From positions 1 to 48,060 of the forward strand of contig JAJTHM010000014.1 in assembly GCA_021297855.1 (NCBI GenBank): a stretch of DNA of 48,060 bases, written 5' to 3'. Below the pieces are notes generated by a model. That model had not been told where the DNA came from, did not search any database, and saw only the letters and a program-made list of their open reading frames with translations. Position numbers and translations under genes: made by a program. This document shows, in pieces, positions 1 to 48,060 of this stretch (positions are counted from its first letter, which is position 1; each line of letters opens with the position of its first letter). This DNA is from Sphingobacteriales bacterium. Its GTDB lineage: Bacteria; Bacteroidota; Bacteroidia; Chitinophagales; JADJOU01.

Positions 1-51
1 GAAAATTTGATTTAGAATCGGCTGTCCGAGAGATTTTGTATTTTTGTCCAT
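1..51 (-). CDS. IS4-type transposase, N-terminal fragment (runs off the window)
   Basis: Seventeen codons are visible from an ATG at 51 reading leftward: MDKNTKSLGQPILNQIF. They match the pattern of the fragment at the other end of the window (M-[DN]-K-[NS]-T-x-x-[LF]-G-Q-x-[LI]-x-x-Q-I). From memory this resembles the start of IS4-type transposases with an N-terminal DUF4372 domain. A promoter, a hairpin and a terminator lie just upstream inside the IS end (52-133). Only the first 17 residues are present, so the family call rests on a short motif and on the matching architecture of the two ends. Confidence 0.55.
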   Translation of the reverse strand, partial: MDKNTKSLGQPILNQIF

Positions 52-133
52 GATAACTTTTGTGGTGCAAAAACAAAGTTATCAAAAAAAGGATAGCTGT
101 AATGGCTATCCTTTGATTATTTTTGTCGGACAA
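22..133 (-). mobile_element. Left end and leader of an IS, reading leftward
   Basis: Read on the minus strand, the IS begins near 133 with TTGTCCGA. It then has a perfect 10-bp hairpin (88-97 with 105-114) followed by seven Ts, then TAACTTTG, then a second hairpin (52-63 with 73-83) that ends directly at the transposase ATG. The copy at 47930-48037 has the same order of parts but different stem sequences. The first hairpin is placed to stop transcription entering from outside. The second would fold over the start of the transposase message. The outer boundary is inferred from the motif shared by the two ends, because no target-site duplication can be checked from one end. Confidence 0.6.
84..114 (-). 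terminator. Inward-facing intrinsic terminator inside the IS end
   Basis: The 10-bp stem AAAGGATAGC/GCTATCCTTT (88-97 and 105-114) with a 7-base loop is followed on the minus strand by seven Ts (84-90). It lies between the IS edge and the transposase promoter, so it would block read-through from the tolC side into the transposase. Confidence 0.75.
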
Positions 134-1520
134 TAGTGTTTGGATATATGTTTTTTTATACAATTGTTTGCCAGCACAAACCTACACTCTCCAGCAATGT
201 ATCCATAAAGCTCTCGAAACAAATCCAGAGCTAAAAATGTTGCGGTTGACCACAAAAACGACAGAACTCCATCATAGGCAGTCTAAATGGAATTTGCTTC
301 CCTCGGTCAATATAGTTTCTGGAGTGAACTATAATATTGGTTATACGATCAATCCTCTAAATTTTAGCTTCGAAGAACGCAATGCTTTTTCAGGAAATGT
401 AAATCTGAGTTCACAGGTTACTTTGTTTCAAGGGTTTCAACAATTGAAAACCATTCAGAAAGCTGAAATAGACCATCAAGCAGTGGACTATCAAATACAG
501 TCACTAGAAAACAATATTAAAATTAATGTCATAGGTCTTTATTTGCAAGCTATACTTGAATACGAGTCCTTCAAAATTCAGAAAAAACAGATGGAAGCCT
601 CAGAATTTCTATTGACTAAGAAGAAAGAAGCGGCAGAAAATGGCTTGGTAGCAAAAAACACTTTTCGAGAGCAGCAACTGCAATTAGAAATAGACCAAGC
701 CAATTTATCCAATCAATTATTCCGATTCGAAAATAGTCAGAGTAGATTGAAATTGACACTACAAATTCCACCTAGTTTTGATTTCTCTATAGATACTAGC
801 TATACACCTAGTGAAATTGAAGATTTCTATAATTCTCATCAATTAGACTTTAAAAAGTTTGACAATAATCCAGATGTTCAATTGGAACAAATGAGACTAG
901 CTTCGGCAGAAAAACAAATAGAAATTAGCAAAGGTAGCTTGCTTCCTACCTTAACTTTTGGCTATGCTTTTGGTTCCAATTTTATTAATACAGCATCCAC
1001 TATTACAGAGCGCAGAACGATAAATAATCCAGTTATAGGATTTGTGAATGATAGTAGTAAATCATTGGTGCGATCAGTGAGCAGTCAAAGTGTGGCAGTA
1101 TCGGAGTCCGCTATCCCTCTTTTTACACAGCTAGGAAATAATAAACAGCACCAGTTTCAACTCAATCTCCAATGGCAGATTTTTGGCAAGGGACAACGTA
1201 GAACCAATGTGAAACTAGCAGAACTGCAAACTAAGCAACAAGAGTATAGGGTAAAACTCACAGAACAAAAAATTAAAGAGAACTATTTTCAAGCTTTTTC
1301 GAATGTCTTAGCAGCCAAGAAACGCCATGAAACGAGCCTGAAAGTGCTTAATGCGCAGAAAGAATGCTACCAAATGGCGAAAGAAAAATATGAGCTCAAT
1401 CTGATAGATTTTTTCGAGTTTGCTACCTATCAAAATCAACTCCTCAATGCAGAACTTGAAGTGTCAAGAGCCAAGCTAGAATGGAATTTTAATAGGGAGA
1501 TAGTGAGGCTGTATAAATAA
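123..1520 (+). CDS. TolC-family outer-membrane efflux protein, 5' end disrupted by IS
   Basis: The protein has the two-fold long helical layout of outer-membrane efflux proteins: an N-terminal motif of the type YTLQQCIHKALETNPEL, alpha-helical hairpin regions near residues 100-200 and 370-450, and barrel strands between them. This family forms the outer-membrane duct of tripartite exporters and type I secretion. The residues VFLYNCLPAQ before TYTLQQ look like the end of a signal peptide, but the usual Met-Lys start is missing. The reading frame enters the IS edge (TTGTCGGACAA), where only a TTG (123) could start it. I infer that the IS removed the native start and that the gene may be silent or mis-exported. 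No inner-membrane pump or adaptor gene lies downstream; these may be beyond the window. Confidence 0.8.
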   Translation: MSDNSVWIYVFLYNCLPAQTYTLQQCIHKALETNPELKMLRLTTKTTELHHRQSKWNLLPSVNIVSGVNYNIGYTINPLNFSFEERNAFSGNVNLSSQVTLFQGFQQLKTIQKAEIDHQAVDYQIQSLENNIKINVIGLYLQAILEYESFKIQKKQMEASEFLLTKKKEAAENGLVAKNTFREQQLQLEIDQANLSNQLFRFENSQSRLKLTLQIPPSFDFSIDTSYTPSEIEDFYNSHQLDFKKFDNNPDVQLEQMRLASAEKQIEISKGSLLPTLTFGYAFGSNFINTASTITERRTINNPVIGFVNDSSKSLVRSVSSQSVAVSESAIPLFTQLGNNKQHQFQLNLQWQIFGKGQRRTNVKLAELQTKQQEYRVKLTEQKIKENYFQAFSNVLAAKKRHETSLKVLNAQKECYQMAKEKYELNLIDFFEFATYQNQLLNAELEVSRAKLEWNFNREIVRLYK

Positions 1521-1581
1521 AGAACATGTTAACACTTGATTTTTCTAAAAAAACCTAACTATATTGAGTTGGTATTTTACA

Positions 1582-2349
1582 TTACTCATCCTTCGGTATA
1601 GAATCTGTCGCAGCTTTGCTCTTTTTATCCTCCAAATATTCGATATAGCAGTCTTGCAGCTTGAGTCCCAATTCAAAATAACTCGCATTTAGTACCTCAT
1701 CATGCGGAAAATAGCAGTAGGCTTTGATATCTTTGAGCTCATCAATATTGTCTACTTTGGTGACCAAGGAAATGAAGTCTAGAGAGTATTTCAAACTACT
1801 AGCATCCAATTTTTCAATATCTAAGATAGCATTAAGTTTGCGTTTAACCTTTTTATTAGAATAGTAAAGCATTGAAAATGGAGACATAACAATCGCTCCG
1901 TTATTTACCGCCACAGTACTTTGTTTCATCATGTATTCTGGCGTTCTGTGCAAAGGCTCTTTGAATATTTTTTCTTTGTTTTTTTCGTACTTAGGATTAT
2001 ATAAAACTGATTTCTTGGCGGCTATCTCAGCGGTAATCGTCACAGGTTTCATTTTTCTAGTCTGATAGGTCATTTCAATACTAATTTCTGCATCATCTAT
2101 CACATATTGCTGCTGCACGCCCATACCTAAATAGGTAAATTGAATCAAATCTCCTTTTTCTACCGCAATTTTGAATCGTCCTTCTTCATTAGTTACTGTA
2201 CCAGTTTGTTTCGTTACATTGAAAACGGAACATCCTACCAAGTAGGTTGAAGTTTGTTTATTAATAACTTGACCATAAATAGAGAAACTCTGACTCTGAA
2301 TATTGGAAAAAGAAAATAGGATGAAGACAAAAACAACTAACTTGTACAT
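1582..2349 (-). CDS. Carboxypeptidase-regulatory-like domain protein, secreted
   Basis: This 255-aa protein has a signal peptide (residues 1-19, ending near SNIQSQS). A carboxypeptidase D regulatory-like beta-sandwich follows at about 22-105; IYGQVINKQTSTYLVGCSV and GTVTNEEGRFKIAV are typical of the fold, and it ends before the motif KPVTITAE. The remainder (about 110-255) is not recognised. Such domains often begin TonB-dependent receptors or surface proteins in Bacteroidetes, but no plug or barrel is present here. The start ATG directly follows the T-run of the terminator of the upstream gene, so translation must start with almost no leader or from read-through message. The function is unknown. 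Confidence 0.75.
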   Translation of the reverse strand: MYKLVVFVFILFSFSNIQSQSFSIYGQVINKQTSTYLVGCSVFNVTKQTGTVTNEEGRFKIAVEKGDLIQFTYLGMGVQQQYVIDDAEISIEMTYQTRKMKPVTITAEIAAKKSVLYNPKYEKNKEKIFKEPLHRTPEYMMKQSTVAVNNGAIVMSPFSMLYYSNKKVKRKLNAILDIEKLDASSLKYSLDFISLVTKVDNIDELKDIKAYCYFPHDEVLNASYFELGLKLQDCYIEYLEDKKSKAATDSIPKDE

Positions 2350-2376
2350 AAAAAAGCTCGGGCTAATGACCCGAGC
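2350..2376 (-). terminator. Intrinsic terminator of the DUF3078 gene
   Basis: On the minus strand GCTCGGG, a 7-base loop, CCCGAGC and six Ts are seen. The T-run is immediately followed by the ATG of the next gene (2349). A TTTTATACTAATTTA motif (2379-2393) lies just upstream and recurs before the terminator at 22506-22536. Confidence 0.85.
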
Positions 2377-2429
2377 ACTAAATTAGTATAAAATAATGTA
2401 AAGAAAAACTGTATTATGCTAAACTGAGC

Positions 2430-3461
2430 TTAGAAGCCTGTAATAAAAGCGATTCCAATTGTATTTCTCCAGTTCCAAGGGGCAGACTTCACTCCTGTAG
2501 CCTTATCTGTAACTCTGACATCATCATCTCTCAATACTTGGAATCCAAAGTTTAAAGCGATGTGTTTGGTAATTTTATAGAATACATCCGTTTGCCAGTT
2601 CAAATCGATATTAGCTCTTGAACTTCCGATGGCATCAATTTGCAATTGTGGTCTCGTATAGTTATTAAATAATTGAGCTCTACTTCTCACAGATAGGTTT
2701 TTAACTACTTCCTTTTCAAACACTATATCCAATCGAGCACCAAGTTCTGTTCTTATACGCTGGTCTAAATCATTTCCGAATCTATTCGCATTCACTTTGG
2801 AGATAATAGAATCAATGGTAACAATAGTAAATCTTCCTGAAGATGGAGAAAGAAATACTCTAAAATAAGGTTGAGGAGTCCACTCAAGTCCAGGCGATAC
2901 ATCTAATATAGCTGGAGCTAAAAAGTCAGATAAAAGCTTGTCTCTATTTGCTAAATCATAGGTTTTAATGAATTGAGATAGAAAATTCGTACCAATTCCA
3001 AGTTTCAAATTCGCCTTTTTTAAATCAAACAAATACTTAGAAGATATCTGAAGTACATCTGCATTCTTATTAATATTATCATTGACTCCACTATCTACAT
3101 TCATATTCTTAAAGAAGCCTAGAGTTCCATCAAAACTATTATCCCAAGAATGGCGTCCCTTTTTAAAATTTGCCTCAAGGTGAGTTTGTATTCCTACATT
3201 TAAGGTGCTATTGCCACCATAAGACGAAGTCCAGTTAGAACCTAACAAACTTTGCCCTAAATTGACGGATGCATTTCCTTTATAAGTCCATGGTTTGACG
3301 ACAGGTGCTGGCAATTGTTTGTTTAAATCTGCAATCTGAGATTCAAGAGCTGATTTTTGTTTAGTTAAATCATCAATTTTGGATTTGATCACTTCAGGAC
3401 TTTCCTGCGCCATAACAACACCAGAAAGCAAAATACTCAAAGAGAATACGATTTTTTTCAT
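2430..3461 (-). CDS. DUF3078-like outer-membrane protein with N-terminal coiled coil
   Basis: From the ATG at 3461 the protein is 343 aa. It has a signal peptide (MKKIVFSLSILLSGVVMAQ), then a short coiled coil (SKIDDLTKQKSALESQIADLNKQ with heptad spacing), then a beta-rich body of alternating strands (about residues 55-343) beginning WTYKGNASVNLGQSLLGSNW. This layout matches DUF3078 proteins of Bacteroidetes, which are predicted outer-membrane barrels of unknown role. A longer frame could begin at TTG 3482, but that TTG belongs to the promoter box TACTTTTG, so I chose the ATG. Confidence 0.75.
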   Translation of the reverse strand: MKKIVFSLSILLSGVVMAQESPEVIKSKIDDLTKQKSALESQIADLNKQLPAPVVKPWTYKGNASVNLGQSLLGSNWTSSYGGNSTLNVGIQTHLEANFKKGRHSWDNSFDGTLGFFKNMNVDSGVNDNINKNADVLQISSKYLFDLKKANLKLGIGTNFLSQFIKTYDLANRDKLLSDFLAPAILDVSPGLEWTPQPYFRVFLSPSSGRFTIVTIDSIISKVNANRFGNDLDQRIRTELGARLDIVFEKEVVKNLSVRSRAQLFNNYTRPQLQIDAIGSSRANIDLNWQTDVFYKITKHIALNFGFQVLRDDDVRVTDKATGVKSAPWNWRNTIGIAFITGF

Positions 3462-3479
3462 ATTATAAATTTTATGGCG

Positions 3480-3487
3480 CAAAAGTA
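3480..3487 (-). promoter_or_regulatory. -7 promoter box of the DUF3078 gene
   Basis: TACTTTTG on the minus strand fits the Bacteroidetes TAnnTTTG box and lies 18 bases before the ATG at 3461. No clear TTG -33 element is seen. Confidence 0.55.
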
Positions 3488-3528
3488 TTTAATTTTAAAT
3501 ATCTTGGTCATTTAAAATAAGAGCAGAT

Positions 3529-4674
3529 TTGAGTAGCATTATAATTATTGGGCCAGCATATCCTTTGAGAGGTGGGTTAGCTACCTATAATGAGCGATTA
3601 GCCAAAGCCTTTACTGATCAAGGGCATATTACTAAGATATTTACATTTAGTCTTCAATATCCTAGTTTCCTATTTCCTGGGACCTCTCAATACTCCGACG
3701 AACCTGCCCCAAAAGAATTAAATATTAAAGTGTGTATCAATTCAATTAATCCAGTTAATTGGATTCGAGTTGGATTTGATCTAAATAAGTTGAGTCCGGA
3801 TTTAATCATCGTTCGGTATTGGTTACCCTTTATGGGACCGTGCTTGGGGACTATTTTAAGAATAGTGAAATGGAATAAACATACGAAAATTGTTTGTATA
3901 GCTGACAATATCATCCCTCATGAAAAAAGACCAGGGGATGGCATTTTTACGAAATACTTTATCAAACCTGTAGATGCCTTTATCACTATGAGCGAAAAAG
4001 TATTGTCTGATTTAGATTTATTCTCGACAAAAAATAAAAAGAGATTATTTATTCCTCATCCACTTTATGATAATTTTGGAGACATTCTATCTAAGAAGGA
4101 GGCTATAGAAAAATTAGATCTAGACCCCAGCTTTTCATATTTATTGTTTTTTGGCTTTATTCGAGCATATAAGGGGCTTGACCTCTTGATACAAGCAATG
4201 AAATATATTTCAAATCCGAAAATAAAACTTATCATCGCTGGGGAGTTTTATGGGGATTCAGAACACTATATTCAGCTGATTGAAAATTTAAATCTTCACG
4301 ATAAAATTATTTTAAAAACCAATTTCATTACAGATAGTGAAGTTAAATATTTTTTCTGTGCGAGTGATTTAGTCGTACAACCCTATAAATCGGCTACACA
4401 AAGTGGCGTCACGCCTCTCGCCTATCATTTTGAAATACCAATGATAGTAACAAATGTAGGAGGTCTGACTGGGATGGTACCCGACGGCAAGGTGGGGTTA
4501 GTAGCAGAACCTAATGCAGAATCAATCGCTGATAAAATCAATGAATATTTTCAAAACAAACACGAGGAAGATTTCAAAAAGAACTTGAAAGTGGAGAAAC
4601 TAAAATATAGCTGGAATGTAATGACCGAAGCTATTTTGGATATTTCAGGAATTAATAAATCTAACAATGGTTAA
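3529..4674 (+). CDS. Glycosyltransferase family 4 protein
   Basis: The 381-aa protein has a GT-B fold: an N-terminal Rossmann half beginning IIIIGPAYPLRGGLATYN, where the glycine-rich loop binds the acceptor side, and a C-terminal half with FGFIRAYKGLDLLIQA and the nucleotide-sugar region ATQSGVTPLAYHFEIP followed by TNVGGL. These are typical of GT4 (group 1) enzymes, which build surface polysaccharides or glycolipids in the cytoplasm. The start is a TTG (3529); no ATG fits the conserved N-terminus. The stop overlaps the start of the next gene by 8 bases, so the two are likely co-translated. The sugar and acceptor cannot be told. Confidence 0.85.
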   Translation: MSSIIIIGPAYPLRGGLATYNERLAKAFTDQGHITKIFTFSLQYPSFLFPGTSQYSDEPAPKELNIKVCINSINPVNWIRVGFDLNKLSPDLIIVRYWLPFMGPCLGTILRIVKWNKHTKIVCIADNIIPHEKRPGDGIFTKYFIKPVDAFITMSEKVLSDLDLFSTKNKKRLFIPHPLYDNFGDILSKKEAIEKLDLDPSFSYLLFFGFIRAYKGLDLLIQAMKYISNPKIKLIIAGEFYGDSEHYIQLIENLNLHDKIILKTNFITDSEVKYFFCASDLVVQPYKSATQSGVTPLAYHFEIPMIVTNVGGLTGMVPDGKVGLVAEPNAESIADKINEYFQNKHEEDFKKNLKVEKLKYSWNVMTEAILDISGINKSNNG

Positions 4675-5866
4675 TATTCCAAAACCAAGTTTACTATTTG
4701 ATCAATGGAAATTAAATCCAAATATAGTCCATCTCAATCATGGATCTTTCGGAGGTACACCTAGATTCATCATTGAAAAACAAAAAAAATATATAGACAA
4801 GTTGGAATCAGAGCCTGTTGATTTCTCCGTGCGTCAATGGTATCCCCTCTATTATGAAAATAAGAAAGCACTCGCTGACTTCGTAGGAACGAGTGAACAC
4901 AATATGTACCTTGTACCTAACACCACAATAGGTATCAATTATATTCTGCATAATCAAAAAGAATCAAACCAACAGTGGCTCACTACGAATCATGCATATG
5001 GCGCATGTATCCATGCTTTTCATAAAATAGGGGAAGATCGAGGAAATGAAATCATCAAAGTTCAAATTCCATTTCCACTGGATTCAGAAAATGAAATTTT
5101 AGAAAAACTTGAAACTAATTTAAGTCCAAAAACATCTTTAGCCTTAATAGATTATATAACTTCTGCTACTGCAATCATTTTTCCAATAAAAAAAATTATA
5201 GACTTACTACACAGCAAAGGAATCAAGGTCATCGTAGATGCTGCTCATGCGCCAGGAATGGTTGATTTTAATTTAGATGCATTCGATGCCGACTATTTCG
5301 TAGCCAACTGCCACAAATGGATTTGCTCACCTAAGGGCTCAGCATTTGTGTATGTAAATCCGAAACATCAGAAAGAGTATAAACCTGTATTTTATAGTTT
5401 TTACAATGACTGGAACGCAGACGAAGCTGCGCACTGGTCCAATCAATTTATCTGGGAAGGTACCAAAGATTATAGCGCCTATTTATGCATAAAAGATGCA
5501 TTGAGTTACATGCCTAGTCTCGTCAATGGCGGATGGAATGAAATAAAAAAACATAATAGAGATTTGGCCATTCAAGGAGCGAAATTAATTGCAAATAAAC
5601 TTGGAGTAGAACTACCAGTACCTGAATCTATGCTAGGCTCCATAGTCAATATTCCTCTCTGGGATGATAAAATACCTCTGAAGTTTTTCAACTATTATAC
5701 AGAAGTAAAAAATATTCTATACGACCAATATAAAATTGAAGTGCCCTGCGTACTTTTTCCTCAGGCTCCAAAACAGTATGTGCGCGTATCTGCACAGCTA
5801 TATAATTCTATAGAGGAGTATGAATATTTAGGAGATTGTTTATTGAAAATTAGGAATAGTAGTTAG
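4667..5866 (+). CDS. Class V aminotransferase, isopenicillin-N-epimerase-like
   Basis: This 399-aa fold-type I PLP enzyme shows LNHGSFGGTP near residue 23, DAAHAPG at 191-197 (Asp binds the PLP ring nitrogen) and NCHKWICSPKG at 214-223, where Lys217 is the likely Schiff-base lysine. The N-terminal pattern and the HKW motif are those of the CefD-like (isopenicillin N epimerase) branch, not cysteine desulfurases. Bacteroidetes members are not assigned to beta-lactam synthesis, and the substrate is unknown. It overlaps the upstream GT4 gene by 8 bases. The pairing suggests a role in modifying an amino-sugar or aminoacyl part of a glycoconjugate, but this is only inference. Confidence 0.8.
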   Translation: MVNIPKPSLLFDQWKLNPNIVHLNHGSFGGTPRFIIEKQKKYIDKLESEPVDFSVRQWYPLYYENKKALADFVGTSEHNMYLVPNTTIGINYILHNQKESNQQWLTTNHAYGACIHAFHKIGEDRGNEIIKVQIPFPLDSENEILEKLETNLSPKTSLALIDYITSATAIIFPIKKIIDLLHSKGIKVIVDAAHAPGMVDFNLDAFDADYFVANCHKWICSPKGSAFVYVNPKHQKEYKPVFYSFYNDWNADEAAHWSNQFIWEGTKDYSAYLCIKDALSYMPSLVNGGWNEIKKHNRDLAIQGAKLIANKLGVELPVPESMLGSIVNIPLWDDKIPLKFFNYYTEVKNILYDQYKIEVPCVLFPQAPKQYVRVSAQLYNSIEEYEYLGDCLLKIRNSS

Positions 5867-5868
5867 TT

Positions 5869-6945
5869 CTATTTTCCAAACTTATAACCAATTGATAAAT
5901 TGACCATATAATCTGCAAACGCTGCATCTCCTTGTCTATAGACACCTGTTTGGCTTGTCGATAACTTATCTTCGTAACTCTGAACTCGATTTCTATAAAG
6001 TGAGATAGGTAAACTAGCAAAGGCTGAAAATTTTCCATTGGAATAACCTATTCCTGGCTCTGCTGATATTATATATCCCGGCCTTCGAAATCCTGCATCT
6101 CCTCCAAATATATCACTAGACGGTATTCCTTCCATTCGACCACCAAAAGAAAAACTGAATCCTGATGCATGGTTATAATTTCCACTCACCCTAGCCGCCA
6201 TCTGATCTGGACAAGAAAATTCACCTGTACCACCCCTTGTCTTTACTCCGTTGGTTTCTTGGAAATTAAATAGGTAAAATAGATTCGCGTTCACTGTGAT
6301 ATGATGTCCTATTGGGTGTACTCCTTGCAACTCCAATGAAATTCCTGTTCCACCATCTCCAGGCTGTATAGACTGATCCACTACTGACAATCTATTTTGG
6401 TTGCGATTAGTTCCTTGATTATAAAAACTATCTTCCGCATTATATCGTCCAGTTGGCAATTTTATACCTAATCCAATGGCATAATTGAACTTTTTTTCCT
6501 TAGGATTGAAAAGCCAATAGCCTACACCTAGTCTGACATCTGCTAATCCACCTGCCTCAGTAGCATAGCGTTTAGCTAGTCCAGCAGGAGGATTCCCTCC
6601 ATGCTCATACATCGAGGTTCTATGGTGAGCTACAAAAGGAACTAATGCATTGAAGAAAATTCGATCCGTCAATCCATAGTTAAAAATGATATCTGTAAAA
6701 TGAGAGGTATTAATCACCTGTGAGCCCTCTTCCATTCTATACTTTTCTTCATGATCTCCACGAAAATGCCTAAAAGATTGAAAATAGCGATAGCCTATAT
6801 TTACAGTATATGAATTAGCTTTTAAGTTAATACTAGACCCAGGGCTGCCACTGCACATACTTCCACCTCGAACAGCTACGCAGCCTTGACTATAAAGATA
6901 GTTTAGACTAAAGAATGAAAGTATCAAAACAAATAAGTATTTCAT
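5869..6945 (-). CDS. Outer-membrane transporter-like beta-barrel protein
   Basis: A 358-aa protein with a signal peptide (residues 1-19, cleavage near LYSQ/GC) and a short Cys-rich start (GCVAVRGGSMCSG). Many amphipathic beta-strands follow up to the C-terminus GYKFGK. Motifs such as YGLTDRIFFNALVPFV and GLGIKLPTGRYN recall the families annotated as transporter or MetA-like barrels. A Cys follows the cleavage site, but LYSQG does not make a clear lipobox. It ends 3 bases from the convergent aminotransferase stop and is likely a monocistronic gene with promoter box TATCTTTG at 6965-6972. The ligand is unknown. Confidence 0.65.
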   Translation of the reverse strand: MKYLFVLILSFFSLNYLYSQGCVAVRGGSMCSGSPGSSINLKANSYTVNIGYRYFQSFRHFRGDHEEKYRMEEGSQVINTSHFTDIIFNYGLTDRIFFNALVPFVAHHRTSMYEHGGNPPAGLAKRYATEAGGLADVRLGVGYWLFNPKEKKFNYAIGLGIKLPTGRYNAEDSFYNQGTNRNQNRLSVVDQSIQPGDGGTGISLELQGVHPIGHHITVNANLFYLFNFQETNGVKTRGGTGEFSCPDQMAARVSGNYNHASGFSFSFGGRMEGIPSSDIFGGDAGFRRPGYIISAEPGIGYSNGKFSAFASLPISLYRNRVQSYEDKLSTSQTGVYRQGDAAFADYMVNLSIGYKFGK

Positions 6946-6964
6946 AATTTTTACTTTTTATCAA

Positions 6965-6972
6965 CAAAGATA
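6965..6972 (-). promoter_or_regulatory. -7 promoter box of the barrel gene 5869-6945
   Basis: TATCTTTG on the minus strand fits TAnnTTTG and lies 19 bases before the ATG at 6945. It sits between this gene and the stop of the M1 peptidase gene. Confidence 0.5.
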
Positions 6973-6979
6973 CTAAAAA

Positions 6980-9900
6980 TTAAAAAGCCTGTTCTACCCC
7001 AACTAGCCATCTAAACTGAAACTGCTCATCCGCTTCATTTATAGCTGGGTGAGAAAGATAGAAAGGCATATCAAATCGAAAAGTCATTGGACCTAATCCT
7101 AGATACTTAATTCCTTTTTTCCAAGTGAGTGCAGTTCCCAAACCTGCATCAGCCAATATTGGTGCTTTGTTTATGGAAAAACTTGGCAAATCAAAATTAG
7201 AAAGACTACCGACATCACCGAATACATAAAGATTCATCCCGATAGTACGCGCTAATTTTCGAAACTTGATTGGAGATAAATTCTCGAAGTTTAATTGCGT
7301 ATTGAAAGAAAATCCAGAGTTTTGATTGTATATAGAATATACTGCTGAGCCGCTTCTTGCGCCATTTCTAAAAGAATAACCCCTAAGATTGATGCCTCCT
7401 CCGTGGTGCAAGTGAGAAAAATTTTGTGAATTGAATCGATTGTTACCTTCAATAAATAAATCAGGAAAAGTCGTAACACTGCGCATAAATTTATTTTCTA
7501 ACATCTCTTCACCATTCGCGCCTCCAGCATTGAGGAGAATCTCCGTAGGTACGAACCTAGTCTGATGCGATCCCAGTCTTCCGAATAGTCTAAATTTAAA
7601 TAACAAATTATCTAGTTTAATATTTTCTTTATGTTCTGCCTCTAGATAGCTATAGTTCGCCACTGACATGATAGAAGATCGAAGTTTTACTCTTGTCGTT
7701 TGATCAATATTCTGACCTAAATTTTTATTATTTTGCCATTCAATCCATATACTCGTATTGGCTACTAGATGGTTATCCCACTGAATTGAAGTCATGTAAT
7801 TATAGTAATCTTGATCTCCACGATAGCGCACCATGGACTTGGCTCCAATACTTACATAATTTGAATTATCGAACCACTTTCTCCATCGCAGGGAGCTCAG
7901 AGCTATCCCATCAATATGCCTCGCCTCAAAGCGCACATCGCTGTTTCGAATAAACTTATGTGTGGGTGACGCATAGGCAAAGCGAAAAGAAATAACATCA
8001 TTAATAGCATCTCTTTCATTGAGATTAGCCACATCACGAACACTCCATTTTCCTATGCGAGTATTGAGCCATAGGTCGAGTTCTATATTGTGAAAGTTCT
8101 TGTTTAGACTACCTTCAAAATGAAAACCAGCTTTGACTCCATCAAAATTATTATACCAAAAGTCGGGTCGCCATAGTACAGTATAAAACTCTCGGTCAAG
8201 CGGTAGAGACTGATTTCTATCAAAATAAAATTTCCAAGAATTCTCCGTGGTATTATTCATTTCATTGACATCGGCTAACCTTCTCGAAGTATCTATTTTA
8301 GCATAGTTTGGTTCTTCGGGTAGTACAATTTTAGTTGTATAAGTAGTCTTGAGTTTATTGTCCCACCCTATCCATCGTGGAAGCTTAGTAGCTTCTGTTT
8401 CTTTCTCAAACCATGTATTGGGTATATAAAAATTATATCGCTTGCCACTTTTACCATATACGGTTATATCAAGAGGAGACTGCATATCTTCTAGTCGCTT
8501 TAATTTCAGTTGATATTTTCCACTATCTAATTTCTTCAAAGGGAAAATTTTATAGTCCAATACTTTTGACGTTTCTATCCACTGATCAAAAAACCAATTT
8601 AGATCCACCTTGGTATAGTCAATGATAGAATTTCGAAAATCTTCTACATAAGGATGGCGAAAGGACCATTGATTAAAATAATGCTTCATAGCGCGCTGGA
8701 AGAGACTATCACCTAACACATATTGAAGATTGTATAACATGGTAGCCGTTTTATTATAAACATTTCGATAGCCGCCGCCTTGACCTAGGGCTCCATTAAA
8801 ACCGTCGCTGTGCACATTAATCTCTGTTCTATCTCGACTCATCGCGTCTAGCATATAGCTATCATAGCAGCGCGCATTGCGCACAGCTGTTGGCATGAAA
8901 TGTTTGGGCTGCTTACCAGTAGTAAACATATTTTTTCCATCGATAGCTTCTAGCGCCCATACGGTCAAAAACTGAGTAAATCCTTCATCCAATAAAGCTC
9001 GATAAGTCTCATTATTATTGACCATACCATAGAACCAATTGTGTCCTATCTCATGAGCTAGTAATCCGCGATACCCCGGATCAGAACCACCATCCATCGT
9101 CAGCATAGGGTATTCCATTCCATCTTGACAATCCGCCACCACCATTTTAGGATAGGCATATTGTCCAAAATCTTTGCTATACACATTGATTACTTGAGCT
9201 GAAAAATCACAGGCATTTTTCCACCCGCTGCAATGAGGTTCTAGAACAAGCGCAACGGTGCTAAATCCTTTATACTTTTTTTCATCTAAGCGATAATGTG
9301 GTCCTGCCACCCATGCAAAGTCATGTACATTTTCTGCGAAATATTTCCAAACTTTGCGTTCACCTTTTTTCATTGGGATGTTATATGTGACAATGGTATC
9401 CATAGGATGATTCCAATAGTTTGAAATATCCAATTTCTTTCTTAAGGTATCCGGTAAAACTTCCGATCGATTTTGTAAAACGCCGGTAGCCTCAACTACA
9501 TAATTCGCAGGAAAATCTAAATGAACTCTATAATTTCCGAAATCGCCATAAAACTCACGATTCAGATGCTGATCGGTACACCATCCAAATTTTCTATCAT
9601 AGACTGCTAGGCGCGGATACCAATGAGCTCCATTAAAATGTTTTATCCCTTGAAAGTTATATGACTTCATTCTACGACGAGTATCTCCACCCTTGCTGTA
9701 ATAGGTCTTAAAACCGATTTCAATTTTAATATTTGAGTTCGGTTGCATTGGTTTTCTCAGCCAAGCTTTTAAAATGGAGCCGTCAATTTCTGTTTTAACT
9801 ATTTCTCCATCTACTTTTAACGAAAGTATTTCATTTCCTTTTCCTGCCTCTTCCCACTTGCCAAATCGCACTTTATTCCCATTCGCTTCTTGTAAATTAG

Positions 9901-10177
9901 AGAGATAAGATTCTTTGATAAAGGCATTTTGATAGAGATTGAAAAATAATTCATTGAGTACGTGTGGCGAATTATTCGTATAAATTATTTCTACTTTACC
10001 GGAGATAATCTCTTCTTTTTCATCCAACTTAGCTTGAATGTTATAATCTACATCTTGCTGCCAGTATTCACTCTTAGTTCCTAGTTTATTTTTCCAGAAA
10101 TAGGGATTAGAGGTGGATTGGAAGGTTTGAGCACCCAAAGTACCGCAAAGGAGTAAAAAAGAAATCGTCAGTTTCAT
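6980..10177 (-). CDS. M1-family metallopeptidase with C-terminal barrel-like half
   Basis: This 1065-aa protein has a signal peptide (about residues 1-16). An M1 aminopeptidase part covers about residues 40-560. The zinc site HEIGH is at 375-379, with the third ligand Glu398 (spacing HExxH-x18-E) in LLDEGFTQF. QDGMEYPML takes the place of the exopeptidase GAMEN motif. The last 450 residues are not peptidase. They are rich in alternating aromatic strands and end WLVGVEQAF with a terminal Phe, as in outer-membrane barrels. I infer a peptidase anchored at or displayed on the outer membrane. M1 proteins of about 600 aa are more usual. The gene is probably transcribed alone. Confidence 0.85.
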   Translation of the reverse strand: MKLTISFLLLCGTLGAQTFQSTSNPYFWKNKLGTKSEYWQQDVDYNIQAKLDEKEEIISGKVEIIYTNNSPHVLNELFFNLYQNAFIKESYLSNLQEANGNKVRFGKWEEAGKGNEILSLKVDGEIVKTEIDGSILKAWLRKPMQPNSNIKIEIGFKTYYSKGGDTRRRMKSYNFQGIKHFNGAHWYPRLAVYDRKFGWCTDQHLNREFYGDFGNYRVHLDFPANYVVEATGVLQNRSEVLPDTLRKKLDISNYWNHPMDTIVTYNIPMKKGERKVWKYFAENVHDFAWVAGPHYRLDEKKYKGFSTVALVLEPHCSGWKNACDFSAQVINVYSKDFGQYAYPKMVVADCQDGMEYPMLTMDGGSDPGYRGLLAHEIGHNWFYGMVNNNETYRALLDEGFTQFLTVWALEAIDGKNMFTTGKQPKHFMPTAVRNARCYDSYMLDAMSRDRTEINVHSDGFNGALGQGGGYRNVYNKTATMLYNLQYVLGDSLFQRAMKHYFNQWSFRHPYVEDFRNSIIDYTKVDLNWFFDQWIETSKVLDYKIFPLKKLDSGKYQLKLKRLEDMQSPLDITVYGKSGKRYNFYIPNTWFEKETEATKLPRWIGWDNKLKTTYTTKIVLPEEPNYAKIDTSRRLADVNEMNNTTENSWKFYFDRNQSLPLDREFYTVLWRPDFWYNNFDGVKAGFHFEGSLNKNFHNIELDLWLNTRIGKWSVRDVANLNERDAINDVISFRFAYASPTHKFIRNSDVRFEARHIDGIALSSLRWRKWFDNSNYVSIGAKSMVRYRGDQDYYNYMTSIQWDNHLVANTSIWIEWQNNKNLGQNIDQTTRVKLRSSIMSVANYSYLEAEHKENIKLDNLLFKFRLFGRLGSHQTRFVPTEILLNAGGANGEEMLENKFMRSVTTFPDLFIEGNNRFNSQNFSHLHHGGGINLRGYSFRNGARSGSAVYSIYNQNSGFSFNTQLNFENLSPIKFRKLARTIGMNLYVFGDVGSLSNFDLPSFSINKAPILADAGLGTALTWKKGIKYLGLGPMTFRFDMPFYLSHPAINEADEQFQFRWLVGVEQAF

Positions 10178-10351
10178 TCGTTGAATTTTATGCTAATATC
10201 TATAAAAATGAGTTTATAACTGCATTTAAGTTAAAGATATAAAGGTAAAGCCCTAATGAATCTAACAAAGGCCCAAATTTCTTGTAAAAAATAAATACTA
10301 TTCAAATCCATCTTTGCGTTAGAATATTAAACAATTAAAAAACTCCAAAAT

Positions 10352-11332
10352 ATGAAAAAGAAAATTAATTTAACAGCAATCATCTTCTTAACACTCTTTA
10401 CTAGTCTTGGTTGCTATAAGGAGAGTCTGCAATCAACCAGCTCCTTAAAAAAACAATCTACCCTTACAGAACTTTTTAAGAATATTGCTCCACCAATGCA
10501 AAGTTTTTTTCTAATAGCAGGTCAAACGAAAACAATAGTCGGAGAAAAAGGCACCAATATCACCTTCTACCCAAATTCCTTCAAAAAGAAAGATGGCTCT
10601 GTACTAAAATCTGGGAATATTCAAGTAGTCATTCAAGAAATGCTAACAGGTCCGGAAATGATACTTGCTGGAAAATCCACCGTATCGGATGGGAAGTTAT
10701 TAATTTCTGGTGGACAATTTTATATCAACGCTACTCTCAATGGTGAACAGTTATTAGTAAACAACGCTGCTCGTCCACTAGTGAAAGTACCTTCCAATCA
10801 AAATGGTACAGATATGAGCCTATTTAAAGGAAATGTGACAGCCAATGATACTATCCAAGGAGATTCCGCTATTAATTGGGAAATGAAAAAAGATTCAATC
10901 ATATTCAATCTAGATAGTTTTTATAATAGTTCAGGTACTGTAAGTCTTTCTTGGAATTATAGTTTCGGTTTTGAAGAGTTTGGTTACTACAATTGTGATA
11001 GATATTATGATTGGTCTGCTCCAAAAACAGAAGTCAAGGTAAAAACCCCCGAAGGATTTGATCATACCAATACTCAAGTATATGTATACTTTAAATCCAT
11101 TAATTCTGTGATAAAACTTGAAGGATATGACAAGAATTTAAAAACATTTTTCATCAATCACTCTGAAGCCCCTATAGGCTTAGAAGTAACCATAGTCATA
11201 GTAGCCAAAAAAGATAATAAGCATTATCTTGAAGTTAAACCTAATATAACCCTAACAGCGAACTATTCCACAACCTCAAATCCAACTGAATCAACAGAAG
11301 CAGCTATCAAACTAGCCATAAAAGGATTGTAA
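10352..11332 (+). CDS. Predicted lipoprotein, unknown function
   Basis: A 326-aa protein with a lipoprotein signal (MKKKINLTAIIFLTLFTSLGC, lipobox LFTSLGC near residue 21). The following domain starts with NITFYPNSFKKKDGSVLKSG and IQVVIQEMLTGPEMILAGK. This pattern occurs in Bacteroidetes surface proteins, where a beta-sandwich accepts metal or ligand, but no named family is certain. The C-terminal part (about 200-326) is beta-rich. The promoter may be the TTG at 10283 with CATCTTTG before the gene. A strong terminator follows at 11352-11380. Confidence 0.6.
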   Translation: MKKKINLTAIIFLTLFTSLGCYKESLQSTSSLKKQSTLTELFKNIAPPMQSFFLIAGQTKTIVGEKGTNITFYPNSFKKKDGSVLKSGNIQVVIQEMLTGPEMILAGKSTVSDGKLLISGGQFYINATLNGEQLLVNNAARPLVKVPSNQNGTDMSLFKGNVTANDTIQGDSAINWEMKKDSIIFNLDSFYNSSGTVSLSWNYSFGFEEFGYYNCDRYYDWSAPKTEVKVKTPEGFDHTNTQVYVYFKSINSVIKLEGYDKNLKTFFINHSEAPIGLEVTIVIVAKKDNKHYLEVKPNITLTANYSTTSNPTESTEAAIKLAIKGL

Positions 11333-11351
11333 TTTTATACTGAAGTAAATT

Positions 11352-11380
11352 AAAGAGGAAGCACTTAGCTTCCTCTTTTT
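11352..11380 (+). terminator. Intrinsic terminator after the lipoprotein gene
   Basis: AAAGAGGAAGC (11352-11362), a 5-base loop and GCTTCCTCTTT (11368-11378) are followed by Ts. The A-rich left side makes it work on both strands, so it may also serve the convergent DUF4143 gene. A TTTTATACT motif is present at 11333-11341. Confidence 0.85.
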
Positions 11381-11409
11381 GATTGTATAATTAGTAGTTC
11401 CATATCTTA

Positions 11410-12576
11410 CTACCACTTCCCCATACCCAATTTATTCCATGGAATTACTTGATAGTTGGTTCGTTTTTGCATCTCATCTCCACCATAAACCAAGATTTTT
11501 TTCATAGGTCTATCGGCATCCAATGCTTGAAATCGATCCATTTCCGCAAACATATCGGATTTAATAGTAGAGCTGGCCTTTATTTCCACTATTTGAAGTT
11601 GATCATTTTCTTCTATTAGTAAACCCACTTCATGACCATGCGAATCTCTCCAGAAATACATATCTCGATACGCATTCTGATGAGCAGCTAATTTGTGATA
11701 TTCCGCCACAACATAATTCCCAAAAAGATGACCCCACATAGGGCGTGTAAGTCCCAATTTTTTTTGATCTATTCTCAGTAAATGACATACCAGTCCTGTA
11801 TCATAAAAATAGAGCTTAGGACTTTTGGTAAGACGCTTGTTGTAGTTCTTATAAAAGGGCGGTAGCAAAAATGTAATGTAACTGGTCTCCAATAAACTCA
11901 ACCAATTTCGCGCCGTCATATGACTGATTCCTGCATCTTTAGCTAGGTCGCTATAATTTAGTAATTGCCCAGCTCTAGCGGCACATAATTTGACAAAGCG
12001 ATTAAACGATCGCATATCTTGAATATTGACTAGCTGAGAGATATCCCGCTTCACATAGGTTTCAATATAATCGGAATAATACTTGGCAGGATTTATATTC
12101 CTATCGTAAATAGCGGGATAAAATCCTTTATAAATTTGGGCTCCTATAGTAGAGGCCAGCATGTCATTGTTATCCAATTCTCTGGTATCAAAAGGGAAAA
12201 GTCTAAAAAGTCCCACTCTACCCGCCAAAGATTGGGTTATAGTCTCCATCAAATGTAAATTCTGGGAACTAGAAAGAATAAATTGTCCCATTAATTTATC
12301 TCGATCCACGATGGTTTGCATATAGGATATTATATGCGGCACACGCTGCACTTCGTCCATTATGACATATTTATCATATTCTTTAAAAAAACCATTGGGG
12401 TCTTTCAGAGCAAATTCCCTCAAATCTGGATTTTCTAGAGAAATATATCGATACTTAGAAAATTCTTTCTTCATTAAGGTTGTTTTACCTGCCTGCCTGG
12501 GACCGGTGATAGCCAATACAGGGTATTTTGACGCATATTTTTTAATTTCTCGATATATAGTTCGTGCTATGGCCAT
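11410..12576 (-). CDS. AAA ATPase with C-terminal DUF4143
   Basis: From the ATG at 12576 the protein is 388 aa. Walker A is GPRQAGKTTLMKK (residues 25-37), Walker B is YVIMDEVQRVPH, and the sensor region is FILSSSQNLHLM. The second half carries the DUF4143 pattern: LLNYSDLAKDAGISHMTARNWLSLLETSYI (a winged-helix-like region) and YFYDTGLVCHLL, then a nuclease-like EVGLLIEENDQLQIVEIKAS. Many copies of this family occur in Bacteroidetes genomes; the function is unclear and a toxin-antitoxin-like or defence role has been suggested. A longer frame could begin at TTG 12597, but that TTG is part of the promoter box. The promoter region has three tandem 22-bp repeats. Confidence 0.9.
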   Translation of the reverse strand: MAIARTIYREIKKYASKYPVLAITGPRQAGKTTLMKKEFSKYRYISLENPDLREFALKDPNGFFKEYDKYVIMDEVQRVPHIISYMQTIVDRDKLMGQFILSSSQNLHLMETITQSLAGRVGLFRLFPFDTRELDNNDMLASTIGAQIYKGFYPAIYDRNINPAKYYSDYIETYVKRDISQLVNIQDMRSFNRFVKLCAARAGQLLNYSDLAKDAGISHMTARNWLSLLETSYITFLLPPFYKNYNKRLTKSPKLYFYDTGLVCHLLRIDQKKLGLTRPMWGHLFGNYVVAEYHKLAAHQNAYRDMYFWRDSHGHEVGLLIEENDQLQIVEIKASSTIKSDMFAEMDRFQALDADRPMKKILVYGGDEMQKRTNYQVIPWNKLGMGKW

Positions 12577-12594
12577 AACGCTATAATTATTCTG

Positions 12595-12623
12595 CAAATA
12601 TAGTTTATTTTCAATTTACACAA
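12595..12623 (-). promoter_or_regulatory. Promoter of the DUF4143 ATPase gene
   Basis: On the minus strand TTG (12621-12623), an 18-base spacer and TATATTTG (12595-12602) match the Bacteroidetes sigma consensus closely. The spacer and the -33 TTG are exactly the first copy of the 22-bp tandem repeat (12603-12623). Confidence 0.7.
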
Positions 12624-12667
12624 GTTTTATTTTCAATTTACACATGTTTTATTTTCAATTTACACAA
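12603..12667. repeat. Three tandem 21-22-bp repeats, operator-like
   Basis: Copies 12603-12623, 12624-12645 and 12646-12667 share the core TTTATTTTCAATTTACACA on the plus strand and differ in one or two bases. The first copy fills the promoter spacer of the DUF4143 gene and the others lie upstream. They are phased at about two helical turns, as expected for cooperative binding of one regulator. Confidence 0.85.
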
Positions 12668-12745
12668 CATTCTAATTCCCTTTGTATATAAATTTTCACA
12701 AATCCTAGACAAAAAAACTATTTTTACCAAATAAGACCATATTAT

Positions 12746-13969
12746 ATGAACTTTCTCAAAAAAATAAGCCTTACCCATTGGATATTTATCTCTATGGTCT
12801 TAGGAATCATAGTAGGAATAACCTTCCCAGAGTTTTCGCAGAAACTACAACTCATTTCTAAAATATTTCTACGGCTAATCAAAACAATAGTGGCTCCATT
12901 AATATTTGCCACTATCGTTTTAGGAATAGCCCATCATTCTAAGTTAAAAGACATAGGAAAATTAGGCTTAAAATCAATTATATATTTCGAAGTCGTGACG
13001 ACCTTGGCGTTATTTATAGGACTCGGAGCAATCAATCTAACTCAGGCAGGTAAAGGAATACACATGCAGGCTGAAGCCAAGGCCATAGAAAAAGTAGAAG
13101 AAACCAAACAGATAAAACCGAAATCATTTGAAGAATATATTTTAGATGTGTTTCCTGAAAACATTACCAAAGCGATAACCGAAGGAAAGGTCCTTCAAAT
13201 TGTTATTTTTAGTATTTTATTTGGGTTAGGAGTTTCCATGGCACCTGTGGGCGCGAAGAATACTATGATTCACTTCGCAGATGGACTAGCCGAAACTATG
13301 TTTAAAGTCACCCATATCATTATGTATTTCGCGCCAATAGCGGTGGGAGCAGCTATGGCCTATGCGGTAGGTCATATGGGGCTGTCCATTTTACTTCCAC
13401 TGCTAAAACTCGTTGGGACTTTATATGGCGCTTTAGCAGCACTAATATTATTCGTACTTGTACCTATCGGGTTGTACTTTAAAATAAATTTAAGAAAACT
13501 ATGGCATCATATCAAAGAACCAGTTTCTATAGCCTTTGCTACCACCAGTTCTGATGCGGCCTTACCTAAGCTATTTAAAGCTTTGGAAGATTTTGGTTGT
13601 AGCAGAAAAATTGTTTCTTTCGTCCTACCTATGGGTTACAGTTTCAATCTCGATGGGACCACACTTTATCTCTCTCTTGCCACTGTATTTGTGGCACAAG
13701 CCTCGGGAATTGAACTCAGTTTAGGTCAACAACTTTCCATGTTGTTCATCCTCATGCTGACGAGCAAAGGAGTAGCTGCTGTGCCAAGAGCATCTCTTGT
13801 CATTCTCATAGCTACTGCCGCTGATCTCAACCTGCCCATAGCTCCTATTTACCTCATCTTCGGTGTCGATGAATTGATGGATATGGCGCGAACATCTACC
13901 AATGTGATTGGAAATAGCCTAGCGACCTGTGTCATAGCCAAAAGTGAAGGAGAGCTGAATGAAAATTAA
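12746..13969 (+). CDS. Dicarboxylate/amino acid:cation symporter (DAACS family)
   Basis: A 407-aa inner-membrane protein with about eight transmembrane helices and the two re-entrant hairpins of the GltP/DctA/EAAT fold. The serine-rich hairpin is AFATTSSDAALPKLF. Transmembrane helix 7 has MGYSFNLDGTTLYLSL (NMDGT-like, here NLDGT), followed by hairpin 2 TSKGVAAVPRAS and then FGVDELMDMARTSTNVIGN, whose Asp and Asn are substrate and sodium ligands. It should import glutamate, aspartate or C4-dicarboxylates with Na+ or H+. The GNAT gene begins 17 bases downstream and is probably co-transcribed. Confidence 0.92.
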   Translation: MNFLKKISLTHWIFISMVLGIIVGITFPEFSQKLQLISKIFLRLIKTIVAPLIFATIVLGIAHHSKLKDIGKLGLKSIIYFEVVTTLALFIGLGAINLTQAGKGIHMQAEAKAIEKVEETKQIKPKSFEEYILDVFPENITKAITEGKVLQIVIFSILFGLGVSMAPVGAKNTMIHFADGLAETMFKVTHIIMYFAPIAVGAAMAYAVGHMGLSILLPLLKLVGTLYGALAALILFVLVPIGLYFKINLRKLWHHIKEPVSIAFATTSSDAALPKLFKALEDFGCSRKIVSFVLPMGYSFNLDGTTLYLSLATVFVAQASGIELSLGQQLSMLFILMLTSKGVAAVPRASLVILIATAADLNLPIAPIYLIFGVDELMDMARTSTNVIGNSLATCVIAKSEGELNEN

Positions 13970-13986
13970 TTTATGAGTTATTAGTT

Positions 13987-14820
13987 TTGAAAATTAAGCA
14001 ATACCATACTATAAATAAATATTGGGCTGATATAGGAGAATTCTTATTGACAAATCCCGTAAAACACAATATTGTTATTGGGCAATTAGACGCTACATTA
14101 GATAGAAATAAAGTTTTAACAAATACACAATTATTTGCACTTTTTGAATACGAACAACCCATTCTAACTGCTTTTAAAAATAGACCTAATATCATTTTAT
14201 ATGGTGAAAACTATACCCATCAGCACTTACATTATTTGTCTGATTATTTCAAATCAAATGCTATAGAACTAAAAGGATGCATTGGTGAAACAAAGTTGAT
14301 AGAGGAATTTTCAAAAATATATACGACAAATTATAGTATTGATAAAACCCTCATAGGTCATAAACTCGAAAGATTAGAAACTATAAAACTGAGCGAAGGA
14401 AAAATTAAAAAATGCAATGAATTTGATTTAGAATTTGTTACTGAATGGATTGAGAAATTTGGGATTGAATGCAATATGCCGCATAGACCTAATCGCTCTG
14501 ATTTACAGGCTATGATTCAACAAAGAATTCATCAAGGCTCTATGTATAAATGGGTGGTCTATAATAGACCTGTTTCTATTTGCGGTGAAATTATTTCTAA
14601 TGAGTATTTATCTAAAATAAGTCTTGTCTATACTCCACCTGCGTTCAGAAATAATGGATATGCTATATCTTGCGTTTGGGCTCTTTCAAAATTAATATTG
14701 GAACGAGGTCAAAAAACAGTCTGTCTATTTACTGACAAATCTAATCCGACTTCAAATAAAATTTATAGTCAAATCGGTTACCGCCCAGTTTTTGAAGACT
14801 ACGAAATTAGTTATCAATAA
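13987..14820 (+). CDS. GNAT-family N-acetyltransferase-like protein
   Basis: A 277-aa protein. The last third (about 150-277) is a GNAT domain with YTPPAFRNNGYAISCVWAL as the acetyl-CoA loop (R-x-x-G-x-A form) and FTDKSNPTSNKIYSQIGYRPV as the C-terminal GNAT strand-helix. The first half is an unrelated N-terminal region seen in two-part GNAT proteins. The start is a TTG (13987); no in-frame ATG occurs before residue 156. It ends convergently with the phosphopantetheinyl transferase gene and overlaps it by 14 bases. The substrate is unknown. Confidence 0.75.
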   Translation: MKIKQYHTINKYWADIGEFLLTNPVKHNIVIGQLDATLDRNKVLTNTQLFALFEYEQPILTAFKNRPNIILYGENYTHQHLHYLSDYFKSNAIELKGCIGETKLIEEFSKIYTTNYSIDKTLIGHKLERLETIKLSEGKIKKCNEFDLEFVTEWIEKFGIECNMPHRPNRSDLQAMIQQRIHQGSMYKWVVYNRPVSICGEIISNEYLSKISLVYTPPAFRNNGYAISCVWALSKLILERGQKTVCLFTDKSNPTSNKIYSQIGYRPVFEDYEISYQ

Positions 14821-15430
14821 TCCAAGTCAATATAGCTCCTCTAATTTTTTTATAAAAAACCTCTGAGTACTTTTGATTTTGGAAATTTGATAAGGTATAG
14901 TGCATTTTTGAATCATAATACTTATCTACAGCTATCTGGTCCTTAAATGAGTACAATTCTTTCGTATGATAGTGCTTATATATTGATTCTTTTGAGCTCC
15001 ATATCATCGTCAATTTAGCTAAATCGTCTCCTTGCTCAAAATCGTTTGGATGGAGAAATTTATGTTTAATTTTTAATACTTTATCTTGAATGACCTCGAT
15101 GTCTATAGCCACATCGTTGGTTTCCGAGCATATAACCGCTACATAGTTTCTCGAATGAGATATAGAAAACTTTAACGGATAATTGGTGAAGTGAGGCTTG
15201 CCGAGTTCCGTTTTTTCGAGATAAAGCTGATGGTGCTGTTTAGACAACTTCTTGACCCAATAGCGTGAAGCCAGCCATTGAAGTTGTTTTAGAGGATTGA
15301 CTATGGCATCAAACTCCTTTTGATCAAAGGCTGTGAAGTCAATACCCTCTTTGTAATAATCTACCTCATGTTCTATTTCATAAACAATAATTTGAAAAGA
15401 GGAGTCAAGGTGCTCGTATAAGATTGGCAT
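14807..15430 (-). CDS. 4'-phosphopantetheinyl transferase superfamily protein
   Basis: A 207-aa protein with the three signatures of Sfp/AcpT-type enzymes: KFSISHSRNYVAV, VAIDIEVI (metal-binding Asp and Glu) and MIWSSKESIYK (W-S-x-K-E). It transfers the phosphopantetheine arm of coenzyme A to a carrier protein serine. No carrier protein or polyketide/peptide synthetase is near, so the likely target is a fatty-acid or aryl-polyene-type carrier elsewhere. It starts at ATG 15430, 3 bases after the stop of the gene 15434-16111, and so belongs to the ubiE-porT operon. Confidence 0.9.
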   Translation of the reverse strand: MPILYEHLDSSFQIIVYEIEHEVDYYKEGIDFTAFDQKEFDAIVNPLKQLQWLASRYWVKKLSKQHHQLYLEKTELGKPHFTNYPLKFSISHSRNYVAVICSETNDVAIDIEVIQDKVLKIKHKFLHPNDFEQGDDLAKLTMIWSSKESIYKHYHTKELYSFKDQIAVDKYYDSKMHYTLSNFQNQKYSEVFYKKIRGAILTWIIDN

Positions 15431-15433
15431 AAA

Positions 15434-16111
15434 CTAACCCTCAAAATTTAAAGTAAACACCAAACCTCTTGGGTATAAACCTCTGATAGCGGAGCGGTTT
15501 AAATCGCTTTGATTGGGATCCAAGACATTATTGAGACTATGAGAATATTTCAATTCTGGGGAAAAAATAAAGTAGGGAAAGAAGTATTGAAGACCAATTC
15601 CGTACTCCATGGATAGACTAGCCTTGCGAAGCGAAATTTTATTGGGCTCACTTGTCGTTCTAATTTGTGGATCAATGTTTAAATCATATTTTAAACCCGC
15701 GACAACAAATACCCTCCAATCATTTACTGGTTCCGACTTAAAGCGAATATGAACTGGCAGTGAGATATAAGTGGTTTTTATACGATTATCCACAACCCCG
15801 CTGATGGTATTGTATTGTATTAATTTCTCTCCAAATGTCATATTGGGGATGAATCGCAAATCAAAATAGCGATTGAACTGCCAGTTTCCGATAAGTCCCA
15901 GATTAAAACCGGGTTGTGATTTATCATCAATACTCAAAATCGTATCATTTGCTTCAGAGTGCGGCTGTCTATCAATTCTGAAGTTTGACGTATTTAAACC
16001 AAGAGATATGCCCCAATACAGTGCCTTATTACCTTTCTCATAAAAATTTAATTGTCCATTCAAAAGTGAAAAGTTGAAAACAAAAACTAATAGAAAACAA
16101 AATCGAAACAT
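15434..16111 (-). CDS. porT: PorT-like outer-membrane protein of type IX secretion
   Basis: From the ATG at 16111 the protein is 225 aa, with a signal peptide (MFRFCFLLVFVFNFSLLNGQ) and an eight-strand-type barrel pattern ending GLVFTLNFEG. PorT/SprT proteins of the type IX secretion system have this size and lie directly after ubiE in Bacteroidetes, which is the order here (ubiE stop, 2 bases, this ATG). The frame could extend upstream into ubiE, but the signal peptide fixes the start. The gene 22567-24873 carries a type IX sorting domain, so the system is in use. Assignment rests on synteny and fold, not on a searched match. Confidence 0.7.
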   Translation of the reverse strand: MFRFCFLLVFVFNFSLLNGQLNFYEKGNKALYWGISLGLNTSNFRIDRQPHSEANDTILSIDDKSQPGFNLGLIGNWQFNRYFDLRFIPNMTFGEKLIQYNTISGVVDNRIKTTYISLPVHIRFKSEPVNDWRVFVVAGLKYDLNIDPQIRTTSEPNKISLRKASLSMEYGIGLQYFFPYFIFSPELKYSHSLNNVLDPNQSDLNRSAIRGLYPRGLVFTLNFEG

Positions 16112-16113
16112 GC

Positions 16114-16848
16114 TTACTTTCGCGCTGTGTATAAAGCACACATTCCAAACGTTAAAGGATAGTGTTTAGTATCATTAAATCCCGTTTTTTTTAGGATTTC
16201 ACAAAATGAATCTCCCTGAGGAAAAGCACTAACGGAATTTGGCAGGTAGGAATATGCCGAACTATCTCTTGAAAATATCTTTCCAATAAATGGAGTAATA
16301 TACCTGAAATGAATATTAAAAAGGAATCTTAAAAAAGGATTTGTAGGAAATGATGGCTCTAAAATAGCTATCATACCATCTGGCTTCATAACCCGCCCTA
16401 ACTCACTTAATCCCTTTTCCAAATTTTGAAAATTTCGAACTCCGAAACCGACGGTGATAGCATCAAAGCTACTATCAGCAAAACCAAGTTGCTCGCTGTC
16501 TCCCTTGACCCATTCTATGTGCTGCCCGTTTCTCTTATTTTTGGCCTTTTCTATTCCAATATCGAGCATATTTTGAGACAAATCCAAAGCAACCACTCTC
16601 TTTGGGTGTATTAAGAGTGCCTCGAAGGCAAAATCTCCCGTACCAGTAGCCATATCCAAAATAACTTCCGGATTTACGGCTGAAATTTCCCTGATAGCCC
16701 TTTTTCTCCAAATGATATCAATTCCTAAACTCAAAAGGTGATTCAAAAAATCATATTTGTGCGCTATGTTATCGAACATAGTCTCAATTTGAGCCTTCTT
16801 CGCATCATTCGTCTGATAAGGGACTACCTTTTCTACTTCGATTTCCAC
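16114..16848 (-). CDS. ubiE: Demethylmenaquinone methyltransferase
   Basis: A class I SAM methyltransferase of the UbiE/MenG type. It shows MFDNIAHKYDFLNHLLSLGID, the SAM-binding DMATGTGDFAFEA, DLSQNMLDIG, and FGVRNFQNLEKGLSELGRVMKPDG. It methylates demethylmenaquinone to menaquinone at the membrane, the usual quinone of Bacteroidetes. I chose the GTG at 16848 (MEIEVEKVVPYQ), because the TTG at 16869 belongs to the promoter box TAGTTTTG. The protein is then 244 aa, normal for the family. It is followed by porT and the phosphopantetheinyl transferase with almost no gaps. Confidence 0.95.
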   Translation of the reverse strand: MEIEVEKVVPYQTNDAKKAQIETMFDNIAHKYDFLNHLLSLGIDIIWRKRAIREISAVNPEVILDMATGTGDFAFEALLIHPKRVVALDLSQNMLDIGIEKAKNKRNGQHIEWVKGDSEQLGFADSSFDAITVGFGVRNFQNLEKGLSELGRVMKPDGMIAILEPSFPTNPFLRFLFNIHFRYITPFIGKIFSRDSSAYSYLPNSVSAFPQGDSFCEILKKTGFNDTKHYPLTFGMCALYTARK

Positions 16849-16866
16849 AATTCTAAGATTTAAGTA

Positions 16867-16874
16867 CAAAACTA
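16867..16874 (-). promoter_or_regulatory. -7 promoter box of ubiE
   Basis: TAGTTTTG on the minus strand fits TAnnTTTG and lies 18 bases before the GTG start at 16848. The divergent engB box lies 27 bases away. No TTG -33 is evident. Confidence 0.5.
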
Positions 16875-16875
16875 A

Positions 16876-16908
16876 TTGTTCATGGTTAATTGTTCCTTCT
16901 TAATTTTG
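16876..16908 (+). promoter_or_regulatory. Promoter of engB
   Basis: TTG (16876-16878), a 22-base spacer and TAATTTTG (16901-16908) fit the Bacteroidetes consensus. The ATG at 16914 starts only 5 bases after the box, so the message probably has little or no leader. Confidence 0.55.
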
Positions 16909-16913
16909 AACCC

Positions 16914-17507
16914 ATGAATATCAACTCTCGGCAATTTATTGGCTCATTTAATACCCTTTCAGAGCTCCCAGAAATCGATATTCCCGAATTTTGCTTTATT
17001 GGGAGATCCAATGTAGGAAAGTCTTCCTTGATAAATTATTTGACAGGCAAAAATGATTTAGCCAAGGTCTCCTCTACCCCAGGAAAAACCCAATCCCTCA
17101 ATTACTTTTTAATAAATAAGCAATGGCACTTAGTAGACCTCCCCGGGTATGGCTATGCTAAGCGCAGTAAAACACTTCGCTCTAGCTGGGAGAAAACTAT
17201 GTACACCTATTTTGAGACTAGAGAAGCCCTCGTCAATATATTTCTTCTGATTGATTCTCGGATTAAACCCATGAAAAGTGATTTAGATATGATCAATTGG
17301 CTCGGGGAGAATGGTGTTCCTTTCTCTATTGTTTATACAAAAGCGGATACCCGAGAATTAAAACAGTGCAAAATCAATATAGAACTTTTCGAAAACAAAC
17401 TCAAGGAGACATGGGAAGAGCTGCCAGAGAGCTTTATAACATCTTCAGAAGAGCGCAAAGGAAAAGAGGAAATTCTAGATTATATTCACCAAATTGCTAA
17501 TTCATAA
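16914..17507 (+). CDS. engB: Ribosome biogenesis GTPase EngB/YihA (YsxC)
   Basis: A small GTPase with G1 GRSNVGKSSLIN, G2 region STPGKTQ, G3 DLPGYGYAK, G4 TKAD and a G5-like SSEERKG. It is 197 aa from the ATG at 16914. EngB/YsxC acts in 50S ribosome assembly. I used this ATG rather than the upstream TTG frame because of the conserved N-terminal region before the P-loop. pyrE begins 16 bases after its stop, so an engB-pyrE-purM-dinB operon is likely. Confidence 0.95.
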   Translation: MNINSRQFIGSFNTLSELPEIDIPEFCFIGRSNVGKSSLINYLTGKNDLAKVSSTPGKTQSLNYFLINKQWHLVDLPGYGYAKRSKTLRSSWEKTMYTYFETREALVNIFLLIDSRIKPMKSDLDMINWLGENGVPFSIVYTKADTRELKQCKINIELFENKLKETWEELPESFITSSEERKGKEEILDYIHQIANS

Positions 17508-17523
17508 AAATATTTTAAATTAC

Positions 17524-18129
17524 ATGTCTATAGCCCAACAACTATTATCTATCCAGGCGGTCAAACTATCGCCTGCTAAGCCATTTATCTGGGCCAGCGG
17601 AGCAGAATCTCCTATTTATTGTGACAATCGAATAACACTTTCCTACCCAGAAGTTAGAAACGCTATCTGTACTGGCTTTGTAGCCAAAATCAAAGAATTA
17701 TACCCACAGGCAGAAGCTATAGCAGGGGTAGCCACAGGTGGGATCGCTCATGGTATGCTTGTCGCCGATAGACTAGGACTTCCATTTGTCTATGTAAGAG
17801 ATAAACCCAAAGGTCATGGGAGGGAAAATACCGTAGAAGGATTTTTAGAGAAGGGTTGTAAAGTCATTGTCATCGAAGATTTAATATCGACGGGAGGTAG
17901 CAGTTTAAAGGCAGTAGAGGCTCTTAAGGATTATGGCGCAAATGTTTTGGGGATGTTGGCCATCTTTACCTATAATTTTCAAAAAGCAAGCGATGCATTT
18001 GAGGCCGCTAAATGTTCTTTAACTACCTTAACTGGATTTAAAGAATTAATAACTTTGATTGAGAAGGATAAGAATTACAGTGCAGCTGATATTGAATATA
18101 TGAAAAATTGGTATCAAAAAGGAATCTAG
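17524..18129 (+). CDS. pyrE: Orotate phosphoribosyltransferase
   Basis: A 201-aa type I phosphoribosyltransferase with VATGGIAHGMLVADRL, YVRDKPKGHG (the flexible lysine-rich loop) and the PRPP motif VIVIEDLISTGGSSLKA. It makes OMP from orotate and PRPP in pyrimidine synthesis. The first Met chosen is at 17524, since the longer frame adds residues absent in the family. purM starts 6 bases after the stop. Confidence 0.95.
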   Translation: MSIAQQLLSIQAVKLSPAKPFIWASGAESPIYCDNRITLSYPEVRNAICTGFVAKIKELYPQAEAIAGVATGGIAHGMLVADRLGLPFVYVRDKPKGHGRENTVEGFLEKGCKVIVIEDLISTGGSSLKAVEALKDYGANVLGMLAIFTYNFQKASDAFEAAKCSLTTLTGFKELITLIEKDKNYSAADIEYMKNWYQKGI

Positions 18130-18135
18130 AAAAGT

Positions 18136-19305
18136 ATGAGTGATTTATACCTAAAACGAGGTGTTTCTGCCAAAAAGGAAGATGTACACAAAGCCATAGC
18201 CAATTTGAGCCAAGGCGTTTACAAAAATTTATTTTGCAAAGTGTTTCCCGACACACTGGGTGGTAGCGATGACTATGTAAACCTTATGAGCAGCGATGGC
18301 AGTGGCACGAAATCTATTATTGCTTATTTGTATTGGAAAGAAACTGGAGATACTTCACTTTTCAGAGGAATAGGACAAGATGCTCTCGTTATGAATTTGG
18401 ATGATATGGCTTGTGTAGGAGCCATAGATAAATTTCTCTTCACATCCATTATCAATAGAAATAAAAATCGAATCCCAGGTGCAATCATTAAGGAAATCAT
18501 TGATGGAACTCAAGAATATATTGACAAACTAAATGACTATGGCATTGAGATAATCTATACGGGGGGGGAGACGGCCGATGTAGGCGATGTCGTGCGCACA
18601 GTATCTGTGGATGCCAGTATGGTAGCTCGAATGAAAAAATCGGATATTATCCAAACAGGAAATATCAAGCCAGGACAAATTATTGTAGGCTTGGCGAGTT
18701 ATGGAAATTGCATTTATGAAAATGGCTATAACGCCGGAATGGGAAGTAATGGTTTGACCTCAGCAAGACATGATTTACTCTCTGCGCACTATAAGCAATA
18801 TTCTGAATCTATAGAAGAACTCGTAGATCCATCTGTTCAATATATAGGAAAGAATAAACTAACGGATATTGTTTATAATGATTTAACCCTAGGGAAATTA
18901 ATTTTATCTCCAACGATGAGTTACACGCCTATTTTGAAAAGAATTTTTGAAGAATTAGGTAGAGATCAATTGGCTTCCATTGTGCACTGCACAGGAGGGG
19001 CAGCTTCAAAAGTTTTACATTTTATAGATAAGGGGAGAATTGTAAAAGACAATTATTTACCTATTCCATTTTTGTTTAATTTTATTCAAGATCAAAGTCA
19101 AACGGATTGGAAAGAAATGTTTCAAGTATTCAATATGGGTACACGTCTTGAAATTTATTTAGAAAATGAAACGATAGCTCAAGAGATGATTTCTATTTCA
19201 AAGTTATTTGGAGTGGATGCGCAAATAATGGGACAAGTGGAAGAATCCAATATAGCCGAGGTGATAGTGAAGCACAGTAATTCAGAATATATTTATAGAA
19301 AATAA
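18136..19305 (+). CDS. purM: Phosphoribosylformylglycinamidine cyclo-ligase (AIR synthase)
   Basis: A 389-aa protein of the PurM fold, with SSDGSGTKS as the substrate loop, IGQDALVMNLDDMACVGA, GGETADVGDVVRTVSVDAS and a C-terminal domain with VHCTGGAASKVLHF. It forms aminoimidazole ribonucleotide in purine synthesis. Bacteroidetes have this longer form; other bacterial PurM proteins are about 345 aa. It follows pyrE by 6 bases and its stop overlaps the dinB start (TAATG), so the nucleotide genes are co-expressed. Confidence 0.92.
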   Translation: MSDLYLKRGVSAKKEDVHKAIANLSQGVYKNLFCKVFPDTLGGSDDYVNLMSSDGSGTKSIIAYLYWKETGDTSLFRGIGQDALVMNLDDMACVGAIDKFLFTSIINRNKNRIPGAIIKEIIDGTQEYIDKLNDYGIEIIYTGGETADVGDVVRTVSVDASMVARMKKSDIIQTGNIKPGQIIVGLASYGNCIYENGYNAGMGSNGLTSARHDLLSAHYKQYSESIEELVDPSVQYIGKNKLTDIVYNDLTLGKLILSPTMSYTPILKRIFEELGRDQLASIVHCTGGAASKVLHFIDKGRIVKDNYLPIPFLFNFIQDQSQTDWKEMFQVFNMGTRLEIYLENETIAQEMISISKLFGVDAQIMGQVEESNIAEVIVKHSNSEYIYRK

Positions 19306-19820
19306 TGCGCGTAACTGAATTAGAATTTTATCCTCCATATTATTCAGAAGCCTATAAGAAACTGGCTCAGGATATTCCTTTGATACACCTCCTAGACCAA
19401 AGACAAAGCTATCTAAATATTTATCGCGCCATCCCTGAATCGCAATGGGCATATAGCTATGAAACAGGCAAGTGGAGTATACAAAAAATAGTGCAACATT
19501 TAATAGATGCAGAGCTTATATTTTGTTTTAGAGCCTTATCCGTAGTTCGTGGAGAAAAAAAACCACTGATGGGTTGGGATCCAGATGAATATGCCGCGAC
19601 TATAGATGAAACAACTTTATCCAAGGAAAAATTGCTCGTTTCCTTCGAACTGCAGATGAAATATACGCATAATTTATTCTCACAATTTGGTGTAGAAGAC
19701 TTAAAAAAGATAGGCAATGCTAATGGGTTTGACACGGAAGTGGCTGCAATGGGTTTTTCGATTATAGCTCATGAGATGCATCATAGACAAGTCATACAAG
19801 AACGATACCTAAACAATTAA
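19305..19820 (+). CDS. DinB-family protein
   Basis: A 171-aa four-helix-bundle protein of the DinB/YfiT type. It has the metal histidine pattern: IQKIVQHLIDAELIF in helix 2 and IIAHEMHHRQVIQERY near the C-terminus. Some members act as thiol-dependent transferases or bind divalent metals; the function of this one is unknown. Its start codon overlaps the purM stop by one base. Confidence 0.85.
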   Translation: MRVTELEFYPPYYSEAYKKLAQDIPLIHLLDQRQSYLNIYRAIPESQWAYSYETGKWSIQKIVQHLIDAELIFCFRALSVVRGEKKPLMGWDPDEYAATIDETTLSKEKLLVSFELQMKYTHNLFSQFGVEDLKKIGNANGFDTEVAAMGFSIIAHEMHHRQVIQERYLNN

Positions 19821-19849
19821 TACCAACGATACGTTATAAATAGAATAAT

Positions 19850-20623
19850 ATGCTCAACTTAGCTCGACCACTTGCTTTTTTTGATCTTGAAACTACAGGC
19901 CTTGATATAGCCAAAGATAGAATTGTCGAAATTTCTATTCTTAAAATTTTTCCTGATCAAAGTAGAAAGACTCTTTATTATTTAGTAAATCCAACCATTC
20001 CAATTCCTAAAGAAGTAGCAGCTATACACGGCATAACGGATGAAAGAGTCAAGGATGCCCCAAAGTTTTCAGAAATAAGTAGTGAAATAGCTGAATTTAT
20101 AAAAGATGCAGATTTAGCTGGGTATAATTCGAATAGATTTGATATTCCCATGTTGACAGAGGAAATGCTGCGATGCGGTATTGATTTATTTTTAGAAGAG
20201 AAAGACAATATAGATATCCAAAGTATTTTTCATGCCAAAGAAAAGAGAGATCTATCCGCGGCCTATAAGTTTTACTGTGAAAAAGAGCTCACCAATGCGC
20301 ACACTGCAGCGGCAGATACTGAAGCTACATTTGAGATATTCAAGGCACAACTGAAGCGGTATCCAGATATTATTAACGACGTGACCTATATTTCTAAAAC
20401 TTTTTCAAATAACTACTCCACGCATATTGATAACGCCAAAAGAATTCTTAAGAAGGAAGATCAATACTATCTTTGTTTCGGAAAATACAAGGATATGCGT
20501 TTTCAAGATATTTATGAAAAAGATAGGGGCTACTTCAAATGGATGTATAATGCAGACTTTAGTCTGCATACAAAGGCTAAATTAAAACAAGTCTGCAATC
20601 AATTAGGTATATCCCTTGGTTAA
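19850..20623 (+). CDS. 3'-5' exonuclease, DnaQ/PolC-epsilon type
   Basis: A 257-aa DEDDh exonuclease: FFDLETTGL (Asp12, Glu14), AGYNSNRFDIPMLTEEM, and AHTAAADTEATFEIF with the HxAxxD motif. The C-terminal 90 residues include YLCFGKYKDMRFQDIY and RGYFKWMYNADF, the same extension found in Bacteroidetes exonucleases of this group (about 250-260 aa). It probably trims DNA or RNA ends or proofreads; no polymerase is beside it. Confidence 0.88.
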   Translation: MLNLARPLAFFDLETTGLDIAKDRIVEISILKIFPDQSRKTLYYLVNPTIPIPKEVAAIHGITDERVKDAPKFSEISSEIAEFIKDADLAGYNSNRFDIPMLTEEMLRCGIDLFLEEKDNIDIQSIFHAKEKRDLSAAYKFYCEKELTNAHTAAADTEATFEIFKAQLKRYPDIINDVTYISKTFSNNYSTHIDNAKRILKKEDQYYLCFGKYKDMRFQDIYEKDRGYFKWMYNADFSLHTKAKLKQVCNQLGISLG

Positions 20624-20658
20624 AATAGTTTTTAGTTCAAAACTTTTAAAATCTAAAC

Positions 20659-20666
20659 TATATTTG
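20659..20666 (+). promoter_or_regulatory. -7 promoter box of the GT2 gene
   Basis: TATATTTG fits the consensus and lies 4 bases before the GTG start at 20671, so the message is probably leaderless. No clear TTG -33 is seen. Confidence 0.55.
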
Positions 20667-20670
20667 TAAG

Positions 20671-21399
20671 GTGAATGATTGTCTAGTTATAATTCCAACA
20701 TACAATGAGCAGGATAATATTATCCCCATGATAGAGAAAGTCTTTTCTCTTCCTGTAGATTTTGATTTGCTTATTATTGACGATAATTCACCTGATGGCA
20801 CAGCTGAATTGGTTAGAGAAATGCAGAAGAAATATCCAACCAAGTTGCATATGATTCAACGCTCCGGAAAACTAGGACTTGGTACGGCTTATATTACTGG
20901 ATTTAAGTGGGCCTTAGAAAAAAACTATACCATGGTATGTGAAATGGACTGCGATTTTTCACACAACCCTGAAGACCTCCCTCGTCTGCGAAAGGCAATC
21001 CTAGAAGGCGCTGATGTGGCGGTTGGATCTAGATATATCGAAGGCGGTGGAGTATATAATTGGCCAAAACGAAGAATCTTATTATCTAAAGGTGCTTCCT
21101 TGTATGCTAGATTGATTACAGGTATTCCTGTCCAGGATACTACTGCTGGTTTCGTTTGTTATCGAAGAGAGTTTTTGGAAAACTTAAATATGGATAAGAT
21201 CGTTTTTAAAGGATACGCATTCCAAATTCAAATGAAGTACGCAGCCTATTTGATGGGATATATAATTAAAGAAATTCCTATTTGGTTTAAGGATAGAGAA
21301 GAAGGTGTATCTAAAATGTCTTCCAATATTATTCAAGAAGCCATTCTCGGTGTATTAAAATTGCGATGGAATGCAATTTTCAATCATTATCAGAAATAG
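20671..21399 (+). CDS. Polyprenol-phosphate mannosyltransferase-like GT2
   Basis: A 242-aa GT2 enzyme with VIIPTYNEQDNI, IIDDNSPDGTAE, EMDCDFSHNPEDLPRL (DxD-type metal site) and a VGSRYIEGGGVYNWP region. This is the dolichol/polyprenol-phosphate mannose synthase layout, here without a transmembrane tail. It would move a hexose from a nucleotide sugar to polyprenyl phosphate for glycosylation outside the cytoplasm. The start is GTG, since the family begins M-x-D-x-LVIIPTYNE. The next gene starts 5 bases after the stop. Confidence 0.88.
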   Translation: MNDCLVIIPTYNEQDNIIPMIEKVFSLPVDFDLLIIDDNSPDGTAELVREMQKKYPTKLHMIQRSGKLGLGTAYITGFKWALEKNYTMVCEMDCDFSHNPEDLPRLRKAILEGADVAVGSRYIEGGGVYNWPKRRILLSKGASLYARLITGIPVQDTTAGFVCYRREFLENLNMDKIVFKGYAFQIQMKYAAYLMGYIIKEIPIWFKDREEGVSKMSSNIIQEAILGVLKLRWNAIFNHYQK

Positions 21400-21404
21400 G
21401 TTTC

Positions 21405-22499
21405 ATGCAGAGTTTTTGGGAAACTGATCAACTTAGCATCATTGATTTTTCTATAGTTGGTGGTGGAATTCTTGGATTATTTACTGCATATGAACTTTCA
21501 TTAAAATACCCCAAAGCTAGAATAGCCATCTTTGAAAGAGATCTTTTTGCTGCTGGCGCTACCAGCCGCAATGCTGGCTTTGCCTGTTTTGGCAGCGTTA
21601 CCGAAATTGCGGCAGATAGAAAACAATGGGGCGATTCTAAAACGCTAGAAATAGTAAATAAACGCTGGAAAGGAATACAGAGAATTCAATCATTACTCGG
21701 AGATAAGATTAACTATGAAAATTATGGTGGTTATGAACTTTTTATAGATAAACCGATACTGCAGCAAGATTTGGATGAAATCAATTCCTACCTAAACCCA
21801 GTTTTTCAAGAAATCGTATTTAAACAACAACCTGAAAAAATTAAAGAATTTGGATTTAGCGCCAACACGCAGAGTTTGGTATTTAATCCATTTGAAGGAC
21901 AGATCCACAGTGGAAAATTAATCTTAGCCTTACATGAATTATTGCGTGCTAAAAATGTTCATTTTTTCGCGAACTCTGAGGTGACTTCATATGAAGATGG
22001 ATCACCAATCGAATTTATAATCAATAACAAACATAAAGTTCAAACTGAAAAACTAATTTTTTGTACAAATGCCTTTCCTCCTATAAATCAGTTACAAATA
22101 AAACCAGCGAGAGGTCAAGTTCTCATCACCAAACCAATACCTAATTTAAAACTTCGAGGCTGCTTCCATTTTCAGGAAGGCTACTATTATTTTAGAAACG
22201 TAGATAATAGAATACTTTTTGGAGGAGGGAGGCACTTAGATATTCATGGCGAAACGGATACTCGATTTCTACTAAATGAATTGATTCAAAAGGACTTAAT
22301 AGAAAAGTTAAATACTATCATAGCACCATCTCATATGCCAGATATTGAACAACAGTGGTCAGGTATAATGGCATTCACAGACAATAAACTTCCTATGATA
22401 AAGTATATAGGTAAGCATGTCATCTATGCTATGAATTGCAATGGAATGGGGATATCATTAAGTCCTATAACAGCTCAAGAAATCACCGAACTGCTATAA
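21405..22499 (+). CDS. FAD-dependent oxidoreductase, DadA/glycine-oxidase-like
   Basis: A 364-aa flavoprotein with the dinucleotide-binding motif IVGGGILGLFTAYELS, ATSRNAGFACFGSV and a C-terminal region ending AMNCNGMGISLSP. It belongs to the DAO family (amine or amino acid oxidases); the substrate is unknown. From the ATG at 21405 it follows the GT2 gene by 5 bases. A reading frame also begins at 21366, but that start lies inside the GT2 gene. It ends near the convergent terminator of the Ig-repeat gene. Confidence 0.85.
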   Translation: MQSFWETDQLSIIDFSIVGGGILGLFTAYELSLKYPKARIAIFERDLFAAGATSRNAGFACFGSVTEIAADRKQWGDSKTLEIVNKRWKGIQRIQSLLGDKINYENYGGYELFIDKPILQQDLDEINSYLNPVFQEIVFKQQPEKIKEFGFSANTQSLVFNPFEGQIHSGKLILALHELLRAKNVHFFANSEVTSYEDGSPIEFIINNKHKVQTEKLIFCTNAFPPINQLQIKPARGQVLITKPIPNLKLRGCFHFQEGYYYFRNVDNRILFGGGRHLDIHGETDTRFLLNELIQKDLIEKLNTIIAPSHMPDIEQQWSGIMAFTDNKLPMIKYIGKHVIYAMNCNGMGISLSPITAQEITELL

Positions 22500-22505
22500 T
22501 TGGAC

Positions 22506-22536
22506 AAAAAAAAAGGGATAGACGTTAGTCTATCCC
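22506..22536 (-). terminator. Terminator of the Ig-repeat gene
   Basis: On the minus strand GGGATAGAC/GTCTATCCC (9 bp, 4-base loop) is followed by nine Ts. A TTTTATACTAATTTA motif (22550-22564) sits 14 bases upstream. It also lies 6 bases beyond the stop of the convergent FAD gene. Confidence 0.88.
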
Positions 22537-22566
22537 CCCACTTAAACATAAATTAGTATAAAACAA

Positions 22567-24873
22567 CTATCTTTCGATAGTTATTTTCTTATTAAACTGT
22601 TCCGCCCCATTGTCCAAATTTAGAATATAATTTCCACTTGGCAACTGCGTACAGTCGATGTCTTTAATAGTTTCAAATTTGCTTATTGTTATAAATTTAA
22701 CCTCTTTTCCTAATAAATCAAGCACCCGCACTTTCATATCCTCTTTTTGAGTTTGACGCGCACTTATAGTCAAACGACCGTTTGAAGGAATTGGATAAAT
22801 ATCAAAATTGGCATTCTCTGCTGATTGGATTCCACTTCCCGCTTTTCTTTGATAATGGAAGTAGAACGTACCTCCCCCTTTTGAGGTAACCATATTATTG
22901 ACCTCTACAAAAGCTACGCTATTTTGATAACCCAATGTTTTATTTGTAACGATTTGGTATGGAAACTTGATAGGAGATTTTGTTTGTCCCAAAATTAAAT
23001 CACTCGTCATTTCACTTTGTGTTGAAGTTACAAAAGAAAGTTCGTTTAATGGAAGATCCGTCGAGAATTGATTTGTAGGAATTAAAGCATTCCTTCTAGC
23101 CTGAATTGTACTTAAGAAAAGTCCTTTTTCTGAAGGCCCTTCATTGTAGAAAAATCTTACAGAATATGGAAACTTAATGGTATCCATTCCATTAACTTTA
23201 ATCGAAAACATCCTAAGGCCCATAAGAATTACCTTATTTTCTGGTGCCAATGGCTCTAGTTCTTTTATGAACCCATTTGTAAATCTAACATCTGGAGAGA
23301 AATTTACATTATTCCCATTCTTTTTTATGGCTAGCAATAGCTCTTGTTGATTCCCCTCATGCGCATAATACGTCCAACCAGTATTGTCAGTACATTGCTC
23401 CAATAAATTAAGCCTATCGCTAATGGCCAATTTTATCATGTTATTTGGATTCAATTGTCTTACCAAGACAGAATTCGAGGGCTCATCTGTACAATAAGGA
23501 TTTCTCACATGAGCTCTATATACATCTGGCGTGAATGTCAATGGACTAATGGTATAATTGCTATCTGTAGCACCTGGAATCAATACTCCGTTTTTGTACC
23601 ATTGATATGCAGTGGCATTTTTTCCTCTCACACTCATGGTATGTGAAGTCGCAGAGCAATTCGAATTTGGCATAGGGTGGACGGTCACTGACTGGCGAGT
23701 ATTTAGAACAATTTTTATTCGCTTAAACAAATCCTTCTCTTGACAATCACCCATTATACTTGGGTCTTTATAAAGAATTAAATTGTAAAATCCAGGAGTT
23801 GTAGAATCCGCACTGGCTATCATAAATCTCTTATAAATAGCTCCTTCTAGAGAGTCTTGAGTTCCATTTGAATTCACCTTAAACCATTGGTATCTATATA
23901 CCCCCAAGGCATCTACTTCCATAATGGCTGAGCCTCCTGCACATGCATTCAATAAGGTATCCGTTTGTTTTAGCAATATAGGACACAAGGTAGGTTCAAC
24001 CAACAATAATCTGCTTCTCAATGTATCTAGACAAGGCAGTGTGGTATTAACGATGACTCTGTAAGCACCCGAATCTGCAAAGGCCTTGAATTCATGTATT
24101 TTCAAGCTATCTGTATTTTCCCCTGGAATAATAACCCCATCCTTATACCATTGATATGCAAATGGACCATCTCCGCCCACTTTTATTCTCATCACATGAG
24201 ACATACCTGGCCCAGTTGGTATTAGAGCTTTATCTCTTAATTTGGCCCCTTTTGGAGTATCTATGATATATGCTCTTTGTCTCACTGCAAGATGATATGC
24301 ATTGGTAATCGTGTCTGTACAGCCTATCAAAGCCCTAGCCAAAACTGTATAAGATCCTGTATCTGCAAGGGTGACTCCAATTTTAGTATAGTTAGGAGTT
24401 CCGATAGCAACAACCGTTCCATTTCTTCTCCATACCAATGTCGCATTATTCACCGTAGCATTTAAGTTCAAATCTGCGCCGAAACACAAAGGAGAAATGG
24501 TACCTGAAGGGTGAGACACGATGACTGGTTTTGCATTTACACTAACTATACAACTTTGAATATTAACAGCCCCTGAAACTTGTTCTTTAATTTCACATGT
24601 GTAGTTTCCTGCCTGTGAAAGAGAGATCGTCGATATAGTAAAACTGGCCATGTTGCCGCCGACTACAATTCCATTGTGTCTCCACGTATAGTCCACAGGA
24701 TGATCGCTCGTCAATGAAATATTTAAATTTAAACTACCTCCTTCACACAATGTAACATTTGATAAAGGGGTAATTACATTGATAGCAGCATTCGTACAAA
24801 TAGCTACTAATGTTAAAATTAGTATTGAAATCGACCTCTTGGAAAAATTTGAATCAAGTATAGTTTTACTCAT
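22567..24873 (-). CDS. Ig-like repeat surface protein with type IX sorting domain
   Basis: A 768-aa secreted protein. It has a signal peptide with a long n-region (SISILILTLVAICTNAA), then about five Ig-like repeats (roughly 35-470) with the recurring core YQWYKDGV...PG and paired cysteines. A region of unknown fold follows (about 480-690). The C-terminal 75 residues are a type IX secretion sorting domain: IYPIPSNGRLTI, VRVLDLLGKEV and LPSGNYILNLDNG. It is probably exported by the type IX system and attached to the cell surface as an adhesin or scaffold. A strong terminator follows its stop. Confidence 0.85.
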   Translation of the reverse strand: MSKTILDSNFSKRSISILILTLVAICTNAAINVITPLSNVTLCEGGSLNLNISLTSDHPVDYTWRHNGIVVGGNMASFTISTISLSQAGNYTCEIKEQVSGAVNIQSCIVSVNAKPVIVSHPSGTISPLCFGADLNLNATVNNATLVWRRNGTVVAIGTPNYTKIGVTLADTGSYTVLARALIGCTDTITNAYHLAVRQRAYIIDTPKGAKLRDKALIPTGPGMSHVMRIKVGGDGPFAYQWYKDGVIIPGENTDSLKIHEFKAFADSGAYRVIVNTTLPCLDTLRSRLLLVEPTLCPILLKQTDTLLNACAGGSAIMEVDALGVYRYQWFKVNSNGTQDSLEGAIYKRFMIASADSTTPGFYNLILYKDPSIMGDCQEKDLFKRIKIVLNTRQSVTVHPMPNSNCSATSHTMSVRGKNATAYQWYKNGVLIPGATDSNYTISPLTFTPDVYRAHVRNPYCTDEPSNSVLVRQLNPNNMIKLAISDRLNLLEQCTDNTGWTYYAHEGNQQELLLAIKKNGNNVNFSPDVRFTNGFIKELEPLAPENKVILMGLRMFSIKVNGMDTIKFPYSVRFFYNEGPSEKGLFLSTIQARRNALIPTNQFSTDLPLNELSFVTSTQSEMTSDLILGQTKSPIKFPYQIVTNKTLGYQNSVAFVEVNNMVTSKGGGTFYFHYQRKAGSGIQSAENANFDIYPIPSNGRLTISARQTQKEDMKVRVLDLLGKEVKFITISKFETIKDIDCTQLPSGNYILNLDNGAEQFNKKITIER

Positions 24874-24903
24874 CTCGGTTTAGAATTTTTAATATTGTAT
24901 GCG

Positions 24904-24911
24904 CAAAGATA
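24904..24911 (-). promoter_or_regulatory. -7 promoter box of the Ig-repeat gene
   Basis: TATCTTTG on the minus strand fits TAnnTTTG and lies 30 bases before the ATG at 24873. The -33 element is not obvious. Confidence 0.5.
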
Positions 24912-25001
24912 TAAAAAAATGTAAGTTGGTTAGATTTTTATTCAAAATGACATCGATTGTAACCTTTTTAACCTTTGTATATCTTACGGTCATAAAAGTT
25001 T

Positions 25002-25009
25002 TAAATTTG
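25002..25009 (+). promoter_or_regulatory. -7 promoter box of the sigma-factor operon
   Basis: TAAATTTG ends 5 bases before the ATG at 25015, so the operon message is probably almost leaderless. No clear TTG -33 is seen at the usual spacing. Confidence 0.5.
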
Positions 25010-25014
25010 CAATC

Positions 25015-25638
25015 ATGAAAAAAAATATAATACTCTCAGTCCCAACCGCCAAGATACAGATAGGCAATAAAGCTGCCATTACACTCGATACTGCATCGAC
25101 CAATGGCAAAAAATCAATTCAGATTAACATAGTAACTGAAAATGACAGTATAAATAAGGTAATTGATGAAATCACTAATAGTGTAAGTGAAGAAATAGAA
25201 TCTTCGGCCTCGGAGATAATAAGTGATAAAAAACAAGAGTATTATGAAAGTCAAATAGAACTTGAAAGAATTAAGAACGAATCACTTACAGAGCAAATGA
25301 GCGTTTTTATTCCGATTATTGCTATTCTCGGTGGGTTTAGCTATTTGGCTTTTAGGTCATATCAAAAAAGAAAATGGAGAGAAGCTTTATTAAACAAAGG
25401 ATTCAGCTTGGACGAAATCAATCAATCTGAGCATGAGAATAAAACTACTATCGGCTCTGGTCCTGACGAATTGGCCAACTATGATAAACGAAAAACATTA
25501 AAATATTCTATCGTATTTGGATCTTTAGGTATTGCTATCTTGTTTGGAACCATTATGGATGATTTTGGCTACCTTATCGGCATGCTATTTGCACTTCTTG
25601 GCACTGGATTCTGGTATTATAATGAAAAAATAAAGTAG
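25015..25638 (+). CDS. DUF6249-like membrane protein upstream of a sigma factor
   Basis: A 207-aa protein. A polar N-terminal part (about 15-95) with a predicted coiled coil (QEYYESQIELERIKNESLTE) is followed by a transmembrane helix (VFIPIIAILGGFSYLAF), a basic loop and two further hydrophobic segments near the C-terminus. Similar proteins precede ECF sigma genes in Bacteroidetes. The start MKKNIILSV looks like the n-region of a signal peptide, but its hydrophobic core is short and breaks into PTAKIQIGN. Either the signal is uncleaved or a part has been lost. The sigma gene follows after 27 bases. Confidence 0.6.
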   Translation: MKKNIILSVPTAKIQIGNKAAITLDTASTNGKKSIQINIVTENDSINKVIDEITNSVSEEIESSASEIISDKKQEYYESQIELERIKNESLTEQMSVFIPIIAILGGFSYLAFRSYQKRKWREALLNKGFSLDEINQSEHENKTTIGSGPDELANYDKRKTLKYSIVFGSLGIAILFGTIMDDFGYLIGMLFALLGTGFWYYNEKIK

Positions 25639-25665
25639 TCAAATTTAAAGATTTCACGCATCTAA

Positions 25666-26202
25666 ATGACTGATTTAGAATATATTTCTTTAATATTAAA
25701 AGGAGACACCGCTCTTTACAAACACCTCGTAGATCGATATGCCAAGATGAGTTTTGCTGTGGCGTATAGAATCGTAAAAAATAGAGATGATTGTCAGGAT
25801 ATAGTTCAGGATGCCTTTGTTGCTGCCTTTGAAAATCTTAAGAATTTCAAAGGTGAATCTAAATTTTCAACATGGCTCTATAGAATCCTAGCCAATAAAG
25901 CGCTGACTTTTAAAAACAAACAAAAATATTTCGATGAGATTGAGGATATAGGCAAACAGGAGGAAGAATATAATGAGGAACTAGATATAGCCACAGAAGA
26001 ACTGCTCAAAGAGGCCTTAAAAATATTAAGTGACAAGGAGCGTTTGGTTATAGACTTATTTTATTATCAAGATCAGAGTATTAAAGAAATAAGCCTAATA
26101 ACCCAAGTGACAGAGGTCAACGCTAAAGTAATCCTTCACAGAGGCCGAAAAAAAATGAATGACTACATTCAAAATTCGATTAAATTTGCACACAATGAGT
26201 GA
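25666..26202 (+). CDS. ECF-type RNA polymerase sigma factor
   Basis: A 178-aa sigma-70 family protein with region 2 (FAVAYRIVKNRDDCQDIVQDAFVAAF, then KFSTWLYRILANKAL) and region 4 (LSDKERLVIDLFYYQDQSIKEISLI...VILHRGRKKM, a helix-turn-helix). It directs transcription of an unknown regulon. The next gene starts 8 bases before its stop, the usual place of an anti-sigma factor. The gene upstream encodes a membrane protein. Confidence 0.93.
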   Translation: MTDLEYISLILKGDTALYKHLVDRYAKMSFAVAYRIVKNRDDCQDIVQDAFVAAFENLKNFKGESKFSTWLYRILANKALTFKNKQKYFDEIEDIGKQEEEYNEELDIATEELLKEALKILSDKERLVIDLFYYQDQSIKEISLITQVTEVNAKVILHRGRKKMNDYIQNSIKFAHNE

Positions 26203-26536
26203 TTTAAAAAATATTATCGATCGAGAAATAAACCAGATGATACCCTCTGGATATTATGAAGATATTAGAAATAGGGTCATGCAATCTATCAAGGTTCCCA
26301 AAAGAAGCCTACAATTTTCATTTTCTGAGAAAAAGGATAATTTAATTCTTTTCTTTACCGTGATTTTCTGTGTCTCTTTAATCTATTTTTTAGGGTATAG
26401 TGAGGATTACAAAATCAGAGTTTATGTATCTAAAGAGCTTATATTCAACATTTTTACTTCAATTATTGCTTTTATGTATGTATTAATCTTTTTAGTCAAT
26501 GAATTCTTTGATAGAAAGAAAAAGATTTTGATTTAA
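26195..26536 (+). CDS. Small membrane protein coupled to the sigma factor
   Basis: A 113-aa protein from the ATG at 26195, which overlaps the sigma stop. A cytoplasmic N-terminal part (about 1-45) is followed by two transmembrane helices (LILFFTVIFCVSLIYFLGY and the stretch IIAFMYVLIFLVNEFF) and a basic tail. It takes the place of an anti-sigma factor, but no zinc-finger HxxxC motif is visible, so any anti-sigma action would use a different fold. The next gene, rpsT, has its own promoter. Confidence 0.65.
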   Translation: MSDLKNIIDREINQMIPSGYYEDIRNRVMQSIKVPKRSLQFSFSEKKDNLILFFTVIFCVSLIYFLGYSEDYKIRVYVSKELIFNIFTSIIAFMYVLIFLVNEFFDRKKKILI

Positions 26537-26555
26537 AAATTAATTTTTATATTTG
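26528..26555 (+). promoter_or_regulatory. Promoter of rpsT
   Basis: TTG (26528-26530), a 17-base spacer and TATATTTG (26548-26555) match the consensus well. The -33 element lies inside the end of the upstream reading frame. Confidence 0.65.
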
Positions 26556-26583
26556 CACTCCCAAAATTTGAAGATTCAGAGAT

Positions 26584-26838
26584 ATGGCAAACACAAGAAA
26601 TGCAAAAAAAGCAGCTAGAAAAGCTGTAAAAAGAAGGTTATATAACAGATACTATGCTAAGACTACGCGAAATGCTGTCAAAACCATTCTAAATGAAGGT
26701 GACAATAATGTTCAAAAAGAGAAGCTAGCGAGTGTTATATCCTTGGTTGACAAGTTGGCAAAAAGAAATATAATTCACAAGAATAAGGCCTCCAATATGA
26801 AGTCTAAGTTAATGAAAAAGATTCTTAAGGCTGCATAA
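26584..26838 (+). CDS. rpsT: 30S ribosomal protein S20
   Basis: An 84-aa basic protein. MANTRNAKKAARKAVKRR at the start and HKNKASNMKSKLMKKI at the end are typical of S20, which binds 16S rRNA early in 30S assembly. The length is normal. An intrinsic terminator follows at 26872-26901. Confidence 0.97.
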   Translation: MANTRNAKKAARKAVKRRLYNRYYAKTTRNAVKTILNEGDNNVQKEKLASVISLVDKLAKRNIIHKNKASNMKSKLMKKILKAA

Positions 26839-26871
26839 TCCATATTTATTCACTTAATTTTAACATACAGA

Positions 26872-26901
26872 GCAGGTTCAAAATGAACTTGCTTTTTTTT
26901 T
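26872..26901 (+). terminator. rpsT terminator, sharing bases with the next promoter
   Basis: GCAGGTTC (26872-26879), a 5-base loop and GAACTTGC (26885-26892, one G-T pair) are followed by nine Ts. The TTG at 26889-26891 in the right arm is at the correct spacing to be the -33 element of the next gene. Confidence 0.85.
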
Positions 26902-26920
26902 GAAAAAAAAATTACATTTG
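26889..26920 (+). promoter_or_regulatory. Promoter of the 50-aa gene
   Basis: TTG (26889-26891), a 21-base spacer and TACATTTG (26913-26920) match the consensus. The promoter overlaps the terminator of rpsT. Confidence 0.55.
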
Positions 26921-26956
26921 CGAAAATTTAAAAACACAACCTTTTAAAATATACAT

Positions 26957-27109
26957 ATGACAAAAGATAACGGAAGAGGTAAAGCTTGGATCATGTTTGG
27001 TCTTGGTACAATAGCTTGTTTAGCTGCACTTGTTTTGGTACCCCAGTGGGTATGGATACCACTACCTTTCGCTCTCACTGGCCTAGCAATGGGATTTGAT
27101 GCTATCTAG
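26957..27109 (+). CDS. 50-aa membrane protein, unknown function
   Basis: A small gene of 50 codons from ATG 26957 to TAG 27107. The peptide starts MTKDNGRGKAWIMFGLG and has two hydrophobic stretches, about residues 12-27 and 31-49, separated by PQWVWIP. This suggests a helical hairpin in the membrane. It has its own promoter and lies 12 bases before pduO, so it is probably the first gene of that operon. I do not recognise the family. Confidence 0.6.
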   Translation: MTKDNGRGKAWIMFGLGTIACLAALVLVPQWVWIPLPFALTGLAMGFDAI

Positions 27110-27121
27110 GTCGAAGGGTAG

Positions 27122-27685
27122 ATGAAGATATACACAAAATCTGGAGATGATGGAACCACTGCTTTGTTTGGTGGTGATAGAGTGAAAAAGAGCTACATAC
27201 GAGTAGAAACCTATGGCAATATAGATGAATTGAATTCATTCTTAGGTTTACTCATTGAAAGTATTGGAGAGGGGGATATTAGAGCCTACTTGGAGAAGAT
27301 ACAGCACATCTTGTTCAATTTGGGCTCTGTAATAGCTACAATAGATGAAAAATTCTTACCAAAGCTTCCCCAGCTTTTACCCTCAGACATAAAAAGTTTA
27401 GAAAATCAAATGGACGAGATGGATAAGAATTTAGTAGCTATGACCAACTTCATTTTACCCAGTGGTGATGAATCTGTAGCGAGAGCTCATATTTGTAGAA
27501 CTGTATGTAGGCGTGCGGAGCGAAGTCTAGTCGAACTTTTAGACTCAGAAACCTGCCATCCATCGTTGACAACAGCCTTACAATTCCTGAATAGACTGAG
27601 CGACTATTTTTTTGTTTTATCCCGAAAGCTAACACAATTAAATAATAAAAATGAAGTTATCTGGAGAAAAGAAGTAACACTTTAA
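27122..27685 (+). CDS. pduO: PduO-type cob(I)alamin adenosyltransferase
   Basis: A 187-aa PduO-type ATP:cobalamin adenosyltransferase. It has the N-terminal ATP-binding KSGDDGTTALFGGDRVKKS and the later VARAHICRTVCRRAERSL motif, which makes the cobalamin site. It turns reduced cobalamin into adenosylcobalamin with ATP. No B12 riboswitch or B12 synthesis gene was seen nearby, so it probably serves salvaged B12 for a mutase or ribonucleotide reductase elsewhere. Confidence 0.93.
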   Translation: MKIYTKSGDDGTTALFGGDRVKKSYIRVETYGNIDELNSFLGLLIESIGEGDIRAYLEKIQHILFNLGSVIATIDEKFLPKLPQLLPSDIKSLENQMDEMDKNLVAMTNFILPSGDESVARAHICRTVCRRAERSLVELLDSETCHPSLTTALQFLNRLSDYFFVLSRKLTQLNNKNEVIWRKEVTL

Positions 27686-27729
27686 AGTTTTAAAATAAAA
27701 TTTAATTAAATCACAAAAATCAAAAAACT

Positions 27730-27954
27730 ATGTATTGGACACTTGAATTAGCCTCTTATTTGGAAGATGCCCCTTGGCCAGCTACTAGAGATGAACTTAT
27801 AGACTATGCTATCCGCTCTGGTGCACCCGTGGCTGTAATAGAAAATTTACAGCAATTGGAAGATGCCGGTGAGGAACAGTATGAAGGCGTTGAGGACATT
27901 TGGCCCGACTATCCAACTCAGGACGACTTCTATTTTAATGAAGACGAGTATTAA
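27730..27954 (+). CDS. DUF2795-like small acidic protein
   Basis: A 74-aa acidic protein, MYWTLELASYLEDAPWPATRDELIDYAIRSG at the start with a helical body and a very acidic C-terminal tail (Asp/Glu/Tyr-rich). It fits the DUF2795 family of Bacteroidetes, whose function is unknown. A strong bidirectional terminator follows. Confidence 0.7.
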   Translation: MYWTLELASYLEDAPWPATRDELIDYAIRSGAPVAVIENLQQLEDAGEEQYEGVEDIWPDYPTQDDFYFNEDEY

Positions 27955-27967
27955 ACGAATCGAATTC

Positions 27968-27997
27968 AAGAAAGCCTCTCCTTTGAGAGGCTTTCTT
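27968..27997. terminator. Bidirectional intrinsic terminator
   Basis: AAGAAAGCCTCTC (27968-27980), a 4-base loop and GAGAGGCTTTCTT (27985-27997) form a perfect 13-bp stem. The A-rich left arm and T-rich right arm let it work on both strands for the convergent genes. Its edge overlaps the stop codon of the flavoprotein gene. Confidence 0.9.
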
Positions 27998-29219
27998 AAT
28001 TAATCTTATTAGAAATATCATTGGCACATACCGTAGCGCTGGTCCAGGCATTTTGAAAATTAAATCCACCTGTTATACCATCGATATTGGTAACCTCCCC
28101 TATAAAATATAAATTGGGTATCTTCTTGGATTCCATAGTTCGTGAATTCAAATCTTCTAAATCGATGCCTCCAGCAGTGACAAATTCCTCTTTAAACGTT
28201 GTTTTTCCTTTGATTTCATAGACACTATGAAATAACAATTGGATGAGCTTATTACAATTTTTCTTCGAAAGTTCTGCCCATTTTTTATCTGCTTCAATTT
28301 CAGCCATGACCAATAGGTATTCCCAAAATCGCTGAGGAAATTTTTCTATTTTTCGATTTCTAACTTTAGCTTGTCTGTTTTCCTGTCTTAGAATTTCAAT
28401 TTCATTCCTTATATCCTCCTCAGAGCTATCCCCCATCCAATTGATTGCTATTTGAAAATGATAGTTATATTGATTTAGCAAAAAAGCTCCCCATGCTGAC
28501 AATTTTAAAATCCCAGGACCACTCAGTCCCCAATGGGTTATTAAAACAGATCCTGACTCTTTCATATCTGTGCCTACTATGCGAACAGAAACATCCTGCA
28601 TAGTCAGGCCCATGAGCTCCGTCAGTGCTTTATCATTGATTTTAAAAGTAAACAGAGAGGGAACGGGATCAACCATCTTTAGAGATAAGGGTTTAAAAAT
28701 ATCTAAATCCCTTGGTTTTTGTGCCCCACCAGTCGCAATGACTAAATAATCCACCGTGAATATCTTATCATTGAATTTTAGTACAAATTTTTGATTTTCA
28801 ATGACTATCTGTGTAAGTTCGTGTTCAAAACATATTGCCACGTTATGTTTCTTCAATTCTTTTATAAAACTATCGATGATGGTCTGAGAGTCATTGGATA
28901 CAGGAAATATCCTGCCATCTGCTTCCGTCTTGAGTCGGACGCCTCTTTTTTCTAACCAGTGGGTCATATCCTCTGGTGAAAAGACATCAAAATTTTGCTT
29001 GAGTACTTTGGAACCACGAGGATAGTTTTTGGAGAACTGAGCTTGTGATACAAAATGGTGTGTCACATTGCAGCGTCCGCCTCCACTGATTCGTACCTTT
29101 TTCAGCAGCTCGGTGGATTTTTCAAAGATAGTGACCTGACAGTCCGATGATTCCCTGAGCTGAATAGCACAAAAAACCCCTGCTGCCCCTCCTCCTATAA
29201 TAGCTACTTGTCTTCTCAT
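27996..29219 (-). CDS. BaiN/HI0933-family flavoprotein
   Basis: A 407-aa NAD(P)/FAD-dependent oxidoreductase. It has the motif VAIIGGGAAGVFCAIQL, then VRISGGGRCNVTH, ATGGAQKP, and a C-terminal GEVTNIDGITGGFNFQNAW for the FAD. This family (YhiN/HI0933/BaiN) is of unclear substrate; some members reduce bile acids or fumarate-type enones. Start at ATG 29219, after an out-of-use TTG. It is convergent with the DUF2795 gene. Confidence 0.9.
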   Translation of the reverse strand: MRRQVAIIGGGAAGVFCAIQLRESSDCQVTIFEKSTELLKKVRISGGGRCNVTHHFVSQAQFSKNYPRGSKVLKQNFDVFSPEDMTHWLEKRGVRLKTEADGRIFPVSNDSQTIIDSFIKELKKHNVAICFEHELTQIVIENQKFVLKFNDKIFTVDYLVIATGGAQKPRDLDIFKPLSLKMVDPVPSLFTFKINDKALTELMGLTMQDVSVRIVGTDMKESGSVLITHWGLSGPGILKLSAWGAFLLNQYNYHFQIAINWMGDSSEEDIRNEIEILRQENRQAKVRNRKIEKFPQRFWEYLLVMAEIEADKKWAELSKKNCNKLIQLLFHSVYEIKGKTTFKEEFVTAGGIDLEDLNSRTMESKKIPNLYFIGEVTNIDGITGGFNFQNAWTSATVCANDISNKIN

Positions 29220-29333
29220 CAAAACTAATAATCTACAAAATTAGGCACAAGGTAAGAATAAAAAGAACCGTTTACATTTAAATGTTACAAACATTTTAGA
29301 ATCTATTGTAAATTTGCTTCGAACGAAAAGAAA

Positions 29334-31049
29334 TTGAATCGCACAGAACGTATTTTAGAGAAGTTTAATCGTCGTTTCTCCAAGGAGTTTTATATCGGAT
29401 TGGGAATATGGACGATTAGTTTCTTTCTCCCTTATATCCTTTTAGGCTATGATTCTTATATAAGGGTTCATGATACATTGGAGGGAGAACTTGTTTGGCT
29501 TCATATTCTAAAAGAATCTGGCTACATGCACAGCCTATCCAATGAAGTAAAATTGTCTGCTATCATGGATGGCTTACCCCGCAATGTGCTTCCTTCTGGC
29601 TTTACCTTGATAGCCAATCTATGTAATTTTTTTGATATTTTCTACGGCTATATTCTGGGGCATTTTATATTTAAGACAATAGGATATGTATCTTTTTATT
29701 TATTTATAAAAAGATACATGACTCTAAATTATTTATATGAATCAGGAATCGTTTTCGTTTGTCTTCTTCTGACTTCTATTCAGTTTTTTACACCCTTTGG
29801 GATATCCATCATGGGCATGCCGATTCTAGCCTACGGTTTTGCTAGACTGTATTATCAAGAAGATTTTGGCATTACTGCTCTGATATTTTTTGTTTTTCCC
29901 TTCTGTTCGTCTTTTGTCTGGTCCGGCATAGAAATTATTGCCTTGTTCAATATTTATTTGATTTATTTATTTATCATCAAACATGATCATATTACTAAAT
30001 GGTTGGCAGCATGGGGTTCTTTTATACTCGGCACTATCCTAGCCAATATACAGTTTATTTACGGTATGTTATTTCTAGAAGATGGATTTAGATCGCATAG
30101 AGTAGATTATTATCAATTTAATGATGTCCCCAATATTCAAGCTAGCTTGACAGAGTTTTTCTCCTTCTTTTTTAGCACACATTATCATGTTTCCATATTC
30201 GTGTCAACCTTGATTTTTGGAATCTTCATTTTAAGTTATTACGGCATCAAAAAGAATCCATGGTCCAAAAGAATCTTTATAGCTATAGTCTTTATTGTTC
30301 TCTGGCAAGCCTTTTATAACTATATTGAATATTTCACACAGAGCATAGTCTTTATAAAATCATTCCGCTTCAACCGTTTTGGCTTTTTACTCCCCTTCCT
30401 TTGGTTTTTAATTCTCCTTATATCACTTGATACCATAGCACGTTTCAGACTGCTCAGTAAGACAATTCCGCTTATTCTGTGTACTCAATTCCTCATTCTC
30501 TTTCTTGCAAATGATGAAACACAGCACAACTATAAAAAACTTTGGGGCTTTGAGGATACCTTTCCGAGTTATAGAGAATATCTCGCCCTAGAGCAGTTTA
30601 ATGAAATAAAAAAAATCATTCCCAATACAGAAGAGAATAAAATCATCTCACTTGGACTGAGCCCTACAATAGCGCAGTACCACGACTATGCTACCCTTGA
30701 TGGTTTGTTTTCCGTTTACAATCTAGCATATAAAATTGAGTTTCGCAAAATCATAGAAAAAGAACTGGAAAAGAATCCGCTTATTCGTGAAAAATTTGAT
30801 AACTGGGGAAACCGTTGTTATTTATACGCTGACGAACTCGGTGTAGAAAATGTACAAAACTGTCAAAGTTCACACGACTCCAAGAAAATTTACAATCTAG
30901 AAATCAATTCAGACCAAATTAAAAAACTAGGTGGTCGCTATATCTTCTCTGCCTGTGAAGTAAAAAACGCTTCAATACTAGGACTACAGCTACTTAAGAC
31001 CATTGGCAGTGAAAAAGATTTTTGGAAAATATATATCTATAAACTATGA
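29334..31049 (+). CDS. Large polytopic membrane protein, DUF6044-like
   Basis: A 571-aa membrane protein with about twelve hydrophobic segments and a soluble C-terminal region (about 430-571). Near the N-terminus YDSYIRVHDTLEGELVW and later DGLPRNVLPSG resemble GT-C-type or DUF6044 proteins, where an acidic pair in the first periplasmic loop binds a lipid-linked sugar. The start is TTG (29334), 16 bases after a -7-like box TAAATTTG. The stop overlaps the ATG of a 42-aa protein (ATGA), which argues for coupled translation. The substrate is unknown. Confidence 0.65.
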   Translation: MNRTERILEKFNRRFSKEFYIGLGIWTISFFLPYILLGYDSYIRVHDTLEGELVWLHILKESGYMHSLSNEVKLSAIMDGLPRNVLPSGFTLIANLCNFFDIFYGYILGHFIFKTIGYVSFYLFIKRYMTLNYLYESGIVFVCLLLTSIQFFTPFGISIMGMPILAYGFARLYYQEDFGITALIFFVFPFCSSFVWSGIEIIALFNIYLIYLFIIKHDHITKWLAAWGSFILGTILANIQFIYGMLFLEDGFRSHRVDYYQFNDVPNIQASLTEFFSFFFSTHYHVSIFVSTLIFGIFILSYYGIKKNPWSKRIFIAIVFIVLWQAFYNYIEYFTQSIVFIKSFRFNRFGFLLPFLWFLILLISLDTIARFRLLSKTIPLILCTQFLILFLANDETQHNYKKLWGFEDTFPSYREYLALEQFNEIKKIIPNTEENKIISLGLSPTIAQYHDYATLDGLFSVYNLAYKIEFRKIIEKELEKNPLIREKFDNWGNRCYLYADELGVENVQNCQSSHDSKKIYNLEINSDQIKKLGGRYIFSACEVKNASILGLQLLKTIGSEKDFWKIYIYKL

Positions 31050-31174
31050 CGGCACGGAAAGAAAAATTGTTTTTTTATTTAATTATTCTCCTTTGTATTC
31101 TTTCCTTAGGATTGACCTTCTATACCTTTGTCATACTGCCTAAGACGAATATTGCTTTGGGGTCGTTTTTTTAA
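31046..31174 (+). CDS. 42-aa single-span membrane protein coupled to the DUF6044-like gene
   Basis: Forty-two codons (31046-31171) with ATGA overlap to the stop of the large membrane gene. Sequence MTARKEKLFFYLIILLCILS starts the chain; a single transmembrane helix covers about residues 8-31, and the tail is PKTNIALGSFF. Positive residues at the N-terminus suggest an inside N-terminus. It may be a small subunit or stability factor of the large protein. Confidence 0.6.
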   Translation: MTARKEKLFFYLIILLCILSLGLTFYTFVILPKTNIALGSFF

Positions 31175-31222
31175 ATTAAAACTAAAATTCTACTTTAGAA
31201 CCTTCTTTAAACCTAATTTATC

Positions 31223-31579
31223 ATGCCAGATAAACTCTACTTTGACAATTTATTTATAGGAGAAATTGATTTTAAAGATGCCGATTTTCCATCATTATGG
31301 GGGAGTTTTACATTAGTTTTAGAACCAAAAGACAATCTATCTGACCATATTCTTAATTATATTGAACATTCAAAACTGTATTTATTAACTATGTTGGATT
31401 CCGATAATTTTCAAAATAACGAATATGATGACCTCGAAAAAGAAGGATATAAATATATCGATCTAATTGAAACAGATAATTGGAAAATCATTTCAGAAAG
31501 CGGTGAAATTAGCAAAATTCTCTGTCCAGTTTTTGATCATGACAATACCATAAATTGGAGGTGGGACTTTACTACTTAA
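31223..31579 (+). CDS. Hypothetical 118-aa acidic protein
   Basis: A soluble, acidic protein without signal peptide or transmembrane segment. The start is MPDKLYFDNLFIGEIDFKD and the end NTINWRWDFTT. It has the general feel of immunity-type or cytosolic orphan proteins, but I do not recognise a family. No toxin with a matching N-terminal domain is next to it. It lies between the membrane protein genes and the toxin-antitoxin pair. Confidence 0.5.
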   Translation: MPDKLYFDNLFIGEIDFKDADFPSLWGSFTLVLEPKDNLSDHILNYIEHSKLYLLTMLDSDNFQNNEYDDLEKEGYKYIDLIETDNWKIISESGEISKILCPVFDHDNTINWRWDFTT

Positions 31580-31745
31580 TTTTTTACGTATTTCATTTAA
31601 CTCCTATCTTATCGTCATATAAATTCACTGTTTAATCTGCATTTACTAATGCTGCATGAGATACGCAACATGGCGAACTGCAATGGTTTGTGTTAAAGGA
31701 ACCAAGCGCTAACTAAAGAACATGGTATCAATTAGCTATAAAAAA
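31580..31745. other. Intergenic stretch beside the ParE module
   Basis: This 166-bp region has no gene I can support. It contains ATAAATTCACTGTTTAATCT (part of 31619-31646), which resembles a sequence in front of ffh at 32532-32559. No hairpin with a T-tract was seen. Confidence 0.4.
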
Positions 31746-32078
31746 TCATTCATATTTTTCAAATAAATTGGGTCTTCTAGAGCCGTGCATTACCCCCTGT
31801 ATTTCAATACAGTGCTCTACTATCCTAAAAAATACCAGCCAGTTATAAAAATTCACATACTTATAATTCTCATTTAGCACTGATTTATACGGATTAATTT
31901 TATAAGGAAAGGGATTGTCACCTATTTTATCTATAAGTTCGATAAACTCATCCCCTATCGATATGGCATTTATTGGCTGGTGATTTGCAAATGCAATATA
32001 TTCAATAATATCTTCAAATTCTTTTGCAGCGTTTTCAGATAATACTACTCGAAAATTTCTTTCTTTTTCCCCAGCCAT
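31746..32078 (-). CDS. ParE/RelE-family toxin
   Basis: A 110-aa protein of the ParE/RelE fold: VVLSENAAKEFEDIIEYIA at the start, INPYKSVLNENYKYVNFYNWLVFFRIVEHCIEIQGVMHGSRRP at the end, with the typical Arg in FFRI and the HGSRRP motif. It would block DNA gyrase (ParE) or cut mRNA (RelE); the two cannot be told apart here. It overlaps the upstream antitoxin gene by 34 bases. Confidence 0.85.
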   Translation of the reverse strand: MAGEKERNFRVVLSENAAKEFEDIIEYIAFANHQPINAISIGDEFIELIDKIGDNPFPYKINPYKSVLNENYKYVNFYNWLVFFRIVEHCIEIQGVMHGSRRPNLFEKYE

Positions 32079-32281
32079 CTTTGTTTAAATTCGTTTATTG
32101 ACAATTTTGAACTTTGTTCAGACTGACTAAGCCATTGATTAAACTCCACTATGGCTAAAGGTTCACCATTTAAGACATAAGAGTTTGAAGCATAAGCAAT
32201 ATGTATCAGATTCATATCCTCAAGCTCTTTTATTTTTTCATAAGCCAACTTAGATTTTATATTTATAGTTAAGGTATCCAT
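32045..32281 (-). CDS. Antitoxin of the ParE/RelE pair
   Basis: A 78-aa protein that precedes the toxin and overlaps it by 34 bases. The N-terminus MDTLTINIKSKLAYEKIKELE is a beta-strand/helix start, and the C-terminal half is charged with an FKQRWLGKKKEIFE end that would bind the toxin. I do not see a clear ribbon-helix-helix signature, so the DNA-binding type is not fixed. Promoter box TATATTTG lies 24 bases upstream. Confidence 0.75.
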   Translation of the reverse strand: MDTLTINIKSKLAYEKIKELEDMNLIHIAYASNSYVLNGEPLAIVEFNQWLSQSEQSSKLSINEFKQRWLGKKKEIFE

Positions 32282-32305
32282 ATTGATATTTAATTCAGTT
32301 AGTTA

Positions 32306-32313
32306 CAAATATA
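32306..32313 (-). promoter_or_regulatory. -7 promoter box of the toxin-antitoxin operon
   Basis: TATATTTG on the minus strand lies 24 bases upstream of the antitoxin ATG (32281). No distinct operator palindrome was found next to it. Confidence 0.55.
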
Positions 32314-32595
32314 ACGATTTAAAATTAATATAAACCATTGAAATCAAGATATATATTTCTTTCATAGTTCAACCCTAAATAACTCATTAAAAGACACGAA
32401 GTGACGAACTATATGATTTAGTTGGGTTTATTCGGATTAATGAGAAAACAAGCAACTTCTGGTATAATTAAGGTGGGACTATGACTCTTTTGATAAGTAA
32501 AACTGAAGCTTTTCTCGATGAATACTAATAGATAAATTCACTATCGAATCTTCATTTTTCATTATATTTGTAGCTTATAGCGATAGAGACATAGC
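32314..32595. promoter_or_regulatory. Intergenic region with the ffh promoter
   Basis: Divergent region between the antitoxin and ffh. The ffh box TATATTTG is at 32563-32570, 25 bases before the ATG. At 32532-32559 there is ATAAATTCACTATCGAATCT and flanking bases, an imperfect repeat of 31619-31646. Nothing else was recognised. Confidence 0.5.
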
Positions 32596-33900
32596 ATGTT
32601 TGAGAAGTTACAAGAAAGTATAGAAGCTTCCCTCAAAACCCTCAAAGGGCAAGGGAAAATCAGCGATATCAATGTGGCGGCTACCGCCAAAGAAGTACGC
32701 CGGGCTCTGGTAGAAGCCGATGTCAGCTACAAAGTAGCCAAAGAATTTACAGATAAGGTCAAAGATCAGGCCATAGGAAAAGGCATACTCACCGCAGTAT
32801 CGCCTAGTCAGATGTTTGTCAAAATCATGAATGACTCCCTGACGGAGCTTATGGGAGGCAGTCAGCAGGAAATCAATATTTCTGGTACTCCACCGATAAT
32901 TCTCATAGCTGGGTTACAAGGTTCGGGTAAGACGACTTTTATCCATAAACTAGCCTTTTATTTAAAAAATAAGAAGAAATATAGACCTCTCATGGTTGCA
33001 GCGGATGTCTATAGACCTGCAGCTATGGAGCAATTGAAAGCATTAGGGGAGAAAATCAATGTGCCGGTCTTTGTAGAAATGGAGAACAAAAATCCGTTGG
33101 ACATTGCACAAAAGGCTGTTCAATACGCCAAAACGAATAATTATAATATTATCATAGTAGACACTGCAGGACGATTAGCGGTGGATGAAGCTATGATGAA
33201 TGAGATTTCTCAACTAAAGAATGAGTTAAAGCCTTCGGAAACCCTCTTCGTCGTGGATTCTATGACAGGGCAAGATGCAGTCAACACCGCTAAAGCCTTC
33301 AATGATAAAATAAATTTCGACGGAGTCGTGCTAACCAAAATGGATGGCGATACGCGCGGTGGAGCGGCACTTTCTATTCGATATGTAGTAGATAAGCCTA
33401 TTAAGTTCATATCTCAAGGGGAAAAAGAAGATTCCTTAGATATTTTCTATCCCGATAGGATGGCCAATCGAATCCTCGGTATGGGTGATATCGTATCGCT
33501 TGTAGAGAAGGCACAGGAAGTCTATGATGAGAAAAAAGCAAGAGAGTTATCCAAAAAAATTGCCAAAAGCCAATTTGATTTTAACGATTTCCTAGACCAG
33601 CTGGGGCAAATAAGAAAAATGGGAAACATGAAAGACCTTATGAAAATGATTCCAGGTATGGGTAACGCTATGAAGGATGTCGATATTGACGAAAAACAAT
33701 TCGTGAAAATAGAAGCTATCATACAGTCTATGACCCCAAAAGAACGAGCCAATCCTGACTTATTGGATATGAAGCGAAAAATGCGCATAGCCAAAGGGAG
33801 TGGCAATAGCATAGAAAAAGTAAATGCCTTTATCAAACAATTCGACCAAATGAAGAAGATGATGAAGCAAATGCAAAATTTCACCCCCGGAAGAAGGTAG
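32596..33900 (+). CDS. ffh: Signal recognition particle protein Ffh
   Basis: A 434-aa SRP54-type GTPase with an N domain, P-loop GLQGSGKTTFIHKLA, VAADVYRPAAMEQLKALGE, DTAGRLAVDE, TKMDGDTRGGAAL, and a methionine-rich M domain (IRKMGNMKDLMKMIPGMGNAMKDVD... to QMKKMMKQMQNF) that binds signal peptides and SRP RNA. It targets membrane proteins to the Sec machinery. The length is normal for the family. No SRP RNA was noticed in the window. Confidence 0.97.
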   Translation: MFEKLQESIEASLKTLKGQGKISDINVAATAKEVRRALVEADVSYKVAKEFTDKVKDQAIGKGILTAVSPSQMFVKIMNDSLTELMGGSQQEINISGTPPIILIAGLQGSGKTTFIHKLAFYLKNKKKYRPLMVAADVYRPAAMEQLKALGEKINVPVFVEMENKNPLDIAQKAVQYAKTNNYNIIIVDTAGRLAVDEAMMNEISQLKNELKPSETLFVVDSMTGQDAVNTAKAFNDKINFDGVVLTKMDGDTRGGAALSIRYVVDKPIKFISQGEKEDSLDIFYPDRMANRILGMGDIVSLVEKAQEVYDEKKARELSKKIAKSQFDFNDFLDQLGQIRKMGNMKDLMKMIPGMGNAMKDVDIDEKQFVKIEAIIQSMTPKERANPDLLDMKRKMRIAKGSGNSIEKVNAFIKQFDQMKKMMKQMQNFTPGRR

Positions 33901-34104
33901 ATGATGTGATGATACGACAATGTGTTGATTTGAAAATGGAACAATTTGAAAATTTGAAACGGAGTAAATCAATCTTGTAAGATGTTTTTGAATTGATGTA
34001 ATAATACTGCGACAGATAACTGTGACTTCTTAAACTGACTAACGACAGCCAATCACCGAATAAACTAAACACTGAACAAACTTATATCTCAATAAACTAA
34101 ATAT
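33901..34104. repeat. Intergenic ATTTGAAAAT-type repeat tract
   Basis: The 204-bp gap between ffh and the E2 gene begins with a run of related short words: GATGTGATGATACG, GTGTTGATTTGAAAATGG and AACAATTTGAAAATTTGAAA. From memory, this style of degenerate repeat recurs between genes in many Bacteroidetes. The second half (about 33990-34104) has no recognised feature. Confidence 0.45.
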
Positions 34105-35340
34105 ATGGCAGAAAGATTAAATTTACCAAGAATGAGTGACACTATGGAAGAAGGTGTCATAGCCAATATGCTAATTAAAGTAGGTGACGTCATCAAACCT
34201 GGTACCATAGTAGCAGAGGTAGAAACGGATAAGGCTACCATGGATTTTGAAAGTTTCCAATCGGGCGAGGTGCTCTATGTAGCAGCCAAGTCAGGTGATT
34301 CTGTACCGGTGAATGGCCTCTTGGCTATTTTAGGTAAGAAAGGTGAAGATTTTCAAAGTCTTCTTAGCGAAACACCCCCAGCGACTAGCCCTGCCAAAGA
34401 GGAGGCGAAGGAAGATGCTAAACCTGCGGTAGTTGCCGAGGTTGTATCTCCTTCAGTACAAACTATTTCCTCATCTGATCAGCGAGTAAAAGCCAGTCCT
34501 TTGGCTAAAAGCATAGCCAAGGAAAAAGGGATTAATCTATCCAATCTTTCAGGAACTGGCGAAGATGGTCGAATTGTAAAAAAAGATGTAGAGTCATACC
34601 AAGGAAGTGGTGCTCAAGATAATGGAGCTAACTTGCTGAAAAATTCACCGATAGGTCAGGAGTCATTCGAAGAAATACCACTCTCTCAGATGAGAAAAGT
34701 GATAGCGAAAAGACTCGCTGAGTCTATGTACACTGCCCCACACTTCTACCTGACTATCGAAGTCAATATGGATAATGCTATATTAGCGAGAGAGCAAATG
34801 AATGCTGTCTCACCCGTAAAAATTTCATACAATGATTTAGTGATTAAGGCCTGTGCGCTAGCCTTAAAAAAACATCCTTATGCCAATGCATCATGGTTAG
34901 GTGATAAAATTAGAATTAATCACCATGTGAATATTGGTATGGCGGTAGCAGTACCCGATGGATTAGTCGTTCCCGTGATAAGAAGTGCTGATATGCTCAG
35001 TTTAAGTCAGATAGCTGCAAGCAGCAAATCCTATGCAGAGAAAGCAAAGAATAAACAAATACTGCCAGATGAAATGAAGGGCAATACCTTCTCCATATCC
35101 AACCTCGGTATGATGGGTATAGAAGAGTTTACTGCGATCATCAACACTCCCGATGCATGCATACTAGCCGTAGGTGCTATGAAAGAAATAGCTGGCGTGA
35201 AAAATGGACAAATAGTTCCAACTTCTGTTATGAAAATGACCTTGAGTTGCGACCACAGAGTAGTAGATGGTGCAGTGGGGTCAGCCTTTCTTGCTGATGT
35301 GAGGAAGTATTTGGAAAATCCAGTAACAATGATGGTCTAG
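34105..35340 (+). CDS. 2-oxoacid dehydrogenase E2 (pyruvate dehydrogenase-type acetyltransferase)
   Basis: A 411-aa E2 with one lipoyl domain (VETDKATMDFES, residues about 39-50, with the lipoyl Lys in DKA), a peripheral-subunit-binding domain (KASPLAKSIAKEKGINLSNL...GRIVKKDV, about 127-165), and an acyltransferase domain ending in SCDHRVVDG, where His384 and Asp388 are catalytic. It transfers the acetyl group to CoA in the pyruvate dehydrogenase complex, with the linker rich in Ala and Glu between domains. E1 and E3 genes are not in the window. Confidence 0.93.
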   Translation: MAERLNLPRMSDTMEEGVIANMLIKVGDVIKPGTIVAEVETDKATMDFESFQSGEVLYVAAKSGDSVPVNGLLAILGKKGEDFQSLLSETPPATSPAKEEAKEDAKPAVVAEVVSPSVQTISSSDQRVKASPLAKSIAKEKGINLSNLSGTGEDGRIVKKDVESYQGSGAQDNGANLLKNSPIGQESFEEIPLSQMRKVIAKRLAESMYTAPHFYLTIEVNMDNAILAREQMNAVSPVKISYNDLVIKACALALKKHPYANASWLGDKIRINHHVNIGMAVAVPDGLVVPVIRSADMLSLSQIAASSKSYAEKAKNKQILPDEMKGNTFSISNLGMMGIEEFTAIINTPDACILAVGAMKEIAGVKNGQIVPTSVMKMTLSCDHRVVDGAVGSAFLADVRKYLENPVTMMV

Positions 35341-35396
35341 CCTTTTTGTTTACAACTATAATTTTCTTTAAAAAAATATTGTCTTATTTTTAGCTA

Positions 35397-36401
35397 ATGA
35401 AAAAATGGAACCTATTTTTCATTTTAACCAATTTATTTATTTCATGCAATAGTGAAAAGCTTAAAGCGATACCTATCCCTGATGAATATTTCATTAATGT
35501 AAATAAGGCCGATTCTTTATACAAGATCAAAAATTATACATTGTCTGCTGAGCATTATTCAAAAGCATTCATTGTTTATAATAACCTAGGGTTCCCAAAA
35601 CATAAATATCGAGCAGCAAAATCATGGGCTTTAGGAAAAAATGCGGATAGTGCATTTGCATATCTTAATCAGCTAGCTTTTGACAATGAATTTACAGATT
35701 ATGAGTCATTAAATTTAGACACTAGTTTCAAAATACTCCATAGCGATAAAAGATGGAAACATATGAAAGATCGTGTCTTGATCAATAAATCTATTAAAGA
35801 CAAAGAATTTATTAAACCATTGGCGGATAGATTAGATAGTGTTTATGAAGATGATCAAAAATCAAGGAATGAAATAGAAGATATAGCAAAAAAATTTGGC
35901 TGGGATTCGAAAGAAATCCAAGCTCAGTGGCAAATTATAAACTACAAAGATGCCCTTAATTTAATAAAAGTAAGAAGCATACTAGATAAATATGGTTGGC
36001 TGGGTTCGGAAGTAATAGGGGGTAAAGGCAATAATGCACTCTTCTTGGTCATTCAGCATTCCGATTTAGCTGTACAAGAAAAATATTTACCCATGATGCG
36101 TGAAGCTGTCAAGAAGGGCAATGCTATGAGTAGTCAATTAGCATTGCTTGAAGATAGAGTAGCTTTAGGAAAAGGTAAAAGACAAATATATGGCAGCCAA
36201 ATAGGGCAAAACCAAGTTACAAAATTATACTACATATCTCCGTTGGAAGACCCTGATAATGTAAACAAAAGAAGAGCAGAAGTAGGGCTAGGTAAATTAG
36301 AAGACTATGTCAAACAATGGAAAATCGTATGGGATATTAATCAATATAAAATTGATTTGCCCAAGCTTGAGGAAATGATTAAACTAGAAGAAAGTAAATA
36401 A
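35397..36401 (+). CDS. DUF6624-like lipoprotein
   Basis: A 334-aa protein with a lipoprotein signal (MKKWNLFFILTNLFISCNS, Cys at about 17). Residues 30-135 are helical with TPR-like spacing. The second half has DKYGWLGSEVIGGKGNNALFLVIQHSDLAVQEKYLPMM and LALLEDRVALGKGKRQIYGSQI, the pattern of DUF6624 proteins. The function is unknown. It follows the E2 gene by 56 bases. Confidence 0.75.
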   Translation: MKKWNLFFILTNLFISCNSEKLKAIPIPDEYFINVNKADSLYKIKNYTLSAEHYSKAFIVYNNLGFPKHKYRAAKSWALGKNADSAFAYLNQLAFDNEFTDYESLNLDTSFKILHSDKRWKHMKDRVLINKSIKDKEFIKPLADRLDSVYEDDQKSRNEIEDIAKKFGWDSKEIQAQWQIINYKDALNLIKVRSILDKYGWLGSEVIGGKGNNALFLVIQHSDLAVQEKYLPMMREAVKKGNAMSSQLALLEDRVALGKGKRQIYGSQIGQNQVTKLYYISPLEDPDNVNKRRAEVGLGKLEDYVKQWKIVWDINQYKIDLPKLEEMIKLEESK

Positions 36402-36454
36402 TTTTTACCTTGAAAAATCTTAGTGCCTTTGTGGCGTAACCAGAAATGTAGAAT

Positions 36455-37900
36455 TTGAAAAGCATAGTTGATTTTCTCAGGTTTAAAAAATTGGACTGGT
36501 ATATTTTAAAGCAATATGTCGGTCCATTTATAATCACGTTTTTATTAGCCTGGTTTGTCCTCATTATGCAGTTTTTATGGGTCTATATTGACGACCTCAT
36601 AGGTAAGGGCATCGATACGGAAAATTTGCTTCGCTTCGTCTGGTACACCTCCTCTACCCTTATTCCTAGTGCTCTGCCGCTCGCTATACTTTTAAGTAGT
36701 ATAATGACAATGGGCAAATTTGGTGAAAATTCGGAGTTGACCTCCGCCAAGGCGAGTGGAATTTCCCTTTTTAGATTTTTCAAAAGCACCATCATCTTCT
36801 CCATATTCGTATCCCTCTTTGCGTTTTATTATTCCAACTATATATTCACAAAAACCAAAGCAGTGGCCATTACCATGCTGAGTGATATTCGCAATTTAAA
36901 GCCCACTCTACTTATCAAACCTAAACAATTTTATAATGGTATAAGTGGTATAAGTATCCTGGTGGATGGAAAAGATGAAAAGACGGGGACGCTCTATGGT
37001 CTGAAAATTTATGACCACAACCAAGGCAATGGAAATCAAAGCCTCCTTATAGCTAGGTCTGCACGCATGCTTCAAAGTGATAATGGCAAGGTCTTAATAT
37101 TTAGGATGGATACGGGAGTTATGTACAAAGAAGTGGCTAGCAATTCATACGATAATCTCAAATATCCGCATTATGAATGGAAATTTTCCAATTATGATAA
37201 ACGTTTTGATTTAACGCAGTTCAAATTGGCGGAAAATTTATCTAAAAACCCAGATGATGCAAGATTTTCAATGAATATGGCGCAGTTAAATATTCAAATG
37301 GATTCGTTTATAAAAGAAATGGCAACAAAAAAGACTAATTTTGACACGCATTTTCTTAGACTCAATCCTAGTTTTATGCTACTGCCCAATCCTAATGCAC
37401 CTATTCGACTAAGTGATAGCATAGCCAAATTGAATACGGATGAAGCGACCAAATTTAAGGTTATTATTAGCAATAAACTGCGAAGTGTAAAAAATAATTT
37501 ATTTACCCATAACTCGGATATCAGCTATGTTCGCAGCAATAATCAACTCCTCAAAGTGGAGTGGCATAGAAAATTTACCTTAGCTATTTCTTGCTTGGTT
37601 TTATTTTTTGTTGGAGCACCTTTGGGAGCCATTATTAAAAAAGGTGGTATAGGACTTCCCATGTTTATTTCCGTCATCTTGTTTATTATATACTATATGT
37701 TGACAAAAATTTCCAGTGAATTTGCTCAACAAGAGAAGGTGACCCCATTCTTAGGGATGTGGTTTAGTACCATGTTATTTTTACCACTAGGAATCTTCCT
37801 CACATACAAAGCGATGAATGATAGTCAAATGATGAATATTGAAGGATTTGCAAATTGGGTTATAGAAAAATTTTCGAAAAAAAATGTTGACCGCCAATAG
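36455..37900 (+). CDS. LptF/LptG-family permease (LPS export)
   Basis: A 481-aa YjgP/YjgQ-type inner-membrane protein. It has three N-terminal transmembrane segments (LKQYVGPFIITFLLAWFVLI and onward), a large periplasmic domain about residues 130-370, and three C-terminal helices (AISCLVLFFVGAPLGAIIKKGG). It is longer than the usual 360 aa in the periplasmic part. With LptB it would draw LPS from the inner membrane. The TTG start (36455) is tentative; residue 13 (TTG 36491) before LDWYILKQY is a second choice. It overlaps the next gene by 17 bases. Confidence 0.88.
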   Translation: MKSIVDFLRFKKLDWYILKQYVGPFIITFLLAWFVLIMQFLWVYIDDLIGKGIDTENLLRFVWYTSSTLIPSALPLAILLSSIMTMGKFGENSELTSAKASGISLFRFFKSTIIFSIFVSLFAFYYSNYIFTKTKAVAITMLSDIRNLKPTLLIKPKQFYNGISGISILVDGKDEKTGTLYGLKIYDHNQGNGNQSLLIARSARMLQSDNGKVLIFRMDTGVMYKEVASNSYDNLKYPHYEWKFSNYDKRFDLTQFKLAENLSKNPDDARFSMNMAQLNIQMDSFIKEMATKKTNFDTHFLRLNPSFMLLPNPNAPIRLSDSIAKLNTDEATKFKVIISNKLRSVKNNLFTHNSDISYVRSNNQLLKVEWHRKFTLAISCLVLFFVGAPLGAIIKKGGIGLPMFISVILFIIYYMLTKISSEFAQQEKVTPFLGMWFSTMLFLPLGIFLTYKAMNDSQMMNIEGFANWVIEKFSKKNVDRQ

Positions 37901-38486
37901 AATTTTTTTCTTCTTTTTAATAGCCTGCTATGTTATTTTGATGCAGAGTTTTATTTTGATGACCAATAAGGGTTGGGAAATTCTCTATTTTTGTTACCAT
38001 AGAAAAACATTTTGGACAGAATTCTTCAAAATTGTCACACTCCTCGGAGAATGGGTAGGTTTAGTTGGGTTAGCGATTTATTTATTGATCAAAAATCGAC
38101 GAGCTCTGATTAGTGCTTTACTGGCTTTTATTCCTATAAATATTTTTTTACAATATATCAAGAAAGCCATGGATTTTCCTAGACCACTCTTATATTTTAA
38201 TCAAGGAGAGGTAAGTCCTATTCCAGATTACATACCTTTATACAAACATAGTATGCCCTCGGGGCATACCTATACGGCCTTCTACTGTATGACTTTTCTT
38301 ATCTTTTTTTATAATCTAAATAGATCCTGGCAGGCGCTTCTGTTTCCGATAGCTATCCTAGTGGGTGTATCTAGGATGTATCTTATGTGTCATTTCAAAG
38401 AAGATGTATTTGTTGGTAGTATTTTAGGTATACTTGCAGGCGTATTATCCGTTGTAATTTACGAAAAAGGGTTAAAGAGGATATGA
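37884..38486 (+). CDS. PAP2-family phosphatase
   Basis: A 200-aa membrane phosphatase with the three PAP2 motifs: KKAMDFPRP, MPSGHTYTAF and SRMYLMCHFKEDV. About six transmembrane helices are predicted. Such enzymes remove phosphate from undecaprenyl diphosphate, lipid A or phosphatidate. It overlaps the permease gene by 17 bases and the polyprenyl synthase by 4 bases (ATGA), so a role in the polyprenyl-phosphate pool or lipid A is plausible. The substrate is not fixed. Confidence 0.9.
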   Translation: MLTANRIFFFFLIACYVILMQSFILMTNKGWEILYFCYHRKTFWTEFFKIVTLLGEWVGLVGLAIYLLIKNRRALISALLAFIPINIFLQYIKKAMDFPRPLLYFNQGEVSPIPDYIPLYKHSMPSGHTYTAFYCMTFLIFFYNLNRSWQALLFPIAILVGVSRMYLMCHFKEDVFVGSILGILAGVLSVVIYEKGLKRI

Positions 38487-39451
38487 ATTTTGAACAAATC
38501 AACCATCTGATTCAAGATGATATCAATGCTTTGAATGCCCGAATAAAAGCAGAACTAAAAAGTGATATTCCGCTATTAAACCTCATCACAGATTATCTTT
38601 TAAAATCAAAGGGGAAACAAATCCGGCCTATGCTGGTTTTCTTGTCTGCTAGAATGCAGGCACCTTCCAATGAATCCACTGTAATAGCTGCCACCATGAT
38701 CGAGCTACTCCATACGGCTACTTTGGTGCATGATGATGTAGTCGATGAGGCAGAAACGCGCAGAGGGTTTCTTTCGATTAATGCCAAATGGAAAAATAAG
38801 GCTGCCGTTTTGCTAGGAGATTATATTCTATCCAGAGGTCTGCTTCTATCGCTAGATAATAATCAATTTCAGCTACTTCAGATAGTATCCAATGCTGTAA
38901 AAGAGATGAGCGAAGGTGAACTCTTGCAAATCGAAAAAGCGATGAAGCTAGATATAACAGAGGACATTTATTACAACATTATATCAAAAAAAACAGCCTC
39001 CCTTATCAAAACAGCCTGTTTAGCTGGTTCACATTCTGTGACCAGCGATGCGGACAAGACTAAATTACTGGGAGAAATAGGGTTGAATATCGGTATGGCT
39101 TTTCAGATAAAAGATGATTTGCTGGATTTAGGTAAAGATGAGATTGGGAAGCCCTTGGCTATCGATATTAAAGATCAGAAGATGACTTTGCCTCTAATTC
39201 ATACCATACAAAAATCGACATGGTGGGTAAAAACCAAACTCCTCATGGCTATGCGATTTAAACGCAAGAATCCTGCAACCATTCAGAAAATAATAACCAC
39301 CATCGAGCGCAATGGCGGATTAGAATACGCTGAAAAAAGAATGCTGGAGTACGCCAATAAGGCTAAGGAACTTTTGATGAATTTTGAAGACAATATCTAT
39401 CGTCAAGCATTTCTATTTCTAATAGATTTTACTGTTCAACGAAAAAAATAG
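38483..39451 (+). CDS. Polyprenyl diphosphate synthase
   Basis: A 322-aa trans-isoprenyl synthase. The first Asp-rich motif is HDDVVDEAETRR, the second KDDLLDLGKDE; GKQIRPMLVFLSA is the substrate arm. It elongates farnesyl- or geranyl-diphosphate to the C30-C40 chain of menaquinone. The start overlaps the PAP2 stop (ATGA). A hairpin ATTCTGAT/ATCAGAAT (39481-39500) lies downstream. Confidence 0.92.
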   Translation: MNFEQINHLIQDDINALNARIKAELKSDIPLLNLITDYLLKSKGKQIRPMLVFLSARMQAPSNESTVIAATMIELLHTATLVHDDVVDEAETRRGFLSINAKWKNKAAVLLGDYILSRGLLLSLDNNQFQLLQIVSNAVKEMSEGELLQIEKAMKLDITEDIYYNIISKKTASLIKTACLAGSHSVTSDADKTKLLGEIGLNIGMAFQIKDDLLDLGKDEIGKPLAIDIKDQKMTLPLIHTIQKSTWWVKTKLLMAMRFKRKNPATIQKIITTIERNGGLEYAEKRMLEYANKAKELLMNFEDNIYRQAFLFLIDFTVQRKK

Positions 39452-39480
39452 GTAACCTAGATTAGAGCAAAAGACAATGT

Positions 39481-39500
39481 ATTCTGATTGTTATCAGAAT
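39481..39500. terminator. Possible terminator hairpin between convergent genes
   Basis: ATTCTGAT, a 4-base loop and ATCAGAAT form a perfect but AT-rich 8-bp stem. A T-rich stretch follows only after 15 bases, so its strength as a terminator is doubtful. Confidence 0.4.
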
Positions 39501-39502
39501 GA

Positions 39503-39982
39503 TTATAAACTATAATTTTTCCTACGAGACATACCCAAGGTTTTATATATAATCTTTAGCATCAGCATCAAGGCAGCGCATGGTGTACCATAATTGCTTA
39601 TCACCAAAAGATTTCTCAGATAAATAAACAGATGGTACATATCTTCATACTTGAGAAAAACCGGGGTAGCATTCTCTGGCATAATGTCTTTCAACTCCAT
39701 ATTTTCAATTAATGCCACAATTTTCTGACCTTCAGACCAAATGACAAATCCAGCGAAAAATAAACCACAAACGATGAATACTTTGAGATAGGTAGTTTTA
39801 AATAACAACACCTGATCATAGAATACAAACCAGCGGACAAACTGAATCAATAAAACAAAGGATACTAATCCTAGTGGAAGAAATTTAAACGGGATAACGC
39901 TATGTATTGGATACCAAACTATCCATGCGACTAGAATACTCATACCCCAAATTAATAGTTCTCTTATAACCTCCTTTGTCAT
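39503..39982 (-). CDS. Hypothetical inner-membrane protein
   Basis: A 159-aa protein with four predicted transmembrane helices (about residues 8-27, 32-52, 64-84 and 125-148) and a basic C-terminus (MSRRKNYSL). A loop between the third and fourth helices holds about 40 polar residues. It resembles exosortase-associated membrane proteins only in size, and no motif supports that. The function is unknown. Confidence 0.6.
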   Translation of the reverse strand: MTKEVIRELLIWGMSILVAWIVWYPIHSVIPFKFLPLGLVSFVLLIQFVRWFVFYDQVLLFKTTYLKVFIVCGLFFAGFVIWSEGQKIVALIENMELKDIMPENATPVFLKYEDMYHLFIYLRNLLVISNYGTPCAALMLMLKIIYKTLGMSRRKNYSL

Positions 39983-40128
39983 TAGGCAAATGTAGCTTAG
40001 TTGGAACCAAAAGATGGTAAATTTTTTAAGCTTAAACGTTGCAAAACTAGTGACATCAAATAAAAAATGTCAAGACCATTTCTACCAAACATCTTACTTT
40101 TAGTCATTCAAAATTAATTTAACCTTCT

Positions 40129-40965
40129 ATGTTTTTAATAGCAGAAAGTGGTAGCTCCAAAACACAATGGCGTATAACAGGCGACGCAGCGACAATTGCC
40201 ATAGAAACTAAAGGCATCAATCCTTTCTTTGCTTCGGAAGATTTTATTCTAGGAGAACTGCAATCCTCTGCACTTTCTCAATATCAGAATAAAATAAATC
40301 GTATCGTATTTTATGGATCAGGATGCTCCCATGTGGAAAGAAACAACTATCTTAAAAATATTCTTAAAAACTACTTTCCCCTCGCGACAGATATTCTAGT
40401 AGATCATGATTTGCTGGCGGCTTGCATAGCCTTGTTTGGCAATGACCACGGAATAGCATGCATTATAGGTACAGGATCGAATAGCTGTGTCTATACGGAT
40501 GGCAAAATAACCCAAAATGTGCCTGCCTTGGGGTATATATTAGGAGATGAAGCATCCGGTAGCTACCTAGGAAAAGAAATATTAAAACACTATATATACA
40601 AAACCTTGCCAAAAGATATCCATGATTATATAGTTTCAGAATACAAAATAGATAAAGAAGATATATTTGAAGCGGTCTATAAGCAGCCTCTGCCAAATAG
40701 GTTTCTCGCCAGTTTTGCCAAGATAGCTAGCCAATTTAGGAACCACTCCTTCATTCAAGAAATTCTCCTTCGTGGATTTGATGAATTCGTTCGCTATCAC
40801 ATCGCGTGCTATCCTGAAGCTAAAAAATACCCCATAAGTTTTGTAGGTTCTATTGCTTCTGTTTTTGAAGATGAACTGAGCACAGCTATGAAAAAATATG
40901 GATTGACCATTTCTAAAATAGATAAAAATCCAATAGATGCTCTCGTTAGATATTATCATAGATAA
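40129..40965 (+). CDS. BadF/BadG-type sugar kinase, N-acetylglucosamine-kinase-like
   Basis: A 278-aa ASKHA-fold kinase: AESGSSKTQWRI (phosphate 1 loop), VDHDLLAACIALFG, then IIGTGSNSCVY (phosphate 2 loop) and LGDEASGSYLG. This matches the BadF/BadG/BcrA/BcrD ATPase family, whose short single-domain members in Bacteroidetes are N-acetylglucosamine kinases. It probably phosphorylates an amino sugar recycled from the cell wall or from glycans. Confidence 0.85.
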   Translation: MFLIAESGSSKTQWRITGDAATIAIETKGINPFFASEDFILGELQSSALSQYQNKINRIVFYGSGCSHVERNNYLKNILKNYFPLATDILVDHDLLAACIALFGNDHGIACIIGTGSNSCVYTDGKITQNVPALGYILGDEASGSYLGKEILKHYIYKTLPKDIHDYIVSEYKIDKEDIFEAVYKQPLPNRFLASFAKIASQFRNHSFIQEILLRGFDEFVRYHIACYPEAKKYPISFVGSIASVFEDELSTAMKKYGLTISKIDKNPIDALVRYYHR

Positions 40966-41039
40966 GGTTCAGAGCACACCAGCCCAATAATTGGATTAGC
41001 TCTTTACAATTTGAATTTCTCAAAAGCTTAAAATATAGA

Positions 41040-41855
41040 CTACGTAAGCATTAAATCATTCGTATAGAGCGCACGTCTATGCACAGAGTCCCATGAGAAT
41101 CTAGCTTCTTTGTTGAAAACATAGTCAATCAGCACCATAACAAAGCCTCCTATTGCCAACGCGTAAAAATGTGCATAGGGTAAATTCAAATTGCATCCTA
41201 ATACATGAGTTATTAAAACTATAGCGAGAGCCCATATAAGTCTTCCAATTCTGCTATTAGGACTAGATAATGGGTCTGCAACTAAAATGAAACTGTAAAT
41301 CAAAAACCAAACATCATTTAACTGAAATGATTCAAAAGAATATCCCAAAAACTTATATACAAAACCTACCAAAAGATTCAGTGCAAAATAGAACACCAGC
41401 ATATCAATTTTTTTTGCATCACTTCGATACAAAATTCCTATAATGCCCAATACAATGCCTGATATAACAATGAAATCGGTCTGGTGCGTAGTGATGAATG
41501 CCTGGTGGGTAAATAAGATCATAAAGATGAGCCCAAAATTCGCAGGATTGAAAAGGTGCTTGCCATTGTATTGGAAAATATACTTAGATGAAACGGCGAA
41601 AAAAGATACCATACCACAGATGAAAATAAACTCCGTACGAATCATCAAACCCAGAAGCATAGTCGTAATGATAGTGCTGATGGCAGCGTTGACAGGAATT
41701 TTAAAGGCGAGACAGAAAAGTGTCTGCGTTAATAATCCAAAGGAGAAAATAGCCACTAATTTGGAGAAATCGAAATCCCAGTGCAGTATAGTCCAGCCAT
41801 ATAAATAGACAAAAGCTAAAAGTAATATGAGTAATAACCGATTGTCTAAACGCAT
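41040..41855 (-). CDS. RnfD/NqrB-like membrane protein, orphan
   Basis: A 271-aa protein with about ten transmembrane helices. GKHLFNPANFGL and LVADPLSSPNSRIGR are the two signatures of the RnfD/NqrB family, in which a nearby Thr or Ser may hold covalent FMN. None of the other Rnf or Nqr subunits (A, B, C, E, G) is in the window. A two-gene system with a soluble partner elsewhere, or a stand-alone flavin membrane protein, is possible. Confidence 0.8.
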   Translation of the reverse strand: MRLDNRLLLILLLAFVYLYGWTILHWDFDFSKLVAIFSFGLLTQTLFCLAFKIPVNAAISTIITTMLLGLMIRTEFIFICGMVSFFAVSSKYIFQYNGKHLFNPANFGLIFMILFTHQAFITTHQTDFIVISGIVLGIIGILYRSDAKKIDMLVFYFALNLLVGFVYKFLGYSFESFQLNDVWFLIYSFILVADPLSSPNSRIGRLIWALAIVLITHVLGCNLNLPYAHFYALAIGGFVMVLIDYVFNKEARFSWDSVHRRALYTNDLMLT

Positions 41856-41904
41856 AATTAAATTTTAATAAGATAGTCCGTCTTCTTACAACAATATGTT
41901 ATAT

Positions 41905-41985
41905 AGATTCCTGCATACGCAGGAATGACGGCACCTTTGCTCTTCTGCGTCATTCCTAAAAAAGCGAAGAACAATTCAGGAATCT
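41905..41985. repeat. Nested palindromic intergenic element
   Basis: AGATTCCTG (41905-41913) pairs with CAGGAATCT (41977-41985); AGGAATGACG (41921-41930) pairs with CGTCATTCCT (41948-41957). A competing hairpin ATTCCTGC/GCAGGAAT lies at 41907-41926. The word GATTCCTGCATACGCAGG resembles REP-like dispersed repeats in other phyla. Confidence 0.65.
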
Positions 41986-42158
41986 TAATAACATTAATAT
42001 ATTTGCGAACTAGCATATTAGTTTAAGTACAAAAATAGTCATAACCGTTTTTCTTTAAGTGAAATAAATGTTATTGATTCTTTTGAGAGATTTTTATTCC
42101 TTGCAAACTAATTAAAATGAACCAATTTTGATGTAAAGAATCTATTTTTACCTCGAGT
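41986..42158. other. Intergenic stretch before the helicase gene
   Basis: The remainder of the gap between the RnfD-like gene and the helicase gene (with 41856-41904) is AT-rich and has no gene I can support. A loose -7-like word (TCTATTTTTACC) is about 20 bases before the helicase start. Confidence 0.35.
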
Positions 42159-44084
42159 ATGAGCCAGAAAATAGAGAGACTAGAAAAGCTGAATAAGGCT
42201 TTAGATATAGAATTTCAGCATGATAAAACTATCTATGAAGAGACTTTAAAAAAACTATCTGTCAAAGAGTTAGTTGAAAAAGGACTCACATGGTATCCAC
42301 TCAAAATCAATGAAACAGGATTTACCGTAGGTGAATATCCCTACCTCACGTTAGAGATAGCCGAAGATAAACTCGTATCCCACCAGTTTAAGAGTGGTTC
42401 TATGATACGTTTTTTTCAGAATGTAGATGGCAATATCCATACCCACTCCGTGCGTGGGAGTGTTTACTATGTTTCGAGCAATCAGATTAAAATTATATTA
42501 GAAGAAGACGATTTCCCTGATTGGTACCAAGATGGAAAAATAGGTATCGCTTCCGATTTTGATGAAAAATCTTTTAAAGAAATGCGCATCGCACTGGCTG
42601 AAGTCGAGAAAGCGGGAGACTCCACGACATTAGCACATTTGAGAGATAAATTTTATGGGCTTAGAACCACTTCTCCTATTCAATCTATAAAATTTACCCC
42701 GCGCAACACTTCCCTCAACGCCAGCCAAATCCATGCCATAGAACATATTCTCGGCATGGAAGATTTCCTCATCATTCACGGACCTCCAGGAACTGGCAAG
42801 ACGACGACACTCATAGAAGCTATCTATCAACTCAGTAAAAAAGAAAGTCAAATTCTTGTCTGTTCACCCAGCAATAGCGCAACAGATTTATTGGTGGAGA
42901 AATTATCTTCCATAGGTCTGAAAACACTGCGTATAGGCAACATTTCTCGTGTCAATGAAGCGGTATTATCTCAAACGCTCGATGCTAAAATCGATGCCGC
43001 TCCTGAAATTTTAGAAATAAAAAAGCTGCGAAGAAAAGCAGATGAATTTCGAAAAATGGCGAATAAATACAAACGTCAATTCGGGCCAGAGGAAAGAGAG
43101 CAGCGCAAACTGCTCTTACAAGAAGTGAAGGAAATCCATAAACATATCCGATGGATAGAAGATTATCTCGTCAAAAAAATCTTAGAAGAATCTCAAGTCA
43201 TCTGCACCACCTTAGTCGGTAGTCAGCAGAACTATCTCAAGGATATGAAATTTCAGACCGTGGTCATCGATGAAGGTTCACAAGCCTTAGAGCCTGCCAC
43301 TTGGATTCCAATTCTAAAAGCAGAAAAAGTCATTCTCGCTGGAGATCCTTTTCAGCTGCCTCCCACGATCAAGAGCCATGAAGCTGAGAAACAAGGGCTA
43401 TCCACAACCCTTATGGACATAGGATTTCAGGTGAAGAATAGAGTCTTTCTTCTCGATACGCAGTACCGTATGAAAGAAGAAATCATGGGATTTAGCAATC
43501 TCGTATTTTATGAAAATAAACTACAAGCTGCCCCTAATACGAAAGAACATTATTTTCAAATTCGCGATACCCTATACCCTACCCTGCAGTTTATCGATAC
43601 GGCAGGCTGTGGTTTCGATGAAAAAAAGCAAGACAACTCAGACAGTCTTTCCAATCCTGAAGAATGCAAATTATTATTTGACTATCTAGGCAAGCTTCTC
43701 CTCGAACTAAAATACCAATACGACCACTTGAGCATAGGCGTCATAGCGCCCTACCGAGGTCAGGTGGAGTATATGAAAAACTACGACAGAGAATTTTCAC
43801 AACTCAAACTGAACTACAATATCGATATTTCCACGATAGATTCTTTCCAAGGTCAGGAGCGCGATATCATCTGCATCAGCCTTGTGCGCTCGAATGACGA
43901 AGGGAGTATAGGCTTCCTCAAAGACTACCGGCGTATCAATGTAGCCCTCACCCGCGCGAAAAAAATGCTCATCGTCTTCGGTGATAGCGCTACCCTCTCC
44001 CAAGACGATTTCTACAACCAATGGCTCGACTACTGCCATTCCCACAATGCTTATAAGAGTGCGTGGGAGTTTATGGGGGAGTGA
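42159..44084 (+). CDS. Dna2/NAM7- or IGHMBP2-like superfamily 1 helicase
   Basis: A 641-aa SF1B-type helicase. A coiled-coil and OB-like region (about 1-180) is followed by Walker A GPPGTGKTTTLIEA (208-221), VCSPSNSATD, VVIDEGSQALEP (Walker B, about 370), LAGDPFQLPP, LDTQYRMKEEIMGF, TIDSFQGQERDIICISLVRS and INVALTRAKKMLIVFGD. It would unwind DNA or RNA 5'-3'. The final 120 bases (43965-44084) recur at 44970-45089 on the other side of the zeta-type gene. The C-terminus IVFGD..EFMGE is complete in this copy. Confidence 0.92.
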   Translation: MSQKIERLEKLNKALDIEFQHDKTIYEETLKKLSVKELVEKGLTWYPLKINETGFTVGEYPYLTLEIAEDKLVSHQFKSGSMIRFFQNVDGNIHTHSVRGSVYYVSSNQIKIILEEDDFPDWYQDGKIGIASDFDEKSFKEMRIALAEVEKAGDSTTLAHLRDKFYGLRTTSPIQSIKFTPRNTSLNASQIHAIEHILGMEDFLIIHGPPGTGKTTTLIEAIYQLSKKESQILVCSPSNSATDLLVEKLSSIGLKTLRIGNISRVNEAVLSQTLDAKIDAAPEILEIKKLRRKADEFRKMANKYKRQFGPEEREQRKLLLQEVKEIHKHIRWIEDYLVKKILEESQVICTTLVGSQQNYLKDMKFQTVVIDEGSQALEPATWIPILKAEKVILAGDPFQLPPTIKSHEAEKQGLSTTLMDIGFQVKNRVFLLDTQYRMKEEIMGFSNLVFYENKLQAAPNTKEHYFQIRDTLYPTLQFIDTAGCGFDEKKQDNSDSLSNPEECKLLFDYLGKLLLELKYQYDHLSIGVIAPYRGQVEYMKNYDREFSQLKLNYNIDISTIDSFQGQERDIICISLVRSNDEGSIGFLKDYRRINVALTRAKKMLIVFGDSATLSQDDFYNQWLDYCHSHNAYKSAWEFMGE

Positions 44085-44140
44085 GTTTCTATTGCCACCT
44101 TTTGAAACAATTAAACTAAACTCAAAAGTCTAAATATCAT

Positions 44141-44148
44141 TAGCTTTG
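44141..44148 (+). promoter_or_regulatory. -7 promoter box of the zeta-type gene
   Basis: TAGCTTTG fits TAnnTTTG and ends 6 bases before the ATG at 44155, so the message is nearly leaderless. A TTG frame from 44146 lies inside this box, so it is unlikely to be the start. Confidence 0.5.
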
Positions 44149-44154
44149 CAATGG

Positions 44155-44751
44155 ATGAAAGAAAAAATTCTGTATATAGTAGCTGGATGCAATGGTGCAG
44201 GGAAAACAACTGCTTCTTATACTATTTTGCCTGAAATAATTAACTGCAAAGAATTCGTTAATGCAGACGAAATAGCCAAAGGACTTTCTCCTTTTCAGCC
44301 AGAAAAAGTTTCATTTGAAGCTGGAAGAATAATGCTAAACAGACTAAATGACCTAATTATAAATGAAGAAACATTTGCATTTGAAACGACACTCTCAACA
44401 CTCTCATACAAACCGAAAATAGAAGAAGCTAAGGAAAAGGGATATATAGTAAATCTACTATTTTTCTGGTTAGAAAGTAAAGACCTGGCAAAAGAAAGAG
44501 TAAAAACAAGAGTAGCTGAAGGCGGTCACAACATTGATGAAACAACCATTGAAAGAAGGTATGATCGTGGTATTCAAAATTTATTTGACATTTACCTCCC
44601 AATCGTTGATGGTGCTTTAATATTCGACAATTCGCTTTCAAAACCAATCCTAGTAGCCAATAAAAAAATAGGTCAAGAAACTATTATTATAAATAAAGAA
44701 AAATTTAATAAAATAATCCAACAATATGAATGCAGCAGAAAGACAAAATGA
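44155..44751 (+). CDS. Zeta-toxin-family kinase
   Basis: A 198-aa P-loop kinase from the ATG at 44155: VAGCNGAGKTTASYTILPE (Walker A, residues 9-27), VNADEIAKGLSPFQPEKVSFEAGR, AFETTLST, LLFFWLESKDLAKERVKTRVAEGGHNI (LID-like) and RYDRGIQNLF. Zeta toxins phosphorylate UDP-N-acetylglucosamine and poison wall synthesis; chromosomal homologues may have other targets. It is followed by a 49-aa gene overlapping by 26 bases. It lies between the helicase gene and a second copy of the helicase 3' end. Confidence 0.85.
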   Translation: MKEKILYIVAGCNGAGKTTASYTILPEIINCKEFVNADEIAKGLSPFQPEKVSFEAGRIMLNRLNDLIINEETFAFETTLSTLSYKPKIEEAKEKGYIVNLLFFWLESKDLAKERVKTRVAEGGHNIDETTIERRYDRGIQNLFDIYLPIVDGALIFDNSLSKPILVANKKIGQETIIINKEKFNKIIQQYECSRKTK

Positions 44752-44875
44752 AATATTTAATAAAATAATCAAGGGCATGGACAAAGTCTATGAAAAACTT
44801 ATCGAATATAAGAAACTAAAGAACAGCGAACTTGTAGTGATGCAAGATGGGAAAATTCTAAGAATTAAACCATAG
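44726..44875 (+). CDS. 49-aa partner of the zeta-type kinase, candidate antitoxin
   Basis: Forty-nine codons from ATG 44726 to TAG 44873, overlapping the kinase 3' end by 26 bases in another frame. The peptide MNAAERQNEIFNKIIKGM is a charged helix, continued by DKVYEKLIEYKKLKNSELVV and a short tail DGKILRIKP. The helix and lysine-rich stretch could bind the kinase. From memory, small proteins of this style accompany zeta-family genes in Bacteroidetes. No function is proved. Confidence 0.6.
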   Translation: MNAAERQNEIFNKIIKGMDKVYEKLIEYKKLKNSELVVMQDGKILRIKP

Positions 44876-44969
44876 GTGCTTATTTTATTTACTACCTTTA
44901 AGATGTTATGCATCAGCGCCTAAACCTAAATCTTTAACAATAAGTTAGTCAATAAGAACAAGAGGATAA
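44876..44969. other. Short gap between the 49-aa gene and the helicase fragment
   Basis: Ninety-four bases without a gene. AT-rich, with no hairpin followed by a T-run. The junction with the helicase fragment is sharp, at the ATG codon of the fragment (44970). Confidence 0.4.
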
Positions 44970-45089
44970 ATGCTAATCGTCTTCGGTGATAGCGCTACCC
45001 TTTCTCAAGATGATTTCTACAACCAATGGCTCGACTACTGCCATTCCCACAATGCATATAAAAGTGCTTGGGAGTTTATGGGGATATAA
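44970..45089 (+). pseudogene. Second copy of the helicase 3' end (120 bp)
   Basis: This 120-bp stretch aligns without gaps to helicase bases 43965-44084. Eight codons differ. Seven differences are synonymous (Leu, Leu, Ser, Asp, Ala, Lys, Ala), and the final Glu-stop is replaced by Ile-stop. The encoded 39-aa tail is MLIVFGDSATLSQDDFYNQW and on to EFMGI. It lacks the rest of the helicase, so it is a fragment. The pattern points to an allele under protein-level selection until it was separated, not to a slow local duplication. Confidence 0.85.
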
Positions 45090-45105
45090 ATAAATTGCAA
45101 CGGAT

Positions 45106-45136
45106 TTGGATAGTAATGTTTTATATTATATATTTG
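45106..45136 (+). promoter_or_regulatory. Promoter of the HindVP-like restriction-modification operon
   Basis: TTG (45106-45108), a 20-base spacer and TATATTTG (45129-45136) match the consensus. It lies directly after the helicase fragment and 34 bases before the endonuclease ATG. Confidence 0.65.
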
Positions 45137-45170
45137 CGGAAAATAAAAGTTACGGACATTAGAAAAAATA

Positions 45171-46244
45171 ATGGAACAAAAACCTGCATTATTCGGAATA
45201 AAACATTCTAATAGAGATATTTCTAAACCAGATAGTTGGGGTAAGAATAAATTCAATGCCACGTTTCCGGCTTCTTTGATTGCCTATATGGATAGTGTTG
45301 GCAAAAATCCTGTCTATCTAAAGATGGGATCAGATAATTCATTAGAACACAACTATATTTCTGGAAAAGAACTTTTTAAATTAAATCCTTTGGATGATTC
45401 ACTTTATTACTCCTTTGAATCTTCATATACCCCTTTTCAAACATTAACTTTGAATAACCCGCCTAACGTAGATTTAATGTTAATAAATCACAAGTCTTCT
45501 GAAATCCTAGCAGGATATGAAGTCAAACTAACTACTTTACCTGATGAAAGTACACATAATCTTTCAGAAGATAAGTATGGAAGTGAGATAGTTATTCGAA
45601 TGCCTTCTATACATTTTTTAGCGTGTAGTTTAGCGTCTATTTATAAAGATAATCGAAAAGATTTAAAGAAATATTTTGGTCAGAATGGATTTGGAAATAT
45701 TTCAAGCTATACTGAAGCAGCACAAGTAAATCCAAAAATAGGGGATATTTGGATGATTATGAACAATATAATTACTGACAATTTAGATAAGCAGAAACCT
45801 ACAATAATCCAACCAATTTGGAAAACACTGGGAAAAAAACCACTTTTAGCTGAAAACTGCTTAGATGTTTTTGTCTGGTCAGACTTAGCTTTTACTAAAC
45901 TTTTCATGACTGAATCAGCCAGAGTCCCCCTTGATGCAACAGTTCCAGTGAATAGACCAACAAGAGCGTTAATTCAATTATTCTTCATGCTTAATGAATT
46001 TTATATCCGTGGCAACTTTGACTCAAAAGATATTTTTCAAAAATTGACTTATACAGTTAAAAACGACAAGGCTTTTTCTGTGTCTGGAAGGAAAACAAAT
46101 ATTTTGATGAAATGTGAAGAACTTTTAAAACCCAGAATAACTAAACAAGAGATAAAAAACATAATTTTGGGAGGTGGTCATTTGCTGCTTTCTCCTGAAA
46201 GAAGGTTTGACGCTGTGGTTGCTAATTCCTTAGATTTGTTTTAA
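45171..46244 (+). CDS. HindVP-like type II restriction endonuclease
   Basis: A 357-aa protein. ALFGIKHSNRDISKPDSWGK and FNATFPASLIAYM at the start match, from memory, the HindVP restriction endonuclease family. The PD-(D/E)xK-type core is NVDLMLINHKSSEILAGYEVKL with Asp101, Glu117 and Lys119. HindVP reads GRCGYC; this enzyme's site cannot be known from the sequence. The methyltransferase follows after 7 bases, as in a type II pair. The endonuclease gene is first, so some control of expression must protect the host during entry. Confidence 0.75.
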   Translation: MEQKPALFGIKHSNRDISKPDSWGKNKFNATFPASLIAYMDSVGKNPVYLKMGSDNSLEHNYISGKELFKLNPLDDSLYYSFESSYTPFQTLTLNNPPNVDLMLINHKSSEILAGYEVKLTTLPDESTHNLSEDKYGSEIVIRMPSIHFLACSLASIYKDNRKDLKKYFGQNGFGNISSYTEAAQVNPKIGDIWMIMNNIITDNLDKQKPTIIQPIWKTLGKKPLLAENCLDVFVWSDLAFTKLFMTESARVPLDATVPVNRPTRALIQLFFMLNEFYIRGNFDSKDIFQKLTYTVKNDKAFSVSGRKTNILMKCEELLKPRITKQEIKNIILGGGHLLLSPERRFDAVVANSLDLF

Positions 46245-46251
46245 TAGCGTA

Positions 46252-47151
46252 ATGAGAACAGTTGATTTATTTGCAGGATGTGGCGGACTTTCATTAGGTT
46301 TAAAGAATGCAGGATTTAATGTTGTGGCTGCCTATGAAAATTGGAACGCCGCCGCAAATATTTATCAAAAAAATTTTAATCATCCTGTTTTTGAGATTGA
46401 TTTATCAGATATTGAAAAGGCTATTACTCATATTAATCAGTTTAACCCAGAGATTATTGTAGGCGGCCCGCCTTGTCAAGACTTTTCAAGCGCAGGAAAA
46501 AGAAACGAGAATGGAACTCGTGGAAATTTAACACTTTCCTATGCAAGAATTGTTTCTGGTATAATGCCAAAATGGTTCCTTATGGAAAATGTAGAGAGAA
46601 TTAACAAAACTGTAATTTTTGCAGAGGCGAAAAGAATTTTACAAGAAGCTGGATATAGTTTTACAGAAACAGTTCTTGATTCTAGTAAATGTGGAGTTCC
46701 TCAAAAAAGAAAAAGAATGTTTCTGATTGGCCATATTGAAGCTCCTGATAATTTTTTAGTCGATAAACTCTTGTTAGGGCTATCTAAAAATAGTATGACT
46801 ATCCGTGAGTATATGGGAAAACATCTTGAGATAGAACACTACTACAGACACGCTAGGAGTTATGCTAGACGAGGGATTTTCAGTATTGATGAGCCAAGTC
46901 CTACTATTAGAGGAGTTAATAGACCCATTCCTCCTAATTATTCACCACATCCTGGAGATGCCACATCAAATATAAAAAATGTAAGACCACTTACTTCTAT
47001 AGAAAGGTCATATTTACAGACCTTTCCTAGAAATTTTAATTGGAACGGATTAAACAAAACTACATTAGAGCAAATTATTGGTAATGCTGTCCCTGTAAAT
47101 CTAGCAAAGTATGTTGGAAATTGTATTATGGAATACGAAAAAAGCAAATAG
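46252..47151 (+). CDS. DNA (cytosine-5) methyltransferase of the RM pair
   Basis: A 299-aa C5 methyltransferase with motif I DLFAGCGGLSLGL, motif IV GGPPCQDFSSAGKR (catalytic Cys75), motif VI MENVERI, motif VIII QKRKRMFLIG, a target-recognition region and motifs IX and X (PTIRGVNRP, GNAVPVNLAKYV). It methylates cytosine in the site cut by the partner endonuclease. At 299 aa it is at the short end for the family, which suggests a small target-recognition domain. Confidence 0.93.
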   Translation: MRTVDLFAGCGGLSLGLKNAGFNVVAAYENWNAAANIYQKNFNHPVFEIDLSDIEKAITHINQFNPEIIVGGPPCQDFSSAGKRNENGTRGNLTLSYARIVSGIMPKWFLMENVERINKTVIFAEAKRILQEAGYSFTETVLDSSKCGVPQKRKRMFLIGHIEAPDNFLVDKLLLGLSKNSMTIREYMGKHLEIEHYYRHARSYARRGIFSIDEPSPTIRGVNRPIPPNYSPHPGDATSNIKNVRPLTSIERSYLQTFPRNFNWNGLNKTTLEQIIGNAVPVNLAKYVGNCIMEYEKSK

Positions 47152-47208
47152 AATTTCAATAGTGAAGCTCTTCTCAGTTTTTAACTAATATAATAACATC
47201 TCTAATCC

Positions 47209-47847
47209 TCAAACCTCTGTCTCCTCCAAAATCCAAACATCTCCATCGCGCATGACTTTAAATAGCCAACCATTGTCTATACATCGCTGAACTTCTTTGC
47301 CAATCATTTCCGACTCGTGGTGGTCTGAATCGTAATGCGGAAGAATGCCATAATCAAACAAGCCTAGACCTTCCCAGATATTTTCTTGCATCTGTCGATA
47401 GGGGAAATCATTCGGCATATCCACGTTTGAAATATATTTCAAAGAATCACATAGAATACAAACACCAGCGCTATATCCTCCCCAAAAAAAGTTTTTTCGA
47501 TAGCGGAGCTCTTGCAGATAGATGTCATCAAAACCACTCAAGCGCATAGCCATGCGCAAAATAAATGTATGTCCACCCGCCAGCCATATACCATCTAGCT
47601 CAGAAAGTTTTTTACTCAAAGTATCTTTCTTTCCGAAATAATCTTTCAAATCCAGATGTTCATTCTGAAATCCTAAACTATCCAAAAAATCCATTTCCTC
47701 TTTTAAATGCTTGGCCCGTATTTCAGGGCTCGCCGTCGTCCAGTCTTTGGAATTATTGATATGTCCTATGCGCGCTCCCTTTGGAAGCATTTTTGCAAGT
47801 TCATCGACCTTATTTCCGAATTTGTAGGAGGAGAGGTAGTAGTTCAT
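47209..47847 (-). CDS. pepE: Peptidase E, S51 family
   Basis: A 212-aa protein of the S51 fold: YYLSSYKFGN, IWLAGGHTFILRMAM and GGYSAGVCILCDSL, with the nucleophile Ser in GYSAG and His in PHYDSDHHES. It cuts Asp-X dipeptides (aspartyl dipeptidase) in the cytoplasm. Its length (212) is close to the 229 aa of the Salmonella enzyme. It is convergent with the methyltransferase and shares the gap to the right-hand IS with its promoter. Confidence 0.88.
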   Translation of the reverse strand: MNYYLSSYKFGNKVDELAKMLPKGARIGHINNSKDWTTASPEIRAKHLKEEMDFLDSLGFQNEHLDLKDYFGKKDTLSKKLSELDGIWLAGGHTFILRMAMRLSGFDDIYLQELRYRKNFFWGGYSAGVCILCDSLKYISNVDMPNDFPYRQMQENIWEGLGLFDYGILPHYDSDHHESEMIGKEVQRCIDNGWLFKVMRDGDVWILEETEV

Positions 47848-47929
47848 AATTACAAGTTATAAATTCTAGTAAAAATAATAGTATTCGTAATGTGCTAGTT
47901 TTTTTTCACAAGAAATATCAAAACCATTG

Positions 47930-48037
47930 TTGTCCGAGATAAATTAAGCTGACCTTCCGAAAAAGGTCAGCTTTTTTAGTTTTGCAAGTTCCTACACTTT
48001 TAAAACCATGAACAAAAGTACAAATTATTTCGGACAG
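47930..48037 (+). mobile_element. Left end and leader of an IS, reading rightward
   Basis: The order matches the left end of the window: edge TTGTCCGA (47930-47937), an 11-bp terminator stem, a -7 box TAGTTTTG (47977-47984), a weak GTTTT/AAAAC hairpin and the ATG of a transposase (48008). The stems share almost no sequence with the other copy. TCGGACAG, which ends this span, is inside the transposase gene (Phe-Gly-Gln), not a terminal repeat. Confidence 0.6.
47946..47977 (+). terminator. Inward-facing terminator inside the right IS end
   Basis: AAGCTGACCTT (47946-47956), a 6-base loop and AAGGTCAGCTT (47963-47973) are followed by six Ts. It would stop transcripts from peptidase E side sequence entering the transposase. 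Confidence 0.75.
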
Positions 48038-48060
48038 CACCTATTTTCTCAAATAGCAAA
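48008..48060 (+). CDS. IS4-type transposase, N-terminal fragment (runs off the window)
   Basis: ATG at 48008 opens MNKSTNYFGQHLFSQIA, which pairs with MDKNTKSLGQPILNQIF at the other end: both have K-[NS]-T, G-Q and Q-I at the same places. From memory it is the start of an IS4-type (DUF4372) transposase. The remainder is outside the window. Confidence 0.55.
   Translation, partial: MNKSTNYFGQHLFSQIA

What the first reader, a model, noticed from the sequence alone, without database searches (positions are those of the whole stretch)
44155..44875. Zeta-type kinase with a small downstream partner
A 49-aa gene overlaps the kinase by 26 bases. The order kinase then small protein differs from classic epsilon-zeta, where the antitoxin comes first and is larger. 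The charged helical peptide could be a new antitoxin type or a regulator.
Basis: inference. Interest (0 to 1): 0.6.

Follow-up and report, generated by a model that had tools for sequence, protein, structure and literature searches.

The report
Zeta-type kinase with downstream antitoxin-like protein
A probable bacterial toxin, a zeta-type kinase, is followed by an overlapping gene for a tiny helix-plus-hairpin protein that accompanies it across several bacterial phyla and probably neutralises it, which would make this an overlooked toxin-antitoxin family with reversed gene order.

Summary
In detail: a 198-aa Zeta_toxin (PF06414) kinase (44155-44751) overlaps a 49-aa gene (44726-44875) by 26 nt. 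The small gene is real. It is under purifying selection (dN/dS below 1 in all 119 comparisons). It lies beside the kinase in 79 of 80 related loci from named genomes, overlapping it in 75, and nothing else near the kinase recurs. It is fused to the kinase's C-terminus in one clear and two weaker cases. Intact small genes also occur beside broken kinases or alone (8 of 30 loci), while intact kinases almost never lack it. That asymmetry fits an antitoxin better than an enzyme subunit. AlphaFold predicts a 29-residue helix plus a beta-hairpin (pLDDT 94); no Pfam, NCBIfam or PDB relative was found. Best reading: a type II-like toxin-antitoxin module whose antitoxin is an undescribed, basic, downstream-encoded family. 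Reversed order itself is not new for zeta-like toxins (AvrRxo1:Arc1). Toxicity, direct binding and the substrate (UDP-GlcNAc or other) are not shown. The module is absent from four congeneric genomes and sits between 116-nt copies of a helicase gene's 3' end, next to a type II restriction-modification system.

The parts
44155..44751 (+). zeta-type P-loop kinase, putative toxin (198 aa)
   Evidence: PF06414 E 2.7e-8; fold of a 38%-identical natural fusion matches AvrRxo1, zeta and PezT
44185..44211 (+). Walker A region GxNGAGKTT (residues 12-20 in window:44152 numbering)
   Evidence: G12, N14, G15, A16, G17, K18, T20 invariant in 30 relatives
44260..44268 (+). NAD triplet (37-39); D39 is the likely equivalent of the zeta catalytic Asp67
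   Evidence: N37 invariant, A38 and D39 at least 90%; role of Asp67 in zeta from PMC3062530; the equivalence is inferred, not aligned residue by residue
44383..44385 (+). E78 of the FxxETTL motif
   Evidence: invariant in 30 relatives
44521..44529 (+). GGH signature (124-126) of this kinase subfamily
   Evidence: invariant in 30 relatives
44726..44875 (+). 49-aa putative antitoxin, helix 3-31 plus beta-hairpin 36-47, pI 9.6
   Evidence: conserved in 79/80 loci; AF2 pLDDT 94; dN/dS
44726..44751 (+). 26-nt gene overlap (start of the small gene inside the end of the kinase gene)
   Evidence: 75 of 79 partner genes in relatives also start before the kinase stop
43963..44078 (+). 3' end of the IGHMBP2-type helicase gene, first copy of a 116-nt direct repeat flanking the module (context)
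44968..45083 (+). second copy of the repeat, 94% identical (context)

Best explanation
A two-gene toxin-antitoxin module in toxin-first order. The kinase would phosphorylate an essential small molecule (UDP-GlcNAc is the first guess, by analogy with zeta and PezT) and stop growth. The overlapping 49-aa gene would be translated by coupling to the kinase gene, and its product would bind the kinase and block its active site. Shown: the conserved gene pair, purifying selection on the small gene, the kinase fold and motifs, natural fusions, and survival of the small gene when the kinase is broken or absent. Inferred: toxicity, direct binding, inhibition, substrate, translational coupling. The kinase-antitoxin reading is what I hold most likely; the substrate is close to open (UDP-GlcNAc about 45%).
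For: Partner gene beside the kinase in 79/80 loci of named genomes. Neighbour clustering: the small family in 107 of 124 loci, next best family 8. dN/dS median 0.17, 119/119 below 1. C-terminal fusion in L052 (profile i-E 2e-8) and, by eye and weak profile hits only, L142 and L143. Reverse search with the small-gene profile in 395 genomes: of 30 loci read, 22 with an intact kinase, 5 with a damaged one, 3 with none. Damaged kinases with an intact small gene also in L008, L014, L016, L017, L018, L024, L028; L035 has Walker A Lys changed to Gln. Closest folds include toxins with inhibitory partners: AvrRxo1 complex E 2.4e-9, epsilon/zeta and PezAT E about 1e-6. Arc1 likewise stays intact beside broken avrRxo1 (PMC4938570).
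Against: No toxicity or binding data. Some solitary zeta homologues are not lethal when overexpressed (Acinetobacter baumannii homologue, cited in PMC4803016). L103 has an intact kinase and no partner, and L054 has only an overlapping 47-aa ORF that the profile does not recognise. The kinase gene is about four times longer than the small gene, so it is broken more often by chance alone. Many loci are draft or metagenome assemblies, where stops and frameshifts can be errors. The partner is basic (pI 9.6, family median 9.6), whereas antitoxins are usually acidic.
Confidence: 0.72

Rival explanations
1. The small protein is a subunit of the kinase (a split-off C-terminal domain needed for folding, substrate binding or activity), and the pair is an ordinary two-subunit enzyme, not a toxin-antitoxin pair.
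For: Near-obligate pairing, overlapping genes, and C-terminal fusions.
Against: Intact small genes persist beside broken kinases and alone: 8 of 30 loci. A subunit has no reason to outlive its enzyme. The whole module is patchy: absent from four congeners.
Confidence: 0.15
2. The pair is an anti-phage defence or stress module in which the small protein senses the trigger and releases the kinase.
For: Adjacent type II restriction-modification system here; patchy distribution.
Against: No match of the window kinase to PADLOC models and only marginal hits in 4 of 30 relatives. It differs from the best explanation in biological role more than in mechanism, and was not tested further.
Confidence: 0.1
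3. The small protein is a substrate or regulator unrelated to toxicity, for instance a protein phosphorylated by the kinase.
For: Basic, lysine-rich helix.
Against: The closest folds are small-molecule and polynucleotide kinases.
Confidence: 0.03

Closest known systems
epsilon-zeta (pSM19035) and PezAT
   Same: PF06414 kinase fold and motifs; small partner gene next to the kinase
   Different: Antitoxin first and larger there (a three-helix bundle, in PezA with an added HTH domain; PMC4803016, and general knowledge); here the partner is downstream, 49 aa, helix plus hairpin, basic; no match to the epsilon family
AvrRxo1:Arc1
   Same: Zeta-like kinase; toxin gene first, small antitoxin gene downstream; antitoxin gene stays intact when the toxin gene is broken (PMC4938570); best Foldseek match
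   Different: AvrRxo1 is 421 aa; Arc1 is 98 aa and all-helical with an ExxYY motif that occurs in 0 of 128 partners here
EzeT (E. coli)
   Same: Zeta kinase with the antitoxin function in the same chain, like the fusions found here
   Different: The EzeT antitoxin domain is N-terminal (PMC4826407, PMC4803016); here it is C-terminal
Rv0367c-Rv0366c (M. tuberculosis, ParD-like plus zeta)
   Same: Short zeta kinase (197 aa) with a non-epsilon partner
   Different: Partner is ParD-like, 129 aa, and in antitoxin-then-toxin order in TASmania (PMC6504116)
MqsRA, HigBA, HicAB, RnlAB
   Same: Toxin-first gene order; MqsA is also basic (PMC4803016)
   Different: Unrelated toxins

Membership tests
Zeta_toxin kinases (PF06414) | Pfam score above the curated cut-off | tested here: met
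   33.9 vs 22.3 bits; 30/30 relatives match at E <= 0.01
Zeta_toxin kinases (PF06414) | P-loop and conserved acidic and arginine residues | tested here: met
   Invariant G12, N14-K18, T20, N37, E78, R116, R120, GGH, R135, R136 in 30 relatives
Zeta_toxin kinases (PF06414) | UDP-GlcNAc kinase activity | not testable with these tools
   needs an assay
epsilon-zeta / PezAT toxin-antitoxin systems | Antitoxin of the epsilon or PezA family | tested here: not met
   No epsilon or HTH family listed among the Pfam matches of 69 partner proteins at E <= 0.1 (25 of 32 families shown; the window protein's own list is complete)
epsilon-zeta / PezAT toxin-antitoxin systems | Antitoxin gene upstream of the toxin gene | tested here: not met
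   Partner downstream here and in 79/80 loci; no recurring upstream gene
AvrRxo1:Arc1 | Arc1 double-tyrosine motif | tested here: not met
   0 of 128 partners; motif as printed in PMC4938570
Type II toxin-antitoxin systems in general | Two adjacent co-directional genes, one small, conserved together | tested here: met
Type II toxin-antitoxin systems in general | Toxin inhibits growth and antitoxin neutralises it by binding | not testable with these tools
   needs co-expression and binding tests

The most novel reading that the evidence does not exclude
An undescribed toxin-antitoxin family, widespread in Bacteroidota and reaching Ignavibacteria and Cyanobacteria, in which a helix-plus-hairpin antitoxin, encoded downstream or fused to the C-terminus, inhibits a zeta-type kinase whose substrate is not UDP-GlcNAc (for instance NAD or a nucleic acid).
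Probability: 0.3. Interest if true: 0.65.

Novelty: new variant of a known kind. Interest (0 to 1): 0.5.

Why it matters
Short zeta kinases are annotated in many genomes as 'zeta toxin family protein' beside a 'hypothetical protein', with no named antitoxin. A conserved downstream partner gives a directly testable antitoxin for this set, and the C-terminal fusions would be a mirror image of EzeT. On Synechocystis plasmid pSYSG the same pair lies in a defence island, in a stretch that a dedicated toxin-antitoxin survey set aside as not meeting its criteria (PMC4963859). Whether and how so small a protein inhibits the kinase can be settled with one complex structure.

Tried and rejected
Mixed alignments of kinases and small proteins for folding a natural fusion misplaced the small proteins, so the fusion L142 was folded with kinases only. 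Its small domain has low confidence (helix block means 71-81, last blocks 45-55), no coordinates were available, and the docking of the partner on the kinase was not determined. Coevolution between the two proteins (111 pairs) gave a top-10 score above 30 of 30 shuffled pairings, but relatedness was not controlled and the top pairs scatter: inconclusive. The partner's predicted fold had no PDB match (best E 2.9); this does not prove a new fold. Small ORFs upstream of distant zeta kinases (Paenibacillus, Rhodococcus, Vibrio; Persephonella downstream) have a similar-looking C-terminal hairpin sequence, but profile scores are not significant or marginal (E 0.003 to 0.2 among 21 sequences). No terminator or better-than-chance promoter near the module; the downstream RNA fold is ordinary (z 0.09). 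Literature: nine searches of open-access papers found no description of this pair; most subscription journals are not in that library.

Full report
The genes. The kinase runs from ATG 44155 to the stop ending at 44751 and the small gene from ATG 44726 to 44875, sharing 26 nt. The kinase belongs to Pfam Zeta_toxin (E 2.7e-8); it is single-copy in its genome. The small protein matches no family above a curated threshold in Pfam, NCBIfam or PADLOC, and its PHROGs matches are marginal (best E 0.011).

Conservation of the pair. Related kinases were found in 26 of 100 relatives and 80 of 395 genomes of the phylum at E <= 0.001, the weaker ones belonging to other zeta groups. Of 80 loci from named genomes picked by kinase motifs, 79 carry the small gene directly downstream, 75 with its start before the kinase stop, most often 14 or 11 nt before. 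L103 lacks it. L095 has the small gene split over two frames in a draft assembly, which may be an error. An all-against-all comparison of neighbours found no other widely recurring gene: 107 of 124 loci for the small family against 8 for the next, so the unit is two genes. With the first 10 codons left out, dN/dS of the small gene was below 1 in all 119 comparisons, median 0.17.

Taxonomic reach. Besides Bacteroidota (Flavobacterium, Bacteroides, Parabacteroides and others) and an Ignavibacteria genome, plasmids of Synechocystis (pSYSG), Geminocystis and Nostoc carry the kinase with a downstream partner that the family profile recognises (E 3e-6 to 2e-14). A survey of Synechocystis toxin-antitoxin systems lists genes sll8001 to ssl8005 of pSYSG as related to toxin-antitoxin modules but not meeting its criteria (PMC4963859); that these include the pair is my inference from position.

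Fusions. In L052 the two are one 257-aa chain, and the profile finds the small domain at its C-terminus (i-E 2e-8). L142 and L143, on viral contigs, have C-terminal extensions that look alike but score weakly (E 0.05 and 0.3).

Asymmetry. A reverse search with the small-gene profile returned matches in 34 of 395 genomes. Of 30 loci read, 22 have an intact kinase, 5 a damaged one (L173, L180, L190, L193, L196) and 3 none (L186, L187, L195). In the forward searches further damaged kinases with an intact small gene were seen, against L103 and possibly L054 for the opposite case. Part of this follows from the kinase gene being four times longer, and part may be assembly error, but large deletions and orphan small genes are hard to explain if the small protein were only a subunit.

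Structure. AlphaFold2 of L142 (32-row alignment, 38% identical to the window kinase) gives a confident kinase and an uncertain small domain. Foldseek's best PDB matches are the AvrRxo1 complex (E 2.4e-9), epsilon/zeta and PezAT (about 1e-6). VIA-align puts a polynucleotide kinase at Z 15.2 (rmsd 3.0, 162 aligned), AvrRxo1 at 14.4 (2.9, 189) and zeta at 14.3 (3.1, 178); rows that differ by under 1 are tied, so the fold does not tell the substrate. The window's small protein alone (69-row alignment) is predicted with pLDDT 94 as helix 3-31 plus hairpin 36-47, with no PDB match.

Known relatives. In AvrRxo1:Arc1 the antitoxin gene is also downstream and is kept intact when the toxin gene is broken, but Arc1 is a larger, all-helical protein with a motif absent here (PMC4938570). 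EzeT carries its antitoxin domain at the N-terminus. TASmania pairs zeta with HTH and ParD-like partners.

Local setting. The kinase is absent from four congeneric genomes. In the window the module lies between two copies of the last 116 nt of a helicase gene, 94% identical to each other and 90-91% to the same stretch in a congener (104 and 106 of 116 positions). The next genes are a HindVP-type restriction enzyme, also absent from the congeners, and a C5 methyltransferase. In a congener the helicase is followed by an unrelated convergent gene. Acquisition of the module here is likely; the mechanism was not worked out.

Noticed in passing
window 43963-44078 and 44968-45083: 116-nt direct repeat (94%) of the helicase gene's 3' end flanking the module; both copies are about equally close to a congener's gene, as if two related helicase ends had been joined around the module.
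   Followed up: partly
window 45171-47151: HindVP-type restriction endonuclease (PF09519) and C5 cytosine methyltransferase directly after the second repeat; the endonuclease is absent from four congeners.
   Followed up: partly
window 44695-44718 and 44747-44770: 24-nt imperfect repeat (22/24) read in frame in both genes (KEKFNKII at the kinase C-terminus, NEIFNKII in the small protein); may be chance in AT-rich DNA.
   Followed up: no
L147:1811-2008, L159:818-1201, L161:653-1192: Distant zeta kinases of Paenibacillus, Rhodococcus and Vibrio plasmids have an upstream overlapping or abutting gene whose product's C-terminus looks like the hairpin here (pattern NG..I.E.PDG), not significant by profile.
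   Followed up: partly
L020, L023, L030 (kinase matches): Longer zeta homologues (about 250-260 aa) of another group occur in the same order, without this downstream partner by profile.
   Followed up: no
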